Below are positions 1 through 56,981 of a stretch of 56,981 bases of DNA, piece after piece; the stretch's first letter is position 1, and every line of letters begins with the position of its first letter. Made by a program: the position numbers and the translations under genes. Source of the DNA: Fusicatenibacter sp. (GTDB lineage: Bacteria > Bacillota > Clostridia > Lachnospirales > Lachnospiraceae); contig JALEOU010000025.1 of NCBI GenBank assembly GCA_022766945.1, positions 1 through 56,981 of the forward strand. Reading direction: 5' to 3'. The notes beneath the pieces were generated by a model. The model was given only the letters and a program-made list of their open reading frames with translations. It was not told the origin of the DNA and searched no databases.

Positions 1-182
1 CAAAAGAGACCTCATAACTCATGTTTGGGCAAAGAAGATATCCACTTTTGACCTATACAAGGCAAATGAAAATTTCAGCATGTTTTTTAGAAAAACTTAT
101 GGCAGCGTCAGCTACCTGGCTGAACTGTAACAAACCGTTACTGTTCCCCGGTTCTATCCCACAATACCTTCCTCGCAATATA

Positions 183-1082
183 TCACATCAGAATTTTCCC
201 CTGACAGCGGCTATAATAGTATGCCCTGTCCGAAAGAATTTCCTGCGGATCCACAAATTCCCGATTCACTTCACGAACCATAGCGGAAAGCACTTCCTTT
301 TCAAAACTTCCATCCGCAGGCAGAAGCATGCATTCATGGATACTGCTTGGCAGGATAAATAAATCTGTTCCAAACTGGTCGGCAATCTGTGCGAGCAGTT
401 TGGGATAACGAATGCAGATTGCTCCAAGATAACTGTCCTGATTGCTCAAAATATAGAAAGAAGATGCAAGTCGGTCTGCAAATTCCTCATCCCCACAGCG
501 CGCTGTGCCTGGTTGCTCCCAGATCACACTCATCAGACTGTTCATCTTCGGCGGCAAATCCCGCAATGTATTCTCCCACGCAGTCCTCATCAGTTCCTCC
601 TTTGAAATTCCCCACATTTCTCTGTGTTTTTCTCTTAAGAGAATCGTGGATTCCGGAAGCGATTCCTCCCGAACCCGATAATAATAAACTTCCGCCAGGT
701 CCAGAAACTTCTGATGCGGAGCCTCATCCAGAAATTTCCGGTTGCTTTTCGTCTGTATCAGCTGACAGTAAATGGAAGACTTCGCTTTCTCATAGTCAGT
801 AAAAAAATCCGTCCCCAGTTCTGTGGTTTTTTCACCTATGCGTGTATACTGTGACAAAATCAGATCCGCCAGATGACTGATGGACACACCCATCCGATAC
901 CTCTCATAAAATTCTTCCAGATAGATTGTCGGTGCAAATTTGTCATTCTTTTTACTGATCAGGATGGAATCCCGGACTACACCGTTCAGTTTCTCAACAG
1001 ATTCCAGCCTTACCTCAAACCCGGCTCCCGCAATCTTTCGCACCTCCCGAAGCAATAATTCCTGAAACATTTTGTAATTCAT
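183..1082 (-). CDS. DUF5688 family protein
   Basis: 299-residue soluble protein that I recognise as the DUF5688 family, which is widespread in Lachnospiraceae and has no known function. There is no signal peptide or membrane segment. The N-terminal third is rich in charged helices, and the rest has the family's mixed pattern, including a stretch near residue 240 that reads like the family's conserved FILPSSIHE core. The ATG is preceded by AAAGGTGG at good spacing. It is followed by the left window edge with no gene recognised in bases 1-182. Family assignment is by recall of sequence pattern; function is unknown. Confidence 0.8.
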   Translation of the reverse strand: MNYKMFQELLLREVRKIAGAGFEVRLESVEKLNGVVRDSILISKKNDKFAPTIYLEEFYERYRMGVSISHLADLILSQYTRIGEKTTELGTDFFTDYEKAKSSIYCQLIQTKSNRKFLDEAPHQKFLDLAEVYYYRVREESLPESTILLREKHREMWGISKEELMRTAWENTLRDLPPKMNSLMSVIWEQPGTARCGDEEFADRLASSFYILSNQDSYLGAICIRYPKLLAQIADQFGTDLFILPSSIHECMLLPADGSFEKEVLSAMVREVNREFVDPQEILSDRAYYYSRCQGKILM

Positions 1083-1154
1083 AAAAAGCCACCTTTCCTG
1101 TTTTTAATCTATTTTCACAGGACAAAAAAGAAGTCCCGGAAAATGCTGGTCTGG

Positions 1155-1191
1155 CTTTTTGTGTTCTGCAGAAATACTGCACACAAAAAAG
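1155..1191. terminator. imperfect hairpin between efp and DUF5688 gene
   Basis: Arms CTTTTTGTG and CACAAAAAAG with an inner TGCAG/CTGCA pairing and a small bulge form a hairpin about 160 bases past the efp stop. It is A/T-rich on both sides, so it could end transcription from either strand. The call is weak because the GC-rich core is short. Confidence 0.3.
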
Positions 1192-1350
1192 ACCTCTTTT
1201 GACGGAACTTCTATTCGTCTGTCCCTGGACAGGCTTTTTATTACTTATCATTTTATCAGACTGCTAAATGACCTTCCCCCGGTTCGGTCTGGATCCTTCC
1301 CGGTATCATCCGGCAGCTTTCAAAAACAGCAGAGCCATTATTTCCTCTTC

Positions 1351-1908
1351 TTATACTCTGGAGAGATACTCGCCGGTTCTGGTGTCAATCTTAATCTTGT
1401 CACCCTGGTTAACAAACAGCGGAACACTTACCATCGCACCAGTCTCAACAGTCGCCGGTTTGGATGCACCCTGTGCTGTATCGCCCTTGAATCCAGGCTC
1501 CGTGTCTGTAATCTCAAGTTCTACAAACAGCGGAGGCTCGATAGCGAAAACATTTCCATTATAAGAGCAAACCTTAACCATCTCATTCTCTTTGACAAAC
1601 TTCAAAGCATCACCGATGGTCTCCTCATTCAGCGCAATCTGCTCATAGTTGTCAACATTCATGAAATAATATAAATCCCCATCACTGTACAGATACTGCA
1701 TATCGACACGGTCAATACGGGCCTGAGGGAATTTCTCGGTCGGACGGAAAGTACGCTCTACCACGCCGCCGTTAATTACGTTTTTCAGTTTCGTTCTTAC
1801 AAATGCAGCTCCTTTACCAGGCTTCACATGCTGAAATTCAAGAATCTGAACGACCTGACCATCAATCTCGAGGGTAATGCCGTTTCTAAAATCTCCTGCT
1901 GATATCAT
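1351..1908 (-). CDS. efp: elongation factor P
   Basis: EF-P, which binds between the P and E sites of the ribosome and relieves stalling at polyproline runs. The 185 residues match the family's usual length with three beta-barrel domains (KOW-like N-terminal, middle OB, C-terminal OB). The tip loop of domain I reads VKPGKG with the conserved lysine at residue 32, the position modified in Gram-positive EF-P. The C-terminal signature [16 protein letters not shown] is intact. I place the start at 1908 rather than further upstream because AAGGAGG lies 8-9 bases before this ATG and the protein then begins MISAGDFR as in homologues. Confidence 0.96.
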
Positions 1909-1966
1909 ACTGATATTCCTCCTTAAGATGTAGCGATGCAACAAATGTGCACCATAAGCTTATCTT

Positions 1967-1995
1967 ATAATATAATATTTTCCCTGATTTTTCAA
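1967..1995 (-). promoter_or_regulatory. sigma-A type promoter for efp
   Basis: Reading the minus strand, TTGAAA (1995-1990) and TATTAT (1972-1967) are separated by 17 bases, about 60 bases upstream of the efp ribosome site. It suggests efp has its own transcript although yqeG lies just upstream in the same direction. Confidence 0.5.
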
Positions 1996-2004
1996 CTATT
2001 TTTT

Positions 2005-2556
2005 TCATAGCCTGCTTTTTCGCTGATCGCGCTCATAAAAATACAGAACAATCTTTTCAAGGTAACGTTTTAAAACAATCTGTATCTCCTCTTTCGGATG
2101 AATCGGCTCTACCAGAATGTTCAGAAGTCCGGCTCTTTTCGCCCCATACACATCCGTGAAAAGCTGATCCCCTACAAACAGGGTCTGATCTTTCGTTGTT
2201 CCCATCCGCTCGCACGCCTTCCAGTAATTCTTTCTCGAAGGTTTGTGAGCATCTTCAATATAAATCGAATCAACAGCCGATGCAAAAGGCTCTACTCTTG
2301 GCTTCTGATTGTTCGAAAGCAGACATGTGGAATACCCTATGGTGTGCAGCTTTTCAAAAAAACGAATTGCTTCTTCTGTCGCAGGCGCACCATGAGGTAC
2401 CAGTGTATTATCGATATCGAAAATCACCCCGCGATATCCTTTCTTATACAGTTTTTCATATTCGATCGTATATGCACTTTTTCTGCGAAGATCGGGATAA
2501 AATCTTCGGATTCCCCTGCCCGGATGGGTAACTGCCCTTTTCTTTCCGTTTTCCAT
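2005..2556 (-). CDS. yqeG: YqeG family HAD IIIA-type phosphatase
   Basis: 183-residue HAD-superfamily hydrolase of the YqeG type. The nucleophile motif DIDNTLV places the catalytic aspartates at residues 47 and 49; LLSNN is motif II, and the K with VGDQLFTDVYGA supplies motifs III and IV. The physiological substrate of YqeG is not established. The ATG follows AAGGAGCAGTAACC. It begins 17 bases after the citrate synthase stop and is probably co-transcribed with it. Confidence 0.88.
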   Translation of the reverse strand: MENGKKRAVTHPGRGIRRFYPDLRRKSAYTIEYEKLYKKGYRGVIFDIDNTLVPHGAPATEEAIRFFEKLHTIGYSTCLLSNNQKPRVEPFASAVDSIYIEDAHKPSRKNYWKACERMGTTKDQTLFVGDQLFTDVYGAKRAGLLNILVEPIHPKEEIQIVLKRYLEKIVLYFYERDQRKSRL

Positions 2557-2573
2557 GGTTACTGCTCCTTGTC

Positions 2574-3932
2574 TTAGCGCTCGCCAAGCGGAACATACGC
2601 TACTTCCTCTTTCACATTCCGATATGCAGGACGAATAATCTTGTCCGTATTAATCAGTTCCTCCATTCTATGCGCACTCCATCCAACGATACGTGCACAG
2701 GCAAACATCGGAGTATACAGTTCCAGGGGCAGATTCAGCATGCTGTAAACAAAACCGCTGTAGAAATCCACATTTGCAGACACGCCTTTATAAATATGAC
2801 GTTCCTCCGCAATAATCTTCGGCGCCAGCTCTTCCACCAGTGCGTAAAGATTGTAATCTTTCTCTCTGTGTTTTTCTTTTGCCAGCTGTTCCACAAATCC
2901 TTTAAAGATCCGTGCTCTCGGATCCGAGATGGAATAAACCGCATGTCCCATGCCATAGATCAGTCCCTTCTGATCAAAGGCTTCTTTATGCAGAAGTTTT
3001 CTCAGATAATCTGCTACCTCATCCTCGTCCGTCCAGTCTTTGACATGTTCTTTCATATCGTCAAACATACGAACCACTTTGATGTTTGCCCCACCATGTT
3101 TCGGTCCTTTTAGTGAGCCAAGAGCAGCTGCGATTGCAGAATAGGTATCTGTTCCGGAAGAAGATACCACATGAGTCGTAAATGTGGAGTTATTTCCACC
3201 GCCATGCTCCATGTGAAGTACAAGTGCCAGATCCAGAATTGTAGCTTCCAGCGGTGTGTATTTCTGATCTGGCCTGAGCATCCGGAGAATATTCTCTGCT
3301 GTGGAAAGTTTTTTGGATGGATTATGAATATATAGACTCTTTCCCTTCATGTAATGATTGTATGCCTGATACCCGTAGACCGAAAGCATCGGAAATACAG
3401 AAATCAGTGTTATACACTGACGAAGTACATTGGGAAGGGAGGTATCGTCTGCATGAGTATCATAGGAATATAAGGTCAGAACACTTCTGGAAAGTGTATT
3501 CATCATATCCTTGCTCGGGGCTTTCATGACAACGTCACGGACAAAGTTTTTCGGAAGTGACTGCTGCTGCTTCAGAAGCGCATCAAAATGGGCCAGCTCC
3601 TCCTTACTCGGAAGCATTCCAAATAAAAGGAGATAGGCTACCTCTTCAAAACCCATACGGTTTTCTTTCAAAAAACCCCTGGTCAGATCTTCCACATTAA
3701 TACCACGATAATACAGACGGCCATCACAGGGTGTCTTCACACCGTCAATCATCTCAGAGGAAACAACATTTGAGATCTGTGTCAGACCTGCCAGAACCCC
3801 TACACCATTCAAATCACGAAGTCCGCGTTTTACCTCGTATTTGCTGTAGAGAGAGACATCCATTTTGGAATTGTCCAGGCAGATGTCTGTCAGTGCTTCG
3901 ATTTCCGGTGTTACTTTCATGTTAAATGCCAT
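2574..3932 (-). CDS. gltA: citrate synthase
   Basis: Condenses oxaloacetate and acetyl-CoA to citrate. 452 residues, slightly longer than the bacterial type II norm, with a roughly 60-residue N-terminal extension. Catalytic-site residues are visible: H243 in MEHGGG, H279 in PKHGGAN, H330 in GMGHAVY and D389 in NVDFYSG. The usual arginine after the third histidine motif appears as DPRAR downstream. The start is set by AAAGGAG about 10 bases before the ATG. It is 15 bases downstream of the AI-2E-type permease and 17 bases before yqeG, a probable three-gene operon. In a fermenter this enzyme mainly feeds 2-oxoglutarate and glutamate synthesis; that role is inferred. Confidence 0.94.
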   Translation of the reverse strand: MAFNMKVTPEIEALTDICLDNSKMDVSLYSKYEVKRGLRDLNGVGVLAGLTQISNVVSSEMIDGVKTPCDGRLYYRGINVEDLTRGFLKENRMGFEEVAYLLLFGMLPSKEELAHFDALLKQQQSLPKNFVRDVVMKAPSKDMMNTLSRSVLTLYSYDTHADDTSLPNVLRQCITLISVFPMLSVYGYQAYNHYMKGKSLYIHNPSKKLSTAENILRMLRPDQKYTPLEATILDLALVLHMEHGGGNNSTFTTHVVSSSGTDTYSAIAAALGSLKGPKHGGANIKVVRMFDDMKEHVKDWTDEDEVADYLRKLLHKEAFDQKGLIYGMGHAVYSISDPRARIFKGFVEQLAKEKHREKDYNLYALVEELAPKIIAEERHIYKGVSANVDFYSGFVYSMLNLPLELYTPMFACARIVGWSAHRMEELINTDKIIRPAYRNVKEEVAYVPLGER

Positions 3933-3947
3933 ATGTTTTTCTCCTTT

Positions 3948-5246
3948 CTATTTTGCGTCTGAAGTGTTTTGACTGTTTTTTTCGAAATGGTCTGTCCTTT
4001 CCGATCGTCTCCTTGGGCTGTTTTGGTTTGGAACAGCTGCCTTTTTTATGTGGCCGTCTGTTCGACGATCTATATTTTCTTTTTTCTGTTTTCTTTTCAG
4101 CCGGCGGTCAATCTCCTGTCGGAGCAAATGATAGACGACAGACGTAAGCGGAATAAAGACCAGCATACCGATGATGCCAAATAAACTGCCGCCGATCGTC
4201 ACCGCAGCCAGCGTCCAGATTCCCGGAAGACCGATCGAACCTCCTACCACTCTTGGGTAAATCAGATTTCCTTCGATCTGCTGAATCACCAGGAAAACAA
4301 CAACAAAAATCAGTGCCTGCAGAGGACTCTCTGTCAGAATCAGAAAAACCCCGATGACACATCCGATAAATGCACCAAATACCGGAATCAGTGCCGTAAA
4401 ACCAATCACCACTGAAATCAGGAGTGCATAGGGAAATCCTCCAATACTCAGCACGATAAAAAAGATACTTCCCAGTATACAGGCTTCCACACACTGTCCG
4501 GTAATAAACCTGGAAAATGTGGTATAGCAAAGAGAAGAAATTTCCAGAATTCTGCGCACTGCAGCCTCAGGAAGAAATGCACGAATCAGTTTTTTCGCCT
4601 GTCTGCTGTATTTTTCTTTGCTCATCAGCAGATAGCATGCGAATACCAGACCAATCACGGTTTCTGTGATGGTGTTGATCACCATACCTGCTATGGAAGT
4701 AACCGCATTCACAGTCTGAGACATCATCTCAGAATAACCGGACTTCAGAAAATTCACCGCGGTATTCATCACCTGATCCCAATCCGGCTGCATCTCAAAA
4801 AACGGCTGGATTTTTTTCCACATCTGGGGATTATCTTTCAGAAGATCTTCTTCCAGATAGGTTTCCAGAAGAGGAATCTCCACCTGGATATTATGGATCA
4901 GTTTTCCCGTTGCTTCCCCTAACTGCGGAATAAGAAAGGAAACAATCAGAACCAGTATGGCAATCCATATAAAAATTGCCAGTACCAGACTCACCGGTCT
5001 CTTTATCTTCTGCAGAAACTTATTCTCTTTTGTATATTTATTCATGAAAATATGGCGTTCCAGAGAGCTCATCATGACATTGATTGCAAACGCCAGTGCC
5101 GCGCCCAGAAGAAACGGCATCAACAGCTGAAGTATCTTCAAAATTCCTGACCATACAGATTCAATTCGGATGCCGATTACAACTACTGTCACGGCAAAAA
5201 TAATCAGAAATTCAATGCTGTGCATTGTTTTCTTGTCTAATTTCAT
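3948..5246 (-). CDS. AI-2E family transporter (PerM/YdbI type permease)
   Basis: 432-residue polytopic membrane protein of the AI-2E/PerM family. It shows the family layout: two N-terminal helices, a soluble segment at about residues 110-165, then a block of helices including a GFPYALLISVVIGFTALIPVFGAFIG-like core and a conserved LVIQQIEGNLIYPRVVG region. The C-terminal 40 residues are basic and cytoplasmic. Members have been proposed to export autoinducer-2, ions or other small solutes; the cargo here cannot be told. The ATG follows AGGGGAAGCCAAAT. It heads the operon with citrate synthase and yqeG. Confidence 0.88.
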   Translation of the reverse strand: MKLDKKTMHSIEFLIIFAVTVVVIGIRIESVWSGILKILQLLMPFLLGAALAFAINVMMSSLERHIFMNKYTKENKFLQKIKRPVSLVLAIFIWIAILVLIVSFLIPQLGEATGKLIHNIQVEIPLLETYLEEDLLKDNPQMWKKIQPFFEMQPDWDQVMNTAVNFLKSGYSEMMSQTVNAVTSIAGMVINTITETVIGLVFACYLLMSKEKYSRQAKKLIRAFLPEAAVRRILEISSLCYTTFSRFITGQCVEACILGSIFFIVLSIGGFPYALLISVVIGFTALIPVFGAFIGCVIGVFLILTESPLQALIFVVVFLVIQQIEGNLIYPRVVGGSIGLPGIWTLAAVTIGGSLFGIIGMLVFIPLTSVVYHLLRQEIDRRLKRKQKKENIDRRTDGHIKKAAVPNQNSPRRRSERTDHFEKNSQNTSDAK

Positions 5247-5335
5247 ATTTGGCTTCCCCTTAGTATCTCGTATTATTCAGATCCAGGCCTCAAATTCCGA
5301 CAATTATTCCTGATTGCAAACTTCCTTGTATGTGC

Positions 5336-5369
5336 AGCGGCATGGCCGGAACCATCCGGTCATGCCGCT
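5336..5369. other. GC-rich stem-loop without a T-run
   Basis: AGCGGCATGGCCGGA and TCCGGTCATGCCGCT pair over about 15 bases with one G-U pair and a four-base loop. It lies downstream of the aminotransferase stop and about 90 bases upstream of the AI-2E permease start. There is no U-tract on either side, so it is not a standard terminator. It may be a processing or stability hairpin; function unknown. Confidence 0.5.
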
Positions 5370-5480
5370 TATCATGTCAGAAAAGGACATGTATCTATTA
5401 TAACATCTTTCAAAAGCTAAGTATACTGAATTTTTTATAAACAAATCACGAATTTTCTTTATATTTTATTCACAGATTCT

Positions 5481-6698
5481 CTATTTCTGATGATATCCAT
5501 CCAGGAAATCCGCCAGTTTTCCGATTGCAGATTCCAGCGTTCGCAGGTCCGGCAGATATACGATACGGAAATGATCCGGTGCAATCCAGTTAAATCCGGT
5601 TCCCTGTACAATCAATACTCTCTTCTCTCTCAGGAAATCCAGTGCAAACTGTTCATCATTCGTAATATGGAATTTCTCCACATCCAGTTTCGGGAAAATA
5701 TAGAACGCTGCTTTCGGTTTCACAACACTGACACCCGGAATCTCTTTCAGCGCATTGTATACGTAGTCTCTCTGCTCATACACTCTTCCGCCGGGTACAA
5801 TGTATTCATTCACACTCTGATATCCTCCAAGAGCAGTCTGAACGATCGTCTGTGCCGGCACATTCGAACACAGACGCATGTTGGAGAGCATGTTCAGTCC
5901 CTCGATATAGCCCCGTCCCTTTTCTTTCGCTCCGCTTAACACCATCCATCCGATCCGGAATCCTGCGATCATATGTGATTTGGACAATCCGGAAAAAGTT
6001 ACACAAAACAGATCCGGAGCCAGGGAAGCGATTGAAATATGCTCATAGCCATCCATAACCAGACGATCATAGATTTCATCCGAAAAAATCATCAATTCAT
6101 GTTCTCTCGCAATCTCAACGATACCTTCCAGTATTTCTCTTGGGTATAGAGCTCCTGTCGGATTATTCGGATTAATCACAACGATCGCCTTTGTTTTGTC
6201 CGTAACTTTTTTCCGGATATCATCCAGATCCGGATACCACTCCGACTGCTCGTCACAGATATAGTGAACTGCTTTTCCTCCGGCCAACGTTGCACAGGCA
6301 GTCCACAGCGGATAATCCGGTGCAGGAATCAGAATCTCATCCCCGTTATCCAGCAGCGCCTGCATGGCAAGATTGATCAGCTCACTGACTCCGTTTCCCG
6401 TATAAATGGCATCCATCGTGACATTCGGTATATGTTTATTCTGATAATACTGCATGATGGCCTTTCTGGCGGCAAAAATTCCTTTGGAATCCGAATATCC
6501 CTGGCTGTCCCGGCAGTTTGACATCATATCCTGAATGACTTCCTCCGGTGCAGTAAAGCCAAATGGGGCTGGATTTCCTATATTCAGCTTAAGAATATTC
6601 TTTCCCTCTTCAATCATCCGGTTTGCTTCCTCCACAACAGGACCCCGGACATCATACAGAACATTATCCAGTTTTGATGATTTGCTAAATGTACGCAT
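5481..6698 (-). CDS. pyridoxal phosphate-dependent aminotransferase (AlaA-like)
   Basis: 405-residue class I/II aminotransferase of fold type I. Visible signature points are the NPNNPTG motif near residue 180, D207 in FSDEIYD that contacts the pyridine nitrogen, the PLP lysine K240 in SGLSKSH, and the FRIGW arginine. Closest in pattern to alanine-forming AlaA/YfdZ-type enzymes; the amino donor is not certain. The ATG follows GGAGGATGAACCATT. It is transcribed alone, divergent from the chromate-transporter pair. Confidence 0.9.
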   Translation of the reverse strand: MRTFSKSSKLDNVLYDVRGPVVEEANRMIEEGKNILKLNIGNPAPFGFTAPEEVIQDMMSNCRDSQGYSDSKGIFAARKAIMQYYQNKHIPNVTMDAIYTGNGVSELINLAMQALLDNGDEILIPAPDYPLWTACATLAGGKAVHYICDEQSEWYPDLDDIRKKVTDKTKAIVVINPNNPTGALYPREILEGIVEIAREHELMIFSDEIYDRLVMDGYEHISIASLAPDLFCVTFSGLSKSHMIAGFRIGWMVLSGAKEKGRGYIEGLNMLSNMRLCSNVPAQTIVQTALGGYQSVNEYIVPGGRVYEQRDYVYNALKEIPGVSVVKPKAAFYIFPKLDVEKFHITNDEQFALDFLREKRVLIVQGTGFNWIAPDHFRIVYLPDLRTLESAIGKLADFLDGYHQK

Positions 6699-6755
6699 AA
6701 TGGTTCATCCTCCAGACTTCACATACGGCTTTGCAGCCGTGCTTTGATTTCGTAA

Positions 6756-6785
6756 AGTATACCACCGGATTCCCTGATTCGTCAA
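6756..6785 (-). promoter_or_regulatory. promoter for the aminotransferase gene
   Basis: On the minus strand TTGACG (6785-6780) and TATACT (6761-6756) are 18 bases apart, ending about 58 bases before the aminotransferase ATG. Confidence 0.6.
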
Positions 6786-6796
6786 GTTTCAGGCCG

Positions 6797-6842
6797 GAAT
6801 GCAATTTAGGAATTGCATTCTTCGTTTTCTTCGTGATATACT
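6797..6842 (+). promoter_or_regulatory. promoter with overlapping 24-base palindrome, chromate-transporter operon
   Basis: GAATGCAATT and AATTGCATTC form a perfect 10-base inverted repeat around TAGG (6797-6820). A -35 box TTGCAT (6813-6818) lies inside the right arm, and a -10 box TATACT (6837-6842) follows 18 bases later. The overlap suggests a dimeric repressor site; the regulator is not encoded next door and is unknown. Confidence 0.5.
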
Positions 6843-6894
6843 TCTGACTGTATCAATCTTATCTAATGATAAAGGAAAGGACGAATGAAAAGTT

Positions 6895-7437
6895 ATGCAT
6901 GAATATCTGGAGCTTTTTTTCACGTTCGCCAAAATGGGAGCTGTGACTTTCGGCGGCGGTTATGCGATGCTTCCGATTCTTCAGCGGGAAATTGTGGAGT
7001 CCAAACACTGGGTCTCTGAAGCTGAAATTATGGATTACTACGCCATCGGACAGTGTACTCCGGGCATTATTGCCATCAACGTTGCCACTTTTGTCGGTAA
7101 AAAACGAAAAGGAATTCCGGGCGGTATTGCGGCCACACTTGGAATGGTATTCCCGTCACTGATTATTATCACACTTATCGCCTCTCTGATTCATAATTTC
7201 AGTGACCTTGTATGGGTACAAAACGCCTTCGCAGGTATCCGCGTCTGTGTCTGTGTTCTGATCCTCAATGCAGTCATCAAGCTCTGGAAATCTGCTGTCA
7301 TTGATAAAATCACTTTTGTGATATTTGCGGCAGTTTTTATCGGATCCATTTTTCTGAATCTTTCACCGGTTCTCTATGTAGTTTTCTCTGCGACCGCCGG
7401 TATTTTATTATCAGTTCTGGGGGTACATAAAGCATGA
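6895..7437 (+). CDS. chromate transporter family protein, first half
   Basis: 180-residue single-CHR-domain membrane protein. The N-terminal GGGYAML motif and the following conserved Pro/Gly stretch CTPGIIAIN are CHR-family signatures. Six or so hydrophobic segments follow. Short CHR proteins work as pairs encoded side by side, equivalent to the two halves of long ChrA. The family is named for chromate efflux, but the natural substrate in anaerobes is usually unknown. A five-codon open reading frame with ATG at 6885 overlaps this start; I prefer 6895 because only it leads into the family. Confidence 0.88.
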   Translation: MHEYLELFFTFAKMGAVTFGGGYAMLPILQREIVESKHWVSEAEIMDYYAIGQCTPGIIAINVATFVGKKRKGIPGGIAATLGMVFPSLIIITLIASLIHNFSDLVWVQNAFAGIRVCVCVLILNAVIKLWKSAVIDKITFVIFAAVFIGSIFLNLSPVLYVVFSATAGILLSVLGVHKA

Positions 7438-8039
7438 TTTATCTTTCTTTATTCTGGGAATTCTTCAAGACCGGTCTGTTCAGTGTCGGGGGCGGTATGG
7501 CTACCGTACCGTTTCTACAGGATATGTCTGCAAAGACCGGCTGGTTTACCAGCGCGCAGCTGGCTGATATGATCGCTGTAGCGGAAAGTACTCCAGGCCC
7601 CCTTGGAGTCAATACTGCTACCTATGTAGGATACACCACGGGACTCTCCGTTGGCGGTCCGCTTTTCGGAGTGCTCGGGGGAATTGTCGCCACGCTTGGC
7701 CTTGTAACTCCTTCAATCATTGTGATTACGATTATCGCATATTTCCTTTCGAAATTCCGCGAAAATGTGTATGTCAACTCCGCTTTTTACGGTCTTCGTC
7801 CGGCCTCCGTCGGCCTCATTGGCGCTGCCGGAATCAGCATTGTTCTGCTGACCTTTTTTTCCGTTGACACCATCTATGAGCTGTTCAACCATTTTCATCT
7901 GGAATGGAAGCATCTGATACTGGCGGTTGTCCTTCTGGTACTGACAAGATGGACACCCAAAGTCAAGAAGCTTCATCCTATTGTTTTCATTCTTTTCTCA
8001 GCTGTGGTTGGTATCCTCTTCCACTTTGCAGGTGTTTAA
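7434..8039 (+). CDS. chromate transporter family protein, second half
   Basis: 201-residue CHR-domain membrane protein, the partner of the preceding gene. Its start overlaps the preceding stop by four bases (ATGA), a typical translational coupling. The GGGMATVPFLQ motif near residue 20 and the STPGPLGVNTATYVGY region match the C-type CHR half. Hydrophobic segments continue to the C-terminus. Together the two genes rebuild one complete transporter. Confidence 0.88.
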   Translation: MIYLSLFWEFFKTGLFSVGGGMATVPFLQDMSAKTGWFTSAQLADMIAVAESTPGPLGVNTATYVGYTTGLSVGGPLFGVLGGIVATLGLVTPSIIVITIIAYFLSKFRENVYVNSAFYGLRPASVGLIGAAGISIVLLTFFSVDTIYELFNHFHLEWKHLILAVVLLVLTRWTPKVKKLHPIVFILFSAVVGILFHFAGV

Positions 8040-8069
8040 ACACACGAAAGCGATCCTTCAGATTTATCC

Positions 8070-8125
8070 AAAAAACCGTTCCGGCAGGACCCACATGAGA
8101 TCCTGCCGGAACGGCTTTCTTTTTC
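8070..8125. terminator. bidirectional rho-independent terminator
   Basis: CCGTTCCGGCAGGA (8076-8089) and its exact complement (8101-8114) form a 14-base perfect GC-rich stem. A T-rich tract follows on the plus side and an A-tract precedes it. It sits between the convergent chromate-transporter operon and nrdR. Confidence 0.9.
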
Positions 8126-8137
8126 ATATACCCTTTT

Positions 8138-8587
8138 TCAGTTTAACATCTTCTTCAATTCATCCATAAAAGTGTTCACATCTTTAAATTCCCGGTAAAT
8201 TGATGCAAATCTGACATAAGCCACCTGATCAAGATCCTTCAGATAATACATGACCTTCTCTCCGATGACGGAGCTGGCAATCTCACGCTCCTCGGAATTA
8301 AAAATCTCAGTTTCCACTTTGTTGACCAGTTCCGTTACCTGCTCAGCAGAAACGGGACGTTTGTGGCAGGCCCGAAGAATACCGGTCTCCACTTTAGAGC
8401 GGTCATACTGCTCCCGATTCAGGTCTTTCTTAATCACAATCAGAGGTATCGTCTCCACCTTCTCATAAGTAGTAAAACGACGGCCGCAGACATCACACAT
8501 ACGACGACGGCGGATGGCATTGCTGTCCTCAATCGGGCGGGAATCCACTACCCGGGTATTATCCTGATTGCAGAATGGACATCTCAT
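8138..8587 (-). CDS. nrdR: transcriptional repressor NrdR
   Basis: 149-residue repressor of ribonucleotide reductase genes. The N-terminal zinc ribbon carries CPFC at residues 3-6 and CDVC at 31-34, with the family's RRRRMC and FTTYE stretches. An ATP-cone domain follows at about residues 49-139 and senses ATP/dATP. It binds NrdR boxes upstream of nrd operons; none of those genes are in this window. The ATG follows GAGGATAAAGCT. Confidence 0.97.
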   Translation of the reverse strand: MRCPFCNQDNTRVVDSRPIEDSNAIRRRRMCDVCGRRFTTYEKVETIPLIVIKKDLNREQYDRSKVETGILRACHKRPVSAEQVTELVNKVETEIFNSEEREIASSVIGEKVMYYLKDLDQVAYVRFASIYREFKDVNTFMDELKKMLN

Positions 8588-8654
8588 AGCTTTATCCTCG
8601 ATTCTTACAGTCTCTCTTCCTGCATCGCATTATTCAAAACAGCGATCTAAGGGT

Positions 8655-8683
8655 ATTATAAGCAATCTTTTTTCGGAAATCAA
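8655..8683 (-). promoter_or_regulatory. promoter for nrdR
   Basis: TTGATT (8683-8678) and a perfect TATAAT (8660-8655) on the minus strand, separated by 17 bases, about 68 bases before the nrdR ATG. Confidence 0.65.
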
Positions 8684-8751
8684 ATAGTTTCCTTGATTTT
8701 TGGTATTTTTTTTCGATTTTGGCATAATCTGAATAAAAAAAGCGGTGCCTT

Positions 8752-9003
8752 ATGCGTGTGATTGACCTGCGTCAGAAGGAAGTAATCAATATCTGCAACT
8801 GCAAAACTCTGGGATGTCCGATTGATCTGGAATTTCATCCCGTATCAGGCTGCGTCACTGCGCTGATTCTTCCTCTGCCCGGAAAATTCTGCGGTTTTTT
8901 TGGTCATGACGGCGATTTCCGGATTCCATGGGAGTGTATCCGTCAGATCGGTGATGACATTATCCTCGTGGAACTTCCGGAAAAAAAGGAGAAAGAAAGG
9001 TAA
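8752..9003 (+). CDS. YlmC/YmxH family sporulation protein
   Basis: 83-residue protein of the YlmC/YmxH family, a PRC-barrel-like fold conserved in spore-forming Firmicutes. It begins with the family pattern MRVIDLRQKEVINI and contains GCVTALILP and the WECIRQIGDDIILV ending. No good Shine-Dalgarno sequence precedes the ATG. A weak sporulation-sigma-like pair, GGTAT at 8702 and CATAAT at 8723 with 16 bases between, lies upstream; this is only suggestive. Exact role in sporulation is not established. Confidence 0.85.
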   Translation: MRVIDLRQKEVINICNCKTLGCPIDLEFHPVSGCVTALILPLPGKFCGFFGHDGDFRIPWECIRQIGDDIILVELPEKKEKER

Positions 9004-9015
9004 TCTCCTGAAATT

Positions 9016-9294
9016 CTATCGAATGTGAAACCCACTGTCATTTTCCAGCGGAATTTTCTTCCACTTTACATCCCGGATTCCAATATATTCCGATTTTCCA
9101 ATCTGATGTACCATACGCAGAATCGATTCCGTATCCCCCTGGATCTCCATCTCTACACTCTCATCCCACAAATTTTTTACCCATCCGGTCAGACCGAGCG
9201 CCGCAGCTGCGTGATATGCCCGATAGCGGAATCCAACCCCCTGTACCTGACCGTAAAACAGGATATGATACCTGTTCTTTCCCTGCTCTTCCAT
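9016..9294 (-). CDS. acylphosphatase
   Basis: 92-residue enzyme that hydrolyses acyl phosphates. The GQVQGVGFRYRAY segment carries the phosphate-binding loop and catalytic arginine, and GWVKNLWDESVE carries the catalytic asparagine. Length is normal for the family. It overlaps nothing and faces ylmC tail to tail. It probably shares a transcript with the upstream HAD phosphatase (56-base gap). Confidence 0.92.
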   Translation of the reverse strand: MEEQGKNRYHILFYGQVQGVGFRYRAYHAAAALGLTGWVKNLWDESVEMEIQGDTESILRMVHQIGKSEYIGIRDVKWKKIPLENDSGFHIR

Positions 9295-9350
9295 CTTGTG
9301 TGTTTTCTCTCCTGTATCCTATATACATTCTGCCTTTTAAGAATCAGCTC

Positions 9351-10019
9351 CTAATCGGCGTTCCAGTGCGACAGCCATCCGGGAATTTCATACAGGGAAG
9401 ATGCCACACCATCCAGGTATTCCATCAGTTCCGGTTCCGGCTCTGTCAGATCCGGAACCATGATGGTTCTGCACCCGGCGCGGGATGCTGCCATAACACC
9501 ATTGGGTGAATCCTCCACAGCAATACAGTTTTCCGGTTTCTCCAACAGCTGTTTACAGGCATAAAGATACACATCCGGCATGGGTTTCCCGTTTTCCAAT
9601 GTAGTGGCACAGATAATATCAGAAAATTTATCGTAAATCCCAACTGCTTCCAGCAAGCGTCTGGTGCGATCCGGATTTGAAGCAGTCGCCACAGCCGTTT
9701 TCACCCCTCGCTTTTTCAGCTCTGCAAGAACCTCATCCACACCCGGCTTTTTCTCAATATTCAGTCCCGCCTCATTAATAAGCTCTACTCGTTTCTCATG
9801 AACCTGACGATAATCAAAGCAATCACCCAGCTTTTTCTTCATAAACGGTGCCGCAAACTTTGCCGCAAAGCTTCTGAGGAGCAAACCGTCCTCACGGGTC
9901 ATATGTTCTACTCCACAGGCGTGTCCTGCCTTCACCCAATATTCCACCAGATATTTTTCCGTATCCAGCAGGGTTCCATCCATATCAAAAATCACAGCTG
10001 ATATCATCTTCTCATCCAT
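9351..10019 (-). CDS. HAD family phosphatase (beta-phosphoglucomutase-like)
   Basis: 222-residue HAD hydrolase with a cap between motifs I and II. Motif I FDMDGTLLDTE places the nucleophile at D12 and the acid/base at D14; ATASN is motif II; the late VEDSPNGV is motif IV. This is the subgroup containing beta-phosphoglucomutases and sugar-phosphate phosphatases; substrate unknown. A second ATG at residue 5 is possible, but GGGAGAGGA just precedes the first. Confidence 0.85.
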   Translation of the reverse strand: MDEKMISAVIFDMDGTLLDTEKYLVEYWVKAGHACGVEHMTREDGLLLRSFAAKFAAPFMKKKLGDCFDYRQVHEKRVELINEAGLNIEKKPGVDEVLAELKKRGVKTAVATASNPDRTRRLLEAVGIYDKFSDIICATTLENGKPMPDVYLYACKQLLEKPENCIAVEDSPNGVMAASRAGCRTIMVPDLTEPEPELMEYLDGVASSLYEIPGWLSHWNAD

Positions 10020-10046
10020 TCCTCTCCCGGTACTTATGTTAGCTGC

Positions 10047-11219
10047 TCAGAATTCATCTGCCATATACCAGAACACCGGCAGAGGGAACCAGTCAGATGG
10101 TATCCGGCTCCACGTTTCTTTTGCGATACCTGCATGATCTCCCGCTGCTGCGGTATAAGAAAGCAGCAGTTCCTGTGCCTGTTCTCTCGACAGCACCGGT
10201 GCATCCGGTGCTGCTTCTCTTTTCACCGTCACCTGTACGCCATCACTGTATACCGACACAGGCTGACCATCCATGACCGCGGAAAAAAAACCCTGCGAAA
10301 TACCTATAGTCTGCGCTTTCAGCGTCAGATACGCTTCCAGCACATTCGCAAAATCCATGATTCGTAACATGGCAGATCCGCAGCGACCCAGATTCCATTC
10401 CTCCGCAAAAGAGGACAGCGTACCAATTGTTTCCCGTTCATAGACAGGTACTGTGATCTGCAATTCCTGCAAATCCCGCCATCTCATATAGGCGGCCACC
10501 GCTGCCGCTCTGTCACTCTCATTCAGGAGTGCTGATTCTACCAGACCGGTCGGTCCTGCCATGAGAAAATAGCCGATCAGTTCCCCGTTTTTCTTGACCG
10601 CAAGAGCTTCCTCCCCAAAGGTTTTCATTACGTCCTCCACCGTTTCCGAGGAACGGATTACATGGAACGGTTTTGATTCATTCAATTTTACCGCAAGGGA
10701 AATTCCTCCCTCCCGGTTCCCGGAAGAAAACAGCGGTTCAAAAGTAATCCCCTCTCCAGCACTGCTGCCAAACGCATGCCGGAGATTCGGCCTGCATATT
10801 TCAAAAACAAACCGTATACTTCCCGGAGTAAAACCAAAATATCCGTATCTCTGGCGCTGTCCATCCAGAACCAGAAGGTCGCAGGCTCCTTCCAGTTCTT
10901 TCAGCCAATCACCAAGCAGATGTTTCATATGTCCTTCGCCTCTGGCCTTTGGATGTACACAAACTGTTCCCACATAACCTGCGCGAAGCATATGACCGCA
11001 CACGGCAAGTTCCTGGGGCAGGACGGCCACCATCGCACGCAGTTTTCCCTTTTCGTCCACTGCAACCCGATGAATGGAAGTCATTTGTTCCCCGGCCTGA
11101 TATACTTTCGGAAGTATTTTTTCAAAATCATGAGGACGGTGGGACGTACTGAACACATAATTTGCCAGTTCAATACAGTCTTCCCACTCCCCTGGCTGTG
11201 CTTTTCTGTATTCTGTCAT
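10047..11219 (-). CDS. Eis-like GNAT family N-acetyltransferase
   Basis: 390-residue protein with the three-part Eis layout: an N-terminal GNAT domain (acetyl-CoA loop near VHPKARGEGHMKHLL, residues about 92-106), a second degenerate GNAT region, and a C-terminal sterol-carrier-like domain. Eis enzymes acetylate amines on aminoglycosides or peptides; the substrate here is unknown. The ATG follows GAGAGGAGAACTTTCAA. It is separated from the HAD gene by 27 bases, so co-transcription is likely. Confidence 0.82.
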   Translation of the reverse strand: MTEYRKAQPGEWEDCIELANYVFSTSHRPHDFEKILPKVYQAGEQMTSIHRVAVDEKGKLRAMVAVLPQELAVCGHMLRAGYVGTVCVHPKARGEGHMKHLLGDWLKELEGACDLLVLDGQRQRYGYFGFTPGSIRFVFEICRPNLRHAFGSSAGEGITFEPLFSSGNREGGISLAVKLNESKPFHVIRSSETVEDVMKTFGEEALAVKKNGELIGYFLMAGPTGLVESALLNESDRAAAVAAYMRWRDLQELQITVPVYERETIGTLSSFAEEWNLGRCGSAMLRIMDFANVLEAYLTLKAQTIGISQGFFSAVMDGQPVSVYSDGVQVTVKREAAPDAPVLSREQAQELLLSYTAAAGDHAGIAKETWSRIPSDWFPLPVFWYMADEF

Positions 11220-11313
11220 TTGAAAGTTCTCCTCTCACATCTATCGGACTTTCGTTTATTGTAGCACAGTTTATTCACAAAAGATAGAAGAACCCTTCAC
11301 CAAAGTCCTTCCA

Positions 11314-13863
11314 TCATCGAATGGCAGTGACAGGGTAATCCTGCTTTTCCACAGCTTCTCTCAATACTTCATCTGTCACCGGAACTGACATGGTTACCAC
11401 CGCAGTCCCCTTTACATGGGAAACCTCTGCTGCTTCCACACCTTCCACCGCCTCAAGAGCTTTTTTCACTCTCGCTTCACAGTGAACACACATCATCCCT
11501 TCTACGGTAAGCGTTTTTACAAGTTCTTTTTTGTTTTCTGTCTGCATTTTCAGATCCTCCTTCGATATGATTGTTTTTCTTTTTTTATCTTTTGACGCAT
11601 CATGCATCCGAAACAGATTCAGACGCAGAGCGTTTGATACAACACAAAAGCTGGATAGGCTCATTGCGGCCGCTCCAAACATCGGATTCAGTTTCCATCC
11701 GAAAACAGGAATCCATACCCCTGCTGCAAGCGGAATTCCGATCACATTGTAGATAAATGCCCAGAACAGATTCTCATGAATATTTTTCAATGTCGCCCGG
11801 CTGAGACGAATCGCTGCCGGAACATCACTTAACCGACTTTTCATCAGAACTACATCCGCTGCATCAATAGCAATATCGGTGCCGGCCCCGATGGCAATTC
11901 CGATATCTGCACGCGTAAGTGCAGGAGCATCGTTGATGCCATCCCCCACCATAATCACCTTGCCCTTTTCCTTTAGCTGCCGAATGACCGCTTCCTTTCC
12001 GTCGGGCAGCACCTCGGCAATCACTTCATCCACACCGGCCTGGGCTCCGATGGCCCTGGCAGTGCGCTCATTGTCACCGGTAAGCATCACAACACGGATT
12101 CCCATTTGCTGCAGTTCTTTCACCGCTTTCGGACTATCCTCTTTTATCACATCCGCCACAGCAATCATTCCAAGAAGCAGACCGTCCTCACTGAAAAACA
12201 GCGGTGTTTTCCCCTCCAGGGCGCAGCGCTCTGCCAGCTCAGACATCGAATCCGGAATGCGTATTTTCCGGCTGATGAACGTACGGCTGCCTCCATAAAG
12301 CACCTTCCCGTCCAGCACCCCGGTAAGTCCATTGCCTGGAACCGCCTGAAATTCTGTAATTTCCCGCGGATTAATTTTACTCTCTGCCGCAAGAGCAAGA
12401 ATGGCTCTTGCAAGCGGATGTTCGCTTTTTTGTTCCAGAGCAAACGCAGCTTCCAGTAGTTTTTCTTCCGTACAATCCCGTCCCGGACAGATATCCGTCA
12501 CTTTCGGTTCTCCGCTTGTGATCGTTCCGGTTTTGTCCAGAACTACAATCTGCGCCTTTCCTGTTTCTTCCAGCGAAACTGCTGTTTTAAACAAGATACC
12601 GGACTTTGCTCCCATGCCATTTCCAACCATAATTGCCACAGGGGTGGCAAGTCCCAGCGCACACGGACAGCTGATTACCAGTACCGAAATTCCTCTTGCC
12701 AGCGCAAAGCCGACCGTCTGTCCGCACAGTAGCCATACAGCAATGGTAACCAGCGCAATCCCGATCACAGCAGGTACAAATATCCCCGATACCCGGTCCG
12801 CCACCTTGGCAATCGGTGCTTTGGTAGCCGCTGCATCGCTGACCATCTGAATCACTTTTGCCAGGGCAGTATCCTCTCCGACTCTTAACGCCTCACAGGT
12901 CACGAAACCTGACTGATTCAGTGTCGCAGCGGATACCGGATCTCCCGGTTCTTTATCCACCGGAATACTCTCTCCGGTCAGTGCTGCCTCATTCACCGCA
13001 CTGTTTCCTGCCAGAACAATACCATCCACAGGAATCTGTTCTCCCGGTCTCACCACAAACCGGTCACCAATGCGTACCTGCTCGATGCCCACTTCCACTT
13101 CTTTCCCGTTTCTGACCAGTACTGCCGTTTTGGGAGACAGCTTCATCAGACTCTTCAGGGCATCTGTAGTTTTTCCCTTTGATCTGGCTTCCAGCATCTT
13201 TCCCACCGTAATCAAAGTCAGAATCATCGCTGCCGATTCAAAGTAGAATTCATGCATGTAGCCCATCACAGCATCCATGTTGCCCTTCATCTGCGCATCC
13301 GTCATTGCAAAAAGCGCATAGACGCTGTAGACAAAGGACGCTCCGGATCCGAGCGCCACGAGTGTGTCCATGTTTGGTGCCCTGTGCCACAGACTTATGA
13401 AACCGCTGATAAAAAACTTTTGATTGACCACCATAATTGCCGCAGCAAGCAGCAGCTGAGCCAATCCCATGGCTATATGATTTCCTTCCAAAAACATCGG
13501 AAGGGGCCAGTTCCACATCATGTGCCCCATAGAAAGATACATCAATGGGATCAGAAGACAAAGAGAAACGATCAGCCGTCGTTTTACCACCGGCGTCTCT
13601 TTGTCCTGCAGCAGATCTTCATATTCCGCTGCCAGGTTTCTCCCTCCGGATTTCGCAGACTCTGTTCCCTTCAGAGAAGCTCCATATCCTGCTTCCTCCA
13701 CGGCAGCAATGACCTGTTCAGGGGCAGCGGTTCCTTCCACACCCATGGAATTTGTCAGCAGACTGACCGAGCAGGCAGTGACACCATCCACTTTTGAGAC
13801 TGCTTTTTCCACCCTTGCACTGCAGGCCGCACAGCTCATACCTGTCACCGTATATTGTACCAT
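11314..13863 (-). CDS. copA: copper-exporting P1B-type ATPase with C-terminal CopZ-like domain
   Basis: 849-residue copper-translocating ATPase. An N-terminal heavy-metal domain has CAAC at residues 11-14. The membrane metal site CPC is at 399-401, the actuator TGES at 296-299, the phosphorylated D443 in DKTGT, the HP motif at 482-483, and GDGINDAP at 640-647. Unusually, a second heavy-metal domain with CVHC at 792-795 is attached after the last transmembrane helix, joined by a lysine-rich linker. It looks like a fused CopZ chaperone. A strong internal ribosome site sits just before residue M773 (see the separate entry). CsoR-type operators precede the gene, so copper induction is expected. 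Confidence 0.95.
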   Translation of the reverse strand: MVQYTVTGMSCAACSARVEKAVSKVDGVTACSVSLLTNSMGVEGTAAPEQVIAAVEEAGYGASLKGTESAKSGGRNLAAEYEDLLQDKETPVVKRRLIVSLCLLIPLMYLSMGHMMWNWPLPMFLEGNHIAMGLAQLLLAAAIMVVNQKFFISGFISLWHRAPNMDTLVALGSGASFVYSVYALFAMTDAQMKGNMDAVMGYMHEFYFESAAMILTLITVGKMLEARSKGKTTDALKSLMKLSPKTAVLVRNGKEVEVGIEQVRIGDRFVVRPGEQIPVDGIVLAGNSAVNEAALTGESIPVDKEPGDPVSAATLNQSGFVTCEALRVGEDTALAKVIQMVSDAAATKAPIAKVADRVSGIFVPAVIGIALVTIAVWLLCGQTVGFALARGISVLVISCPCALGLATPVAIMVGNGMGAKSGILFKTAVSLEETGKAQIVVLDKTGTITSGEPKVTDICPGRDCTEEKLLEAAFALEQKSEHPLARAILALAAESKINPREITEFQAVPGNGLTGVLDGKVLYGGSRTFISRKIRIPDSMSELAERCALEGKTPLFFSEDGLLLGMIAVADVIKEDSPKAVKELQQMGIRVVMLTGDNERTARAIGAQAGVDEVIAEVLPDGKEAVIRQLKEKGKVIMVGDGINDAPALTRADIGIAIGAGTDIAIDAADVVLMKSRLSDVPAAIRLSRATLKNIHENLFWAFIYNVIGIPLAAGVWIPVFGWKLNPMFGAAAMSLSSFCVVSNALRLNLFRMHDASKDKKRKTIISKEDLKMQTENKKELVKTLTVEGMMCVHCEARVKKALEAVEGVEAAEVSHVKGTAVVTMSVPVTDEVLREAVEKQDYPVTAIR
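11545..11562 (-). promoter_or_regulatory. internal ribosome binding site and start for a CopZ-like product inside copA
   Basis: On the minus strand AAGGAGGA (11562-11555) lies 7 bases before an in-frame ATG (11547-11545), codon 773 of copA. Initiation here would give a free 77-residue copper chaperone (11547 to 11314) with CVHC about 20 residues in, the usual CopZ length and layout. The sequence of the site is plain; its use is inferred. Confidence 0.55.
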
Positions 13864-13890
13864 GTTACCATTCCTTTCTTTCTAACTTTA

Positions 13891-13946
13891 AATACCCCAC
13901 AGGGGTATTCTGTAAACAGAATATACCCTTCCGGGGTATTTTGCAA
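13891..13946 (-). promoter_or_regulatory. copA promoter region with two CsoR-type operators
   Basis: AATACCCC-ACA-GGGGTATT (13891-13909) is a perfect 8-base inverted repeat, and ATACCC-TTCCG-GGGTAT (13923-13939) is a second one. Both match the TACCC-N-GGGTA pattern of CsoR copper-sensor sites. Their centres are 31 bases apart, about three helical turns. On the minus strand TTGCAA (13946-13941) and TATATT downstream of it could be the promoter, putting one operator between the boxes. No csoR gene is in the window. Confidence 0.7.
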
Positions 13947-14003
13947 GTCTTTTTTATAAATTTTCTGCACAGCGTTCGTTGCCGTCTGAACAGTAACCTG
14001 GAA

Positions 14004-15896
14004 TCAGCCGAAAGACTTTTTCATCTGTTCTCTGTGATACTGAAGCGTGTACAGCTGATAATATTTTCCGCGTTTTGCCAGCAGCTCCTGATGATTGCCC
14101 TGTTCCACAATTTTTCCATGGGAAAGGACAATAATGTTGTCCGCATGCTGAATCGTGGACAACCGATGTGCCACAATCAGCATTGTTCCGATATTCTTCA
14201 TCCGTTCAAGGGAATCCTGAATCAGAATCTCTGTCTCCGTGTCAATATTTGCTGTCGCCTCATCGAGAATCATGACCGAAGGTTTATGCAAAATCGTCCT
14301 CGCAAAGGAAAGCAGCTGACGCTGCCCTGCGGAAAAATTATTCCCTCGTTCCCGCACAGGTTCATCCAGTCCTCCTTCCAGCTGGCAAATGAAATGATCG
14401 GCATTCACATAACGGCAGGCTTCCATAATCTGCTCATCGGTAATTCCATCCTCCCGCAGAACAAGATTGCTGCGGATCGTTCCCGAAAACAGAAAGACAT
14501 CCTGAAGCATCTGTCCGAAATGCCGCCTTAAAGATGCAATCTTAATCTTCCTGATGTCGATTCCATCGATCAGAATTTCACCTTTCTGGAATTCATAATT
14601 CCTGCAGATCAGGGACAGAATTGTCGTTTTTCCGGATCCGGTCGGACCCACAAAAGCTGCCGTTTCCCCGGGATTCACGTGAAAAGAGACACCTTTGAGT
14701 ACCCATTCATCCGGAACATACTGGAACCAGACATCCCGGAATTCAATTTCTCCCCTGATCTCTTCCAGTTCAACGGCATCCTTTTCATCCACCAGTTTTG
14801 GCTCGATGTCCATAATGGAAAATACTTTTTCGGCTGACGCGAACGCAGACTGAAGCCAGTTGAACTGCTCTGCCAGATTCTGTATGGGATTAAAGAACTT
14901 GGAAAGGTACATATAAAACGTAACAATTGTTCCGCTTGTAATCGTCTGACCCAGGAACACCGTATGTTCCATTGTCCCTTTTCCTCCCAGATACATAAGA
15001 CACAGTACAGAACTGATATAAAGCATATAAACCAGTGGGCGGAAAATACCAAACACAAAAATCTGCTCCTGCATCGCTTTTCCAAGGGAATTACTCTTGG
15101 AAACAAATTCCTGCTGTTTAGCCTCCTCACGATTAAAAATCTGCGTCACTTTGATTCCGGAAAGATTTTCTGACAGATACGTATTGATATCCGTAGTCCG
15201 GTCTTTCACCCTGCGGTGAGCTCTTCTGGAAAATTTCCGGAAAATAACAGAAAACAATACAATAAACGGCACAAAGCAAAGTACCATCAGCGTCAGTTCA
15301 TAATTCAGGGAAATCATCGCTGCCAAAATTCCAATGATCACAAAAAAATTCTTTGTCAAATTAACAAGCAGATTGGTAAACATCATGGAAATCGCATTCG
15401 TATCATTGGTAATCCTGGTTACCAGCTTTCCGACCGGAATCTCATTGAGCTGTTCGTGAGAAAGAGCTTCAATATGAACAAACAGGTCCTCCCTCATACC
15501 GGAAATAATTTTCTGACCCGTTTTCTGCAGAATGATGGCCTGAAAATAGGTACAGACCATAGAGAAAATCAGAATCGAAGCATACAGTCCCACCATCAGG
15601 TACAGACGTTTCAATGGAAAATCCCCGACAATCAGATCTTCAATCTTGCCCACAAGCATTGGGGAAATAACGTCGTAGGCGATGGAAAACATCATCAGAA
15701 ACCCCACTGTCAGAAATTGTTTCCCATAGGGTTTCGCATAATACATCAGGCGGGAAAGAATTTCTCCATCCTTCATATTTCGGTCAAAACCGACTGCCTC
15801 CGCTTTATCTTTCACAAAGGACCATGCGAAAATCAGAACAGCCGCAACTGTTCCGATCATGGCACCCACTACCAAAAGAGGATAATAATTATGCAT
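14004..15896 (-). CDS. ABC exporter subunit, catalytic half (permease-ATPase)
   Basis: 630-residue half-transporter: an N-terminal helix, six transmembrane segments (about residues 60-350), then a nucleotide-binding domain with Walker A GPTGSGKTT, signature FSAGQ, Walker B VMILDE with the catalytic glutamate present, and the switch histidine in IVAHRLS. It pairs with the upstream gene, whose Walker B lacks the glutamate, to form a heterodimeric multidrug-type exporter. I place the start at 15896: AGGAGGGAAGAGC precedes this ATG, which overlaps the upstream stop by 8 bases. A longer reading to 16013 would run inside the upstream gene. Confidence 0.9.
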   Translation of the reverse strand: MHNYYPLLVVGAMIGTVAAVLIFAWSFVKDKAEAVGFDRNMKDGEILSRLMYYAKPYGKQFLTVGFLMMFSIAYDVISPMLVGKIEDLIVGDFPLKRLYLMVGLYASILIFSMVCTYFQAIILQKTGQKIISGMREDLFVHIEALSHEQLNEIPVGKLVTRITNDTNAISMMFTNLLVNLTKNFFVIIGILAAMISLNYELTLMVLCFVPFIVLFSVIFRKFSRRAHRRVKDRTTDINTYLSENLSGIKVTQIFNREEAKQQEFVSKSNSLGKAMQEQIFVFGIFRPLVYMLYISSVLCLMYLGGKGTMEHTVFLGQTITSGTIVTFYMYLSKFFNPIQNLAEQFNWLQSAFASAEKVFSIMDIEPKLVDEKDAVELEEIRGEIEFRDVWFQYVPDEWVLKGVSFHVNPGETAAFVGPTGSGKTTILSLICRNYEFQKGEILIDGIDIRKIKIASLRRHFGQMLQDVFLFSGTIRSNLVLREDGITDEQIMEACRYVNADHFICQLEGGLDEPVRERGNNFSAGQRQLLSFARTILHKPSVMILDEATANIDTETEILIQDSLERMKNIGTMLIVAHRLSTIQHADNIIVLSHGKIVEQGNHQELLAKRGKYYQLYTLQYHREQMKKSFG

Positions 15897-17670
15897 GCTC
15901 TTCCCTCCTAACTTCCTCTTCCAGCCGCTGCAGATCCACCATCCGATGGTACTCTTCGCAGGTATCATACAGTTCTTTATGGGAACCCTTGGCACAGACT
16001 CTGCCCTCATCAATGAAGACGATTTTATCCATCTGTTCTACGGTAGAGATGCGGTGAGCAATCAAAATAGTCGTCTTGCCCACACGGCTGTTCAGGTTAT
16101 TCAGTATCTTTTGCTCCGTTTTGGTATCTACCGCAGAAACGGAATCATCCATAATCAGAATGGGTGCATTTTTCACCAGTGCCCGTGCGATGGAAATTCT
16201 CTGCTTCTGTCCTCCGGAAACCGTGACACCACGCTCTCCAAGCACGGTATGGTATCCCTCATGAAACTCCATAATATTATCATGCACATCGGACATCCTG
16301 GCTGCCGATATCACCGTCTGATCATCCGTCTCATCAAAAGCAAACGAAATGTTGTGTGATATTGTATCGGAAAAAAGAAAATTATCCTGCGGCACATAAG
16401 CACAACCTTCCCGCACAGAATGTATGGAAATGGTATTGACATCATAATCATCAATCAGCAGCGTTCCATCCGGCACATTGTAGGTTCTCAGAATCAAATC
16501 CACCAGTGTGGTCTTTCCAGAACCGGTTTTTCCAACAATACCCACACGTTCCCCCGGCTGGATCACAAAAGAAATATCTTTTAATACCGGCTGATTCTCC
16601 CCCGGATAGGAAAAGGTCAGATCCCGAAATTCGATTTTCCCTTGGATTGTTTCAAGCTCAGTCACATCCGGACGGTCTTTCACATCAATCCCCGCATCCA
16701 TCAGTTCACTGATCCGTTTCAGTGAAGCCTTTCCTCTGGATGTTTTTTCAATCAGCATGGAAACCGCCATAACCGGCCATACAATAGTAGAAAAATATCC
16801 GAGATATTCCACCAGCTGTCCCGCGTCAAAATGTCCGCAATAAACCAGATAACCGCCATAGCCCAGAATCACACAGATGACGGATTCTACAAACAGGGTT
16901 ACTGTAATGTTCAGCAGTGTGGAAATCTTTGTATAGGTTACATTGATCTCCTCATTCTGCCGGTTCAGTTTTCGAAAAACCATCAGTTCTTTCAGTTCTT
17001 TGACAAATGCCTTGATTACCGAGATTCCCGAAAAATTTTCCTGTGCAAAATCCGATAAGTCTGAAAAAGCTTCCTGGCGTTCTTCCCATCGTTTCATCAT
17101 AACTTTGCCCAGCATCGTTCCTACAGCCAAAAGCAGCAGCATCGGGATCAGGGAAAGACCGGTCATCACAGCGTCCATTCTCAGCATCTTATAAATCGCC
17201 ATTGCACCAAGGATCAGAGCGTCAAAAAACATCAGGATCCCATCTCCGAAACACTCCTGAATCGTATCCAGGTCATTGGTAAACAAGCTCATCAGACTTC
17301 CGACTTTATTTACCTGATAGTATTCCTGTGACAGGTTTTTACTGTGATCAAACATACGGTTGCGCAGATCTGTGATCACGCGGATCGCCGAACCGAAAAA
17401 ACAGACCCGCCACAGGAATCTTCCGATGACCATGGCAATGATAATGCAGATCATCGGTTTACATACTTCGTCCAGCAATACCTCCATGGTGAATGCCGTT
17501 TCCCGTCCATCGGTCACAACAGTTCCTGTATTCGCACCGTTAATGACAATCCGGTACAGCTCCGGAATCATCAGCTGAAAATAGTCCACAACTATCAGCG
17601 CCGCAAGTCCTGTCAGCAAAAACGGTGCATACTTCAGATAATAGCGGTTAATGTACTTTCCAAAGATCAT
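15889..17670 (-). CDS. ABC exporter subunit, degenerate-site half (permease-ATPase)
   Basis: 593-residue half-transporter with six transmembrane helices and a C-terminal ATPase domain. Walker A is GKTGSGKTT and the signature is intact VSGGQ, but Walker B reads ILIMDDS, with aspartate where the catalytic glutamate belongs. This is the asymmetric pattern of heterodimeric exporters such as BmrCD/TM287-288. The switch histidine (IAHRIS) is kept. The start is at the ATG after AAGGGGAGAACACTT; the reading frame is open for 32 codons further upstream, but those lack a ribosome site and family similarity. The cargo is unknown. Confidence 0.9.
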   Translation of the reverse strand: MIFGKYINRYYLKYAPFLLTGLAALIVVDYFQLMIPELYRIVINGANTGTVVTDGRETAFTMEVLLDEVCKPMICIIIAMVIGRFLWRVCFFGSAIRVITDLRNRMFDHSKNLSQEYYQVNKVGSLMSLFTNDLDTIQECFGDGILMFFDALILGAMAIYKMLRMDAVMTGLSLIPMLLLLAVGTMLGKVMMKRWEERQEAFSDLSDFAQENFSGISVIKAFVKELKELMVFRKLNRQNEEINVTYTKISTLLNITVTLFVESVICVILGYGGYLVYCGHFDAGQLVEYLGYFSTIVWPVMAVSMLIEKTSRGKASLKRISELMDAGIDVKDRPDVTELETIQGKIEFRDLTFSYPGENQPVLKDISFVIQPGERVGIVGKTGSGKTTLVDLILRTYNVPDGTLLIDDYDVNTISIHSVREGCAYVPQDNFLFSDTISHNISFAFDETDDQTVISAARMSDVHDNIMEFHEGYHTVLGERGVTVSGGQKQRISIARALVKNAPILIMDDSVSAVDTKTEQKILNNLNSRVGKTTILIAHRISTVEQMDKIVFIDEGRVCAKGSHKELYDTCEEYHRMVDLQRLEEEVRREEHA

Positions 17671-17887
17671 AAGTGTTCTCCCCTTTTTATATCCGCAGCA
17701 GAACTGCTTTTTCCTCTTCTCTTCTGCGAACATTTGTTTTTTCGCCACGTGTATATGGCATATCATGATTTCTCCGCTCTGTCAACCTGTTTTCGTCAAT
17801 TTATCTCATTTGTATAGTTTCAGCGATCAGATTTTGTGTTTTTTCACATTTTCGGCGCAATACGTCTGTAATCATCTGCGTTATTCT

Positions 17888-18946
17888 CTAAACCGAAAGC
17901 TCCATTTGACAGTCATAGGGTTCTTTTTCCACATGAATCCTGCTGTATTCCTCTGCTTCACGACATCCGACCGCGCGGTAAAAAGCCTGACTCTCCACGG
18001 AGGAATGCGCTGAGATATACAGTTTTTCCGCACCATGGGTTCCTGCCCATGCTTTTGCCTGTTCGATCAGCCGCCGTCCGATGCCGCAGCCGCGCATCTC
18101 CTCCGTCACATGCAGGCTGGAAAGCTCCAGATATTGCTTCCGGCTGCCGAACAGCACTGGTTCCACTGATACAAACCCCTGAAGTTTTTCCGCCTCAAAA
18201 GTGCCGAACACAGCTCCTCCGCTCTCCACGGTATGTTTCAGGCATTTCACCAGATATTCATAATCCTGATCCGTCCACTCCTCTGTAAAAGGATTGTCAA
18301 TCACAACCCAGCTGCCATTTCGTTTCCGCCAACATTTTGTCACCTGCTGATGTCTGTGAAATCCCGAAAACACTTCTGTGCAAATCTCCTCCTGGGTGAG
18401 TTCTCTGATCGTCATCCTTTGCTTCAGATACGCCAGAAACTCCGGTGTTTTTGACCAGTATCTGATGCCCCAGTTCTCGAAATTCCATTCTTCCATATAG
18501 TCATTGCATTCGTAGTCTATATAATAAAGTTTTCCATTCGCCGGAATAAAATTGGTCGGAAAATAATCGATATTCGTATGCGCCGCGTAAAGCAGACTGC
18601 ACATCTCCTTTACCTGGCTGATATACTCTTCCCGCATCCGATCCTCTTTTATCAGATCGAAAATGGTATCTCCCTCTATGTATTCCTTTAAGATCCGTTC
18701 CTGCTTCACATCCACATCCAGCAGTTTGGGAATCGTAATCCCGATTCCAAGAAGCCGGTCATAATCTCCAAGCTCTGCCTCCATCTTGTTGCCGAACTGA
18801 TAATAGCTGCAAGGTTCATGATGAATCTGCTTGAGTACATAACTGCCGGACTCATCTTCCGTCAGATAAGAGTATCCGCCCTTTCCTTTTCCCAGCAGGC
18901 GAATCACACGGTATTCTTTTTCATTTACAGTCATTGTCTCTTTCAT
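17888..18946 (-). CDS. protein-kinase-like domain fused to GNAT acetyltransferase
   Basis: 352 residues in two domains. Residues 1-177 resemble small protein/aminoglycoside kinases: glycine loop GKGKGGYSY (19-27), ATP lysine K39, catalytic loop D127-x4-N132 in NIDYFPTN, and metal aspartate D144 in YYIDYE. Residues 178-350 are a GNAT domain with the acetyl-CoA loop RGCGIG (285-290). Both active sites look intact. No usable ribosome site lies at the domain boundary, so it is a true fusion. Substrates are unknown; small-molecule or stress-related modification is a guess. The ATG follows GGAATAGGAAG. Confidence 0.75.
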   Translation of the reverse strand: MKETMTVNEKEYRVIRLLGKGKGGYSYLTEDESGSYVLKQIHHEPCSYYQFGNKMEAELGDYDRLLGIGITIPKLLDVDVKQERILKEYIEGDTIFDLIKEDRMREEYISQVKEMCSLLYAAHTNIDYFPTNFIPANGKLYYIDYECNDYMEEWNFENWGIRYWSKTPEFLAYLKQRMTIRELTQEEICTEVFSGFHRHQQVTKCWRKRNGSWVVIDNPFTEEWTDQDYEYLVKCLKHTVESGGAVFGTFEAEKLQGFVSVEPVLFGSRKQYLELSSLHVTEEMRGCGIGRRLIEQAKAWAGTHGAEKLYISAHSSVESQAFYRAVGCREAEEYSRIHVEKEPYDCQMELSV

Positions 18947-19000
18947 CTTCCTATTCCCTTTCAGTTTTTCTCCTTCCTTACCGTACTTTGGAACTCCATC

Positions 19001-19933
19001 CTACACGTCTCTCTGCAGATATTGTTCCAGTATTCGGAGTCCTTCTTCTACACTCGTCCCCAGAATCTCCTGTGTCTTTTTGAAATCATATACTTTATGC
19101 AGCCTGTCATGAACCTCAAAAAATTTCTCTTTCCCATATTTTTTCAGGAATATGGCCTGTGCCTTACACGCATATGCCCCGTCCTGATCCGGTTGATAGA
19201 ATCCTTTTTCACACGTTTCCAGTTCCGCGCACGCATAACAGCCATCAAGCCCTTTCTTTTTGCAGCAGTCCGCATTCGGACATCTTCCTTTTTCGTAAAG
19301 AGTTCCATAGGAACAGCAGTTAAAAACGGAACGGCAGCCTCCGCACCATTCGCCCAAAAAACAATGCTTACAGGAAAATCCGCAGTATGCCGTCATATCT
19401 GTGTGTTCTTTTGCTTTCTTTACAATCTCCGCTTTCCATATCGCACCATTTTCATACCGTTTCTGCCGTTCCGCTCCATCTCCTGTCAGGCTTTTCCGGT
19501 ATACGCGCGCATCTTCACCGTTGATACTCCGGTCCATCCGCATGAATTCATAGCCGTACCTCTCATACAATCCGACGTGGTCAGTGGAAATATAGACAGC
19601 TTCCCGTCCCATAACCGTTGCAATACTCTCTGCATACTCCAGCAGCATTCCTGCATAACGATGTCCTCTGTATTCCGGAAACGTGTATACAAAGTCAATC
19701 CATGGGGACAGATCAGTAGGCCAAATCTCATCCAGCGGAGCAAAAGTGCAAAACGCAATCAGCTCTTCCCCCTCTGCAAGCAGAAAAACAAGCGCAGTTT
19801 CTCCGATCTTTTTTTTCAGTGTATTCTCGCAAAGAAGCTGATGCAGATACACTCCGGCACTCCAATCACATTTTCCGATCTCTCTGCGCCAGTGTTCCTG
19901 ATTTGGGGCAGTAAAATATTCGATGATTTCCAT
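19001..19933 (-). CDS. GNAT acetyltransferase with C-terminal DUF3795 cysteine-rich domain
   Basis: 310 residues. Residues 1-150 form a GNAT fold with the acetyl-CoA loop YRGHRYAGMLL and a late YERYGYE typical of the family. From about residue 180 a cysteine-rich DUF3795 segment follows, beginning AYCGFSCKHC and carrying more than a dozen cysteines, probably for zinc or iron-sulfur binding. The domain partner suggests acetylation linked to metal or redox state; the function is unknown. The ATG follows AAGGAGAAAGA. Confidence 0.75.
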   Translation of the reverse strand: MEIIEYFTAPNQEHWRREIGKCDWSAGVYLHQLLCENTLKKKIGETALVFLLAEGEELIAFCTFAPLDEIWPTDLSPWIDFVYTFPEYRGHRYAGMLLEYAESIATVMGREAVYISTDHVGLYERYGYEFMRMDRSINGEDARVYRKSLTGDGAERQKRYENGAIWKAEIVKKAKEHTDMTAYCGFSCKHCFLGEWCGGCRSVFNCCSYGTLYEKGRCPNADCCKKKGLDGCYACAELETCEKGFYQPDQDGAYACKAQAIFLKKYGKEKFFEVHDRLHKVYDFKKTQEILGTSVEEGLRILEQYLQRDV

Positions 19934-20054
19934 TCTTTCTCCTTTTTCGTTCGCAGAATTTAAATATTACATTATTATACTTCCGATACCCGTTCTGCAA
20001 AAGTCCCAAAATCCATATTTTTGTGTCGATTCTAAAGGTATATCATCCTAAAAA

Positions 20055-20369
20055 TCATTCCGGGAGGATCATATCCCAGAGGTTGTCATCCGGATGATAT
20101 CTGAGAATAAACTCCCGCATACACGCATCCACACCTGCCCTGCAGTCATATCGGTACATCAGTACTCCTGCATAATATTTCTTATCTGATTTCACCACCT
20201 CAATGTCTTTCAGCAGATGCCGGATACCCTCTCCATCCTCATATTTGATCATCCGCGGAATCATTTTTCCTGTGCTGGTAAACCAGCAATCCACCGCCAC
20301 CTTTTGCGGCACACCGCAGATTTCCTTTTCCTGAAGTTTTTCTGTTTCCATCCCAATCGCGAATCCCAT
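20055..20369 (-). CDS. uncharacterised small protein downstream of Y-family polymerase
   Basis: 104 residues, not recognised. It is soluble, with a predicted mix of strands and helices and no known motif; three cysteines lie in CGVPQKVAVDC and near the C-terminal YDCRAGVDAC. A near-perfect ribosome site, AGGAGGTGAT, precedes the ATG, and only 13 bases separate it from the polymerase stop. Tight coupling to a LexA-controlled polymerase suggests a role in the SOS response or as a polymerase partner; this is inference. Confidence 0.7.
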   Translation of the reverse strand: MGFAIGMETEKLQEKEICGVPQKVAVDCWFTSTGKMIPRMIKYEDGEGIRHLLKDIEVVKSDKKYYAGVLMYRYDCRAGVDACMREFILRYHPDDNLWDMILPE

Positions 20370-20382
20370 CCGGCATCACCTC

Positions 20383-21645
20383 CTATTCGATCGTGATTTT
20401 CTCATAATCCACACTTCTCTTTTCCCGACTGATCCCGCCGGACATATGATCAATCCTGCTTCCAACAAAAGCCGCCCGTTTCAGGGAATCTCTGCCGTAG
20501 CGCATACGAATCTGATCCACTGTTCTGTCCATCTGTTCCAGCTTCTCATAATCTGTCATATCAAACATATCGATCTGACGCATATCCATCCGGTCCCTGA
20601 TCCGGCTGGTATGAATTCCCAGATGCCGGATCGACTTCCCGTTCCAGAGAGAATCAAACAGCTGACAGGCACAGCGATGAATCTCAATCGTGATATTTGT
20701 CGCATTCGTTAACGTCATCTGATGACTCGTATACTGCAGATCATACGTTTTGATTCCGACAGCAATCACCTCAGCCCTGACGTTCGCCGCACGCAGTCTG
20801 GTTCCCACAGTCTCAGAAAGAGCCAGCAAAACCAATTTTGCGGTGGAAGCGTCCGTGACATCAAACGCGATCGTGGTACTGTTTCCATATCCTTTATTTG
20901 CCGGAGCTTCCGGCTGCACCACAGAGACATCCAAACCATTTGCAAATGCCCAGATCACTTCCCCCTGCTTCTTCAAATGACTTCGAAGCATCGCCGGATC
21001 CGCAGCAGCAAGCTCCCCAATCACATGAATCCCCATGTCGAACAGCTTCCTGGCAGTAGCCCGTCCGACAAAAAACAGATCTGTGACGGGCAGCGGCCAC
21101 ATTTTACGCTCAATCTCATACTTCCAGAGTGTATGAACACGATCCGGCTTCTGAAAATCACTTGCCATCTTAGCCAGCAGTTTGTTCTCCGATACTCCAA
21201 TATTGACAGTAAATCCAAGTTCCTCCCTGATCTGATTCCGTATCCGGTTTGCCGCTGTCAGCGGATCACCCCAAAGTTCCCCGGTCCCTGTCATGTCAAT
21301 AAATGCCTCATCCACACTGTACTGTTCCACATCCGGAGAATACTGCCGCAGGATCTCAATAAAAGCGGCGGAGCATTTCTCATACAGTCCGTAGTTCGGT
21401 GGAACCAGCTTCAGCTGCGGACACTTCTGGAGTGCCTCTGTGATACTCTCACCGGTCTTAATCTGATATTTTTTCGCCGGAATCGATTTCGCAAGGATAA
21501 TTCCATGACGCATCGCCATATCTCCGCCAACAGCAGAAACTTCCTTTCGTAAATCCACCTTTCCGCCCAGATGATAGAGACGATAAACAGCTTCCCAGGA
21601 AAGAAAGGCCGAATTCACATCAATATGAAAAATCACTCTTTTCAA
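20383..21645 (-). CDS. Y-family DNA polymerase (DinB/UmuC-like)
   Basis: 420-residue error-prone translesion polymerase. The N-terminal HIDVNSAFLSWEA carries the first catalytic acidic residue, and YSVDEAFIDMTG carries the catalytic DE pair. NIGVSENKLLAKMAS matches the thumb/fingers conserved region, and a little-finger domain follows. I choose a TTG start at 21645 because no ATG lies near the conserved N-terminus; AAAGGAGG stands 11 bases upstream and the protein then reads (M)KRVIFHID like its relatives. The SOS-type promoter is described separately. It is followed by a coupled unknown gene. Confidence 0.88.
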   Translation of the reverse strand: MKRVIFHIDVNSAFLSWEAVYRLYHLGGKVDLRKEVSAVGGDMAMRHGIILAKSIPAKKYQIKTGESITEALQKCPQLKLVPPNYGLYEKCSAAFIEILRQYSPDVEQYSVDEAFIDMTGTGELWGDPLTAANRIRNQIREELGFTVNIGVSENKLLAKMASDFQKPDRVHTLWKYEIERKMWPLPVTDLFFVGRATARKLFDMGIHVIGELAAADPAMLRSHLKKQGEVIWAFANGLDVSVVQPEAPANKGYGNSTTIAFDVTDASTAKLVLLALSETVGTRLRAANVRAEVIAVGIKTYDLQYTSHQMTLTNATNITIEIHRCACQLFDSLWNGKSIRHLGIHTSRIRDRMDMRQIDMFDMTDYEKLEQMDRTVDQIRMRYGRDSLKRAAFVGSRIDHMSGGISREKRSVDYEKITIE

Positions 21646-21701
21646 ACAAACGTTCGCCTCCTTTCTCTCAATATTATAGCGAACACACGTTCTTTTGACA
21701 A
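21643..21701 (-). promoter_or_regulatory. SOS promoter with two LexA-type boxes
   Basis: Minus strand: TTGTCA (21701-21696), 17-base spacer, TATAAT (21678-21673). Inside the spacer lies AGAACGTGTGTTCG (21693-21680), 13 of 14 to the Gram-positive LexA box CGAACRNRYGTTCG. A second, weaker match CGAACGTTTGTTTG (21656-21643, 12 of 14) overlaps the ribosome site and start codon. LexA control of the polymerase operon is therefore strongly suggested. Confidence 0.8.
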
Positions 21702-21737
21702 GAGTAATTTTCTGGAAATACAAATGCTCTCCATACC

Positions 21738-21802
21738 AAAAGGTTCCGGGCACCTTATTGCTGCACGCATATCGCATGCCGATAAGGTGTCCGGAACCTT
21801 TT
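21738..21802. terminator. long hairpin terminator after the GH31 gene
   Basis: Two 21-base arms (21738-21758 and 21782-21802) pair with one G-U mismatch around a 23-base loop. The stem is flanked by AAAA and TTTT, so it can act in both directions. It separates the GH31 stop from the polymerase promoter. Confidence 0.8.
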
Positions 21803-21817
21803 ATGCTCTGGCTCTGT

Positions 21818-23827
21818 TTATTTTACCCGCTCAAATACCGGAATGTACTCCAGCGGCGCTTTTGCCGTGATCCACTGTCCGCCTGTAAGAATCTCTGTCT
21901 GATCCTCTGCGTTGGTATCTGCCCATGTTCCTTCCGGCAGATATACCTGGCGTTCTCTCATCCCGGCCTCCAGAATCGGCGCTACCAGATATTTATCACC
22001 AAACATATACTGATCTTCCAGTTTCCAGCAAATGGCATCCTGCGGGAATTCATAGAACATCGTCCGAAGAAGCGGTGCACCCGTTTCCGACGCTTCTTTC
22101 ATCAATGCCTCCAGATAAGGCTTCATCGCCCATCTTCTTTCCAGGTTCTTTTTCAGAATCGCAAATACTTCTTCTCCGTAGCTCCACAGTTCATTTGCCT
22201 GTCCGGTATACAGATAACCGCCTCCCCATTCCTGATCGGACAGTGGTTTTATGTTATGAGGTCCCCGATCCCCGTGCATTCTCAGAATCGGCGTAAAGAC
22301 CGCATACTCAAACCATCTGATCAGCAGTTCATGGAACATGGGATCATTTACATCCCAGGTCATAAATCCTCCGATATCCGTATTCCACCATGGAATACCC
22401 GCAAGACCCATGTTCAGTCCGGCTGCCACCTGATCACGCAGAGATTCAAAGGTACTGTTTACGTCTCCTGACCAGAGCAGTGCACCGTATTTCTGGCTTC
22501 CCACCCAGCCGCAGCGTACCAGATGGCAAATCTCTTTTTCTTTCCCGTCTGCCTTTAATCCATCATAGAAGGTTTTGGCAATCAGTTTCGGGTACAGATT
22601 ACTGACTTCCAGTGCAGTTCCAAGATAATAGCGGTAATTACTGTAATCATACACTCCGAAATCCGGCTCGCAGTTATCCAGCCAGAACATATCAATTCCC
22701 AGATCCGCGTAGTTCTTCTTGCAGGTCTCCCACAGGAATTTCTGTGCTTCCGGATTGGTAACATCGATCGAAATACAGTCTCCCTGAAAATCATAGGTCT
22801 GCATGCTGCCATGTTCTGTTTTGATCAAAAGTCCTCTGTCCAGAAGTTCCTGGAAATTCTCACTCTTGCGGTCCACGTTCGGCCAAACCGATACCACAAC
22901 CTTCGTACCCATTGCGTGAAGTTCCTCACACATCGCCTTTGGATCCGGCCAGTATACCGGATCAAAATGCCAGTCTCCCTGTCTGGTCCAGTGGAAGAAA
23001 TCGATGATAATGACATCCAGTTTAATACCCAGCCTCTTGTATTCTCTCGCAACACTCAACACTTCTTCCTGCGTGCGGTATCTTAACTTACACTGCCACA
23101 GACCAAGCAGTCCTTCCGGCAGCATCGGAGCACGCCCTACAACTTCCGTATAATTCCGGACAATCGCGGACGGATCCTCATCTGCCGTGATCCAGTAATC
23201 AATTTCCTGTGCAGCATCCGCTTTCCACTCGGTGTAATTTTTCCCAAATGTGGCAGTGCCTACACCCGGATGGTTCCACAAAAAACCATAGCCCAGACTG
23301 GATACTGCAAAAGGAATGGATACCTGGGAATTTCTCTGCGCCAGCTCCAGAGTGCATCCCTTCAGATCCAGATAGGACTGCTGATACTGTCCCATTCCAA
23401 AGAACTGCTCTCCGTCATTTCCGTCAAATCTTACCGTCAGCGCATAGTGTCCTCCAATGATTGGCTGATAATGTCTTCCGGTCAGTTTCAGGCAAATACT
23501 CTCTTTGGAAACCGTCGGATCATAGTTGCGATGATACTCCTGCAAAAACTTCTTTCCGTCCTTAAAGAACTGCAGCACACCGTTCCGATTAATTGTAATT
23601 TTCAGACGTCCGTTGGTGATGCTGGCATTCTGCTCTTCCCGGGAAATTTCAATTTCTGCCTTTTTGCCCTCTTCACTGACTTCTTCCTCCAGTGCCCAGT
23701 TCTGTCCGGTAAACTCCGGATACCTGGTGGCACGCACGCGAAGCGCATTCTTTCCCCAGGGCTCAATCAGAAGTTTTTCACCCTGATGATTCATCAATAC
23801 TCCATTGTTCCATTTTCTCAACTGCAT
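21818..23827 (-). CDS. glycoside hydrolase family 31 (alpha-glucosidase/alpha-xylosidase type)
   Basis: 669-residue retaining alpha-glycosidase. The catalytic nucleophile is D384 in DMFWLDNCEPD, with the probable acid/base D455 in WSGDVNSTFESL and the WWNTDIGGF block conserved in GH31. An N-terminal beta-sandwich precedes the barrel. There is no signal peptide, so it is cytoplasmic and probably cleaves imported oligosaccharides. Glucoside versus xyloside specificity cannot be told. The start is at the ATG 8 bases after AAGGAGG; earlier in-frame starts to 23881 lack a ribosome site. It is divergent from an AraC regulator that likely controls it. Confidence 0.9.
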   Translation of the reverse strand: MQLRKWNNGVLMNHQGEKLLIEPWGKNALRVRATRYPEFTGQNWALEEEVSEEGKKAEIEISREEQNASITNGRLKITINRNGVLQFFKDGKKFLQEYHRNYDPTVSKESICLKLTGRHYQPIIGGHYALTVRFDGNDGEQFFGMGQYQQSYLDLKGCTLELAQRNSQVSIPFAVSSLGYGFLWNHPGVGTATFGKNYTEWKADAAQEIDYWITADEDPSAIVRNYTEVVGRAPMLPEGLLGLWQCKLRYRTQEEVLSVAREYKRLGIKLDVIIIDFFHWTRQGDWHFDPVYWPDPKAMCEELHAMGTKVVVSVWPNVDRKSENFQELLDRGLLIKTEHGSMQTYDFQGDCISIDVTNPEAQKFLWETCKKNYADLGIDMFWLDNCEPDFGVYDYSNYRYYLGTALEVSNLYPKLIAKTFYDGLKADGKEKEICHLVRCGWVGSQKYGALLWSGDVNSTFESLRDQVAAGLNMGLAGIPWWNTDIGGFMTWDVNDPMFHELLIRWFEYAVFTPILRMHGDRGPHNIKPLSDQEWGGGYLYTGQANELWSYGEEVFAILKKNLERRWAMKPYLEALMKEASETGAPLLRTMFYEFPQDAICWKLEDQYMFGDKYLVAPILEAGMRERQVYLPEGTWADTNAEDQTEILTGGQWITAKAPLEYIPVFERVK

Positions 23828-23909
23828 TCCGTAATCCTCCTTACTTCCCTGCGCATCAAAAAAGTTTCTCATCCGCTGCAATTGTTACTTGTGTCTTTTT
23901 TCTAATTGT

Positions 23910-23974
23910 ATTATAATGCCTGTGAAGTCCTGATTTCTTGAATCATTTTCACAGATACTGACACAATCTTCACA
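23910..23974. promoter_or_regulatory. GH31/araC intergenic region with TTCACA repeats
   Basis: TTCACA occurs at 23948 and 23969, direct repeats exactly 21 bases apart, the geometry of AraC-type half-sites. An inverted copy CTGTGAA lies at 23920, beside a minus-strand -10 box TATAAT (23915-23910) that lacks a good -35. This fits activator-dependent transcription of the GH31 gene by the adjacent AraC protein. Confidence 0.45.
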
Positions 23975-24031
23975 TATCACAGATTTCCTTTCCCCCTGAC
24001 TGCTTTCCGCTCATGCAAAGGAGTAAACTCT

Positions 24032-24904
24032 ATGGAACGCTATCCTATCCTGGTCGAGGAACAGACCACCCACGGCCCTGCCACATTTCCCTGTGCCGTC
24101 TATCAGGTAAAGGCTGCACAAAATAAGAGAGAAAAAATCTACTGCCACTGGCATAAGGAAGTCGAACTGCTTCTGATTCTCGCGGGGAGTGCTTCTCTGT
24201 ACATCGGTCAAAAAATCTATCCTATTTCTGCCGGCACTTTTGCGCTGATTCCTTCCAATGCAGTCCATATGGTACTTGGAGATGAGAATACCGAATTCCG
24301 TTTTATCGCCATTGTATTTCATCCTGATTTTCTGCGCAGTTTCGGCAGTGATTCGATTCAGGAAAAATATCTGTCGCCTCTGTTCCAATGGCAGTTTGAC
24401 TGCTCGCCTGTCTTATCAAATGATCCTGCCTTCTGCGATTTGATTCTGGATATCACTTCAGCCTATCAGGAAAAGGCGGATGGATATGAGCTATACATTA
24501 AGGCATGCTTACTGCAGCTTTGCTTTCTGCTCTATCAGTATGCAAAGGACTTTCAGTTTCAGAAACAGGATTCAAAGGATTATCGGATCTCCTTCATCAA
24601 AGAAATGATGCTTTACCTGCAGGAGCAATACAGTGAAACCGTAACGCTGTCAGAAATGGCCGATCATTTCCACATCAGCAAGGGACATCTGTGCCGTTTC
24701 TTTAAGGAAATGACCAATATGTCCCCCATTGATTATCTGAATTATTATCGGATTCATAAAAGTTCCCAGCTGCTGCGCGATACAGACCTTTCCATCAGCA
24801 CGGTAGCCGGACAAGCCGGCTTTAACAATATCAGCTATTACAATCGGACATTCCGCAAATATATGCACATGACCCCCGGTGAATATCGAAAAAATCTGGT
24901 ATGA
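24032..24904 (+). CDS. AraC family transcriptional regulator
   Basis: 290 residues with an N-terminal cupin sugar-sensing domain (residues about 25-110, including HKEVELLLILAG) and a C-terminal double helix-turn-helix. The second helix-turn-helix ends in the family signature FNNISYYNRTFRKYMHMTPGEYR. The ATG follows AAAGGAGTAAACTCT. Divergent from the GH31 gene, it is the probable activator in response to an oligosaccharide. Confidence 0.92.
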   Translation: MERYPILVEEQTTHGPATFPCAVYQVKAAQNKREKIYCHWHKEVELLLILAGSASLYIGQKIYPISAGTFALIPSNAVHMVLGDENTEFRFIAIVFHPDFLRSFGSDSIQEKYLSPLFQWQFDCSPVLSNDPAFCDLILDITSAYQEKADGYELYIKACLLQLCFLLYQYAKDFQFQKQDSKDYRISFIKEMMLYLQEQYSETVTLSEMADHFHISKGHLCRFFKEMTNMSPIDYLNYYRIHKSSQLLRDTDLSISTVAGQAGFNNISYYNRTFRKYMHMTPGEYRKNLV

Positions 24905-24929
24905 ACCGAAAGTTCCTCCGGAGGAGCGT

Positions 24930-26084
24930 TCATCTCACCTCATAATCATCCAAAAAATTGTAATACTCCTCATCCTTGTGATACCCGATCACGGTGCGCA
25001 GATTGATGTTTCTCACACTGTTGAAAATGTTCGTCTCGATCACATCACTGGTATTTCGAAACTGCGCAATCAGCGCTTTCATTTCATCGCGTTTGGAACC
25101 TCTGCCGCCTCCGCAGCTGACACAGTTTTCCGTGAACCGACAGGCACACTGAATAAAATGAAGGCCATTGGAGTCTCTCCATGCCTTGATAGCCTCCTCC
25201 TTTATAAGATACAGCGGCCGGATCAGTTCCATTCCTGCAAAATGCTGACTGTGGAGCTTTGGCATCATAGTCTCTATCTTTCCACTGTACAGCATTCCCA
25301 TCAGGATCGTCTCAATCACATCGTCGAAGTGATGCCCCAATGCAATTTTATTACATCCCAGTTCCTTCGCCTTCGCGTACAGATAACCTCTGCGCATGCG
25401 GGCACATAGATAGCAGGGATTCCGCTCAATTCCGGCGACTGTATCAAAAATCCGGCTCTCAAAAACGGTCAGTGGAATCCCTAAAAGTTTTGCATTGTCC
25501 TGTATAATCTTCCAGTTATCCGCGTTATACCCCGGGTTCATCACAAGGAAAACTGCCTCAAATGGGATTTTGCCATGCTTTTGCAATTCCTGGATCAGTT
25601 TTGCCATAAGCATGGAATCTTTTCCTCCGGAAATACAAACTGCCACTTTATCTCCTTCTTGAATCAGCTGGTATTCATTTAATGCCTTGGTAAACGGCCT
25701 CCAAATACTTTTTCGATATTTTTTGATAATGCTTCTCTCAATTTCTTTCGTTTTTTCCTGACGTTTTTCTTCTGATTCCTTTTCCATATACCTGGAAAGC
25801 GACAATTTCAGGTAAGAACGGTATCCACCGTCAATATTGACTGCATCATAGCCTGCTTTCTCCAGCTGTTCGACATACTCCCGACTGCGTTCACCAGTGT
25901 GACATAAAAGGCAGATCGTTTTTTCTTTTGGCAGTTCCGCCTTTCGCTTGTCGAACTCTTCCATGGGAATACAAATCGCCCCCGGAAAAGTCCCCCTGGC
26001 ATACTGTTCTCTGGGACGGAGATCAACAATGCAACACTCCCTTTTCTTCTTTCGTTCCAACTCTTCGATAGTAATTTCTTTCAT
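24930..26084 (-). CDS. rhodanese domain fused to TtcA-like PP-loop tRNA thiolase
   Basis: 384 residues. Residues 1-95 form a rhodanese domain with active C61 in CLLCHTGERS. Residues 110-384 form a PP-loop ATPase of the TtcA/TtuA group: SGGKDS at 152-157, a CYLC motif at 224-227, GHHFDD at 250-255, and a cysteine cluster at 313, 315, 321 and 324. TtcA-type enzymes activate a tRNA base with ATP and add sulfur through an iron-sulfur cluster; the fused rhodanese could deliver persulfide sulfur. The start is at the ATG overlapping the tcdA stop by 4 bases, after GGAGGCGAC. The target base is not certain. Confidence 0.82.
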   Translation of the reverse strand: MKEITIEELERKKKRECCIVDLRPREQYARGTFPGAICIPMEEFDKRKAELPKEKTICLLCHTGERSREYVEQLEKAGYDAVNIDGGYRSYLKLSLSRYMEKESEEKRQEKTKEIERSIIKKYRKSIWRPFTKALNEYQLIQEGDKVAVCISGGKDSMLMAKLIQELQKHGKIPFEAVFLVMNPGYNADNWKIIQDNAKLLGIPLTVFESRIFDTVAGIERNPCYLCARMRRGYLYAKAKELGCNKIALGHHFDDVIETILMGMLYSGKIETMMPKLHSQHFAGMELIRPLYLIKEEAIKAWRDSNGLHFIQCACRFTENCVSCGGGRGSKRDEMKALIAQFRNTSDVIETNIFNSVRNINLRTVIGYHKDEEYYNFLDDYEVR

Positions 26085-26854
26085 GTCGCCTCCATCATTG
26101 AGATCTCTGTCAGATCCCGCACGACTTCCCCTGCGATGATCAGACCTGCGACAGATGGCACAAATGCTACACTCCCGGGAATGTCTCTTCGCTCTGTACA
26201 TTTATGTTTGGCTCCGGGCGGACAGATACAGTGTGTTCTGCAGCTGATGGACAGATCCTCCAGGGGTCTTCTCGGTTTTTCTTCTGAATATACTACTTTT
26301 AATTTTTTGACACCCCGCCTTTTTAGCTCCCTTCGCATTACTTTCGCCAACGGACACATTTTTGTTTTGTAAATATCAGCCACCCGAAATGCCGATGCAT
26401 CCAGCTTGTTTCCGGCTCCCATGCAGCTGATCACCGGTATGCCCTTTTTCTGTGCCTGCAAAATAATTTCTATCTTTGCTGTCACAGTGTCCACGGCATC
26501 TATCACATAATCATATTCCTCAAACGGAAATTGCTCCGCATTTTCCGGGAGAAAAAAGCATTTATGAACCGTCACTTCCACATTCGGATTGATTTCCAGC
26601 ATACGTTCTTTCATAACATCTGCCTTATATTTCCCTACGGTTTTTCTTGTGGCGATGATCTGTCGGTTCAAATTCGTGAGACACACTTTATCATCATCAA
26701 TCAGATCAAAGGCACCGATGCCGCTTCGCACAAGTGCTTCACAGGCGTAGCCTCCTACGCCGCCAATTTCAAATACAGCCACTCTGGACTCCATCAGAAG
26801 ATCCATCGCGTCTTTTCCAATCAAAAGCTGAGTTCTCGAAAACTGATTTAACAT
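26081..26854 (-). CDS. tcdA: tRNA threonylcarbamoyladenosine dehydratase
   Basis: 257-residue ThiF/MoeB-type E1-like enzyme that cyclises t6A37 to ct6A in tRNA. It shows the adenylation loop GVGGYACEALVRSG, IDDDKVCLTNLNRQ, and ISCMGAGNKLD near residue 140, with the cysteine-containing CICPPGAKHKC stretch typical of TcdA. The ATG follows AGAAAGGAATCAA. It overlaps the next gene by four bases, which gives a coupled tRNA-modification pair. Confidence 0.9.
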   Translation of the reverse strand: MLNQFSRTQLLIGKDAMDLLMESRVAVFEIGGVGGYACEALVRSGIGAFDLIDDDKVCLTNLNRQIIATRKTVGKYKADVMKERMLEINPNVEVTVHKCFFLPENAEQFPFEEYDYVIDAVDTVTAKIEIILQAQKKGIPVISCMGAGNKLDASAFRVADIYKTKMCPLAKVMRRELKRRGVKKLKVVYSEEKPRRPLEDLSISCRTHCICPPGAKHKCTERRDIPGSVAFVPSVAGLIIAGEVVRDLTEISMMEAT

Positions 26855-27048
26855 TTGATTCCTTTCTATATATCATAGGAGTCTTATAAACACCATATTA
26901 CAAATCGTTCCTGCAAGGACCGCGCGCATTTTCCCAAAGAACAGAAATGGAAATGCGCGAAGAAAAAAAGTGATCAGCACGAACAGATAGCTGCACATAA
27001 TGGGCAATGACTTCAGAAAAGCACTTTTCACTATCCGCTTTTTCATGC

Positions 27049-27783
27049 TCATCTCTGCTCATGAACGAAACGGATAAAATCAAAGACTTCCCATTCTTCT
27101 TCCAGCCGGACAGTATACATCTGATTTCCCATAGTGCGGACCATCATCTCCGGCATTCTTTCGCACATCTTCATCACGTTTCCGTACCGCTCCAGAATTT
27201 CTTCATGGGTATGCACATAGCGTTTCCCATCTTTTCTGCTGGCATAAGCACAGAAATATTCCTTTTCCGGTTTTGGTACAAAGCGTTTTCCCGTCGTTAC
27301 CATATCCGCCCAGATCTGATAAACATCCACACTGTGCGCAAAATTCATCATATCCGGTGTATAACCGCCTGCCGGTCTCATATTCACTTCCAGCGCAACG
27401 AAATCTCCGACTTCCCCAAGATTTTTCTTAGGTCTGGTCAAGCGGAAAAATTCCAGATGTACAAACCGGTTGAAAGCACCAAACGCTTTGATCGCTCTTC
27501 TTCCAAGAATACGCAAAGGCTCCGGAACCTCCTTGTGAGTATAATACGCCAGATCCAGATCCTGATTCACAATATCTGCAATGGACGGCGGCCAGACAGT
27601 CATGGATTCGAACAGCGGATTTCCATCGGCATTTGAGATCGCATCATAAGAACAGATATCTCCGGTGATAAATTCTTCGCAGACGTAGGCTGCCTTTGGT
27701 TTCGTCGCAAAAAAGGTTTTCAGGTTCTCACAGAAATTCCAGTAGGTCCGCGGAAAATGTGGGGAAATAAATATAAAATTCAT
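27049..27783 (-). CDS. internally deleted ATP-grasp (carbamoyl-phosphate-synthase-like) protein, probably non-functional
   Basis: 244 residues with an open frame. The first 22 residues (MNFIFISPHFPRTYWNFCENLK) are shown here only in part for position: they match the extreme N-terminus of a roughly 400-residue ATP-grasp family of Clostridia. The next residues, from TFFATKPKAAYVCEEF, jump to the C-terminal ATP-grasp lobe. About 170 residues that would hold the pre-ATP-grasp domain and ATP-binding lysines are absent. The C-terminal lobe (VALEVNMRPAGGYTPDM) is well preserved. The missing span is judged from memory of the family. The ATG follows GAGAAGGAAGCAT. Confidence 0.65.
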   Translation of the reverse strand: MNFIFISPHFPRTYWNFCENLKTFFATKPKAAYVCEEFITGDICSYDAISNADGNPLFESMTVWPPSIADIVNQDLDLAYYTHKEVPEPLRILGRRAIKAFGAFNRFVHLEFFRLTRPKKNLGEVGDFVALEVNMRPAGGYTPDMMNFAHSVDVYQIWADMVTTGKRFVPKPEKEYFCAYASRKDGKRYVHTHEEILERYGNVMKMCERMPEMMVRTMGNQMYTVRLEEEWEVFDFIRFVHEQR

Positions 27784-27902
27784 ATGCTTCCTTCTCTTTC
27801 GTTATTCTTTGAGATACTATCCTAAAAACCATCATGTACAGAATATCCTTTTATTCCTATTATGTCAATAGATTTTATTTGTTTAAAAATTCATTCGGGC
27901 CC

Positions 27903-27931
27903 TTGTATTTTATTTCTGTATTTGCTATACT
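27903..27931 (+). promoter_or_regulatory. promoter of the marR-ABC operon
   Basis: TTGTAT (27903-27908) and TATACT (27926-27931) with a 17-base spacer, 75 bases before the marR start. No clear palindromic MarR operator was found within it. Confidence 0.55.
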
Positions 27932-28005
27932 AAGCAATTATAAGGGTACGAACGATTTTGTGATACACACATACCAGTTTGCCCGAACAGTCAACGGAGG
28001 TATTT

Positions 28006-28440
28006 ATGGAACCAATGAATGATCTGACTTTGCTGCAGACATTTCACCGCTGCAGCCATCTGCTCCACGCAAACGGCAAAGGCCACGGCCAGGAGCGGAT
28101 TCTGATTCTGCTCCTGGAGCGGGGTCCCCTCACTCAGCGGGAGCTGATTGATCTGACCGGCAGATGTTCCGCCACTTTAAGCGAACAGCTGGAAAACATG
28201 GAAAAATCCGGTCAGATCACCCGCGCCCGAAATGAGCAGGACCGTCGAAATGTCGATCTTGCTCTGACCGAATCCGGAAGGGAAGCTGCCAAAAAGGCAA
28301 AAGTGAGCCGGATTGCACGGGCCGGAACCTTATTTTCCGTTCTCGATCCTTCTGAAAAAGAACAGCTTCTTCATCTTCTGGAAAAGTTGCTGCCAGCCTG
28401 GGAAAACCTACCCTCAGAAAGAGAGGAACACTGTACATGA
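28006..28440 (+). CDS. MarR family transcriptional regulator
   Basis: 144-residue winged-helix regulator. The recognition region is LTQRELIDLTGRCSATLSEQLENMEKSGQI, followed by the wing DRRNVDLALTESGRE typical of MarR. The start is at the ATG after CGGAGGTATTT; the open frame upstream to 27979 lacks a ribosome site. It overlaps the next gene by four bases (ATGA), so it probably auto-regulates this efflux operon. Confidence 0.9.
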   Translation: MEPMNDLTLLQTFHRCSHLLHANGKGHGQERILILLLERGPLTQRELIDLTGRCSATLSEQLENMEKSGQITRARNEQDRRNVDLALTESGREAAKKAKVSRIARAGTLFSVLDPSEKEQLLHLLEKLLPAWENLPSEREEHCT

Positions 28441-30152
28441 AACTCATTCTTCATTATATCCGCCGCCATCTCGGCCTGTTTCTCACAGCGCTGACATTTC
28501 TGACGCTGGAAACCATGTCTGATCTTCTGCAGCCGACTTTCATGGCAAATATCGTAGACAAAGGTGTGCAGAACGCTGATATCCGTCAGATTCTTTTCTA
28601 TGGGGCGATCATGTTTCTGATTGCACTCGCCGGTGCTTTCGGGGCCGTCATGCGCAACATATTCGCCAGTCACACTTCCCAGACGATCGGAAAAGAACTG
28701 CGCTCTGATCTGTTCCGGAAAGTGCAGACACTGTCCCTGGAAAATATCGACCGTCTGCAGCCGGCATCCATTATTACAAGGATTACCAACGATGTCACGC
28801 AGATTCAGGAATTCATCAACGGCTGTATGCGTATCCTGGTGAAAGCCCCTATCACCTGTATCGGTGCCATCCTGCTGATCATCATCCAGACGCCAAAACA
28901 GATCCCGATCATGATTCTCATTCTTCTGATTGCATCTGCCCTGATCGCTGCCAATATGAAGCTTGGATATCCCCGGTTCGGCATCCTGCAGAAAAAGCTT
29001 GACCGCCTGAATAATGTCAGCCGCGAATTTCTCTCTTCCATTCGTGTCGTGAAAGCCTTTCACGCGGAAGCGCAGGAATCTGCAAAATTCCAGACTGCTT
29101 CTTTGGAACTGGCAGGAGCAGGTACCTCAGCCATGCGGGTGATGGCGTTTTTTTCTCCCCTGATTAATCTGACTGTCAATTTTGGTATTGTCATGCTGCT
29201 GTGGCTTTCCAAAAATCAGAACAGCTCCGAGATTGGACGTCTGATGGCCTCGGTCAATTACATGACACAGATCCTGTTCTCCATGAACATGATTTCCAAT
29301 ATTTTAAATACAGCTGTCCGCGCGCTCGCGTCTTCCCGACGCATTTCGGAAGTTCTGGAGGAAACCCCCGCCCAGAAAGTACCCGGGCACCCGCTCTCTC
29401 CCCATTGGCAGGGCTCTGTCTCCTTTGACGATGTCTCTTTTTCCTACGCTGGTGCAGGAAAAGAGGCATTAAGTCATATCAGTTTTTCTGCACAGCCCGG
29501 AGAAACCATCGGTATCATCGGCCCCACCGGTTCCGGAAAATCTACACTCGTCAATCTTGTTCCGCGTTTCTATGACGCAACCGAAGGCAAAATCCGGATC
29601 GACGGTACCGATGTCACCAAAATTGCCAGTGAAGAGCTTCGTCAGGCCGTCACCATTGTTCCTCAGAAAGCACTTCTCTTTTCCGGATCCATACTGGAGA
29701 ATCTTCGCTGGGGAAAAAGCGATGCCGATGAGACAGAGATCAAACACGCCGCGCAGATTGCCTGCGCAGACTCCTTTATCCGACAGACGGAAAATGGATA
29801 TGATACGCTTCTTGGACAGGGCGGCGTCAATCTTTCCGGCGGTCAGAAGCAGCGGCTTTCACTTGCAAGAGCTCTTGTGAGAAACCCGAAGGTTCTGATT
29901 CTGGACGACTGTACCAGCGCTCTCGACGCTGAGACAGAGGCAGCTGTTCTTTCCGGACTCCGGCAGCAGCTTTTGGATGTCACGGTGCTTTTGATCAGTC
30001 AGCGCATTTCTACTGTCCGCCGCGCTGACCGCATCCTCTGCCTGGAAAACGGAGTGGTACAGGGATATGGCTCTCATGATGAACTGATGGCCACCTGTCC
30101 TACCTACCAGGCAATCTATCATTCTCAGATTGGTGGTGAAAAAAATGGCTAA
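28437..30152 (+). CDS. ABC exporter subunit, degenerate-site half
   Basis: 571-residue permease-ATPase with six transmembrane segments. The ATPase domain has Walker A GPTGSGKST and signature LSGGQ, but Walker B is VLILDDC (aspartate instead of the catalytic glutamate) and the switch histidine is replaced by glutamine (LISQRIS). Both changes make one composite ATP site non-hydrolytic, as in heterodimeric exporters. It overlaps marR by 4 bases and the next subunit by 8. Confidence 0.92.
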   Translation: MKLILHYIRRHLGLFLTALTFLTLETMSDLLQPTFMANIVDKGVQNADIRQILFYGAIMFLIALAGAFGAVMRNIFASHTSQTIGKELRSDLFRKVQTLSLENIDRLQPASIITRITNDVTQIQEFINGCMRILVKAPITCIGAILLIIIQTPKQIPIMILILLIASALIAANMKLGYPRFGILQKKLDRLNNVSREFLSSIRVVKAFHAEAQESAKFQTASLELAGAGTSAMRVMAFFSPLINLTVNFGIVMLLWLSKNQNSSEIGRLMASVNYMTQILFSMNMISNILNTAVRALASSRRISEVLEETPAQKVPGHPLSPHWQGSVSFDDVSFSYAGAGKEALSHISFSAQPGETIGIIGPTGSGKSTLVNLVPRFYDATEGKIRIDGTDVTKIASEELRQAVTIVPQKALLFSGSILENLRWGKSDADETEIKHAAQIACADSFIRQTENGYDTLLGQGGVNLSGGQKQRLSLARALVRNPKVLILDDCTSALDAETEAAVLSGLRQQLLDVTVLLISQRISTVRRADRILCLENGVVQGYGSHDELMATCPTYQAIYHSQIGGEKNG

Positions 30153-31947
30153 TACTCCTGTAACTCCTCCCGGCCCAACGATGGGCGGTCCCCGCGGCGG
30201 CATCCGGCAGCCTGCGGTAAAACCCCGCGACCTGACCGGGACCCTGCGAAGACTCTGGGCAATCACAAAGGGAAGCAGCAAAGGCCTCGGATGGATCCTT
30301 TTCTTCTCTGCATTTGCCTCGGCATCCGCCATTCTCTCTCCGCTGATCATCGGACGTGCCGTCAACGCCGTCAATGGAGGAGAATCGATCCTGACCATCC
30401 TTTTACCCCTGACTGCGCTTTATCTTGGCGATTATCTCATACGGTTTCTGCAGCAGTTCCTCATGGCATCCATTGGCCAGCGGATGATCCATCAGATCCG
30501 GATGACCCTGTTCGATTCCATGAAAAAGCTGCCGCTTGCCTTCTTCGACCGGCACCAGCACGGTGAACTGATGAGCCGCCTGACCAACGATGTGGATAAT
30601 ATCAGCACAACCATCTCGAATTCTCTGACACAGCTTTTGACATACGCATTTACAATTGTTGGCATTTTCTGTATCATGCTCACTTTAAGTCCGCTGCTTA
30701 CAGCAGTGTCTCTGATCGGTGTCGGCCTGATTTTTCTTCTGACCCGTGTTGTTACTTCCCATACCCGCAAGTATTTTCAGGCACAGCAGAAAAATCTCGG
30801 CAGACTTAACGGTATCATCGAAGAGACGATTTCCGGCGAAAGCGTAGTAAAAGCATTCTGCCGGGAAAATCAGGTGATCGAACAGTTTGAAAAGAGTAAT
30901 GAGGACTTGCGCCGTACGGCTACAAGAGCCCTGATCTGGTCAGGCTTTCTGATGCCGCTCACCAATGTAATCAACAATTTAAGCTATGTCGCCATTTCCA
31001 TTGTCAGCGGCATACTGGCTATTCAGGGGGGAATCACGATTGGTATGATTTCCAGTTTCCTGCTTTATGTGCGCCAGTTTACCCGTCCATTTGTGGACAT
31101 CGCAAATATCTTTAACAACTTTCAGACCGCCGTTGCCGGTGCCGAGCGTATTCTTGATATCCTTGATGAGCCCCCGGAGCCACAGGATGCACCGGATGCG
31201 CTTCCTCTTACTGCTCCCAGAGGGGAGATCGAGCTGCAGAATGTCGTGTTCGGGTATTCCCCTAATCTTCCGATCCTCAAAGGGATCTCATTAAAAATTC
31301 CTTCCGGAACCAGAACCGCAATCGTCGGATCGACCGGAGCAGGAAAGACAACGGTCATTCATCTGCTGACCCGCTTCTATGATGTCACCGGCGGAAAAAT
31401 CCTTCTGGACGGACATGACCTGCGCGATTACCGTATGGAAGATCTGAGGCAGGCTTTCGGTGTCGTTCTGCAGGATACTGCACTTTTTGCCGATTCTATC
31501 CGCAATAATATCAGTTATGGAAGAAAAAACACCGATATCGCCCAAATTGAAGCTGCGGCCCGCATCGCCGGTGCAGATGCCTTCATCCGGCGGCTTCCAG
31601 ACGGCTATGATACCGTACTGACTCAGGGTGGCACGGAACTCAGCCAGGGAGAACGCCAGCTGCTGACCATTGCGCGTGCCGTACTCTCAGACGCACCGAT
31701 TCTCATTCTGGATGAGGCTACCAGTTCTGTGGATACCGTGACAGAACAACGGATCCGTGATGCGATGCTTACCCTCACATCAGGGCGCACCTCCATTCTC
31801 ATCGCTCATCGGCTGTCCACCATCAAGGACTCCGATCTGATCATTTTGCTGGAAAACGGCCGCATCGCAGAGCAGGGCAATCACGCAGAACTGATGGCAC
31901 AAAACGGAAAATATGCCTCCATGTACCGCACGCAGACCGGTGTCTGA
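30145..31947 (+). CDS. ABC exporter subunit, catalytic half
   Basis: 600-residue permease-ATPase completing the pair. A proline/glycine-rich N-terminal tail (residues 1-30) precedes six transmembrane segments. The ATPase domain has Walker A GSTGAGKTT, an altered signature LSQGE, Walker B ILILDE with the glutamate, and the switch IAHRLS. I start at the ATG at 30145, which overlaps the upstream stop by 8 bases; a TTG five codons earlier is less likely. Drug or peptide export is inferred from the MarR context. Confidence 0.92.
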   Translation: MANTPVTPPGPTMGGPRGGIRQPAVKPRDLTGTLRRLWAITKGSSKGLGWILFFSAFASASAILSPLIIGRAVNAVNGGESILTILLPLTALYLGDYLIRFLQQFLMASIGQRMIHQIRMTLFDSMKKLPLAFFDRHQHGELMSRLTNDVDNISTTISNSLTQLLTYAFTIVGIFCIMLTLSPLLTAVSLIGVGLIFLLTRVVTSHTRKYFQAQQKNLGRLNGIIEETISGESVVKAFCRENQVIEQFEKSNEDLRRTATRALIWSGFLMPLTNVINNLSYVAISIVSGILAIQGGITIGMISSFLLYVRQFTRPFVDIANIFNNFQTAVAGAERILDILDEPPEPQDAPDALPLTAPRGEIELQNVVFGYSPNLPILKGISLKIPSGTRTAIVGSTGAGKTTVIHLLTRFYDVTGGKILLDGHDLRDYRMEDLRQAFGVVLQDTALFADSIRNNISYGRKNTDIAQIEAAARIAGADAFIRRLPDGYDTVLTQGGTELSQGERQLLTIARAVLSDAPILILDEATSSVDTVTEQRIRDAMLTLTSGRTSILIAHRLSTIKDSDLIILLENGRIAEQGNHAELMAQNGKYASMYRTQTGV

Positions 31948-31954
31948 GACACAC

Positions 31955-32005
31955 AAAAAACTGCAGAGAGAAACCAATCCCATCGGTTTTTCTCTGCAGT
32001 TTTTG
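31955..32005. terminator. rho-independent terminator after the ABC operon
   Basis: AAAAAACTGCAGAGAGAAACC (31955-31975, 21 bases, paired with 31985-32004) forms a long stem followed by TTTTT. The A-tract on the other side lets it also end the convergent XRE gene. Confidence 0.88.
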
Positions 32006-32033
32006 TATTTTTTACAGTATTGGCGCTTTGCTT

Positions 32034-33144
32034 CTACGCAAGACGCGCATACATCTTTTGAAACTCACTCCGTTCTCTCAGGTCTGCAAATGCCGGATGA
32101 GACAATGCCGCAATCGAATTCTGCCTTGCAAATTCAAGATCCATCGGTGCCATATTTCCAAGGGGCAGTCTCTCAATCCATTCATCCAGCCGGTCAAAAT
32201 ACAGATCCCCATGAAGCAGATCCTGTTCACGTCTTAAAATAGAACAGACGCAATCCGTAAAATGAGAAAGCATTTCCAGGGCTTCTTCCGGTCTGCCATT
32301 CATCCCATAGACAACCGCTGCATAATAATAAAACTGCGCGGTCAGATTCGGATGGAGTTTTTCCAGTTGGTACAGTTCGATCACTCCTCTGACACGACAA
32401 ATCCTTTCCCTGCATCGTTCCAATTCCTTCTCATACAGCGCCAGAAACAGCGTTTCCCCGGCAAGCATGCTTATAAGATGTGTGTAGGTTCTGATCTGCA
32501 CATAACTTTTCGCATTTTCTGTCTCTCCCGCCTGGTAATAAGCCTGTGCCAGCATCATATCATTCTGGTTGGAAATCCGCCCCGGATCCGCCATATCCTC
32601 CAGAAGATCGATTGCATCCTTCGTTTTTCCCAGCTGCAGATACAGTACCGCTTTGATCGATACCGCATCCTCACAGATGCTCGTTTCTTCGCAGCGGCTG
32701 ATGATGTGATCCATGAAATCCTTCTGCTTCTTCCAGAACCTTTCTGCTCGTCTCTGCATCTCCTGCAAGAGAGGCATGGTTCAGATATAAAGTCCCCATC
32801 TGCAAAAGAAAAGGAAAGCAGGAATAGTAACGATGCGCATACTCTCTCGCCTCTTCCAATGCCTCACCAAAAGGCCGTTCTGCGAATTCTCTGCAAAGAT
32901 CACCGTAAATTTTCTGAATCTGTTCTCCGGAAAGGATCACTTCATATCCCATCAGCTCATCCACTGTCACCCCGAAGAAAGCGGCGATCTGCGGCAGAAG
33001 CCATACATCCGGTGTACTCTTCCCGCTCTCCCATTTGGACACGGATGCTTTTGTGACACCGGTAAAATCCGCAAGTTCTTTCTGCGTTACCTTTCTGTCA
33101 CGGCGAAGACGGATGATATTTTCCCCTATCTTCAACTCATTCAT
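32034..33144 (-). pseudogene. XRE family regulator with TPR-like C-terminus, frameshifted
   Basis: The N-terminal frame (33144 to 32671) carries an XRE helix-turn-helix, KVTQKELADFTGVTKASVSKWE, then a helical segment. The C-terminal TPR-like part continues in another frame (to 32034) with repeats such as YYQAGETENAKSY and YGMNGRPEEALEML. The frames can be joined at about 32715, where removing one base in TTTCATGG would read EEAEGF-MDHIISR. The gene is either inactivated by a one-base insertion or the sequence has an error there. Intact relatives are about 370-residue regulators. The ATG follows AGAAGGAGAAAATCCGTT. Confidence 0.75.
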
Positions 33145-33169
33145 AACGGATTTTCTCCTTCTGATCCCT

Positions 33170-34006
33170 TTATAAAAGTTCCATCAGACTCTTTGCATAT
33201 GCCTCATACACCCGATCCATATGCGCATGAATAAACTTGCAGCCCTGGGGATCACCCACATACGCCCTGGGAATAAGAGCGATATCCACGGCATTCCCTT
33301 CGTTCCATTTCCATTGCTCATCTCCGGTAAGAAACGTAGGGGAAAGTTCCTCTATTTTTTTTGTACGAATCATATCCGGGCAGATATCTGTCATAAGGGC
33401 CGTCTCAAATGCCGCTGCATGAATATCAAATTCATCTTCCGGCCATTTTTCGATCTCAAACGCCTCATCCAGCTGCATGGGAGTAATTTTCAAAAGATAG
33501 TCTTCCTCTCCCGTAAATCCCAGATATTCTATATCATCGGCGTATTCCGGCCAGTAAGACTTCATTTTCAGTACCTGATTGGATTCTATCAGCGCCTGAA
33601 GCATTGCCGTTCTCTGCAAATCATCTCCATGTGCATTCAGAAATACCGTTTTGGAAAATCCAAACCGGTCAAGGGATGCCAGGATATCCTTCACTGCAGA
33701 TACAATGGTCTCTTTCGAACTGGTAAAGGTTCCGGCAAACTGTCTTGTCATTGCTTTCGTTCCTCCAAAATAAAACGGCGGAGCAACGATACATGCCCTT
33801 CCCTCTCTGTCAAAATACCTCTTTATTTCCAAAGCCTGATTCAAACTTGTAAAAAGATCTGTACCCAGAGGAAGATGCGGGCCATGGGCCTCTACAACTC
33901 CAATCGGAAACAGGACCACCGCATCACGCAAAACTGCAGTTTCCACTTCCTCATAAGTCATCCCCATCATCGTCTGACAGAGACATTCATAATCATGCTT
34001 CATCAT
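33170..34006 (-). CDS. creatininase family protein
   Basis: 278-residue member of the creatininase/MftE-like amidohydrolase family. Metal-binding points visible are E/H in GVVEAHGPHLPLGTD, the NAHGDD block and a later acidic stretch. Members cleave creatinine, formamides or C-terminal peptide bonds in cofactor maturation; the substrate here is unknown. The start is at one of two adjacent ATGs after GGGGAGAGATTT. It lies 25 bases upstream of the frameshifted XRE gene. Confidence 0.82.
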   Translation of the reverse strand: MMKHDYECLCQTMMGMTYEEVETAVLRDAVVLFPIGVVEAHGPHLPLGTDLFTSLNQALEIKRYFDREGRACIVAPPFYFGGTKAMTRQFAGTFTSSKETIVSAVKDILASLDRFGFSKTVFLNAHGDDLQRTAMLQALIESNQVLKMKSYWPEYADDIEYLGFTGEEDYLLKITPMQLDEAFEIEKWPEDEFDIHAAAFETALMTDICPDMIRTKKIEELSPTFLTGDEQWKWNEGNAVDIALIPRAYVGDPQGCKFIHAHMDRVYEAYAKSLMELL

Positions 34007-34052
34007 AAATCTCTCCCCTCTCATCTGATTCTGATTCCAGTTACAAAAACGC

Positions 34053-34099
34053 AAAAAACGAACATCCTCGATATGAGTATATCGAAAGACGTTCGTTTT
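34053..34099 (-). terminator. terminator after the radical SAM gene
   Basis: Minus strand: AAAACGAAC and GTTCGTTTT form the outer stem, TCGATAT and ATATCGA the inner stem, with a short internal loop between them. A run of T follows. It isolates the creatininase gene from the upstream operon. Confidence 0.7.
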
Positions 34100-34100
34100 A

Positions 34101-34232
34101 TCAACATTTTATTTCCAGATCGCAGACAGCTGCAAGGAACAACTCATCATTTGCAGTGATCAAAAGAACTCTTGCATCGATTGCATTCGCCTCATATACT
34201 GCGAATACGATTAGTTTTTCATGAAAATTCAA
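34101..34232 (-). CDS. possible 43-residue small ORF
   Basis: A frame with TTG start overlapping the end of the radical SAM gene encodes 43 residues including YEANAIDARVLLITANDELF and ending CDLEIKC. Amino-acid composition looks natural, but there is no ribosome site and no known family. It could be a remnant or chance frame. Confidence 0.2.
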   Translation of the reverse strand: MNFHEKLIVFAVYEANAIDARVLLITANDELFLAAVCDLEIKC

Positions 34233-35097
34233 AGAAAGAAAGCTGTTCCCCTGCCTGCTTGTCTTCAAATTGATGCATATATTCAAATAACTTGTCTGAC
34301 CTCCACTCGATTCCCGCTTCGATGCAGTTTCGGCGCACCAGACTCATCAGCTCTTTTTCCTGCGGTACCGGCAATTCATAGGAATCTCCATACGTCCTGA
34401 TGTATCGTTCCTTCATCCCCGGAAAATGCTGATCCAGCTTCTGATAGAAATACTGCCGGTCACCGTCCCGAAGCGTTACTCCGATTCCAAAAGTCATAAT
34501 TCCATATACCTGTACTTTCCGACATTCCTTCAACAATCCCTGAATATTCTCTTTCGTATCATTGAGAAACGGGAGAATCGGCGTCATCCACACAATGGTT
34601 GGAATTCCCTCCTCTTTCAGAATATTCAATACTTCGATCCGCCGCGCTGTCGTACAGACATGCGGTTCCAGAATTCTGCAGAGTTTTTCATCATAAGTCG
34701 TCAAAGTGATCTGTACGACGCACTTTGTCTTCCGGTGAATCTCTTTCAGAAGGTCCAGATCCCGCAGAATCATGTCTGATTTCGTCTGAATGGAAACCCC
34801 ATATCCATACTGATCGATCAGTTCCAGGCAACGCCTGGTCAGCTTTCGTTCCTTTTCCAGATGAAGATACGGATCACTCATTCCACCGGTACCAATCATG
34901 CATTTCTTTCTTTTTCTGCGCAGTGCCTGCTCCAGCAATTCAGGAGCATTGACCTTTACAGCGATGTCCTCAAATGCATGATCCATCTGGTAACATGTGC
35001 TTCTGGCGTCACAGTAGATGCAGCCATGGGTACAGCCTCTGTAAATGTTCATTCCGTTTTGCGCGGAAAGAATTCCTTTTGCCCTTATTTCATGCAT
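34219..35097 (-). CDS. radical SAM protein of the SPL/Rv2578c type
   Basis: 292-residue radical SAM enzyme. The iron-sulfur cluster cysteines are C22, C26 and C29 in CTHGCIYC, followed by DA. GTGGMSDPYLHLE and QTKSDMILRDLDLL match the spore-photoproduct-lyase-like subgroup that includes Rv2578c. Reaction unknown. It begins 7 bases after the sugar isomerase stop and is the last gene of the uroD-like/isomerase operon. Confidence 0.85.
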   Translation of the reverse strand: MHEIRAKGILSAQNGMNIYRGCTHGCIYCDARSTCYQMDHAFEDIAVKVNAPELLEQALRRKRKKCMIGTGGMSDPYLHLEKERKLTRRCLELIDQYGYGVSIQTKSDMILRDLDLLKEIHRKTKCVVQITLTTYDEKLCRILEPHVCTTARRIEVLNILKEEGIPTIVWMTPILPFLNDTKENIQGLLKECRKVQVYGIMTFGIGVTLRDGDRQYFYQKLDQHFPGMKERYIRTYGDSYELPVPQEKELMSLVRRNCIEAGIEWRSDKLFEYMHQFEDKQAGEQLSFFEFS

Positions 35098-35104
35098 ATT
35101 CGTT

Positions 35105-35821
35105 TTATAGCTTTCTCAGATACTCCATACAACGGGTTACCTCCGAAAGTCCGTCCGGCTTCAATGTCTCACTCTCCACCACCATCTGTATTCCAAGTTC
35201 TTTTGCTTTGTCATAAACAGCGGCAACCGGCGCGGTTCCCTCACCCAGAGCAAATCCTTCTCCATTCTGTAATCCATCTTTCAGATGGATGACTTTCACT
35301 CTGTCCTTCAGACGGGTGATCAGCTCCACCGGATCTTTTCCAGCCACATAAGCCCAGTAGGTATCAATTTCAAACTGGACAGAAGTCCGTCTCTCCATCT
35401 CTTCATGAGGAATCTGACCATCCGCATTTGGAAGAAATTCCCCGCTGTGATTATGATAACCAAGCATAATACCCTCTGCTGCCAGCATTGGCTTAAACTT
35501 ATTCAATTTGGCAATAGTATCATCCAGTTCTGCCGCTGTCCGATAAGGCGCACCCGGAAGAATATAATTGGTATTTCCAATCGCCTGATGATACTTCACC
35601 GTCCCTGCAAAATCATTTACAAGATCATCCAGACTGCTGTGGGTACCGCTCACAATCAGGCCATTTGCATCCAGCATCACTTTCACCTCTTTGGCGTCAT
35701 GCCCGAAAAATCCGGCAAATTCCACGTACTTGTAACCAATTTTTGCGACCTGCTCTAACGCAAAGGCAAGATCCTTTTCTGTAACATCACGTACACTGAA
35801 TAGCTGAAGTCCATATTCCAT
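35105..35821 (-). CDS. sugar phosphate isomerase/epimerase (xylose isomerase-like TIM barrel)
   Basis: 238-residue protein of the AP-endonuclease-2-like TIM barrel family. Metal-ligand candidates are the glutamate in YKYVEFAGFFG, histidine in GYHNHSGEF, glutamate in VQFEIDTYWA and histidine in VIHLKDG. Probably isomerises or epimerises a sugar or sugar acid; substrate unknown. The ATG directly after a GTG codon follows AGGAGGTTAAAAGTG; the GTG is an alternative start. Confidence 0.85.
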   Translation of the reverse strand: MEYGLQLFSVRDVTEKDLAFALEQVAKIGYKYVEFAGFFGHDAKEVKVMLDANGLIVSGTHSSLDDLVNDFAGTVKYHQAIGNTNYILPGAPYRTAAELDDTIAKLNKFKPMLAAEGIMLGYHNHSGEFLPNADGQIPHEEMERRTSVQFEIDTYWAYVAGKDPVELITRLKDRVKVIHLKDGLQNGEGFALGEGTAPVAAVYDKAKELGIQMVVESETLKPDGLSEVTRCMEYLRKL

Positions 35822-35874
35822 CACTTTTAACCTCCTGTTTTTTCTTTATTTTCCCCCTGAATACCGACGGATTT

Positions 35875-36846
35875 CTAACGTCCCTGATTATCGTAATTTC
35901 CATACGTTCTCCAGATATCGATCATCATTTCATATCGCTCCAAAGGAAGTCCTGTATATGCACAGTTGGATGTAGAAAAAATATAGCCACGACCGTTTTC
36001 CATACCTTCTCTCAGGGAACGAAGCACATCGGCCCTGCATTCTTCCTCTGTTCCCGTCTGTAAAAGTCCACAGTTTACATTGCCAATCAGCGCAACATCC
36101 GGCCCGACAATTTTCCGAACCTCCGGAATCGACACACCGCCCTGCGGATCCAGGGAATGAATCGCGTCCGGCTTACAATCAGCGATTTGTTTTAAGATCG
36201 GCATGATATTTCCATCTGTATGCTTGATTGTGTAATATCCCATGTTACGATATTCTGCGATCACTTCACGCAAATAAGGAGCAATCAGATCATCAAATGC
36301 CTCCTGGCTATAAAAAGGGTTCACATTAAAACAGTAATCGGAACACAACGCAAAACCATCCAGCAGGTGTCCCATCTCGTGCAGTTTTCTGGCATGTTCC
36401 AGGGAATCTTCCAGCCTTCTTTTTGACATCTCGTTTAGTTTTTCCGGTTCCTCATACATCTGCACTGCAAAATCCATCATCTCATCGCCGCTTGGAATAG
36501 CCCATGTGGGATCTCCATGCATCATGATGAAATATTCATCACCGCTTTTCTCACGGATCAGTTCCAACAGCCATTGGGTCGACTCCAGATCTCCCGGATT
36601 TGGGTGCACGAAGATCGCACTGTGATCATACTTCCGGGCAGTATCAATATAGAGCTGCGCCATTTCATTCATATGAAGATTTCGTTCCGTCTGGCTCATC
36701 TGATTCCACTGGTCGTAGCGTCGCTGGGAGGGATGCACTTTTCCAAACGCCTCCATGGTCAGAAAAAAGACCAGCTCAAAAGTAGGAACCTGTCCGCCAA
36801 TCGGTTCACATTTTAATGTTTTTATAAATCGTTCTCTGTGGGTCAT
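35875..36846 (-). CDS. uroporphyrinogen decarboxylase family protein (methyltransferase-like)
   Basis: 323-residue TIM barrel of the UroD/MtaA superfamily, not a heme-pathway UroD by its divergence and context. H in YTIKHTDGN and C in FSTSNCAY stand at the positions of the His-X-Cys and Cys zinc ligands of MtaA-type methyltransferases, but the expected first cysteine is aspartate. The C-terminus YEMMIDIWRTYG is typical of the group. It heads an operon with a sugar isomerase and a radical SAM gene. Substrate unknown. The ATG follows TTGGAGTAATT. Confidence 0.8.
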   Translation of the reverse strand: MTHRERFIKTLKCEPIGGQVPTFELVFFLTMEAFGKVHPSQRRYDQWNQMSQTERNLHMNEMAQLYIDTARKYDHSAIFVHPNPGDLESTQWLLELIREKSGDEYFIMMHGDPTWAIPSGDEMMDFAVQMYEEPEKLNEMSKRRLEDSLEHARKLHEMGHLLDGFALCSDYCFNVNPFYSQEAFDDLIAPYLREVIAEYRNMGYYTIKHTDGNIMPILKQIADCKPDAIHSLDPQGGVSIPEVRKIVGPDVALIGNVNCGLLQTGTEEECRADVLRSLREGMENGRGYIFSTSNCAYTGLPLERYEMMIDIWRTYGNYDNQGR

Positions 36847-36886
36847 AATTACTCCAATCTGCCCAAATAAAATCAGGGCTTTTCTT

Positions 36887-37600
36887 TTATTTGCCGCTCA
36901 AAAAACGGGAAAACTTTACTTCCAACTGGTTCAGGCACCGAACGGCATCCGGATGCCCCAGTTCCGCCGCTTTCCGATAACAGTTCAAGATGAACTGAAT
37001 CTGCTGTCGGATTGCATGGTTACTCGTAACTTTGATCTTTCTTAACAGCAGATCGCAGGAAGTATTTCCCTGATACAGGTAATAAAGCTGGAGATATTTT
37101 CGCTCCACAGCTTCAAACGGCTGTACCTCATAGCTTAAGGGAATATGAAGTTCCGGTGCTTCCCCATCGGATGATTCATTCAGAAGCTCCTTCAGATCAT
37201 AAAAAAGAAGATCATCGTCAATCTGCTTCAAAGCCGTCTGCTCCTCATCCGAAAGCGCACTTCCCAGAAACCACCGGTAAATCACATCCAGCAGATGTTT
37301 CTCCTGTTTCTGATATTCCGGCAGAGTTTTTTTGAATGGACGAGGCACATCCGACATGTAACATTCGCTTGCATCATGCAGAAGACTGGCAAGAATCAGT
37401 CTATTGCTATACCCACGCGCTTCTGCTTCCAGTGCGCAGTTAATACAGTGCTGTCCGACAGAGAAAAAGGTCTTCACGTGACCGTTTCCTCTGCAAATCA
37501 GAGACAGTGCATGCGCGATATCTGTGACCTGTATTTTCTCCGGTTCCGGATTCGTCGGGTCAAAATGGGTTCCACTGTAAGTTGTAATATAGTCAGACAT
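36887..37600 (-). CDS. HD domain phosphohydrolase
   Basis: 237 residues. The N-terminal 170 residues form an HD hydrolase domain with H51, the HD pair H75-D76 in SLLHDASE, and a distal aspartate near QIDDDL. The pattern resembles YfbR-like nucleotidases. The C-terminal 60 residues (YHR-type helices, AAELGHPDAVRCLNQLE) look like a single Sel1/TPR-type repeat. The ATG follows AGGATGGGAGCAG. Substrate, probably a nucleotide, is inferred. Confidence 0.8.
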   Translation of the reverse strand: MSDYITTYSGTHFDPTNPEPEKIQVTDIAHALSLICRGNGHVKTFFSVGQHCINCALEAEARGYSNRLILASLLHDASECYMSDVPRPFKKTLPEYQKQEKHLLDVIYRWFLGSALSDEEQTALKQIDDDLLFYDLKELLNESSDGEAPELHIPLSYEVQPFEAVERKYLQLYYLYQGNTSCDLLLRKIKVTSNHAIRQQIQFILNCYRKAAELGHPDAVRCLNQLEVKFSRFLSGK

Positions 37601-37759
37601 CTGCTCCCATCCTTTCTATACCAATCATATTCCTTTTCTTCTCTTTCCTGATTATAAAACACTCTTGCCCCAATTCCAATACCTTCTGAAATAATCTTTT
37701 CTTCTTTTTGCATACCTGGTTACTGCTCAGAGGTCACACGCATACCTTTATCAACAGAC

Positions 37760-39103
37760 TTATATCACACGGAACAGTTTCCACTTTCCTGACTTTTGTC
37801 TCCGGAAGAACAGGATCGCTCGAATAGTCCAGTCACAGACCATTGCAATTGCAATGCCAATGACACCCATTTGCAATGTAATTCCCAAAAAGCAGGACAA
37901 CAGTAACCGTACCGCAATCGTGGATGCAACAGATACATACATTGTAAATTTTACATCTCCTGCCGCACGAAGCCCGTTGCTGAGGGCACCGGAAAATGGA
38001 TATACGGCAGAGTTAAACACATTATGAATCAATACCAGACAGATTACAAGCTGTTTTGTTTCCGGTTCCAAAGCATAGAATTTGAGAAAAACCGGGGTCA
38101 AGAAAAAAACGAACAGATTCCATGCTGACGAAATCAGGAGGGTAATCTTCATTAACCGTTTAAAATAATCATCCGCCGCCTTTGTATCTCCATTCCCCAT
38201 ACACTGTCCAATCACCGTCACGAACACCGGTCCCATGGAGACACCGGCAAGAGCTGCCAGAGACCATATGCTTTGTGCTACACCGTTTGCCGCAATCTGA
38301 TAGGTTCCAAAAAGCGCTACAATGCTGCTGAGAGCTACCTTCACCAGTTGGAAAATACCGTTTTCTAATCCGTTCGGAACGGCGATATTTAAAATTTGTT
38401 TCATAAGGCTGCCATTCCATCTGAAAATCCATCTGCATCGGTATACTACTTCTTGTTTTTTTCGAAAACAAAGCCATGTGATCACGACTGCTGAAAAAGT
38501 TCGGGCAATCAGTGATGGGTATGCAACACCTGCCACACCCGCCTTCAGAACAAACACACCGATTACATTTCCAATGATATTAATGAGATTGGATGCTGCG
38601 GATAAATACATCGTTACACTGGTCTTTCCAATACTGCGAAACAATGATGCACCTGCGTTATAGACCGCAAGGGCCGGATAAGAATATGCAGAAATTCTCA
38701 AATAAACAATACAGGCCTGCATCACATCATTCTCCACTTTTCCGAACAGGAAGCGAAGCACTTTTTCATTCCCAATCAGCACAAAAACTGCAATCATAAC
38801 AGAGAATGCAACAGAAAACAGCAGAAGCTGACTGGCCGATTCACCGGCATCCTCTTTTGCTCCTCTGCCAATATACTGGCTGATCACAACAGCGCCTCCT
38901 GATGCCAGAGCTGTAAATAAATAGATGAAAATGGTATTAAACTGATTCACCAATGAAACGCCAGATACCGCTGCTTCTCCTGCATAGCTTATGATCAGTG
39001 TATCTGCCATTCCAACCAACATGACCAGCAGCTGCTCTAAAAACAACGGGATGATCATTGTCTTCAGAGTTTCATTTGTGAAGAATTCCTCTTTCTGATC
39101 CAT
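37760..39103 (-). CDS. MATE family efflux transporter
   Basis: 447-residue polytopic protein with twelve predicted helices in two six-helix halves. The first half opens with the MATE pattern IPLFLEQLLVMLVGMADTLIISY and the GEAAVSGVSLVNQ loop; the second half repeats the theme at VPNGLENGIFQLVKVALSSIVALFG. Exports cationic drugs or metabolites using Na+ or H+. The ATG follows GGAGGAAAAAGT. Transcribed alone. Confidence 0.92.
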   Translation of the reverse strand: MDQKEEFFTNETLKTMIIPLFLEQLLVMLVGMADTLIISYAGEAAVSGVSLVNQFNTIFIYLFTALASGGAVVISQYIGRGAKEDAGESASQLLLFSVAFSVMIAVFVLIGNEKVLRFLFGKVENDVMQACIVYLRISAYSYPALAVYNAGASLFRSIGKTSVTMYLSAASNLINIIGNVIGVFVLKAGVAGVAYPSLIARTFSAVVITWLCFRKKQEVVYRCRWIFRWNGSLMKQILNIAVPNGLENGIFQLVKVALSSIVALFGTYQIAANGVAQSIWSLAALAGVSMGPVFVTVIGQCMGNGDTKAADDYFKRLMKITLLISSAWNLFVFFLTPVFLKFYALEPETKQLVICLVLIHNVFNSAVYPFSGALSNGLRAAGDVKFTMYVSVASTIAVRLLLSCFLGITLQMGVIGIAIAMVCDWTIRAILFFRRQKSGKWKLFRVI

Positions 39104-39158
39104 ACTTTTTCCTCCGCTTTTCTTTTATTACTGTAGAAATAATAAAATCAATGCACAT

Positions 39159-39202
39159 AATAAAATGCAGAAACAGTATTTTCGCTGTTTCTGCATTTTA
39201 TT
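39159..39202. terminator. perfect 18-base stem terminator
   Basis: AATAAAATGCAGAAACAG (39159-39176) pairs exactly with 39185-39202 around an 8-base loop. T- and A-rich edges allow termination in either direction. It follows the membrane-protein operon and precedes the MATE gene. Confidence 0.85.
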
Positions 39203-39314
39203 GTATGCTGGCTCCGCATCTATGTCCAATACCTAAATTGGAAGCTGAACAATGCCTCAAAAGCATTGGTTTACAGCACTCTTTTATTCTGGTACTGATT
39301 TGCCTTTCCGTTTT

Positions 39315-39683
39315 TCATTTTAAGCCCTTGATAAAAGGAATCAGGCAAAGAAGAACAACAATTCCTGCAATACCGATAACAATACCGACAATCATATGGC
39401 TCCATACCATTGTAAGGCACATGCCGACGCCTAATAACAATGCTCCTGCGATACCAATCAAAGATGCTCCTATGGTTTTTCCTGACACCTGAATCGGCGC
39501 CTTATGTTCCATTTTCCTCCATACGAAGACCATGATCAGCAGCACAGCTACACCAATCACACCCAGAATCACACCCTGCCGAAACGCATTCCATTCTGTA
39601 ATCAATGCCATGCACATTCCAAGTGCAAATAAAATTCCTCCCATCGTTCCTAAAATCATAGAAACAAATGTACTCTTTTTCAT
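39315..39683 (-). CDS. four-helix membrane protein of unknown function
   Basis: 122-residue hydrophobic protein with four predicted transmembrane helices in two pairs. Each pair shows a glycine-rich GxxxGxLLxxGMCM-like segment (GTMGGILFALGMCM, GIAGALLLGVGMCL), suggesting an internal duplication. No family recognised. I start at the ATG after AAAGGCGGG; a TTG two codons earlier overlaps the preceding stop. It is two bases downstream of the repeat protein and surely co-transcribed with it. Confidence 0.75.
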   Translation of the reverse strand: MKKSTFVSMILGTMGGILFALGMCMALITEWNAFRQGVILGVIGVAVLLIMVFVWRKMEHKAPIQVSGKTIGASLIGIAGALLLGVGMCLTMVWSHMIVGIVIGIAGIVVLLCLIPFIKGLK

Positions 39684-39685
39684 TT

Positions 39686-39952
39686 TCAATACCCGCCTTT
39701 CTTCTCTGCAGCACTGGATTCTTCTCTTGCCTTCTGCTCTGCTGACAGTCTTGTCTTCGCCTCTTCTACGGATTCCCCTTCTTTTGTAAGAAAGTTGTCA
39801 ACAAATTTATCTGCTATTTTATTGAATCCGCCAACTGCACCTTCCTCGATTTTCTTATAGCCTCCCACGACACTTTCTTCAATTTTTTTGTATCCTCCTA
39901 CAACCTCCTCTGCGATTTTTTCATTTGCCTGTACCAGTTTTGATTTCGCCAT
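39686..39952 (-). CDS. small protein with 11-residue amphipathic repeats
   Basis: 88 residues. After MAKSKLVQANEKIAEE come three tandem imperfect 11-residue units: VVGGYKKIEES, VVGGYKKIEEG, AVGGFNKIADK. The unit length and hydrophobic/charged pattern predict an amphipathic helix that could lie on a membrane, as with apolipoprotein-like 11-mers. The tail is charged (EEAKTRLSAEQKAREE). Similar short proteins occur in Lachnospiraceae with unknown function. The start is at the ATG after AAGGAGAATCAAAAT; it pairs with the membrane protein downstream. Confidence 0.75.
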   Translation of the reverse strand: MAKSKLVQANEKIAEEVVGGYKKIEESVVGGYKKIEEGAVGGFNKIADKFVDNFLTKEGESVEEAKTRLSAEQKAREESSAAEKKGGY

Positions 39953-40060
39953 ATTTTGATTCTCCTTATCTTTTTTGATATCAGTAGTATAGCAGCGGAT
40001 TGTTTTCACAATGTTTGATTTTTGTTTATATAATATTAAGAGTTACGTACTTCTCATAGC

Positions 40061-40103
40061 AAAACCCTCCGAATGGTATAAGAAAAGCCATTCGGAGGGT
40101 TTT
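40061..40103. terminator. rho-independent terminator after the permease operon
   Basis: AAAACCCTCCGAATGG (40061-40076) pairs exactly with 40088-40103 around an 11-base loop, with T/A tracts on both edges. It lies 37 bases past the permease stop. Confidence 0.9.
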
Positions 40104-40139
40104 GTTTCCATTTTTGAAATCTTTTGAATTAATTAGATA

Positions 40140-41378
40140 TCAGGCTGTTTTTTTCAGAGCCTGCCCGATGCAGTAGCACACCGCAGCCACCGCCATACCA
40201 TTGATGGAAGCAATGCCCCATTTCACCACATTTGCCACTACCGCACCAAGCACAACTCCGACAACCGCGAACCAATCCACTTCTCTTAAACTCACCTGCT
40301 CTGTCTCGTAATTTTTCCGGTTCATGAAGTAGCCGAGCACCAGAATAATTCCAACCGGCGGCAACGTACAGTTCAGAATGTTCAGCCAGTTACAGAAATT
40401 ATAATACAGCCATACCGAAGCGATGGTTCCGATGATTCCTGAAATCAGGACCATCGGTTTCTTTTTCTGATGAAAAATATTGGCAAGACCAAGTCCCGCG
40501 GAATACAGTGCATTATCATTGGTGGTCCAGATGTTCAGACCCAGAACCAGAACTGCCAGATAAAACAGGTTCAGGCGAATCATAACCTCGAAGATATCAT
40601 TTCCTCCTACAAAAATAGAGGAAACCGCACCAAAGAAGAACATCAGAGAATTTCCGATAAAGAACGCGACGACAGTAGTGATCGCGCCTGCTTTTCCGTT
40701 TTTCGCAAACCTTGCAAAGTTTGGCGTCGCCGTTCCGCCGGATACAAAGGAACCGATTACCAGACCTGCTCCGCCAATGACAGTCAGAGATCCGCTGGAA
40801 ACCGCAAACTGGTCAATGATGGAACCGTCACCCCGCATAACAGCCAGAACCATGGCCACTGTTCCGAGTATCGCAACCAGCGGTACCGCAATATAACTGA
40901 CAATAGTCAGCGACTGAATTCCAAAATAAGCCGAAGCTGTCATACACACACCGGCTACAATCACCAGAATCCACTGTGCCGCAGTGCTTCCACCCAGAAG
41001 CTCCTTAGACACCGGAATCGCAAACATGGCAAGTCCTACACCGAACCATCCGATCTGCGTGAAGCTGATCATCGCAGATGGCAGATAAGAACCTTTTATG
41101 CCAAATGCCCGCTGAGAAAGCAAATCCAGAGACAGTCCCGTTTTTGCACCCACGTATCCCAGCAATCCTGTGTAAACTCCCAGAATGATACCGCCCAGAA
41201 TCAGCGCACCCAGAAATCCCCAGAAATCCAGTCCATCAGCCAGTTCCTGTCCTACCCACATGCTGGCAGAGAAAAAGGTAAAGCCCAGCATAATCATAAA
41301 CATTGTCGTGATGCTTTTTCTGTTCGCTGTCGGGACTGCCCGGTCCGCAAAGTCAACATCTTTATTTTCTTTTTCCAT
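40140..41378 (-). CDS. cytosine/purine permease (NCS1, CodB-like)
   Basis: 412-residue twelve-helix transporter of the NCS1 family. The N-terminal segment has RKSITTMFMIMLGFTFFSAS, and FGIKGSYLPSAMISFTQIGWFG and SGGTATPNFARFAKN are characteristic of CodB-type nucleobase permeases. The start is at the ATG after GGGAGGATGTAAA; the upstream open frame to 41435 lacks a ribosome site. It is downstream of the PRTase-like gene, 90 bases away, probably in one transcript. Confidence 0.88.
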   Translation of the reverse strand: MEKENKDVDFADRAVPTANRKSITTMFMIMLGFTFFSASMWVGQELADGLDFWGFLGALILGGIILGVYTGLLGYVGAKTGLSLDLLSQRAFGIKGSYLPSAMISFTQIGWFGVGLAMFAIPVSKELLGGSTAAQWILVIVAGVCMTASAYFGIQSLTIVSYIAVPLVAILGTVAMVLAVMRGDGSIIDQFAVSSGSLTVIGGAGLVIGSFVSGGTATPNFARFAKNGKAGAITTVVAFFIGNSLMFFFGAVSSIFVGGNDIFEVMIRLNLFYLAVLVLGLNIWTTNDNALYSAGLGLANIFHQKKKPMVLISGIIGTIASVWLYYNFCNWLNILNCTLPPVGIILVLGYFMNRKNYETEQVSLREVDWFAVVGVVLGAVVANVVKWGIASINGMAVAAVCYCIGQALKKTA

Positions 41379-41468
41379 TTTACATCCTCCCTCGGTTTCA
41401 ATTTGCTCCCTGTGAGCTTTTTTCGTGGAATCCAATGCAGTTTTACTTCAGGATTTCCCAAACACTTT

Positions 41469-42557
41469 CTAAAGCATGTATTTATGCAGTGCAGATGTGA
41501 ATTCATCAATTCTCTGCTGTGCAATTTCTTTCAGTGTTACATCCTGCAGGCTCTCAACATAGCCTTTCTCCTGCTGATACAGCCATTTTGTTGTATTCGG
41601 AGCTATTTTTTCATAATGATTGTAATGGATCCATTCCTCATAAGTTACCGGCAGCGGATAGCCCAGTTTTTCCTCCAGAAGCTTCTTAAAATCAATCCGG
41701 TCTGCACGTACCAGCATCTTGTTCCAGAAATCCAGGACCTCTTCCACATGTTCATGGATCTCATATCGCCTTGCTCCGCCGTCATAGATAATACATTTCT
41801 CAAACAGAGGATCCCGCATCGAAAGCGTCTGTCTGCGGAATTCCGGTGCAACAATACCGCCCTTCCAGTAGAAATCCACATCCGGCAGATTGATACCGGA
41901 AACTCCTTTATCCTGATAGGTACTGAAAATGCCCTCATAATAAACCGTGATAAATCCTTCAAAATCCGGCCAGAATTCACGGATTTCCGCCGTCAGTCGT
42001 TCCAGTATTGTAATGCCGGTGGTTCCGCCGATCGTAAAAATAATGATGTTTCGAAGTGCTGCCCCGTGTTCCCTGTAAAAGTCCGTCACATAGCGCAGAC
42101 AATGGATCAGTGTCTCTCCGGTAGCAATGATATCCCCGATCAGCAGTGTACTGCCAGGTACCATAGTCAACTTACTGTACTTAATCTCCAGCCCGGCAAT
42201 CTCATCGTCCTGAAATACCCGCTCGCTGGACAGGAAACTGATATCATGAACACGGATATGCTCACGGTAGCAGCTTTCTTCCAGAGGATAATTCAGAGCT
42301 CCACGCAGGATTGAAAGAATATTCGCTGTTGTTACCTTTTTCTGCTCCTTAAAATAATACAGCATCTGAGATGTAGCCGGAATCAGACAATGATAAACCT
42401 CATATCCCACAATTTCCGGCGTGTTCAAAAGTTTTCTGGTTTCTGCCTCTGAGACCACATAATACTCATTGACATAATCGCCGCCTTCCAGACGATAGCA
42501 GTCCACACCCTGTTCGGAAAACTCCGGCACAAGTTTTACTGCTTCCCAATTTTTCAT
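41469..42557 (-). CDS. phosphoribosyltransferase-like protein
   Basis: 362 residues. The centre carries a PRPP-loop-like motif, LLIGDIIATGETL (residues 139-151), in the type I phosphoribosyltransferase pattern, though the usual acidic pair is GD. N- and C-terminal parts of about 130 and 190 residues are not recognised. Adjacent to a nucleobase permease, it may work in base salvage or sensing; this is inferred. The start is at the ATG after GGGAGGGATTACGG. Its leader is unusual (next entry). Confidence 0.7.
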   Translation of the reverse strand: MKNWEAVKLVPEFSEQGVDCYRLEGGDYVNEYYVVSEAETRKLLNTPEIVGYEVYHCLIPATSQMLYYFKEQKKVTTANILSILRGALNYPLEESCYREHIRVHDISFLSSERVFQDDEIAGLEIKYSKLTMVPGSTLLIGDIIATGETLIHCLRYVTDFYREHGAALRNIIIFTIGGTTGITILERLTAEIREFWPDFEGFITVYYEGIFSTYQDKGVSGINLPDVDFYWKGGIVAPEFRRQTLSMRDPLFEKCIIYDGGARRYEIHEHVEEVLDFWNKMLVRADRIDFKKLLEEKLGYPLPVTYEEWIHYNHYEKIAPNTTKWLYQQEKGYVESLQDVTLKEIAQQRIDEFTSALHKYML

Positions 42558-42597
42558 CCGTAATCCCTCCCATATTTTCTGATTTCCCATCAAGCAC

Positions 42598-42729
42598 AAA
42601 AAGAGCCAGCTTTCCAATGATGTATGCAGGTTCTCTGCTTTATAACATGGAAAAGCTAGCTATCATAACATGGATATGCATACGTATTCACACTCTTAAA
42701 ATCATATGATGAACCGTACTTCTTGTCAA
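42598..42729 (-). promoter_or_regulatory. promoter and attenuator-like leader of the PRTase/permease operon
   Basis: Minus strand: TTGACA (42729-42724), 17-base spacer, TATGAT (42706-42701). The roughly 135-base leader then has a stem whose arms (42661-42648 and 42616-42604) pair over 13 bases with one bulge and one G-U, ending in TTTTT (42602-42598): a terminator ahead of the gene. A GCAG/CTGC hairpin sits in its loop, and GTATGCA (42683-42677) upstream can pair with TGCATAC (42628-42622) in that loop. CCATGTTAT occurs twice, 23 bases apart. No known riboswitch class matches. Confidence 0.65.
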
Positions 42730-42747
42730 GCAAAAAACGACAAAATT

Positions 42748-43509
42748 CTATATTTGTCGTCTGTCAAAACACCACAGCGACAGAGCAGTGCAAATAGCAG
42801 CTGTTCCCGCTGCCACAGCAATTGCGGCCGCATAATCCTCGGGTTTTACCACGCCCTGCAAAAGAGGCATCCCCTCCGTCAGCTTTACCGGAAGATAACG
42901 ATTGATTTTGGGAAACCTTCCGATCAGATAAACGCCGGCACAGATTGCTCCTGTCCCCAGCAAAACCTGTGTATTGCTCCCCACCGCAGACGAAAAGAAT
43001 ACGAGCAGGGCAGTCACCCAGATTCCGAACAACCAATAACAGGCTGTCGCAAACAACAGATATCTGGCAATACGATTATCCCAAAAATAAGCATTATATC
43101 CATAGGTAATCCCAAAGCAAAGCAGATACAGAACTGTCCACATTCCCATGAGCATTACTGCTTTGGCCGCCACAATTTTCCACCGGGGCAATCCTTTCGT
43201 TACCACAGGAATCAGGGTTCCCTTCTGGTATTCACCCGTAAACGTTCCGCTGCACATCAATGCAAAAATGACAAGCCCCATGGGAATATTTTTGTAGAAC
43301 TGTGTCCATGAGGTTATCGCATCAATATTGACATCCTTGATCAGAAATCCGGCTTCCGCCAGTGAATCTGACAACAGCTCCATCATCCAGGGAGTCAGCT
43401 TTGCTATCGCAGGATTCATAATCCCGAACAGAACAAAGATCAACAGCAGTATCCCCAAACGCCCGGTGCGCGTAACTTCCATCCACTCTTTTTTTAAAAA
43501 TGCCCTCAT
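42748..43509 (-). CDS. ABC-2 type transporter permease
   Basis: 253-residue membrane protein with six predicted helices. It opens with MRAFLKKEWMEVTRTGRLG, the common start of ABC-2 permeases, followed by a first helix and the GTFTGEYQKGTLIP loop that contacts the ATPase. It overlaps the ATPase stop by four bases. Cargo unknown. Confidence 0.88.
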   Translation of the reverse strand: MRAFLKKEWMEVTRTGRLGILLLIFVLFGIMNPAIAKLTPWMMELLSDSLAEAGFLIKDVNIDAITSWTQFYKNIPMGLVIFALMCSGTFTGEYQKGTLIPVVTKGLPRWKIVAAKAVMLMGMWTVLYLLCFGITYGYNAYFWDNRIARYLLFATACYWLFGIWVTALLVFFSSAVGSNTQVLLGTGAICAGVYLIGRFPKINRYLPVKLTEGMPLLQGVVKPEDYAAAIAVAAGTAAICTALSLWCFDRRQI

Positions 43510-44402
43510 TTCCCGATCACCTCCATGAACAAATCTTCCAGTGTCGGCTCCAGCCGTTCGATTCTGTGAATCGAGATCTGATTATCTGCCAAAAAGCGGA
43601 GAATTTCCGGCATTTTCTCCGGGTTTTCCAATCGCAGATGGTTTTTCTCTGTCATCTTAAGGAAAGCGAACTTCTCCCTTAAAATATTCACATCACAAAA
43701 GTTCTCCATCTCCAGTTCGACTGCTGTTGTTTTCCGAATCTTTTTTACTTCTTCCACGGTTCCCTCTAATGCAATCTTCCCATCATGCAGAAATGCCAGT
43801 TCATCACAGATGTGTTCCACATCAGAGAGAATGTGCGTGGAAAACAGGACGGTTGTCTCCTCCTTTGCAGCTACCAGAATATCCAGCAATTCCTTCCTGC
43901 CGGCCGGATCAAGAGCGGAGGTCGGCTCATCACAGATCAAAAGTCTGGGGCGATTCAACAGTGCCTGTGCAATACCAAGCCGCTGTTTCATGCCTCTGGA
44001 AAATCCCCTGATACGCCGTGTTTCTTTTTCCATTCCTACCAGCCGCAGCAACTCCTCACTGCGTTCTTTGATTTCCCTTTGCTGCATTCCGGTGATCTCT
44101 CCGCAAAACCGAAGATATTCCATCGGTGTCATAAAAGAGTAGAACTCCGGTACATCCGGCAGATAACCGATCAACCGGTTCGTTGCGCTATTCCCGTATC
44201 GAACCGGTTCCCCATTTACCAGAATCTTCCCTCCGTCTGCCATCAGAAGTCCCAGAACCAGTTTCATAGTCGTAGTCTTCCCGGCACCATTCTGACCAAC
44301 AAATCCAAAAACCGTGTGTTCCGGAACCGCAAAGGTTACATCTTTCAAGACCTGCCTCTCCCCAAAATGTTTTTTCACATGAGAAAACGTCAGCATCTCC
44401 AT
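43506..44402 (-). CDS. ABC transporter ATP-binding protein
   Basis: 298-residue ATPase. Walker A GQNGAGKTT, signature FSRGMKQRLG (in place of LSGGQ, common in ABC-2 systems), Walker B LLICDEPTSALD, and the switch FSTHILSD are present. A C-terminal extension of about 80 residues matches ABC-2 exporter ATPases. Three ATGs are clustered; I choose 44402, 9 bases after AAGAGG. The first ATG overlaps the upstream stop. Confidence 0.9.
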   Translation of the reverse strand: MEMLTFSHVKKHFGERQVLKDVTFAVPEHTVFGFVGQNGAGKTTTMKLVLGLLMADGGKILVNGEPVRYGNSATNRLIGYLPDVPEFYSFMTPMEYLRFCGEITGMQQREIKERSEELLRLVGMEKETRRIRGFSRGMKQRLGIAQALLNRPRLLICDEPTSALDPAGRKELLDILVAAKEETTVLFSTHILSDVEHICDELAFLHDGKIALEGTVEEVKKIRKTTAVELEMENFCDVNILREKFAFLKMTEKNHLRLENPEKMPEILRFLADNQISIHRIERLEPTLEDLFMEVIGK

Positions 44403-44403
44403 A

Positions 44404-44607
44404 TCATGCATCCTCTTTTCCAAGCAGAAAATAAAGGATCGGACCGATAAATTCCATACCTGCAACAGCTACCACCAGCCAAAGCGTCCGGCTGCCTCTT
44501 TTGTACGTCTTGTGTGTCAGAATATGATGAATGGTATAAATTAAGAGAGCCATCTCTGCGACTACCAACGGGATGAAAAACGGCAGCATCTCTTTTATTT
44601 CGTTCAT
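44404..44607 (-). CDS. PLDc_N domain small membrane protein
   Basis: 67-residue protein with two transmembrane helices and the PLDc_N (cardiolipin-synthase N-terminal) pattern: an N-terminal helix, a short RGSRTLW turn, then a second helix ending GPILYFLLGKED. Such proteins often start ABC-2 transporter operons. The start is at the ATG after AAGGAGGAAAAGAAC; it abuts the ATPase gene. Confidence 0.82.
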   Translation of the reverse strand: MNEIKEMLPFFIPLVVAEMALLIYTIHHILTHKTYKRGSRTLWLVVAVAGMEFIGPILYFLLGKEDA

Positions 44608-44670
44608 GTTCTTTTCCTCCTTCGAAAATATGACCTTTCTTTTTCCGGCTGTCCAAACTTTCCTGATAAC

Positions 44671-44700
44671 ATCATACTCCAGACACAAAGAAAAGCTCAA
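44671..44700 (-). promoter_or_regulatory. promoter of the ABC-2 operon
   Basis: Minus strand TTGAGC (44700-44695) and TATGAT (44676-44671) with 18 bases between. The -35 lies in the right half of the preceding terminator hairpin. Confidence 0.4.
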
Positions 44701-44747
44701 GAGATTGCCTCTCAACCTCTTGAGCCTAAAGTTTCCTCACAGGAAAC
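44691..44747 (-). terminator. double hairpin terminator after the UroD-family gene
   Basis: Minus strand: GTTTCCT-GTG-AGGAAAC (44747-44731), then GCTCAAGAG...CTCTTGAGC (44725-44695) followed by TTTTCTTT. It lies a few bases past the stop at 44754. Confidence 0.8.
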
Positions 44748-44753
44748 CTTATG

Positions 44754-46022
44754 TTATCTCTTTTCGTTATAATCTTTAATCGCCTGGAACATTGCCATCA
44801 TATTGTCTGCAGAGGTCTGCCCCTGAATATTGTGTACGGTATTGAATACAAAACCGCCGCCTTTGTTAAAGAGATTCAGGCGTTCTGTTACCTCAGCATA
44901 AACTTCTTCCGGTGTCCCAAATGGCAGTGTCTTCTGTGTATCTACGCCTCCTCCCCAGAATGTAAATTTATCACCCCATTGTTCCTTCAGCATATGACCA
45001 TCCATTCCGTAAGCTGAAAGCTGAACGGGATTAAGAATATCCACGCCCATCTCATAGAAGTCCTGAAGAAATGTCGAAATTGCTCCACAGGAATGATAAA
45101 ACGTCTTCCAGTTTGTATTTTCATGCACCCAGTCATTAATTCTCTTATAATACGGCTTATAAAACTCCCGAAAGCAATCGAGTGACATGAACGGTCCATT
45201 TTGTGTTCCAAAATCCGTTCCGGAGATAATAATTGCCTGGATTTTATCTCCGCATGCCTGCTTAAAAAGTTTTGCATTTTCCAGAGCGACCTCTGTCTGA
45301 TATTCATAAATCTCATGAATATAGTCAGGGCAGATCTTATGTGCCATCATGAAATCCGGAATGTCCCGGATTCCTTTCGGTTCTTTCACATTCGGTCCGG
45401 GAATCATCGCAAAATCTCCCAGACCCGCAAGTGCTCCGCCTCCAATCAACCCATATCCGGTATTATTGTAAAAATAATTACATCTGTCTTCAATTCTTCT
45501 GACCTGTTCGTCTGTCATGATTCCAAAATCGTCTTTGAAATCTTCTCTTCCGCCTCTCGTATCCTCGTCGAATTCAATACTTCCTCTGGTAATATGATCA
45601 AAAAAATATCCATCCTTTGGCATCATGGATGCAGGAGGATAATTCATATCGCCCTGAGCATACAGATATGTGTTTCCCTTTTCGTCTACGGTTGTATTAA
45701 AATCTTCCGGAATCTCTACTTCCAGACCGGACTGCAGTCTCCAGGGCTTCCAGCCCTTGTTTTCAAATCCAAACATCGTCATATTATTTGTGATATCCAC
45801 TACATCGATATTCAGAGCTTGTCTGACATCCTCTTCCACCATTCCCAATAACTGCAGGGGTTCATGAACTTTGATTTTCCGCTCTTCCAGTCCAAGCGCA
45901 GCTCTCAGTTTTGCCAGCGCATTCGCATTAATACCGGTAATGGACGTTGCTCCCATGTCCACAACGACTTTCTCCGGCTCCCGATGATTCAGGGTTTCAA
46001 TTAATCTCTCTCTTGATGTCAA
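44754..46022 (-). CDS. uroporphyrinogen decarboxylase family protein (methyltransferase-like)
   Basis: 422-residue UroD/MtaA-superfamily protein with a roughly 80-residue insertion relative to classical UroD (tyrosine/glycine-rich region, residues 100-200). HSCG gives the His-X-Cys pair seen in MtaA-type methyltransferases, but the third ligand position reads NTVH instead of cysteine. I place the start at a TTG, 8 bases after AAAGGAGG, where the protein begins (M)TSRERLIETL like its relatives. It follows a LacI gene and a LacI-like operator, so control by a sugar-like or aromatic ligand is possible. Substrate unknown. Confidence 0.8.
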   Translation of the reverse strand: MTSRERLIETLNHREPEKVVVDMGATSITGINANALAKLRAALGLEERKIKVHEPLQLLGMVEEDVRQALNIDVVDITNNMTMFGFENKGWKPWRLQSGLEVEIPEDFNTTVDEKGNTYLYAQGDMNYPPASMMPKDGYFFDHITRGSIEFDEDTRGGREDFKDDFGIMTDEQVRRIEDRCNYFYNNTGYGLIGGGALAGLGDFAMIPGPNVKEPKGIRDIPDFMMAHKICPDYIHEIYEYQTEVALENAKLFKQACGDKIQAIIISGTDFGTQNGPFMSLDCFREFYKPYYKRINDWVHENTNWKTFYHSCGAISTFLQDFYEMGVDILNPVQLSAYGMDGHMLKEQWGDKFTFWGGGVDTQKTLPFGTPEEVYAEVTERLNLFNKGGGFVFNTVHNIQGQTSADNMMAMFQAIKDYNEKR

Positions 46023-46044
46023 AATAAAATCCTCCTTTTTGTTC

Positions 46045-46060
46045 CCGTGTCCGCACACGG
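46045..46060 (-). promoter_or_regulatory. LacI-type operator before the UroD-family gene
   Basis: CCGTGT-CCGC-ACACGG is a perfect 6-base inverted repeat just upstream of the ribosome site. Thirteen of 16 bases recur near the lacI start at 47167-47182. Confidence 0.6.
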
Positions 46061-46070
46061 TTTTGATAAT

Positions 46071-46103
46071 ATAATTACTCCTCAAGTGTTAAGGAGTAAT
46101 TAT
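46071..46103. terminator. 12-base perfect inverted repeat between lacI and the UroD-family gene
   Basis: ATAATTACTCCT (46071-46082) and AGGAGTAATTAT (46092-46103) pair exactly around a 9-base loop, 29 bases past the lacI stop. It lacks a clear T-run; it may be a weak terminator or a second regulator site. Confidence 0.45.
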
Positions 46104-46131
46104 TTCCTCATGAATACGGTAAAATTCCAGA

Positions 46132-47157
46132 TCATACGCAGTATTTCGTAACAATTGAAAGCTCTGTATGATTTCGCTCGTTCTCCGGTTTTTCATTCCA
46201 CAGCAGATACTTCGCCAGTATTTCCGTTCCCTCGTAACCTTGCTTATAGGGCTCCTGACATATGGCAGCGATCACTTTCTCATCTTTCAGACCCTTCCTG
46301 ATTGGTTCTGTCAGGTCAAAAGCAAATATGTTCAGTTTTCTTCCGCTTTCCAGTACTGCTTTCATACCGCCTTCATTTCCGGCTCCTGCAAAGCAGATTC
46401 CATCCAGGTCCTTCCTGTTTTGGAGCAGCTCGCTGACAAGCGTGTAGGAAATCCTGTCGCTGTCTTCATTTTGGATGATGTCTGTGATCTCAATCCACGG
46501 AAAATCCTGACGAATTGTCTCTCTAATCCCATAGATTCTCTGTTCCACAGCAAGATTCTTTTCTGAACTGCCGATGATCGCATAGCGTTCTTTCGTGCCT
46601 CTGTTCATCATTCCCATCAGGCCAGCCGCAACAGTTCCACTTTTTCTGTATTCACACCCCACATAAGCCATACGGTCAGAATCAAGCAAATCAGAATTGA
46701 TTGTAACAACTTCAATCCTGTGCTTTTTTAATTCGTTGATTTTCCATATAATTTCCGGTGTGTTGATTGGTGTAAGAACAATTCCCTGCACATGTTCCGA
46801 TACAAGCTGGTCGATCAGTCTGATCTGAAGATCCGTGTTATATCCTTTCATCGTTTTTATGGAACTTTTTAATCCAAATTCTTCAAAGGTATCCAGCGCT
46901 TCCTCAACGCCACGCATCACTTCTCCGAAAAACGGGTTCCCCTCGGAATTCAGAATTACACCGATCTTTTTTGTATTATAACGGTTATCTGCTAATGCCT
47001 TGGCTGCCGGGTTAGGTTTATATCCCAGATCCAAAGCAATTTTTTGTATTCTTTCCTGAACCTCTTTTTTTACTCCGGGGCGATTATTCAGAGCTCTGTC
47101 TACTGTTCCTCTGGAAACACCTGCAAGTTCAGCAATCTGCTTGATTGTAACTTTCAT
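46132..47157 (-). CDS. LacI family transcriptional regulator
   Basis: 341 residues: an N-terminal LacI helix-turn-helix (VTIKQIAELAGVSRGTVDRALNN) with hinge GYKPNPAAKALA, then a periplasmic-binding-protein-like sensor domain of the ribose-binding type. The ligand is not evident. The start is at the ATG after GGAGAACAGGA. It probably regulates itself and the downstream UroD-family gene through the shared operator sequence. Confidence 0.92.
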   Translation of the reverse strand: MKVTIKQIAELAGVSRGTVDRALNNRPGVKKEVQERIQKIALDLGYKPNPAAKALADNRYNTKKIGVILNSEGNPFFGEVMRGVEEALDTFEEFGLKSSIKTMKGYNTDLQIRLIDQLVSEHVQGIVLTPINTPEIIWKINELKKHRIEVVTINSDLLDSDRMAYVGCEYRKSGTVAAGLMGMMNRGTKERYAIIGSSEKNLAVEQRIYGIRETIRQDFPWIEITDIIQNEDSDRISYTLVSELLQNRKDLDGICFAGAGNEGGMKAVLESGRKLNIFAFDLTEPIRKGLKDEKVIAAICQEPYKQGYEGTEILAKYLLWNEKPENERNHTELSIVTKYCV

Positions 47158-47166
47158 TCCTGTTCT

Positions 47167-47182
47167 CCGTGTCCACACACAA
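47167..47182 (-). promoter_or_regulatory. LacI-type operator at the lacI gene
   Basis: Minus strand TTGTGTGTGGACACGG, which shares TGTG and GGACACGG with the operator at 46045-46060. It lies about 10 bases before the lacI start, fitting autorepression. Confidence 0.5.
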
Positions 47183-47409
47183 ATACAATAAATACTATGA
47201 CCGACAACGTAATCAGCTGCTGTCTTTCCCTTTATCCATTATAACTTCCTTCAAATTAGTTTTTTGTTCTTTTAAAGGAATATTGTTTGATTTTTTTTCG
47301 TTCTTTTGCTTTATTTTCATATAAAAATCAACATTTTGTATTTTTTTTAGAAACAGAGGAATAATTTTGCAGAACAATTCCCGATTCTGCAGCAAACATC
47401 TTTTCCTCA

Positions 47410-47778
47410 TCAGGAACCGCTTTTTTCCATACATGCCACCAGTTCCAGAATCGATTCCGCGTATTCCGAAAGTGTCTTTTTCCAGTTCTCCAGGCACACT
47501 TTTCCTTCTTCTGTAATCCTGTATTTTGTCTTATATTTATTTTCTGCTTCTTTGTATTCAAATTGTTCCAGAATTCCACGTTTTTCCATAACCCGAAGAT
47601 ATCGATAAACGCCTGTCACATCTGGCTTCTCTTCCCGAAACATAGAAAAATTGCCGACTCTCTTGTAGATCCCATACCCTGTATCCGGTCCATTCATCAG
47701 GATCAGTAAAATCATAGGCTGTATAAAACGATCCAGATTTGCCCCTTTACAGGCACACTTTTTTTCATCCGTCTTCAT
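47410..47778 (-). CDS. PadR family transcriptional regulator
   Basis: 122 residues. The segment LDRFIQPMILLILMNGPDTGYGIYKRV is the PadR start, followed by TGVYRYLRVMEKRGIL and a wing. An unusual N-terminal CACKG pair of cysteines could bind metal. The C-terminal helix is the dimerisation arm. The start is at the ATG after AAGAAGG; a GTG three codons earlier is possible. It is the last gene of the aquaglyceroporin/G3E operon, 24 bases after DUF5714. Confidence 0.85.
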   Translation of the reverse strand: MKTDEKKCACKGANLDRFIQPMILLILMNGPDTGYGIYKRVGNFSMFREEKPDVTGVYRYLRVMEKRGILEQFEYKEAENKYKTKYRITEEGKVCLENWKKTLSEYAESILELVACMEKSGS

Positions 47779-47802
47779 GGCCGCCACACCTTCTTTTCTT
47801 TC

Positions 47803-48381
47803 TCAAACCTTTTCTCTCAGTGGATAAAAAGGACATTTCTCTTTTTTACATTCTCTGTTGTTGGAATAATAGCGGCAAAGTATTTTTTCCGGTTTTACCA
47901 ATTCCAGAGTAAGGTGTTCCTTTACGATATCCACAGCTTCTTCCAGTGCCAGAAATGTATTTCGTTTGCAGCAGCGAGGGCCTTCTACCGACGCGATTTT
48001 CAGCAAGGATCTTCCGGTTGCTTCATTTACCCACTGCCACGTTGCCTCTGATAACGGAGAAGTATTGGTATAAATGCTTAAGAATATACCTACTCCCACG
48101 CCTGCTCCACAACTTCCATAGTTTCCACAAAAACCACCCAACACTTTTTTGGAACGCCTATCCGCTTCCATCAGCATTTTTTCCAGTTCTTCCTCTGACT
48201 TTTCCTCCATACGGCCACATGCCGTAAGAAGCACCGCCGGAACCAGCAGATGATGAGGAGGGCAATGCATGGGCAGACCTTCCAGATCCATACATTCCAT
48301 GGCCATTTCCCAAATATTTTTCTCTTCTTTCTCCCGGAAAAATTTGAGACATTTCTCGCGTATTGCTGCATAGTAATCCAT
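47803..48381 (-). CDS. DUF5714 protein (cysteine-rich)
   Basis: 192 residues recognised as DUF5714. Ten or more cysteines occur in conserved-looking settings: HCPPHH, LLTACGR, GFCGNYGSCGAG, GPRCCKRN, and a C-terminal CRYYSNNRECKKEKC that resembles a metal or iron-sulfur site. DUF5714 is often found near methyltransferase genes, but its reaction is unknown. It lies 14 bases after the second G3E GTPase and likely works with it in metal or cofactor handling. Confidence 0.8.
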   Translation of the reverse strand: MDYYAAIREKCLKFFREKEEKNIWEMAMECMDLEGLPMHCPPHHLLVPAVLLTACGRMEEKSEEELEKMLMEADRRSKKVLGGFCGNYGSCGAGVGVGIFLSIYTNTSPLSEATWQWVNEATGRSLLKIASVEGPRCCKRNTFLALEEAVDIVKEHLTLELVKPEKILCRYYSNNRECKKEKCPFYPLREKV

Positions 48382-48395
48382 ATTCTTCTCTCCTT

Positions 48396-49322
48396 TTATT
48401 TTGCCATTTCAAAGCTTATGACTTTATTCGGATACCATTTTATTGCTTCTTTGATACTCTTTGCTGCGGGGAGACCGTTTCCTGCCAGAATCACAATTTC
48501 ATTCACGGAAGAGATCTCCTGCTCGTACGGTGTCAGTTTCAATAAATTCCCGACACAATCCAGAAACCAGTTTTTTCCTTCCAGCTGTACAAAGCCTTTC
48601 ACCCGGTAGGTATCCTCCAGAAACATTTCCACAAACTTTTCCAGTTCATAGGGTGTAAACCCATCCGTAATCTTCAGGATATAGCTTCTCAATGTAATAT
48701 CCCTTGTCTGTATCTCCGGTTTCTCCGCCAAAAGCACTGGCTTTTTCATTTTAACCAGCCACTCATCCTGAATTTTCCCAAAACTCGTCTCAAAAATCGG
48801 AAGATCCATTCGGTGGCTAAGAATAGTTCTTCGTACAACCTCCAGCTCTTCCCTGGTCGCCAGGTCTGTTTTATTGATCAGGATCACATCACTTACACTG
48901 ATCTGTTTTTTCACAACAGCAGCCGTCTGGTATACTTTATGGAACCGTTTGGCATCTACAAGGCAGATACTTCCCATATATTCCAGTCCCGGAAATTTTC
49001 CCTCCTGTGCCAGGATTTTGCGAACATTGACTGGATTTGACAATCCGGAAGCCTCAACAATAATGACATCCGGGTTTCCGTGGAGTGCTTTTTGAAGCAC
49101 TGCCTCAAACTGATCCAGTCTGCAGGAACAGAAAATCGAGCCATTATTAATTTCATCCAGCATGGTTCCAAGCTCTTTGAGAAGCTGCCCGTCGATGCCC
49201 TCCTTCCCATATTCATTTACGATCATATGGATCCTTTGTCCTTCAAAAAGCTGGATAAAATTTTTCAGAAAAGTAGTTTTTCCCGCTCCAAGAAAACCTG
49301 TAACCAGGTAAAATTTTGACAT
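48396..49322 (-). CDS. G3E-family GTPase (CobW/P47K), second copy
   Basis: 308 residues. Walker A GFLGAGKTT (9-17), Walker B-like VDVI, and NKTDL for guanine recognition are present. The metal site typical of the family (GCxCC) appears as FCSCRLD with cysteines 65 and 67. G3E GTPases load metals or activate corrinoid and nickel enzymes. The start is at the ATG after AAGGAGAAAAGAA. It sits 14 bases after the first copy. Confidence 0.88.
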   Translation of the reverse strand: MSKFYLVTGFLGAGKTTFLKNFIQLFEGQRIHMIVNEYGKEGIDGQLLKELGTMLDEINNGSIFCSCRLDQFEAVLQKALHGNPDVIIVEASGLSNPVNVRKILAQEGKFPGLEYMGSICLVDAKRFHKVYQTAAVVKKQISVSDVILINKTDLATREELEVVRRTILSHRMDLPIFETSFGKIQDEWLVKMKKPVLLAEKPEIQTRDITLRSYILKITDGFTPYELEKFVEMFLEDTYRVKGFVQLEGKNWFLDCVGNLLKLTPYEQEISSVNEIVILAGNGLPAAKSIKEAIKWYPNKVISFEMAK

Positions 49323-49336
49323 TTCTTTTCTCCTTT

Positions 49337-50437
49337 TCAAACCACGTAATCATATCTGTGAGTTGGATTTGGTCTGCCTGGCTGCAAACATTGCATTTCC
49401 CGAATCTCTGCTTTCACATCGTCCTTTTCCATATTGGAAATTGTTTCCCGAACAGCCCTCTCCAGTTCCATCGGAGATATCTCCACTCTGGCATTCAGCA
49501 CCATGGTCACACAGGGATCTCCATTGGACGCTCCCCTGATTTTCAGAGTTTCTCTCTTTCCCACCACATTGCCGACCACAAAATTGCAGTTTTCCCTGAT
49601 CAATGCTTTGACATGCCCCACCGCCTGGTGTCTGCTGTCAAATCCCTCACTCAGCTCATTCAGAAAATTCTCAAGAACCTCTTTCCAGTCTTTTTCATTC
49701 CCGCCCTTTGTTTGCAATTCAACTGTTGCATTCAGCCATCCAAGTACCGCTTCTCCCTCCGCATAGATCTCATAGTCAATGTCCTCCAGCAAATGAGTGC
49801 CCGCTTTTTCTGAATTTTGTACCACTTCAAGCCAGGATTCGACGTTTTTATCCTCCAGGGCACTCACTGTATAAATCTCTGCTTTTGGAAAGGCAGCCTG
49901 CGCCTTTTCTTTCAATACTTCTACTTTCCTGGAATCCAGAAGATCAATTTTATTAATCAGTATCTGGTCTGCTTCTTCCATCTGTTTTCTCACAATGTAT
50001 GCAGCGCTCTTATGCAGGCCCGAGTTTTTCCCTTCCAGAATGGCTTCCAGCCTTTCTGCATCTGCCATAATACTCAACGGTGCTACAGACAGACTGTCTG
50101 CAAAATGTTCCTTCAGCGGCTGAAGGATTGTAGCTGACAAATCCGTACAGCTTCCAACCGGTTCTGCTACTATCACATCGATTCCCTGACCGGAAATCTG
50201 CTGTATCGCTTCCGTAAATCCATTAAAATTACAGCAAAAACAGCTTCCGCTCACTTCAGAAACTACACCTCCGGTACTTTCCAGAAATGAAGTGTCCACT
50301 AATTCCGAAGCCTGATCATTCGTAATCAGTCCCACCTTTTTCCCTTGCTCTGACAGATGTTTTGCAGCATTCCATAACATGGTCGTTTTACCGGATCCCA
50401 AAAAACCGCCAACCAGTATTATTTTTATCTTCTTCAT
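49337..50437 (-). CDS. G3E-family GTPase (CobW/P47K), first copy
   Basis: 366 residues. Walker A GFLGSGKTT (11-19), EPVGSCTDL as Walker B region, NKIDLL for guanine, and a CFCC metal motif (66-69) as in CobW. A C-terminal CobW_C-like part follows, with HRYDYVV at the end. It overlaps the aquaglyceroporin stop by four bases. The two GTPases differ and are not simple duplicates. The metal or corrinoid target is unknown. Confidence 0.88.
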   Translation of the reverse strand: MKKIKIILVGGFLGSGKTTMLWNAAKHLSEQGKKVGLITNDQASELVDTSFLESTGGVVSEVSGSCFCCNFNGFTEAIQQISGQGIDVIVAEPVGSCTDLSATILQPLKEHFADSLSVAPLSIMADAERLEAILEGKNSGLHKSAAYIVRKQMEEADQILINKIDLLDSRKVEVLKEKAQAAFPKAEIYTVSALEDKNVESWLEVVQNSEKAGTHLLEDIDYEIYAEGEAVLGWLNATVELQTKGGNEKDWKEVLENFLNELSEGFDSRHQAVGHVKALIRENCNFVVGNVVGKRETLKIRGASNGDPCVTMVLNARVEISPMELERAVRETISNMEKDDVKAEIREMQCLQPGRPNPTHRYDYVV

Positions 50438-51236
50438 TTTACCTTCTCCCTTCCCTGCGGTTTATCCATCATGTTTTCCAGGATATGTGTGTATAGAATC
50501 CCCGCTGTAATCGCTCCCAGAATGGGAGATACTATGTACACCCAAAAAAATCCTCCGTGAGCATCCGGGAAAGCTGCGCTTCCCCATCCGAAGATCAGTG
50601 CTACAAGACGAGGTGCAAAATCCCTGGCAGGGTTTAATCCAGCCTGTGTCAGCGGTGCGATCAACACCAGGCAAGTGGTCACACGGTCAGCCCAATGAAC
50701 AGTGGTGTAATCGCATTATCCGGCCTGCCCACATTTGCGCCCTCCGTCAGGGCAAAAATCAGAAACACAAGAACAAACGTGCCAAAAGTCTCTGCAAACA
50801 TTGCATGCCCCATAGAGATTCCGGAAAAAGAATAGTATTCCCCGAACATTTTTGCTGTAGCTGCGGATTCCTGAGAACCACGCACAATTCCCTGTATGGC
50901 CTCTACTTGTGCGATATTGCTTCCGAACAGTCCGTAAACCGTCAGAGCACCCAAAAAAGCTCCACCAAACTGTCCCACCAGATACAGAGGAACATCCCTC
51001 CATGAAAGCCGCCTGCAAAAAGCCATCGCAAGCGTCACTGCCGGATTAAAATGGGCATTGCAGATATTCCTGGTTGCATAAATTGCCAGACACACACCAA
51101 TCCCCCAGACAATGCCAATCTGAAATATTCCATGATACTCATTAAAACATACCGATACCGCTACAGAGCCGCAGCCAAACAGAACAAGAAAAAAAGTACC
51201 GATGAGTTCCCCTGTGCCTTCTCTTAAATAATTCAT
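50434..51236 (-). pseudogene. MIP/aquaglyceroporin split by a frameshift
   Basis: The first part (51236 to 50679) holds the first NPA box (AHFNPAVT) and about five helices. The second part (50682 to 50434) holds the second NPA-type box (GLNPARD) and the last helix. Both are needed for one channel. The frame breaks at GTGTGA: deleting one TG would read GLTV-TTCLVLIAPLTQ, the length of intact relatives. The overlap is also a possible stop/GTG-restart. Glycerol, methanol or a metalloid could be the solute. The start is at the ATG after AAAGGAAAAACGAT. Confidence 0.75.
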
Positions 51237-51297
51237 ATCGTTTTTCCTTTCGTACATGATTCGATGGTTATCATTTGGCCGAAATGATGACATAAAA

Positions 51298-51363
51298 TGC
51301 TTCCTATATGGAGCCGGATATTATTAGACAATGTCTAATAGTTGAAATCCATTATAGGAAGCA
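51298..51363 (-). promoter_or_regulatory. palindromic operator within a stem-loop before the aquaglyceroporin operon
   Basis: TATTAGACA-A-TGTCTAATA (51322-51340) is a perfect 9-base inverted repeat. On the minus strand TTCAAC and TAATAT, 17 bases apart, place it between the promoter boxes. Outside it, TGCTTCCTATA-type arms (51298-51311 and 51349-51363) form a 14-base stem that could end the upstream uroD-trx transcript. A related half-site lies at 52932-52940. Confidence 0.6.
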
Positions 51364-51419
51364 TCTGTCTTTTTTTCTATGAATATTTATCTATTCCTGG
51401 TACTTTTTTTGTTTTTTCG

Positions 51420-52781
51420 TTACAGCACTTCATTAATCGCAGCTTCTAGTTCTTCCTTGGCAGGAACTATGGAACTGAATTTCAGTTTCCCATTGATATA
51501 GATGGCCGGCAGATTCTTAACGCCCATTTTCTTGCAGCGTGCAATGTTTTCTTTCTGAGTAAACTTATACTCAATCATGTCGATCTTATCTCCAAAGGTT
51601 GCTTTTGCCTCATTGGCCGCGCCCATCATATAGGTACATGCTGCGCAAGTAGCAGAATCCAGGGTGAATACCTCCATAAAAGGCTTCTCCAGATGTTCAT
51701 AATCCGGCAGTTCTACCTCGATCTCATCATCTGCGGCCACATAATTCTTCACCATTTCTCTTACTTCGTCCGGATGCGTCACTGCCTGAACCACGCCGAT
51801 GGTGTTCTCCACCGGAACTGCATAGGGCATATCACAGCCTGGTGAAAGAATAAAATTGCGCTTGTCTTCCATGCTGTCCAAAAGATCGATTACATACTTC
51901 ATGTTATCCTGCTGGGTTCCGTGAAGCATAACGGTTGTAAGGGGAATATTGCCGCCAATACATACATTGTAGGAATCCGTAATCTTCTTTGCAGCAAGAA
52001 GATTAACATTTTCATCCACAGAGATGGCATCCGGTTTTGTCTTACACATGACTTCAATATTCCTGGTCGCATCACCGCAGACAAAGAACGAAGAATATGC
52101 ACCTTTCTCACGGATATGGGCAAACAGGTCCGTAAACGGTTTCATCATAAATTCTTCAAAATGGCTGGACGAAATCTGAGAAATCAGCGGGTCAACCACC
52201 GCGATGACATCCATCCCGGCTTCAATATAGTAGTCTGCCATATGCTGAGCCACCTTGCCGCAATATTCCAGAAACTCCTCAACCGCTTCCGGATCATCAA
52301 ACATATCCATGAAAATGTTATTTCCACGGAGATGAGCCGAAAGAGTGAACGGTCCGCAGATCAGTCCATAAAGAGCCGTATCGTCTCCCACGGATTCTTT
52401 TACCCTCTTCATAACGTCCAGAATCATCGGGAGACGTCCGTCTTCTTTGGTGGGGATCGTACATTCACAGGGAGTTACCAGATCTTCATCATCTTCCATA
52501 GGATGTGCGGACACAGAAGGCGGAGCATCGTCAGCCCAGGTAAGTTCACAGCCCAGACATTCTGCTTCAACCTGAAGGTCAAAAATAATCGGAAGTCCTG
52601 ATGGTTTATACAGCTTATGTACCTCCATCAGTGCATTGTAGAGATTATCTCCATTGGAAAGTACTTCTTTTGCATTGCAGTTAATCAGCTGACCGGCATG
52701 TACACCGGCAAAAGGTACCCATGCAACCTGCGGGGTTTCTTCATGTCTTAAAGTTGCTAAAATTAGTTCTTTTGGTGTCAT
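51420..52781 (-). CDS. UroD/MtaA-family methyltransferase-like protein fused to a thioredoxin-like domain
   Basis: 453 residues. Residues 1-350 form a UroD/MtaA TIM barrel with C235 (FVCG) and C316 (SPGCD) at the positions of MtaA zinc ligands, although the histidine two residues before the first cysteine is phenylalanine. Residues 369-453 form a thioredoxin/glutaredoxin-like fold with CAAC (379-382) and the cis-proline P425 in NLPAIYING, close to the MTH895 type. A redox partner fused to a methyltransferase-like enzyme is unusual. The ATG follows AAAGGATATAAAAA. Substrate unknown. Confidence 0.85.
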   Translation of the reverse strand: MTPKELILATLRHEETPQVAWVPFAGVHAGQLINCNAKEVLSNGDNLYNALMEVHKLYKPSGLPIIFDLQVEAECLGCELTWADDAPPSVSAHPMEDDEDLVTPCECTIPTKEDGRLPMILDVMKRVKESVGDDTALYGLICGPFTLSAHLRGNNIFMDMFDDPEAVEEFLEYCGKVAQHMADYYIEAGMDVIAVVDPLISQISSSHFEEFMMKPFTDLFAHIREKGAYSSFFVCGDATRNIEVMCKTKPDAISVDENVNLLAAKKITDSYNVCIGGNIPLTTVMLHGTQQDNMKYVIDLLDSMEDKRNFILSPGCDMPYAVPVENTIGVVQAVTHPDEVREMVKNYVAADDEIEVELPDYEHLEKPFMEVFTLDSATCAACTYMMGAANEAKATFGDKIDMIEYKFTQKENIARCKKMGVKNLPAIYINGKLKFSSIVPAKEELEAAINEVL

Positions 52782-52830
52782 TTTTTATATCCTTTCTTTT
52801 GGAATTTTTCCAGAATTCGTTGATGATTTT

Positions 52831-52858
52831 ATTATAAAATTTATTTTTTAATCGTCAA
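52831..52858 (-). promoter_or_regulatory. promoter of the uroD-trx gene
   Basis: Minus strand TTGACG (52858-52853) and TATAAT (52836-52831) with 16 bases between, 50 bases before the start codon. Confidence 0.65.
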
Positions 52859-52894
52859 TAGGATCGCCGCAAGTGACAAATACTGTCGCAAAAT

Positions 52895-53341
52895 TCAATA
52901 AAAAATCCCAAAAACACAAATCCCTGGACTATGTCTAATAACATCTGTCAGTACAATCATTCCTGTTTTTGTACTTATTTTGGACAGAAAGCGTTTATAT
53001 CTGGTACTGGTTCCTTTATCATCTATTTGTGTTCTCTTTATGCTTTCTTTATAAGCCCTGGGCTTCTGAATTTCCCGAAACAGCTTCTCTCCCGTTTCTG
53101 TAACGGTCACGTAGGTTCCTTCGCTTCCGTTTCCGTCGTAAGTCCACAATACCAGACCACGGTCTTTCAGTTTTTCTACCATTTTGGATGTCTGCCGCAT
53201 TGTCAGCTGCATTTTATCTGACAAATCTTTTAAATAGGTCCGTCCATCCGGATTTGCTGCTTCTTCTCTTTCCGATGCTATGGTATATAAAGCAATATAC
53301 TCCTGAAGTGTCCTTTTACAAAAACTCCAGATGCCAAACAC
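52895..53341 (-). CDS. MarR-like winged-helix regulator
   Basis: 148 residues. The first 95 residues match a clostridial winged-helix group found beside methyltransferase genes: RTLQEYIALYTIA, TYLKDLSDKMQLTMRQTSKMVEKLKDRGLV and the wing EGTYVTVTETGEKL. The last 50 residues look unlike the family and may reflect a frameshift or decay. The start is GTG at 53341 without a clear ribosome site. It may bind the TATTAGACA palindrome upstream of the aquaglyceroporin operon. Confidence 0.65.
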   Translation of the reverse strand: MFGIWSFCKRTLQEYIALYTIASEREEAANPDGRTYLKDLSDKMQLTMRQTSKMVEKLKDRGLVLWTYDGNGSEGTYVTVTETGEKLFREIQKPRAYKESIKRTQIDDKGTSTRYKRFLSKISTKTGMIVLTDVIRHSPGICVFGIFY

Positions 53342-53525
53342 GGAGCAACTTCATTTATAACGAAGAATGGGGTTGCAATCTTTCCTGAAAATTTGTATGA
53401 TGAAAGAACAACGTTGAAAGGAGAAAGCGCTTTATGCGAAAAAGATATGTTTCTGCTCAGTAGTCTGAGCCTAAAATAAAAATCATTAAGCTCAGATGAA
53501 TCCCCAAAATAACAGGAGGATTACA

Positions 53526-53807
53526 ATGAGCTATATTAGTGCAGAGAGTGTTCTGCCAAAAGAACTGATCGAAACAATTCAACAATATGTAAGTGGAAAA
53601 ACAATCTATATTCCTTGTAAAGAAAAAAAGGTCTGGGGCAGCCAGACCAAAACAAAACAATATTATATAACCCGGAATCAGGAAATCTGGTCCAGGCACA
53701 AACAGGGGGTTTCGGTAAAAACTCTTGCCGACGAATATTCCCTCTCAGAGAAAAGCATCCAGAGAATCATAAGAGCTGCGAATCAAATGGATGCCTCACT
53801 TCCATGA
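53526..53807 (+). CDS. CD3324 family protein (Mor-like helix-turn-helix)
   Basis: 93 residues, recognised as the CD3324 family of small DNA-binding proteins. It opens MSYISAESVLPKELIETIQQY, in keeping with the family's start, carries a beta-hairpin IYIPCKEKK, and ends in a helix-turn-helix KTLADEYSLSEKSIQRII. The start is at the ATG after AGGAGGATTACA. The IS1182-type element begins 6 bases after the stop. Confidence 0.85.
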   Translation: MSYISAESVLPKELIETIQQYVSGKTIYIPCKEKKVWGSQTKTKQYYITRNQEIWSRHKQGVSVKTLADEYSLSEKSIQRIIRAANQMDASLP

Positions 53808-53816
53808 AAAAACAAG

Positions 53817-53866
53817 GGGCTGTGAAAAAAAGGAGTTGAAGAACTCCAAATTTCACAGCCCTTTTA
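53817..53866 (+). terminator. terminator hairpin at the left IS end
   Basis: GGGCTGTGAAA (53817-53827) pairs with TTTCACAGCCC (53851-53861), with an inner GGAGTT/AACTCC stem, then TTTT. It would stop transcription entering from the CD3324 gene. Confidence 0.75.
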
Positions 53867-53945
53867 CTTTGTAGAATAATTCAAGTGAAAAATCCAAAAA
53901 AGGGTATAATCCCCCCTTACCCCATATGAATGCATTCTTTTGGGA

Positions 53946-55503
53946 TCATGCAGCTTCTATGAGTCTCTTCTGTTTATTGTGAAATTTGTAAAGATTATAA
54001 CCTATGGATACCAGAAATAACTCTAATCGCACAGAATCCAGACCTCTTCTTACAATTCTCTTATACCAACGGTCATATTTCATAATACCGAAAGTCCCCT
54101 CTGCCTGGATTGACCGATTCATCCGGAGTAAAGCCCCATGTATGCTTTCCAGATTTTCAAGAACCTCTTCATGCATGGAACTTAGTTCCTCGTTGATCCT
54201 CACTGTCCTGTTTTTATCCGTCTTTTTACATCTCTCCGCATATGGGCATCCACTGCAGTCTTCGCAGGTATAGTATTCTTCCTGCCGTCCATATTGGTTT
54301 CCCTTTACTGGTTTTCTATAGGCAAAATGGAATACTTTGCCGTTTGGACAGACTAACTGCCCTTCTTCATTCGTCTTGAAGTTTACTGCCCTGAACGGAT
54401 CATTGTGATAACTTTTATCCTTTGTTTCCTTCTTGTACATAGGGAATTTCATGAACTTTTCCATCCCATGCTCCTGGCAAAAAAGATAATTGTTGAAGGA
54501 TCCATATCCGGCATCTGCGATGGGATATCTGGGATAGAACCCGTATATCTCATAAAATTTTTCCATTAATGGGACAAAACAATCTATATCTGACCGGTGC
54601 TGCATGACTTCTACCACTGCGATATATTCATCAGCGACTCCAATCTGAATGTTATAAGCCGGTAATAACTGGTCATTTCCCATATAATCCTTTTTCATCC
54701 TCATAAATGTGGCATCATGATCAGTTTTGGAATAACTATTTCGATCGGAACCGCAGGTTTTGAGCTTAACCACATATTCCTTCAGTTTTTCCGTATATTC
54801 TTTTAATTTCTCATAATAACGCTGCTCACGGCTTTTCCTGTGTCCTCTTCCGGATACGAATTCTTTTTCATCTATATGGCAGAAAAAAGCATATCTGGAC
54901 ATAATAGCTTCGAGACTGTCAGGCGTGTATTCGGTATTTGTTTCGATCTTCAGTCCTGTATATGCCAGTGTTTCATTCATGTCTGTCAGCAGCTCTGTAA
55001 TTTTTGCAAACAGACGATATCTGGACTTCTCCGTTGCCTTTTTCCATACCCAGGTATATTTATAATTTTGAGCCGTCAATGTACAAATACTGCAGGTCTA
55101 CCCCATCTGTAGTTTCAATATAAGCCATAATAGCTTTAAAAATATCCTGGACAGATTCCTTGATCTCTTCATTAATAAAGTAGCTGAAGGCACGGTAACT
55201 TGGTGTTTCGTAATCCATCAGATACATATATCGGATATTTGTTTTACATCGATCTTCCAATTCTCTCAGGGATGCATACCCTGTGTCCATCAAACCGAAT
55301 AAGACTGTCTTTAGCATGTTGACACGATTATATCCTGGCCTGCCAAGTTTAAATATCGGTTCAGGCTTCAGATATTTTTCTATTTCAATCTCCTCCATGA
55401 TTTTGTCAAATGCTAATACCGGATCACAGATATCAAGAAAATCTGTAAGAAAGAGTGGTAATCTTCCCTGTTTTGGACTATAATATTTATCGGTATTATT
55501 CAT
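53946..55503 (-). pseudogene. IS1182-family transposase, frameshifted
   Basis: The N-terminal frame (55503 to 55060) ends LYIDGSKL and the C-terminal frame (55079 to 53946) resumes at KYTWVWKK. Intact relatives carry a short linker (KIEANANKYT type) at this point, so about 14 bases appear deleted. DDE candidates are D in YIDG, D in PIADAGYGSF and E in AEGTFGIMKYD. A CxxC-rich segment, CEDCSGCPYAERC, is also typical. The shift is +1 and lacks a -1 slippery context, so programmed frameshifting is unlikely. It is probably inactive. Confidence 0.85.
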
Positions 55504-55524
55504 AGCAGAATTATTATACCAAAC

Positions 55525-55569
55525 AAAAAAGAACGCTTCCAGGTATTATGCCTAAAAGCGTTCTTTTTT
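55525..55569. terminator. bidirectional terminator at the right IS end
   Basis: AAAAAAGAACGCTT (55525-55538) pairs exactly with 55556-55569 around a 17-base loop, with T-runs in both directions. It separates the transposase start from outside transcription. Confidence 0.8.
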
Positions 55570-55605
55570 TCATAGGACTTTTTTCACAGCCCCTTGACGT
55601 TTTAT

Positions 55606-56121
55606 TTACTGCATTCTCTGGTGATATTTCCAGAAAGCAATGGTTTCTTTCAGGTCCTCTTCACTGGAGAATAATCCAAGAACCTCAGCTGTTTTGATGG
55701 CGAAATCAAGATACGCATTGGCCCGGGCTGTAATGACATTGCCATCCCACACCAGATCTTCATCCACAGAATGCGTAGACCGGACATTCTTCAATATCCC
55801 GGCGTTATCCAATACATCCACCCCTGCACAGATTCCCGCAATAAGTACCTGTTTTTCCTTCAGCTCCCCAAGAAAGCTCCAGATTTCCGGCTTATTGATG
55901 CCGTCAACGGCTCCGCCTGGCAGTATAAAACTTCTGATTTGCTCTCGATCCAGTTCTCCCAGAGATAGATCCGGCTGTACCGTAAAGCCCTCCATGACTC
56001 TCACCGTCCCACTGTTCCTGGCGCAGAAAACTAAATCACAACCGGAATAGCGCATAAAATAGCTGAGGGTTACAATTTCATAAAAGCAACAGCTGTCATA
56101 GATAAAAAATACGTCTTTCAC
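55606..56121 (-). CDS. DJ-1/PfpI family protein
   Basis: 171-residue protein of the DJ-1/PfpI fold. The nucleophile cysteine lies in IAGICAGVDVLDNAGIL, and an early FILPGGAVDGI and late TARANAYLDFAIK fit the family. Members act as glyoxalases, chaperones or amidotransferase-like enzymes; the role here is unknown. The start is a GTG, six bases after AAAGGAGGTAAAGT. It lies between the IS and the truncated XRE gene. Confidence 0.85.
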   Translation of the reverse strand: MKDVFFIYDSCCFYEIVTLSYFMRYSGCDLVFCARNSGTVRVMEGFTVQPDLSLGELDREQIRSFILPGGAVDGINKPEIWSFLGELKEKQVLIAGICAGVDVLDNAGILKNVRSTHSVDEDLVWDGNVITARANAYLDFAIKTAEVLGLFSSEEDLKETIAFWKYHQRMQ

Positions 56122-56212
56122 ACTTTACCTCCTTTCCGCTTCGCAGTTTTCTCAAATATCGGAGCTATCTTAACGACATTATAACAGATCTGCCTCTTGC
56201 AAAACAGAGGAA

Positions 56213-56719
56213 TTAATATTCTCTGACCTTTTGATTCTTCATTTCTTTTCCCACATTGGTGCAGAATAATCCTTCCCTGTTACAGTAAACATATAGCATC
56301 TTTACTCCGTTGATCTTGAATCTGGCCTCTGCATTTCCTTCCGGATAAAGTTTTACCATCTGCATTCCGTCAGAAGATGCCGCCGCAACAAAGGAAATAT
56401 AATGTTGTTTTGTCATTACGTGATCCATGCGCACATAATATTCATCTTCCACTTTCTCGATAAAAATCCTGTGGTTTTCATCCGACTCCTCCGCTGCAGC
56501 AGGACTTAAAGATACTCCATGACAGGTAATCACAGCCTCTCCCATACTGTGGATCACATTTCCACACACCGGACAAACATAGAATTTCGACCGCATCATA
56601 TTGGCAGATCCATTTGTATTGAAAACAGCGTTGCCGGAAAGCAATTCTGTTATCGACACAGAAAAGGCAGCTGCAATCGGCTCCAGCAACGTAATATCCG
56701 GATATCCCCTGCCGGTATC
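56213..56719 (-). pseudogene. XRE helix-turn-helix / desulfoferrodoxin-like protein, 5' end lost at an element junction
   Basis: The remaining frame begins in the last helix-turn-helix segment (DTGRGYPDITLLEPIA) and lacks the first 40 or so residues of an XRE domain. A zinc-ribbon-like CPVCGNVI and CHG follow, then a region like desulfoferrodoxin: MDHVMTKQHYISF, LYPEGNAEARFKI, and YVYCNREGLF. That is the layout of an HTH fused to a superoxide-reductase-like domain. The frame upstream hits a stop, and the sequence changes to a recombinase end. The loss is best explained by insertion of a mobile element. Confidence 0.75.
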
Positions 56720-56744
56720 ACATAGTTAAAGATATTGGTGTCAT
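56714..56744. other. probable mobile-element attachment junction
   Basis: Chromosomal reading stops at GATACC (minus strand 56719-56714), where relatives would have a tryptophan codon before GAT. The element side reads CTTTAACTATGT up to the GA. Large serine recombinases of the TnpX/Tn4451 type cross over at a GA dinucleotide, so GA at 56719-56718 is the candidate core. The recombinase stop lies 26 bases away. Confidence 0.5.
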
Positions 56745-56981
56745 TTAATCAATTTTGCCGATAAAGCGATAGAAGATTTCTACCTCCTGTTCCCGGCTTC
56801 CGTCCTCACCTTTGACCGCTTCATGGACAACGATTTTTTCAATCAGCGTATTCAAAAGTTCGGCGGTCAGTTCTGTTGGATTGACGCACTCTTTCATCAA
56901 GGCAATCCATTTTTCTGCGTCTGCGGCGTTCTGGCTTTCAGTGGCGATAGCGGATTGAAGCTGTTCAATCTTTGTGTCCAG
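56745..56981 (-). CDS. large serine recombinase, C-terminal fragment (DUF4368 type)
   Basis: Partial gene running off the right edge; 78 residues plus stop are visible. The end reads TAELLNTLIEKIVVHEA, then EIFYRFIGKID, which is typical of the DUF4368 tail of Tn4451/TnpX-like recombinases of clostridial transposons and ICEs. The gene lies at the extreme end of the element, as usual. Catalytic domain lies outside the window. Confidence 0.8.
   Translation of the reverse strand: MDTKIEQLQSAIATESQNAADAEKWIALMKECVNPTELTAELLNTLIEKIVVHEAVKGEDGSREQEVEIFYRFIGKID

Follow-up and report, generated by a model that had tools for sequence, protein, structure and literature searches.

A conserved internal ribosome site and in-frame start codon in the copA genes of Clostridia point to a free CopZ-like chaperone

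The window analysed here is a stretch of 56,981 nucleotides from contig JALEOU010000025.1 of Fusicatenibacter sp. It carries a copA gene on the minus strand, a single frame of 849 amino acids running from ATG to TGA. Its features, and those immediately around it, are listed below.

11314..13863, minus strand: copA, a P1B-type copper ATPase with an HMA domain at both ends (TIGR01511, Pfam)
13684..13854, minus strand: N-terminal HMA with GMSCAAC (PF00403, 61.4 bits)
11548..11619, minus strand: linker, residues 749-772, after the last NALRL of the ATPase; charged, A-rich and variable among relatives
11555..11562, minus strand: internal Shine-Dalgarno (SD) sequence AAGGAGGA, -11.7 kcal/mol with the anti-SD, conserved in relatives
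11545..11547, minus strand: internal in-frame start ATG (M773), with equivalents in relatives
11314..11547, minus strand: predicted free CopZ-like chaperone of 77 aa (MQTENKKELVKTLTVEGMMCVHC...), from HMA and CopZ models and solved chains
11344..11514, minus strand: C-terminal HMA with GMMCVHC (PF00403, 58.2 bits)
11283..11315, minus strand: terminator-like stem-loop at the copA/copZ stop, from a consensus scan only
13892..13908, no strand assigned: palindrome ATACCCCTGTGGGGTAT upstream of copA, a candidate CsoR operator
13923..13939, no strand assigned: second palindrome ATACCCCGGAAGGGTAT upstream of copA

The encoded protein is a copper P1B-1 ATPase (CopA) by both profile and motifs. In a profile search it matches TIGR01511 with 585.5 bits, above the curated cut-off of 397, and the DKTGT, CPC and GDGIND motifs are present. 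Pfam finds E1-E2_ATPase, Hydrolase and two HMA stretches, and both HMA domains exceed the Pfam cut-off. The linker of the window gene contains a run of seven A residues (11580-11586, minus strand), and runs of at least seven precede the internal start in 61 of the 197 fused linkers discussed below; slippage at such a run could truncate the CopA tail. A consensus scan of positions 11000-14300 found no internal promoter on the copA strand.

The initial annotation had described an ATPase ending in an extra heavy-metal domain with CVHC, and a ribosome site 7 bases before an in-frame ATG that would release 77 residues; the sequence agrees on both counts. The ATG at 11547-11545 is codon 773 of the CopA frame, and 7 nt (TCTGAAA) separate it from AAGGAGGA. 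Among the 34 internal ATGs of copA it has the best anti-SD duplex energy, the runner-up reaching -6.2 kcal/mol, and the gene's own start, at -5.6 kcal/mol, is weaker. Counting both strands, the window has 2279 ATGs, of which only 8, M773 included, reach -11.7 kcal/mol. The site stands out against shuffled linker codons (p ~0.0025) and is not unusual when codons are resampled with the peptide kept (p ~0.08). Taken alone, the window gene is only suggestive of an internal start, and it is the relatives that carry the argument. No 16S tail bearing the anti-SD turned up in the source draft assembly.

The 77-residue product has the architecture of a CopZ, which is about 70 residues long with one HMA and MxCxxC near the N-terminus. 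Its HMA, with GMMCVHC, scores 58.7 bits against PF00403, and it aligns along almost all of the CopZ models and of solved CopZ chains such as 6ff2. With the NCBIfam CopZ equivalog NF047957 it scores 56.1 bits, below the cut-off of 85, and the product is therefore termed CopZ-like rather than a certified CopZ.

Relatives were sampled in four sets. The genome_contigs set holds the best 80 loci of a scan, and the genus set covers seven genomes. For the family, 90 genomes were searched, one per genus, and 79 of them supplied 80 regions among the matches listed. The class set has 69 loci from 147 genomes. A CopA frame was obtained from 234 of 236 loci. The C-terminal HMA is present in 198 of these frames (197 unique, mostly from Clostridia) and absent in 36. 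The genome_contigs set, being the best 80, and the class loci, chosen for long matches, are biased towards fused genes; the 78 readable loci of the family set divide into 58 fused and 20 unfused. The counts exclude L001, L003 and L004 (window repeats or no CopA), L105 and L169 (no readable frame) and L143 (linker and tail identical to L064). Loci L240 and above lie outside the CopA samples and are also excluded, and L266-L269 and L271 were read separately. Only exact duplicates were removed, so near-identical loci remain in the counts. A site was called strong where an in-frame ATG no more than 18 codons before the HMA motif has an SD of -7 kcal/mol or lower, and weak between -5 and -7.

The site and its start codon are conserved across these relatives. 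Among the 197 unique fused frames, 175 have a strong site, 15 a weak one and 7 lack the combination of ATG and site. The background is far lower: -7 is reached by 135 of 4619 ATGs in the ATPase part of the same genes, by 3 of 240 out-of-frame linker ATGs, and by 8 of 211 other in-frame linker ATGs. The genome_contigs set (best 80) holds 77 strong, 2 weak and 1 without; the family set (n=80) 48 strong, 7 weak, 2 without, 20 unfused and 3 unreadable or duplicate; the class set (n=69) 47 strong, 5 weak, 2 without and 15 unfused; and the seven loci of the genus 3 strong, 1 weak, 2 without and 1 truncated. Of the 35 family codes represented in the class set, 24 include one or more strong sites, 2 have weak sites only, 8 have no fused frame, and one (f46) has a GTG case together with unfused frames. 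Ruminococcus albus 7 (-12.2 kcal/mol) and Subdoligranulum variabile (-11.1) have strong internal SDs, and Roseburia sp. 831b (-6.2) and Butyrivibrio fibrisolvens D1 (-5.6) weak ones. The initial annotation had named relatives that keep the linker without the ribosome site as evidence against a second product; in 190 of the 197 the ATG is retained along with a strong or weak site, and one more has the site with a GTG.

The geometry of the signal is also maintained. The linkers of relatives range from 14 to 208 residues, and the gap from AAGGAGG to the start is 7 or 8 nt in 164 of 189 sites. In the window gene and in the nearest complete frame of the same genus (L005), the HMA motif comes 16 and 14 codons after the start rather than 8, and the SD moves along with the start. 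At one locus (L181), a GTG replaces the internal ATG behind AAGGAGG, a natural swap of start codons. Where two C-terminal HMAs stand in tandem (L144, L161), the signal is found solely before the last, and a second N-terminal HMA is preceded by it in none of 11 CopAs. In 59 of 60 sampled genes, the start window is less structured than more than three quarters of the gene's 50-nt windows (on average 1% are as unstructured), a property due in part to the A-rich linkers. Across the 171 of 197 frames that allowed a comparison, an SD reaching -7 is found at 157 internal starts versus 131 of the genes' own starts, even though the own start was taken as the ATG with the best SD near the N-terminal HMA, which favours it. 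SD and start codon are thus conserved above chance, as in a gene with in-frame internal initiation.

We consider it very probable, from these sequence comparisons, that copA gives rise to both a pump and a free CopZ-like chaperone from one mRNA and one reading frame by internal initiation. Ribosomes starting at copA's own ATG would make the copper ATPase with its tethered C-terminal CopZ-like domain. Other ribosomes would bind AAGGAGGA within the linker codons and start at in-frame codon 773, producing the last 77 residues alone as a free cytosolic CopZ. Both products would terminate at the same stop. Use of the site by ribosomes, stability of the product, and its delivery of Cu(I) to CopA or to a regulator are what we infer from the biology of CopZ.

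One alternative is that selection acts on a charged KEExxM peptide in the linker, before the HMA domain, and that the SD arises incidentally from the codons of this peptide. The SD lies mainly in the register AAG GAG GAN (Lys-Glu-Glu/Asp), and KE-rich peptides often yield SD-like RNA. When each peptide is recoded synonymously, the null mean is already -6.7 kcal/mol, compared with an observed mean of -9.8, and gene by gene the null is beaten at p <=0.05 in only 10 of 129 genes, because Lys and Glu codons readily give weak SDs. The pooled tests, not the single-gene tests, decide in favour of conservation at the RNA level. The observed energy lies below the null mean in 117 of the 129 genes. In the SD zone, 93 of 123 Lys-Glu pairs are written AAGGAG, versus 1 of 46 in the rest of the linkers (Fisher p ~1e-19). 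With strict cores, the three registers account for 137, 26 and 1 of 164 sites, and the second register, for example AAA GGA GAT or GAA GGA GAG, encodes other peptides. Since the SD sits in differing codon registers, the peptide varies while the RNA signal persists; the GTG of L181 likewise puts Val in place of Met. Selection on the peptide is accordingly a very unlikely source of the signal.

We give an equally low probability to the view that SD and ATG are idle relics of an ancestral separate copZ. A small HMA frame does lie close downstream of 14 of the 36 unfused copA genes, and a few lineages lack the signal. However, SD, spacing and start persist in linkers that differ greatly in both length and sequence. 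On a tree of the ATPase cores (233 rows, FastTree), the register of the SD has changed at least 20 times with strict cores (22 with looser ones) and the position of the start at least 14 times, while the signal persisted. Internal SD-like sequences have also been proposed to affect elongation, and the site does separate the membrane domain from the last soluble domain, where a slowed ribosome might let the membrane part fold before the last domain, with no initiation involved. Such pausing requires no start codon at 7-8 nt, whereas the ATG with at least a weak SD is kept in all but seven of the fused frames, one of which has the GTG; nor would pausing explain why, in tandem HMAs, only the last is preceded by the signal. 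It appears slightly less probable still than the other two.

The exceptions to internal initiation are few. The seven fused frames without ATG and SD are L057, L142, L146, L191, L181 with its GTG, and the same-genus loci L008 and L010. The last two are CopAs of another type (54-56% identical) with a C-terminal HMA and no site. A third same-genus locus (L009) has a weak site only, and a fourth (L007) passes on energy with 13 nt between GGAGG and ATG. These four loci (L007-L010, in genomes G004, G001, G006 and G002) share the other CopA type, whose linkers are long and lack an evident internal start; this suggests a replacement of copA within the genus.

A genome without the internal start might be expected to encode a separate CopZ; the initial annotation had proposed comparing relatives for separate copZ genes, and three of six genomes without the start have a CopZ-like one. 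A separate CopZ-like gene lies directly downstream of copA in the L057 genome, directly upstream in the L191 genome and elsewhere (L240) in the L142 genome, and in the L146 genome the sole candidate is a small HMA of a different type, at 57 bits. Across 64 genomes, with that of L181 counted as having a start, separate HMA frames shorter than 110 aa and scoring at least 60 bits occur in 3 of 6 genomes without the start versus 3 of 58 with it (p 0.009). The 60-bit limit was picked after the table had been inspected; at 80 bits the counts are 2 of 6 versus 1 of 58, and at 57 bits 4 of 6 versus 6 of 58. Half of the start-less genomes thus conform, while those of L008 and L010 (G001 and G002) have no separate CopZ-like frame in the 64-genome listing of HMA frames, so the rule is not strict.

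The three separate frames in genomes with a start differ in kind. Two (G015, G058) belong to the other small HMA type, with GMMCxMCEAHVN, as does the 57-bit frame of the L146 genome. The third, in G047, resembles a piece of a second fused copA. This CopZ-like frame of 83 aa (L277) has a site of its own, sits next to a contig end and much resembles the tail of that genome's fused copA; it is perhaps a broken or split second copy. Two longer frames were rejected as free CopZ: the G056 frame forms the end of another fused copA, itself equipped with an internal site, and that of G084 is membrane-anchored. The broader idea that genomes with the signal lack every free HMA protein was also rejected, since many have small HMAs of other types or membrane-anchored HMAs of about 130 aa. 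The latter (L241, L242, L243, L244, L246, L249, L256) have a membrane helix at the N-terminus and also contain a CopZ-like HMA and a Cys-rich stretch, which includes CCGG in most of them; they are possibly membrane-anchored copper chaperones. The second small HMA type (GMMCGMCEAHVNDAV and similar) occurs at L254, L274, L275 and L276, and at L170 (3270-3540) directly downstream of a fused copA.

The unfused relatives suggest how the fused gene arose. In 14 of the 36 unfused copA frames, a small HMA frame with its own ATG starts 8-178 nt downstream, and in 5 further ones it lies at 306-347 nt. The simplest account of these neighbours may be that a nearby copZ was joined in frame to copA and kept its own ribosome site. 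Upstream of copA, ATACCC-N5-GGGTAT occurs twice. The 3.19 Mb assembly has only one further copy, about 130 nt upstream of a match to a CsoR-family gene, so that control of copA by CsoR in response to copper is a fair inference for the source genome. The palindrome was rejected as a general mark of fused copA; of the 195 fused frames whose upstream sequence was long enough, only 9 are preceded by the looser form TACCC-N3..7-GGGTA.

A pump and a chaperone from one gene are known from E. coli. There, CopA(Z) is the released N-terminal HMA of CopA, and Meydan and Drees, both in 2017, reportedly showed it to arise by programmed frameshifting. Three papers describe a pump and a free HMA chaperone made from copA by frameshifting (PMC7558416, PMC9548414, PMC10187127), and the E. 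coli frameshift involves a slippery site and a pseudoknot. The clostridial genes would likewise give both products from one copper-ATPase gene. Unlike E. coli copA, which uses a frameshift and its N-terminal HMA, they would use a second start in the zero frame and the C-terminal HMA; the proposed product is therefore not filed under the frameshifted CopA(Z) of the E. coli type. The idea of the initial annotation that internal initiation in a fused gene could do the work of the E. coli frameshift gains support from the conserved site and start.

Other arrangements share single elements with this one. An HMA at the C-terminus of the pump is also found in Archaeoglobus CopA, which has a C-terminal metal-binding domain, and we know of no internal start in CopAs of that type. 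Neighbouring copA and copZ genes (L230, L132, L237, and annotated Staphylococcus plasmids) encode a pump and then a small CopZ with a ribosome site and start codon of its own; unlike these, the fused genes have no stop between the two, and the chaperone domain is also made as the tail of the pump. In-frame internal starts that give the C-terminal part of a protein as a separate product are reported for Cas11b (PMC11899642) and for clpA. These belong to other gene families with other functions, and neither product is a metal chaperone. Internal initiation in copA was not reported in any title or opening of an abstract that the search covered, most subscription papers being beyond its reach. An internal start in copA thus appears to be the new element, while a pump plus chaperone from one gene, and in-frame internal starts elsewhere, are known.

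In summary, the reading frame, the internal ribosome site and the conservation of both are features of the sequence across many relatives. It seems somewhat more likely than not that many families of Clostridia keep the in-frame internal start of copA as their main source of free CopZ, in convergence with the E. coli frameshift, with the strength of the site setting the ratio of pump to chaperone and each pump carrying a tethered CopZ. If true, conserved internal starts would form a widespread family for which current gene calling would list the long protein alone; the PLSDB gene table, itself incomplete, gives only the long CDS at this locus in Roseburia sp. 831b, Ruminococcus albus 7 and Butyrivibrio fibrisolvens D1. 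The production of a pump and a chaperone from one gene would then have evolved at least twice by unrelated decoding tricks, and the value of a fixed pump-to-chaperone ratio would become testable. A basic protein of copper homeostasis would also be absent from the annotation of many anaerobes.
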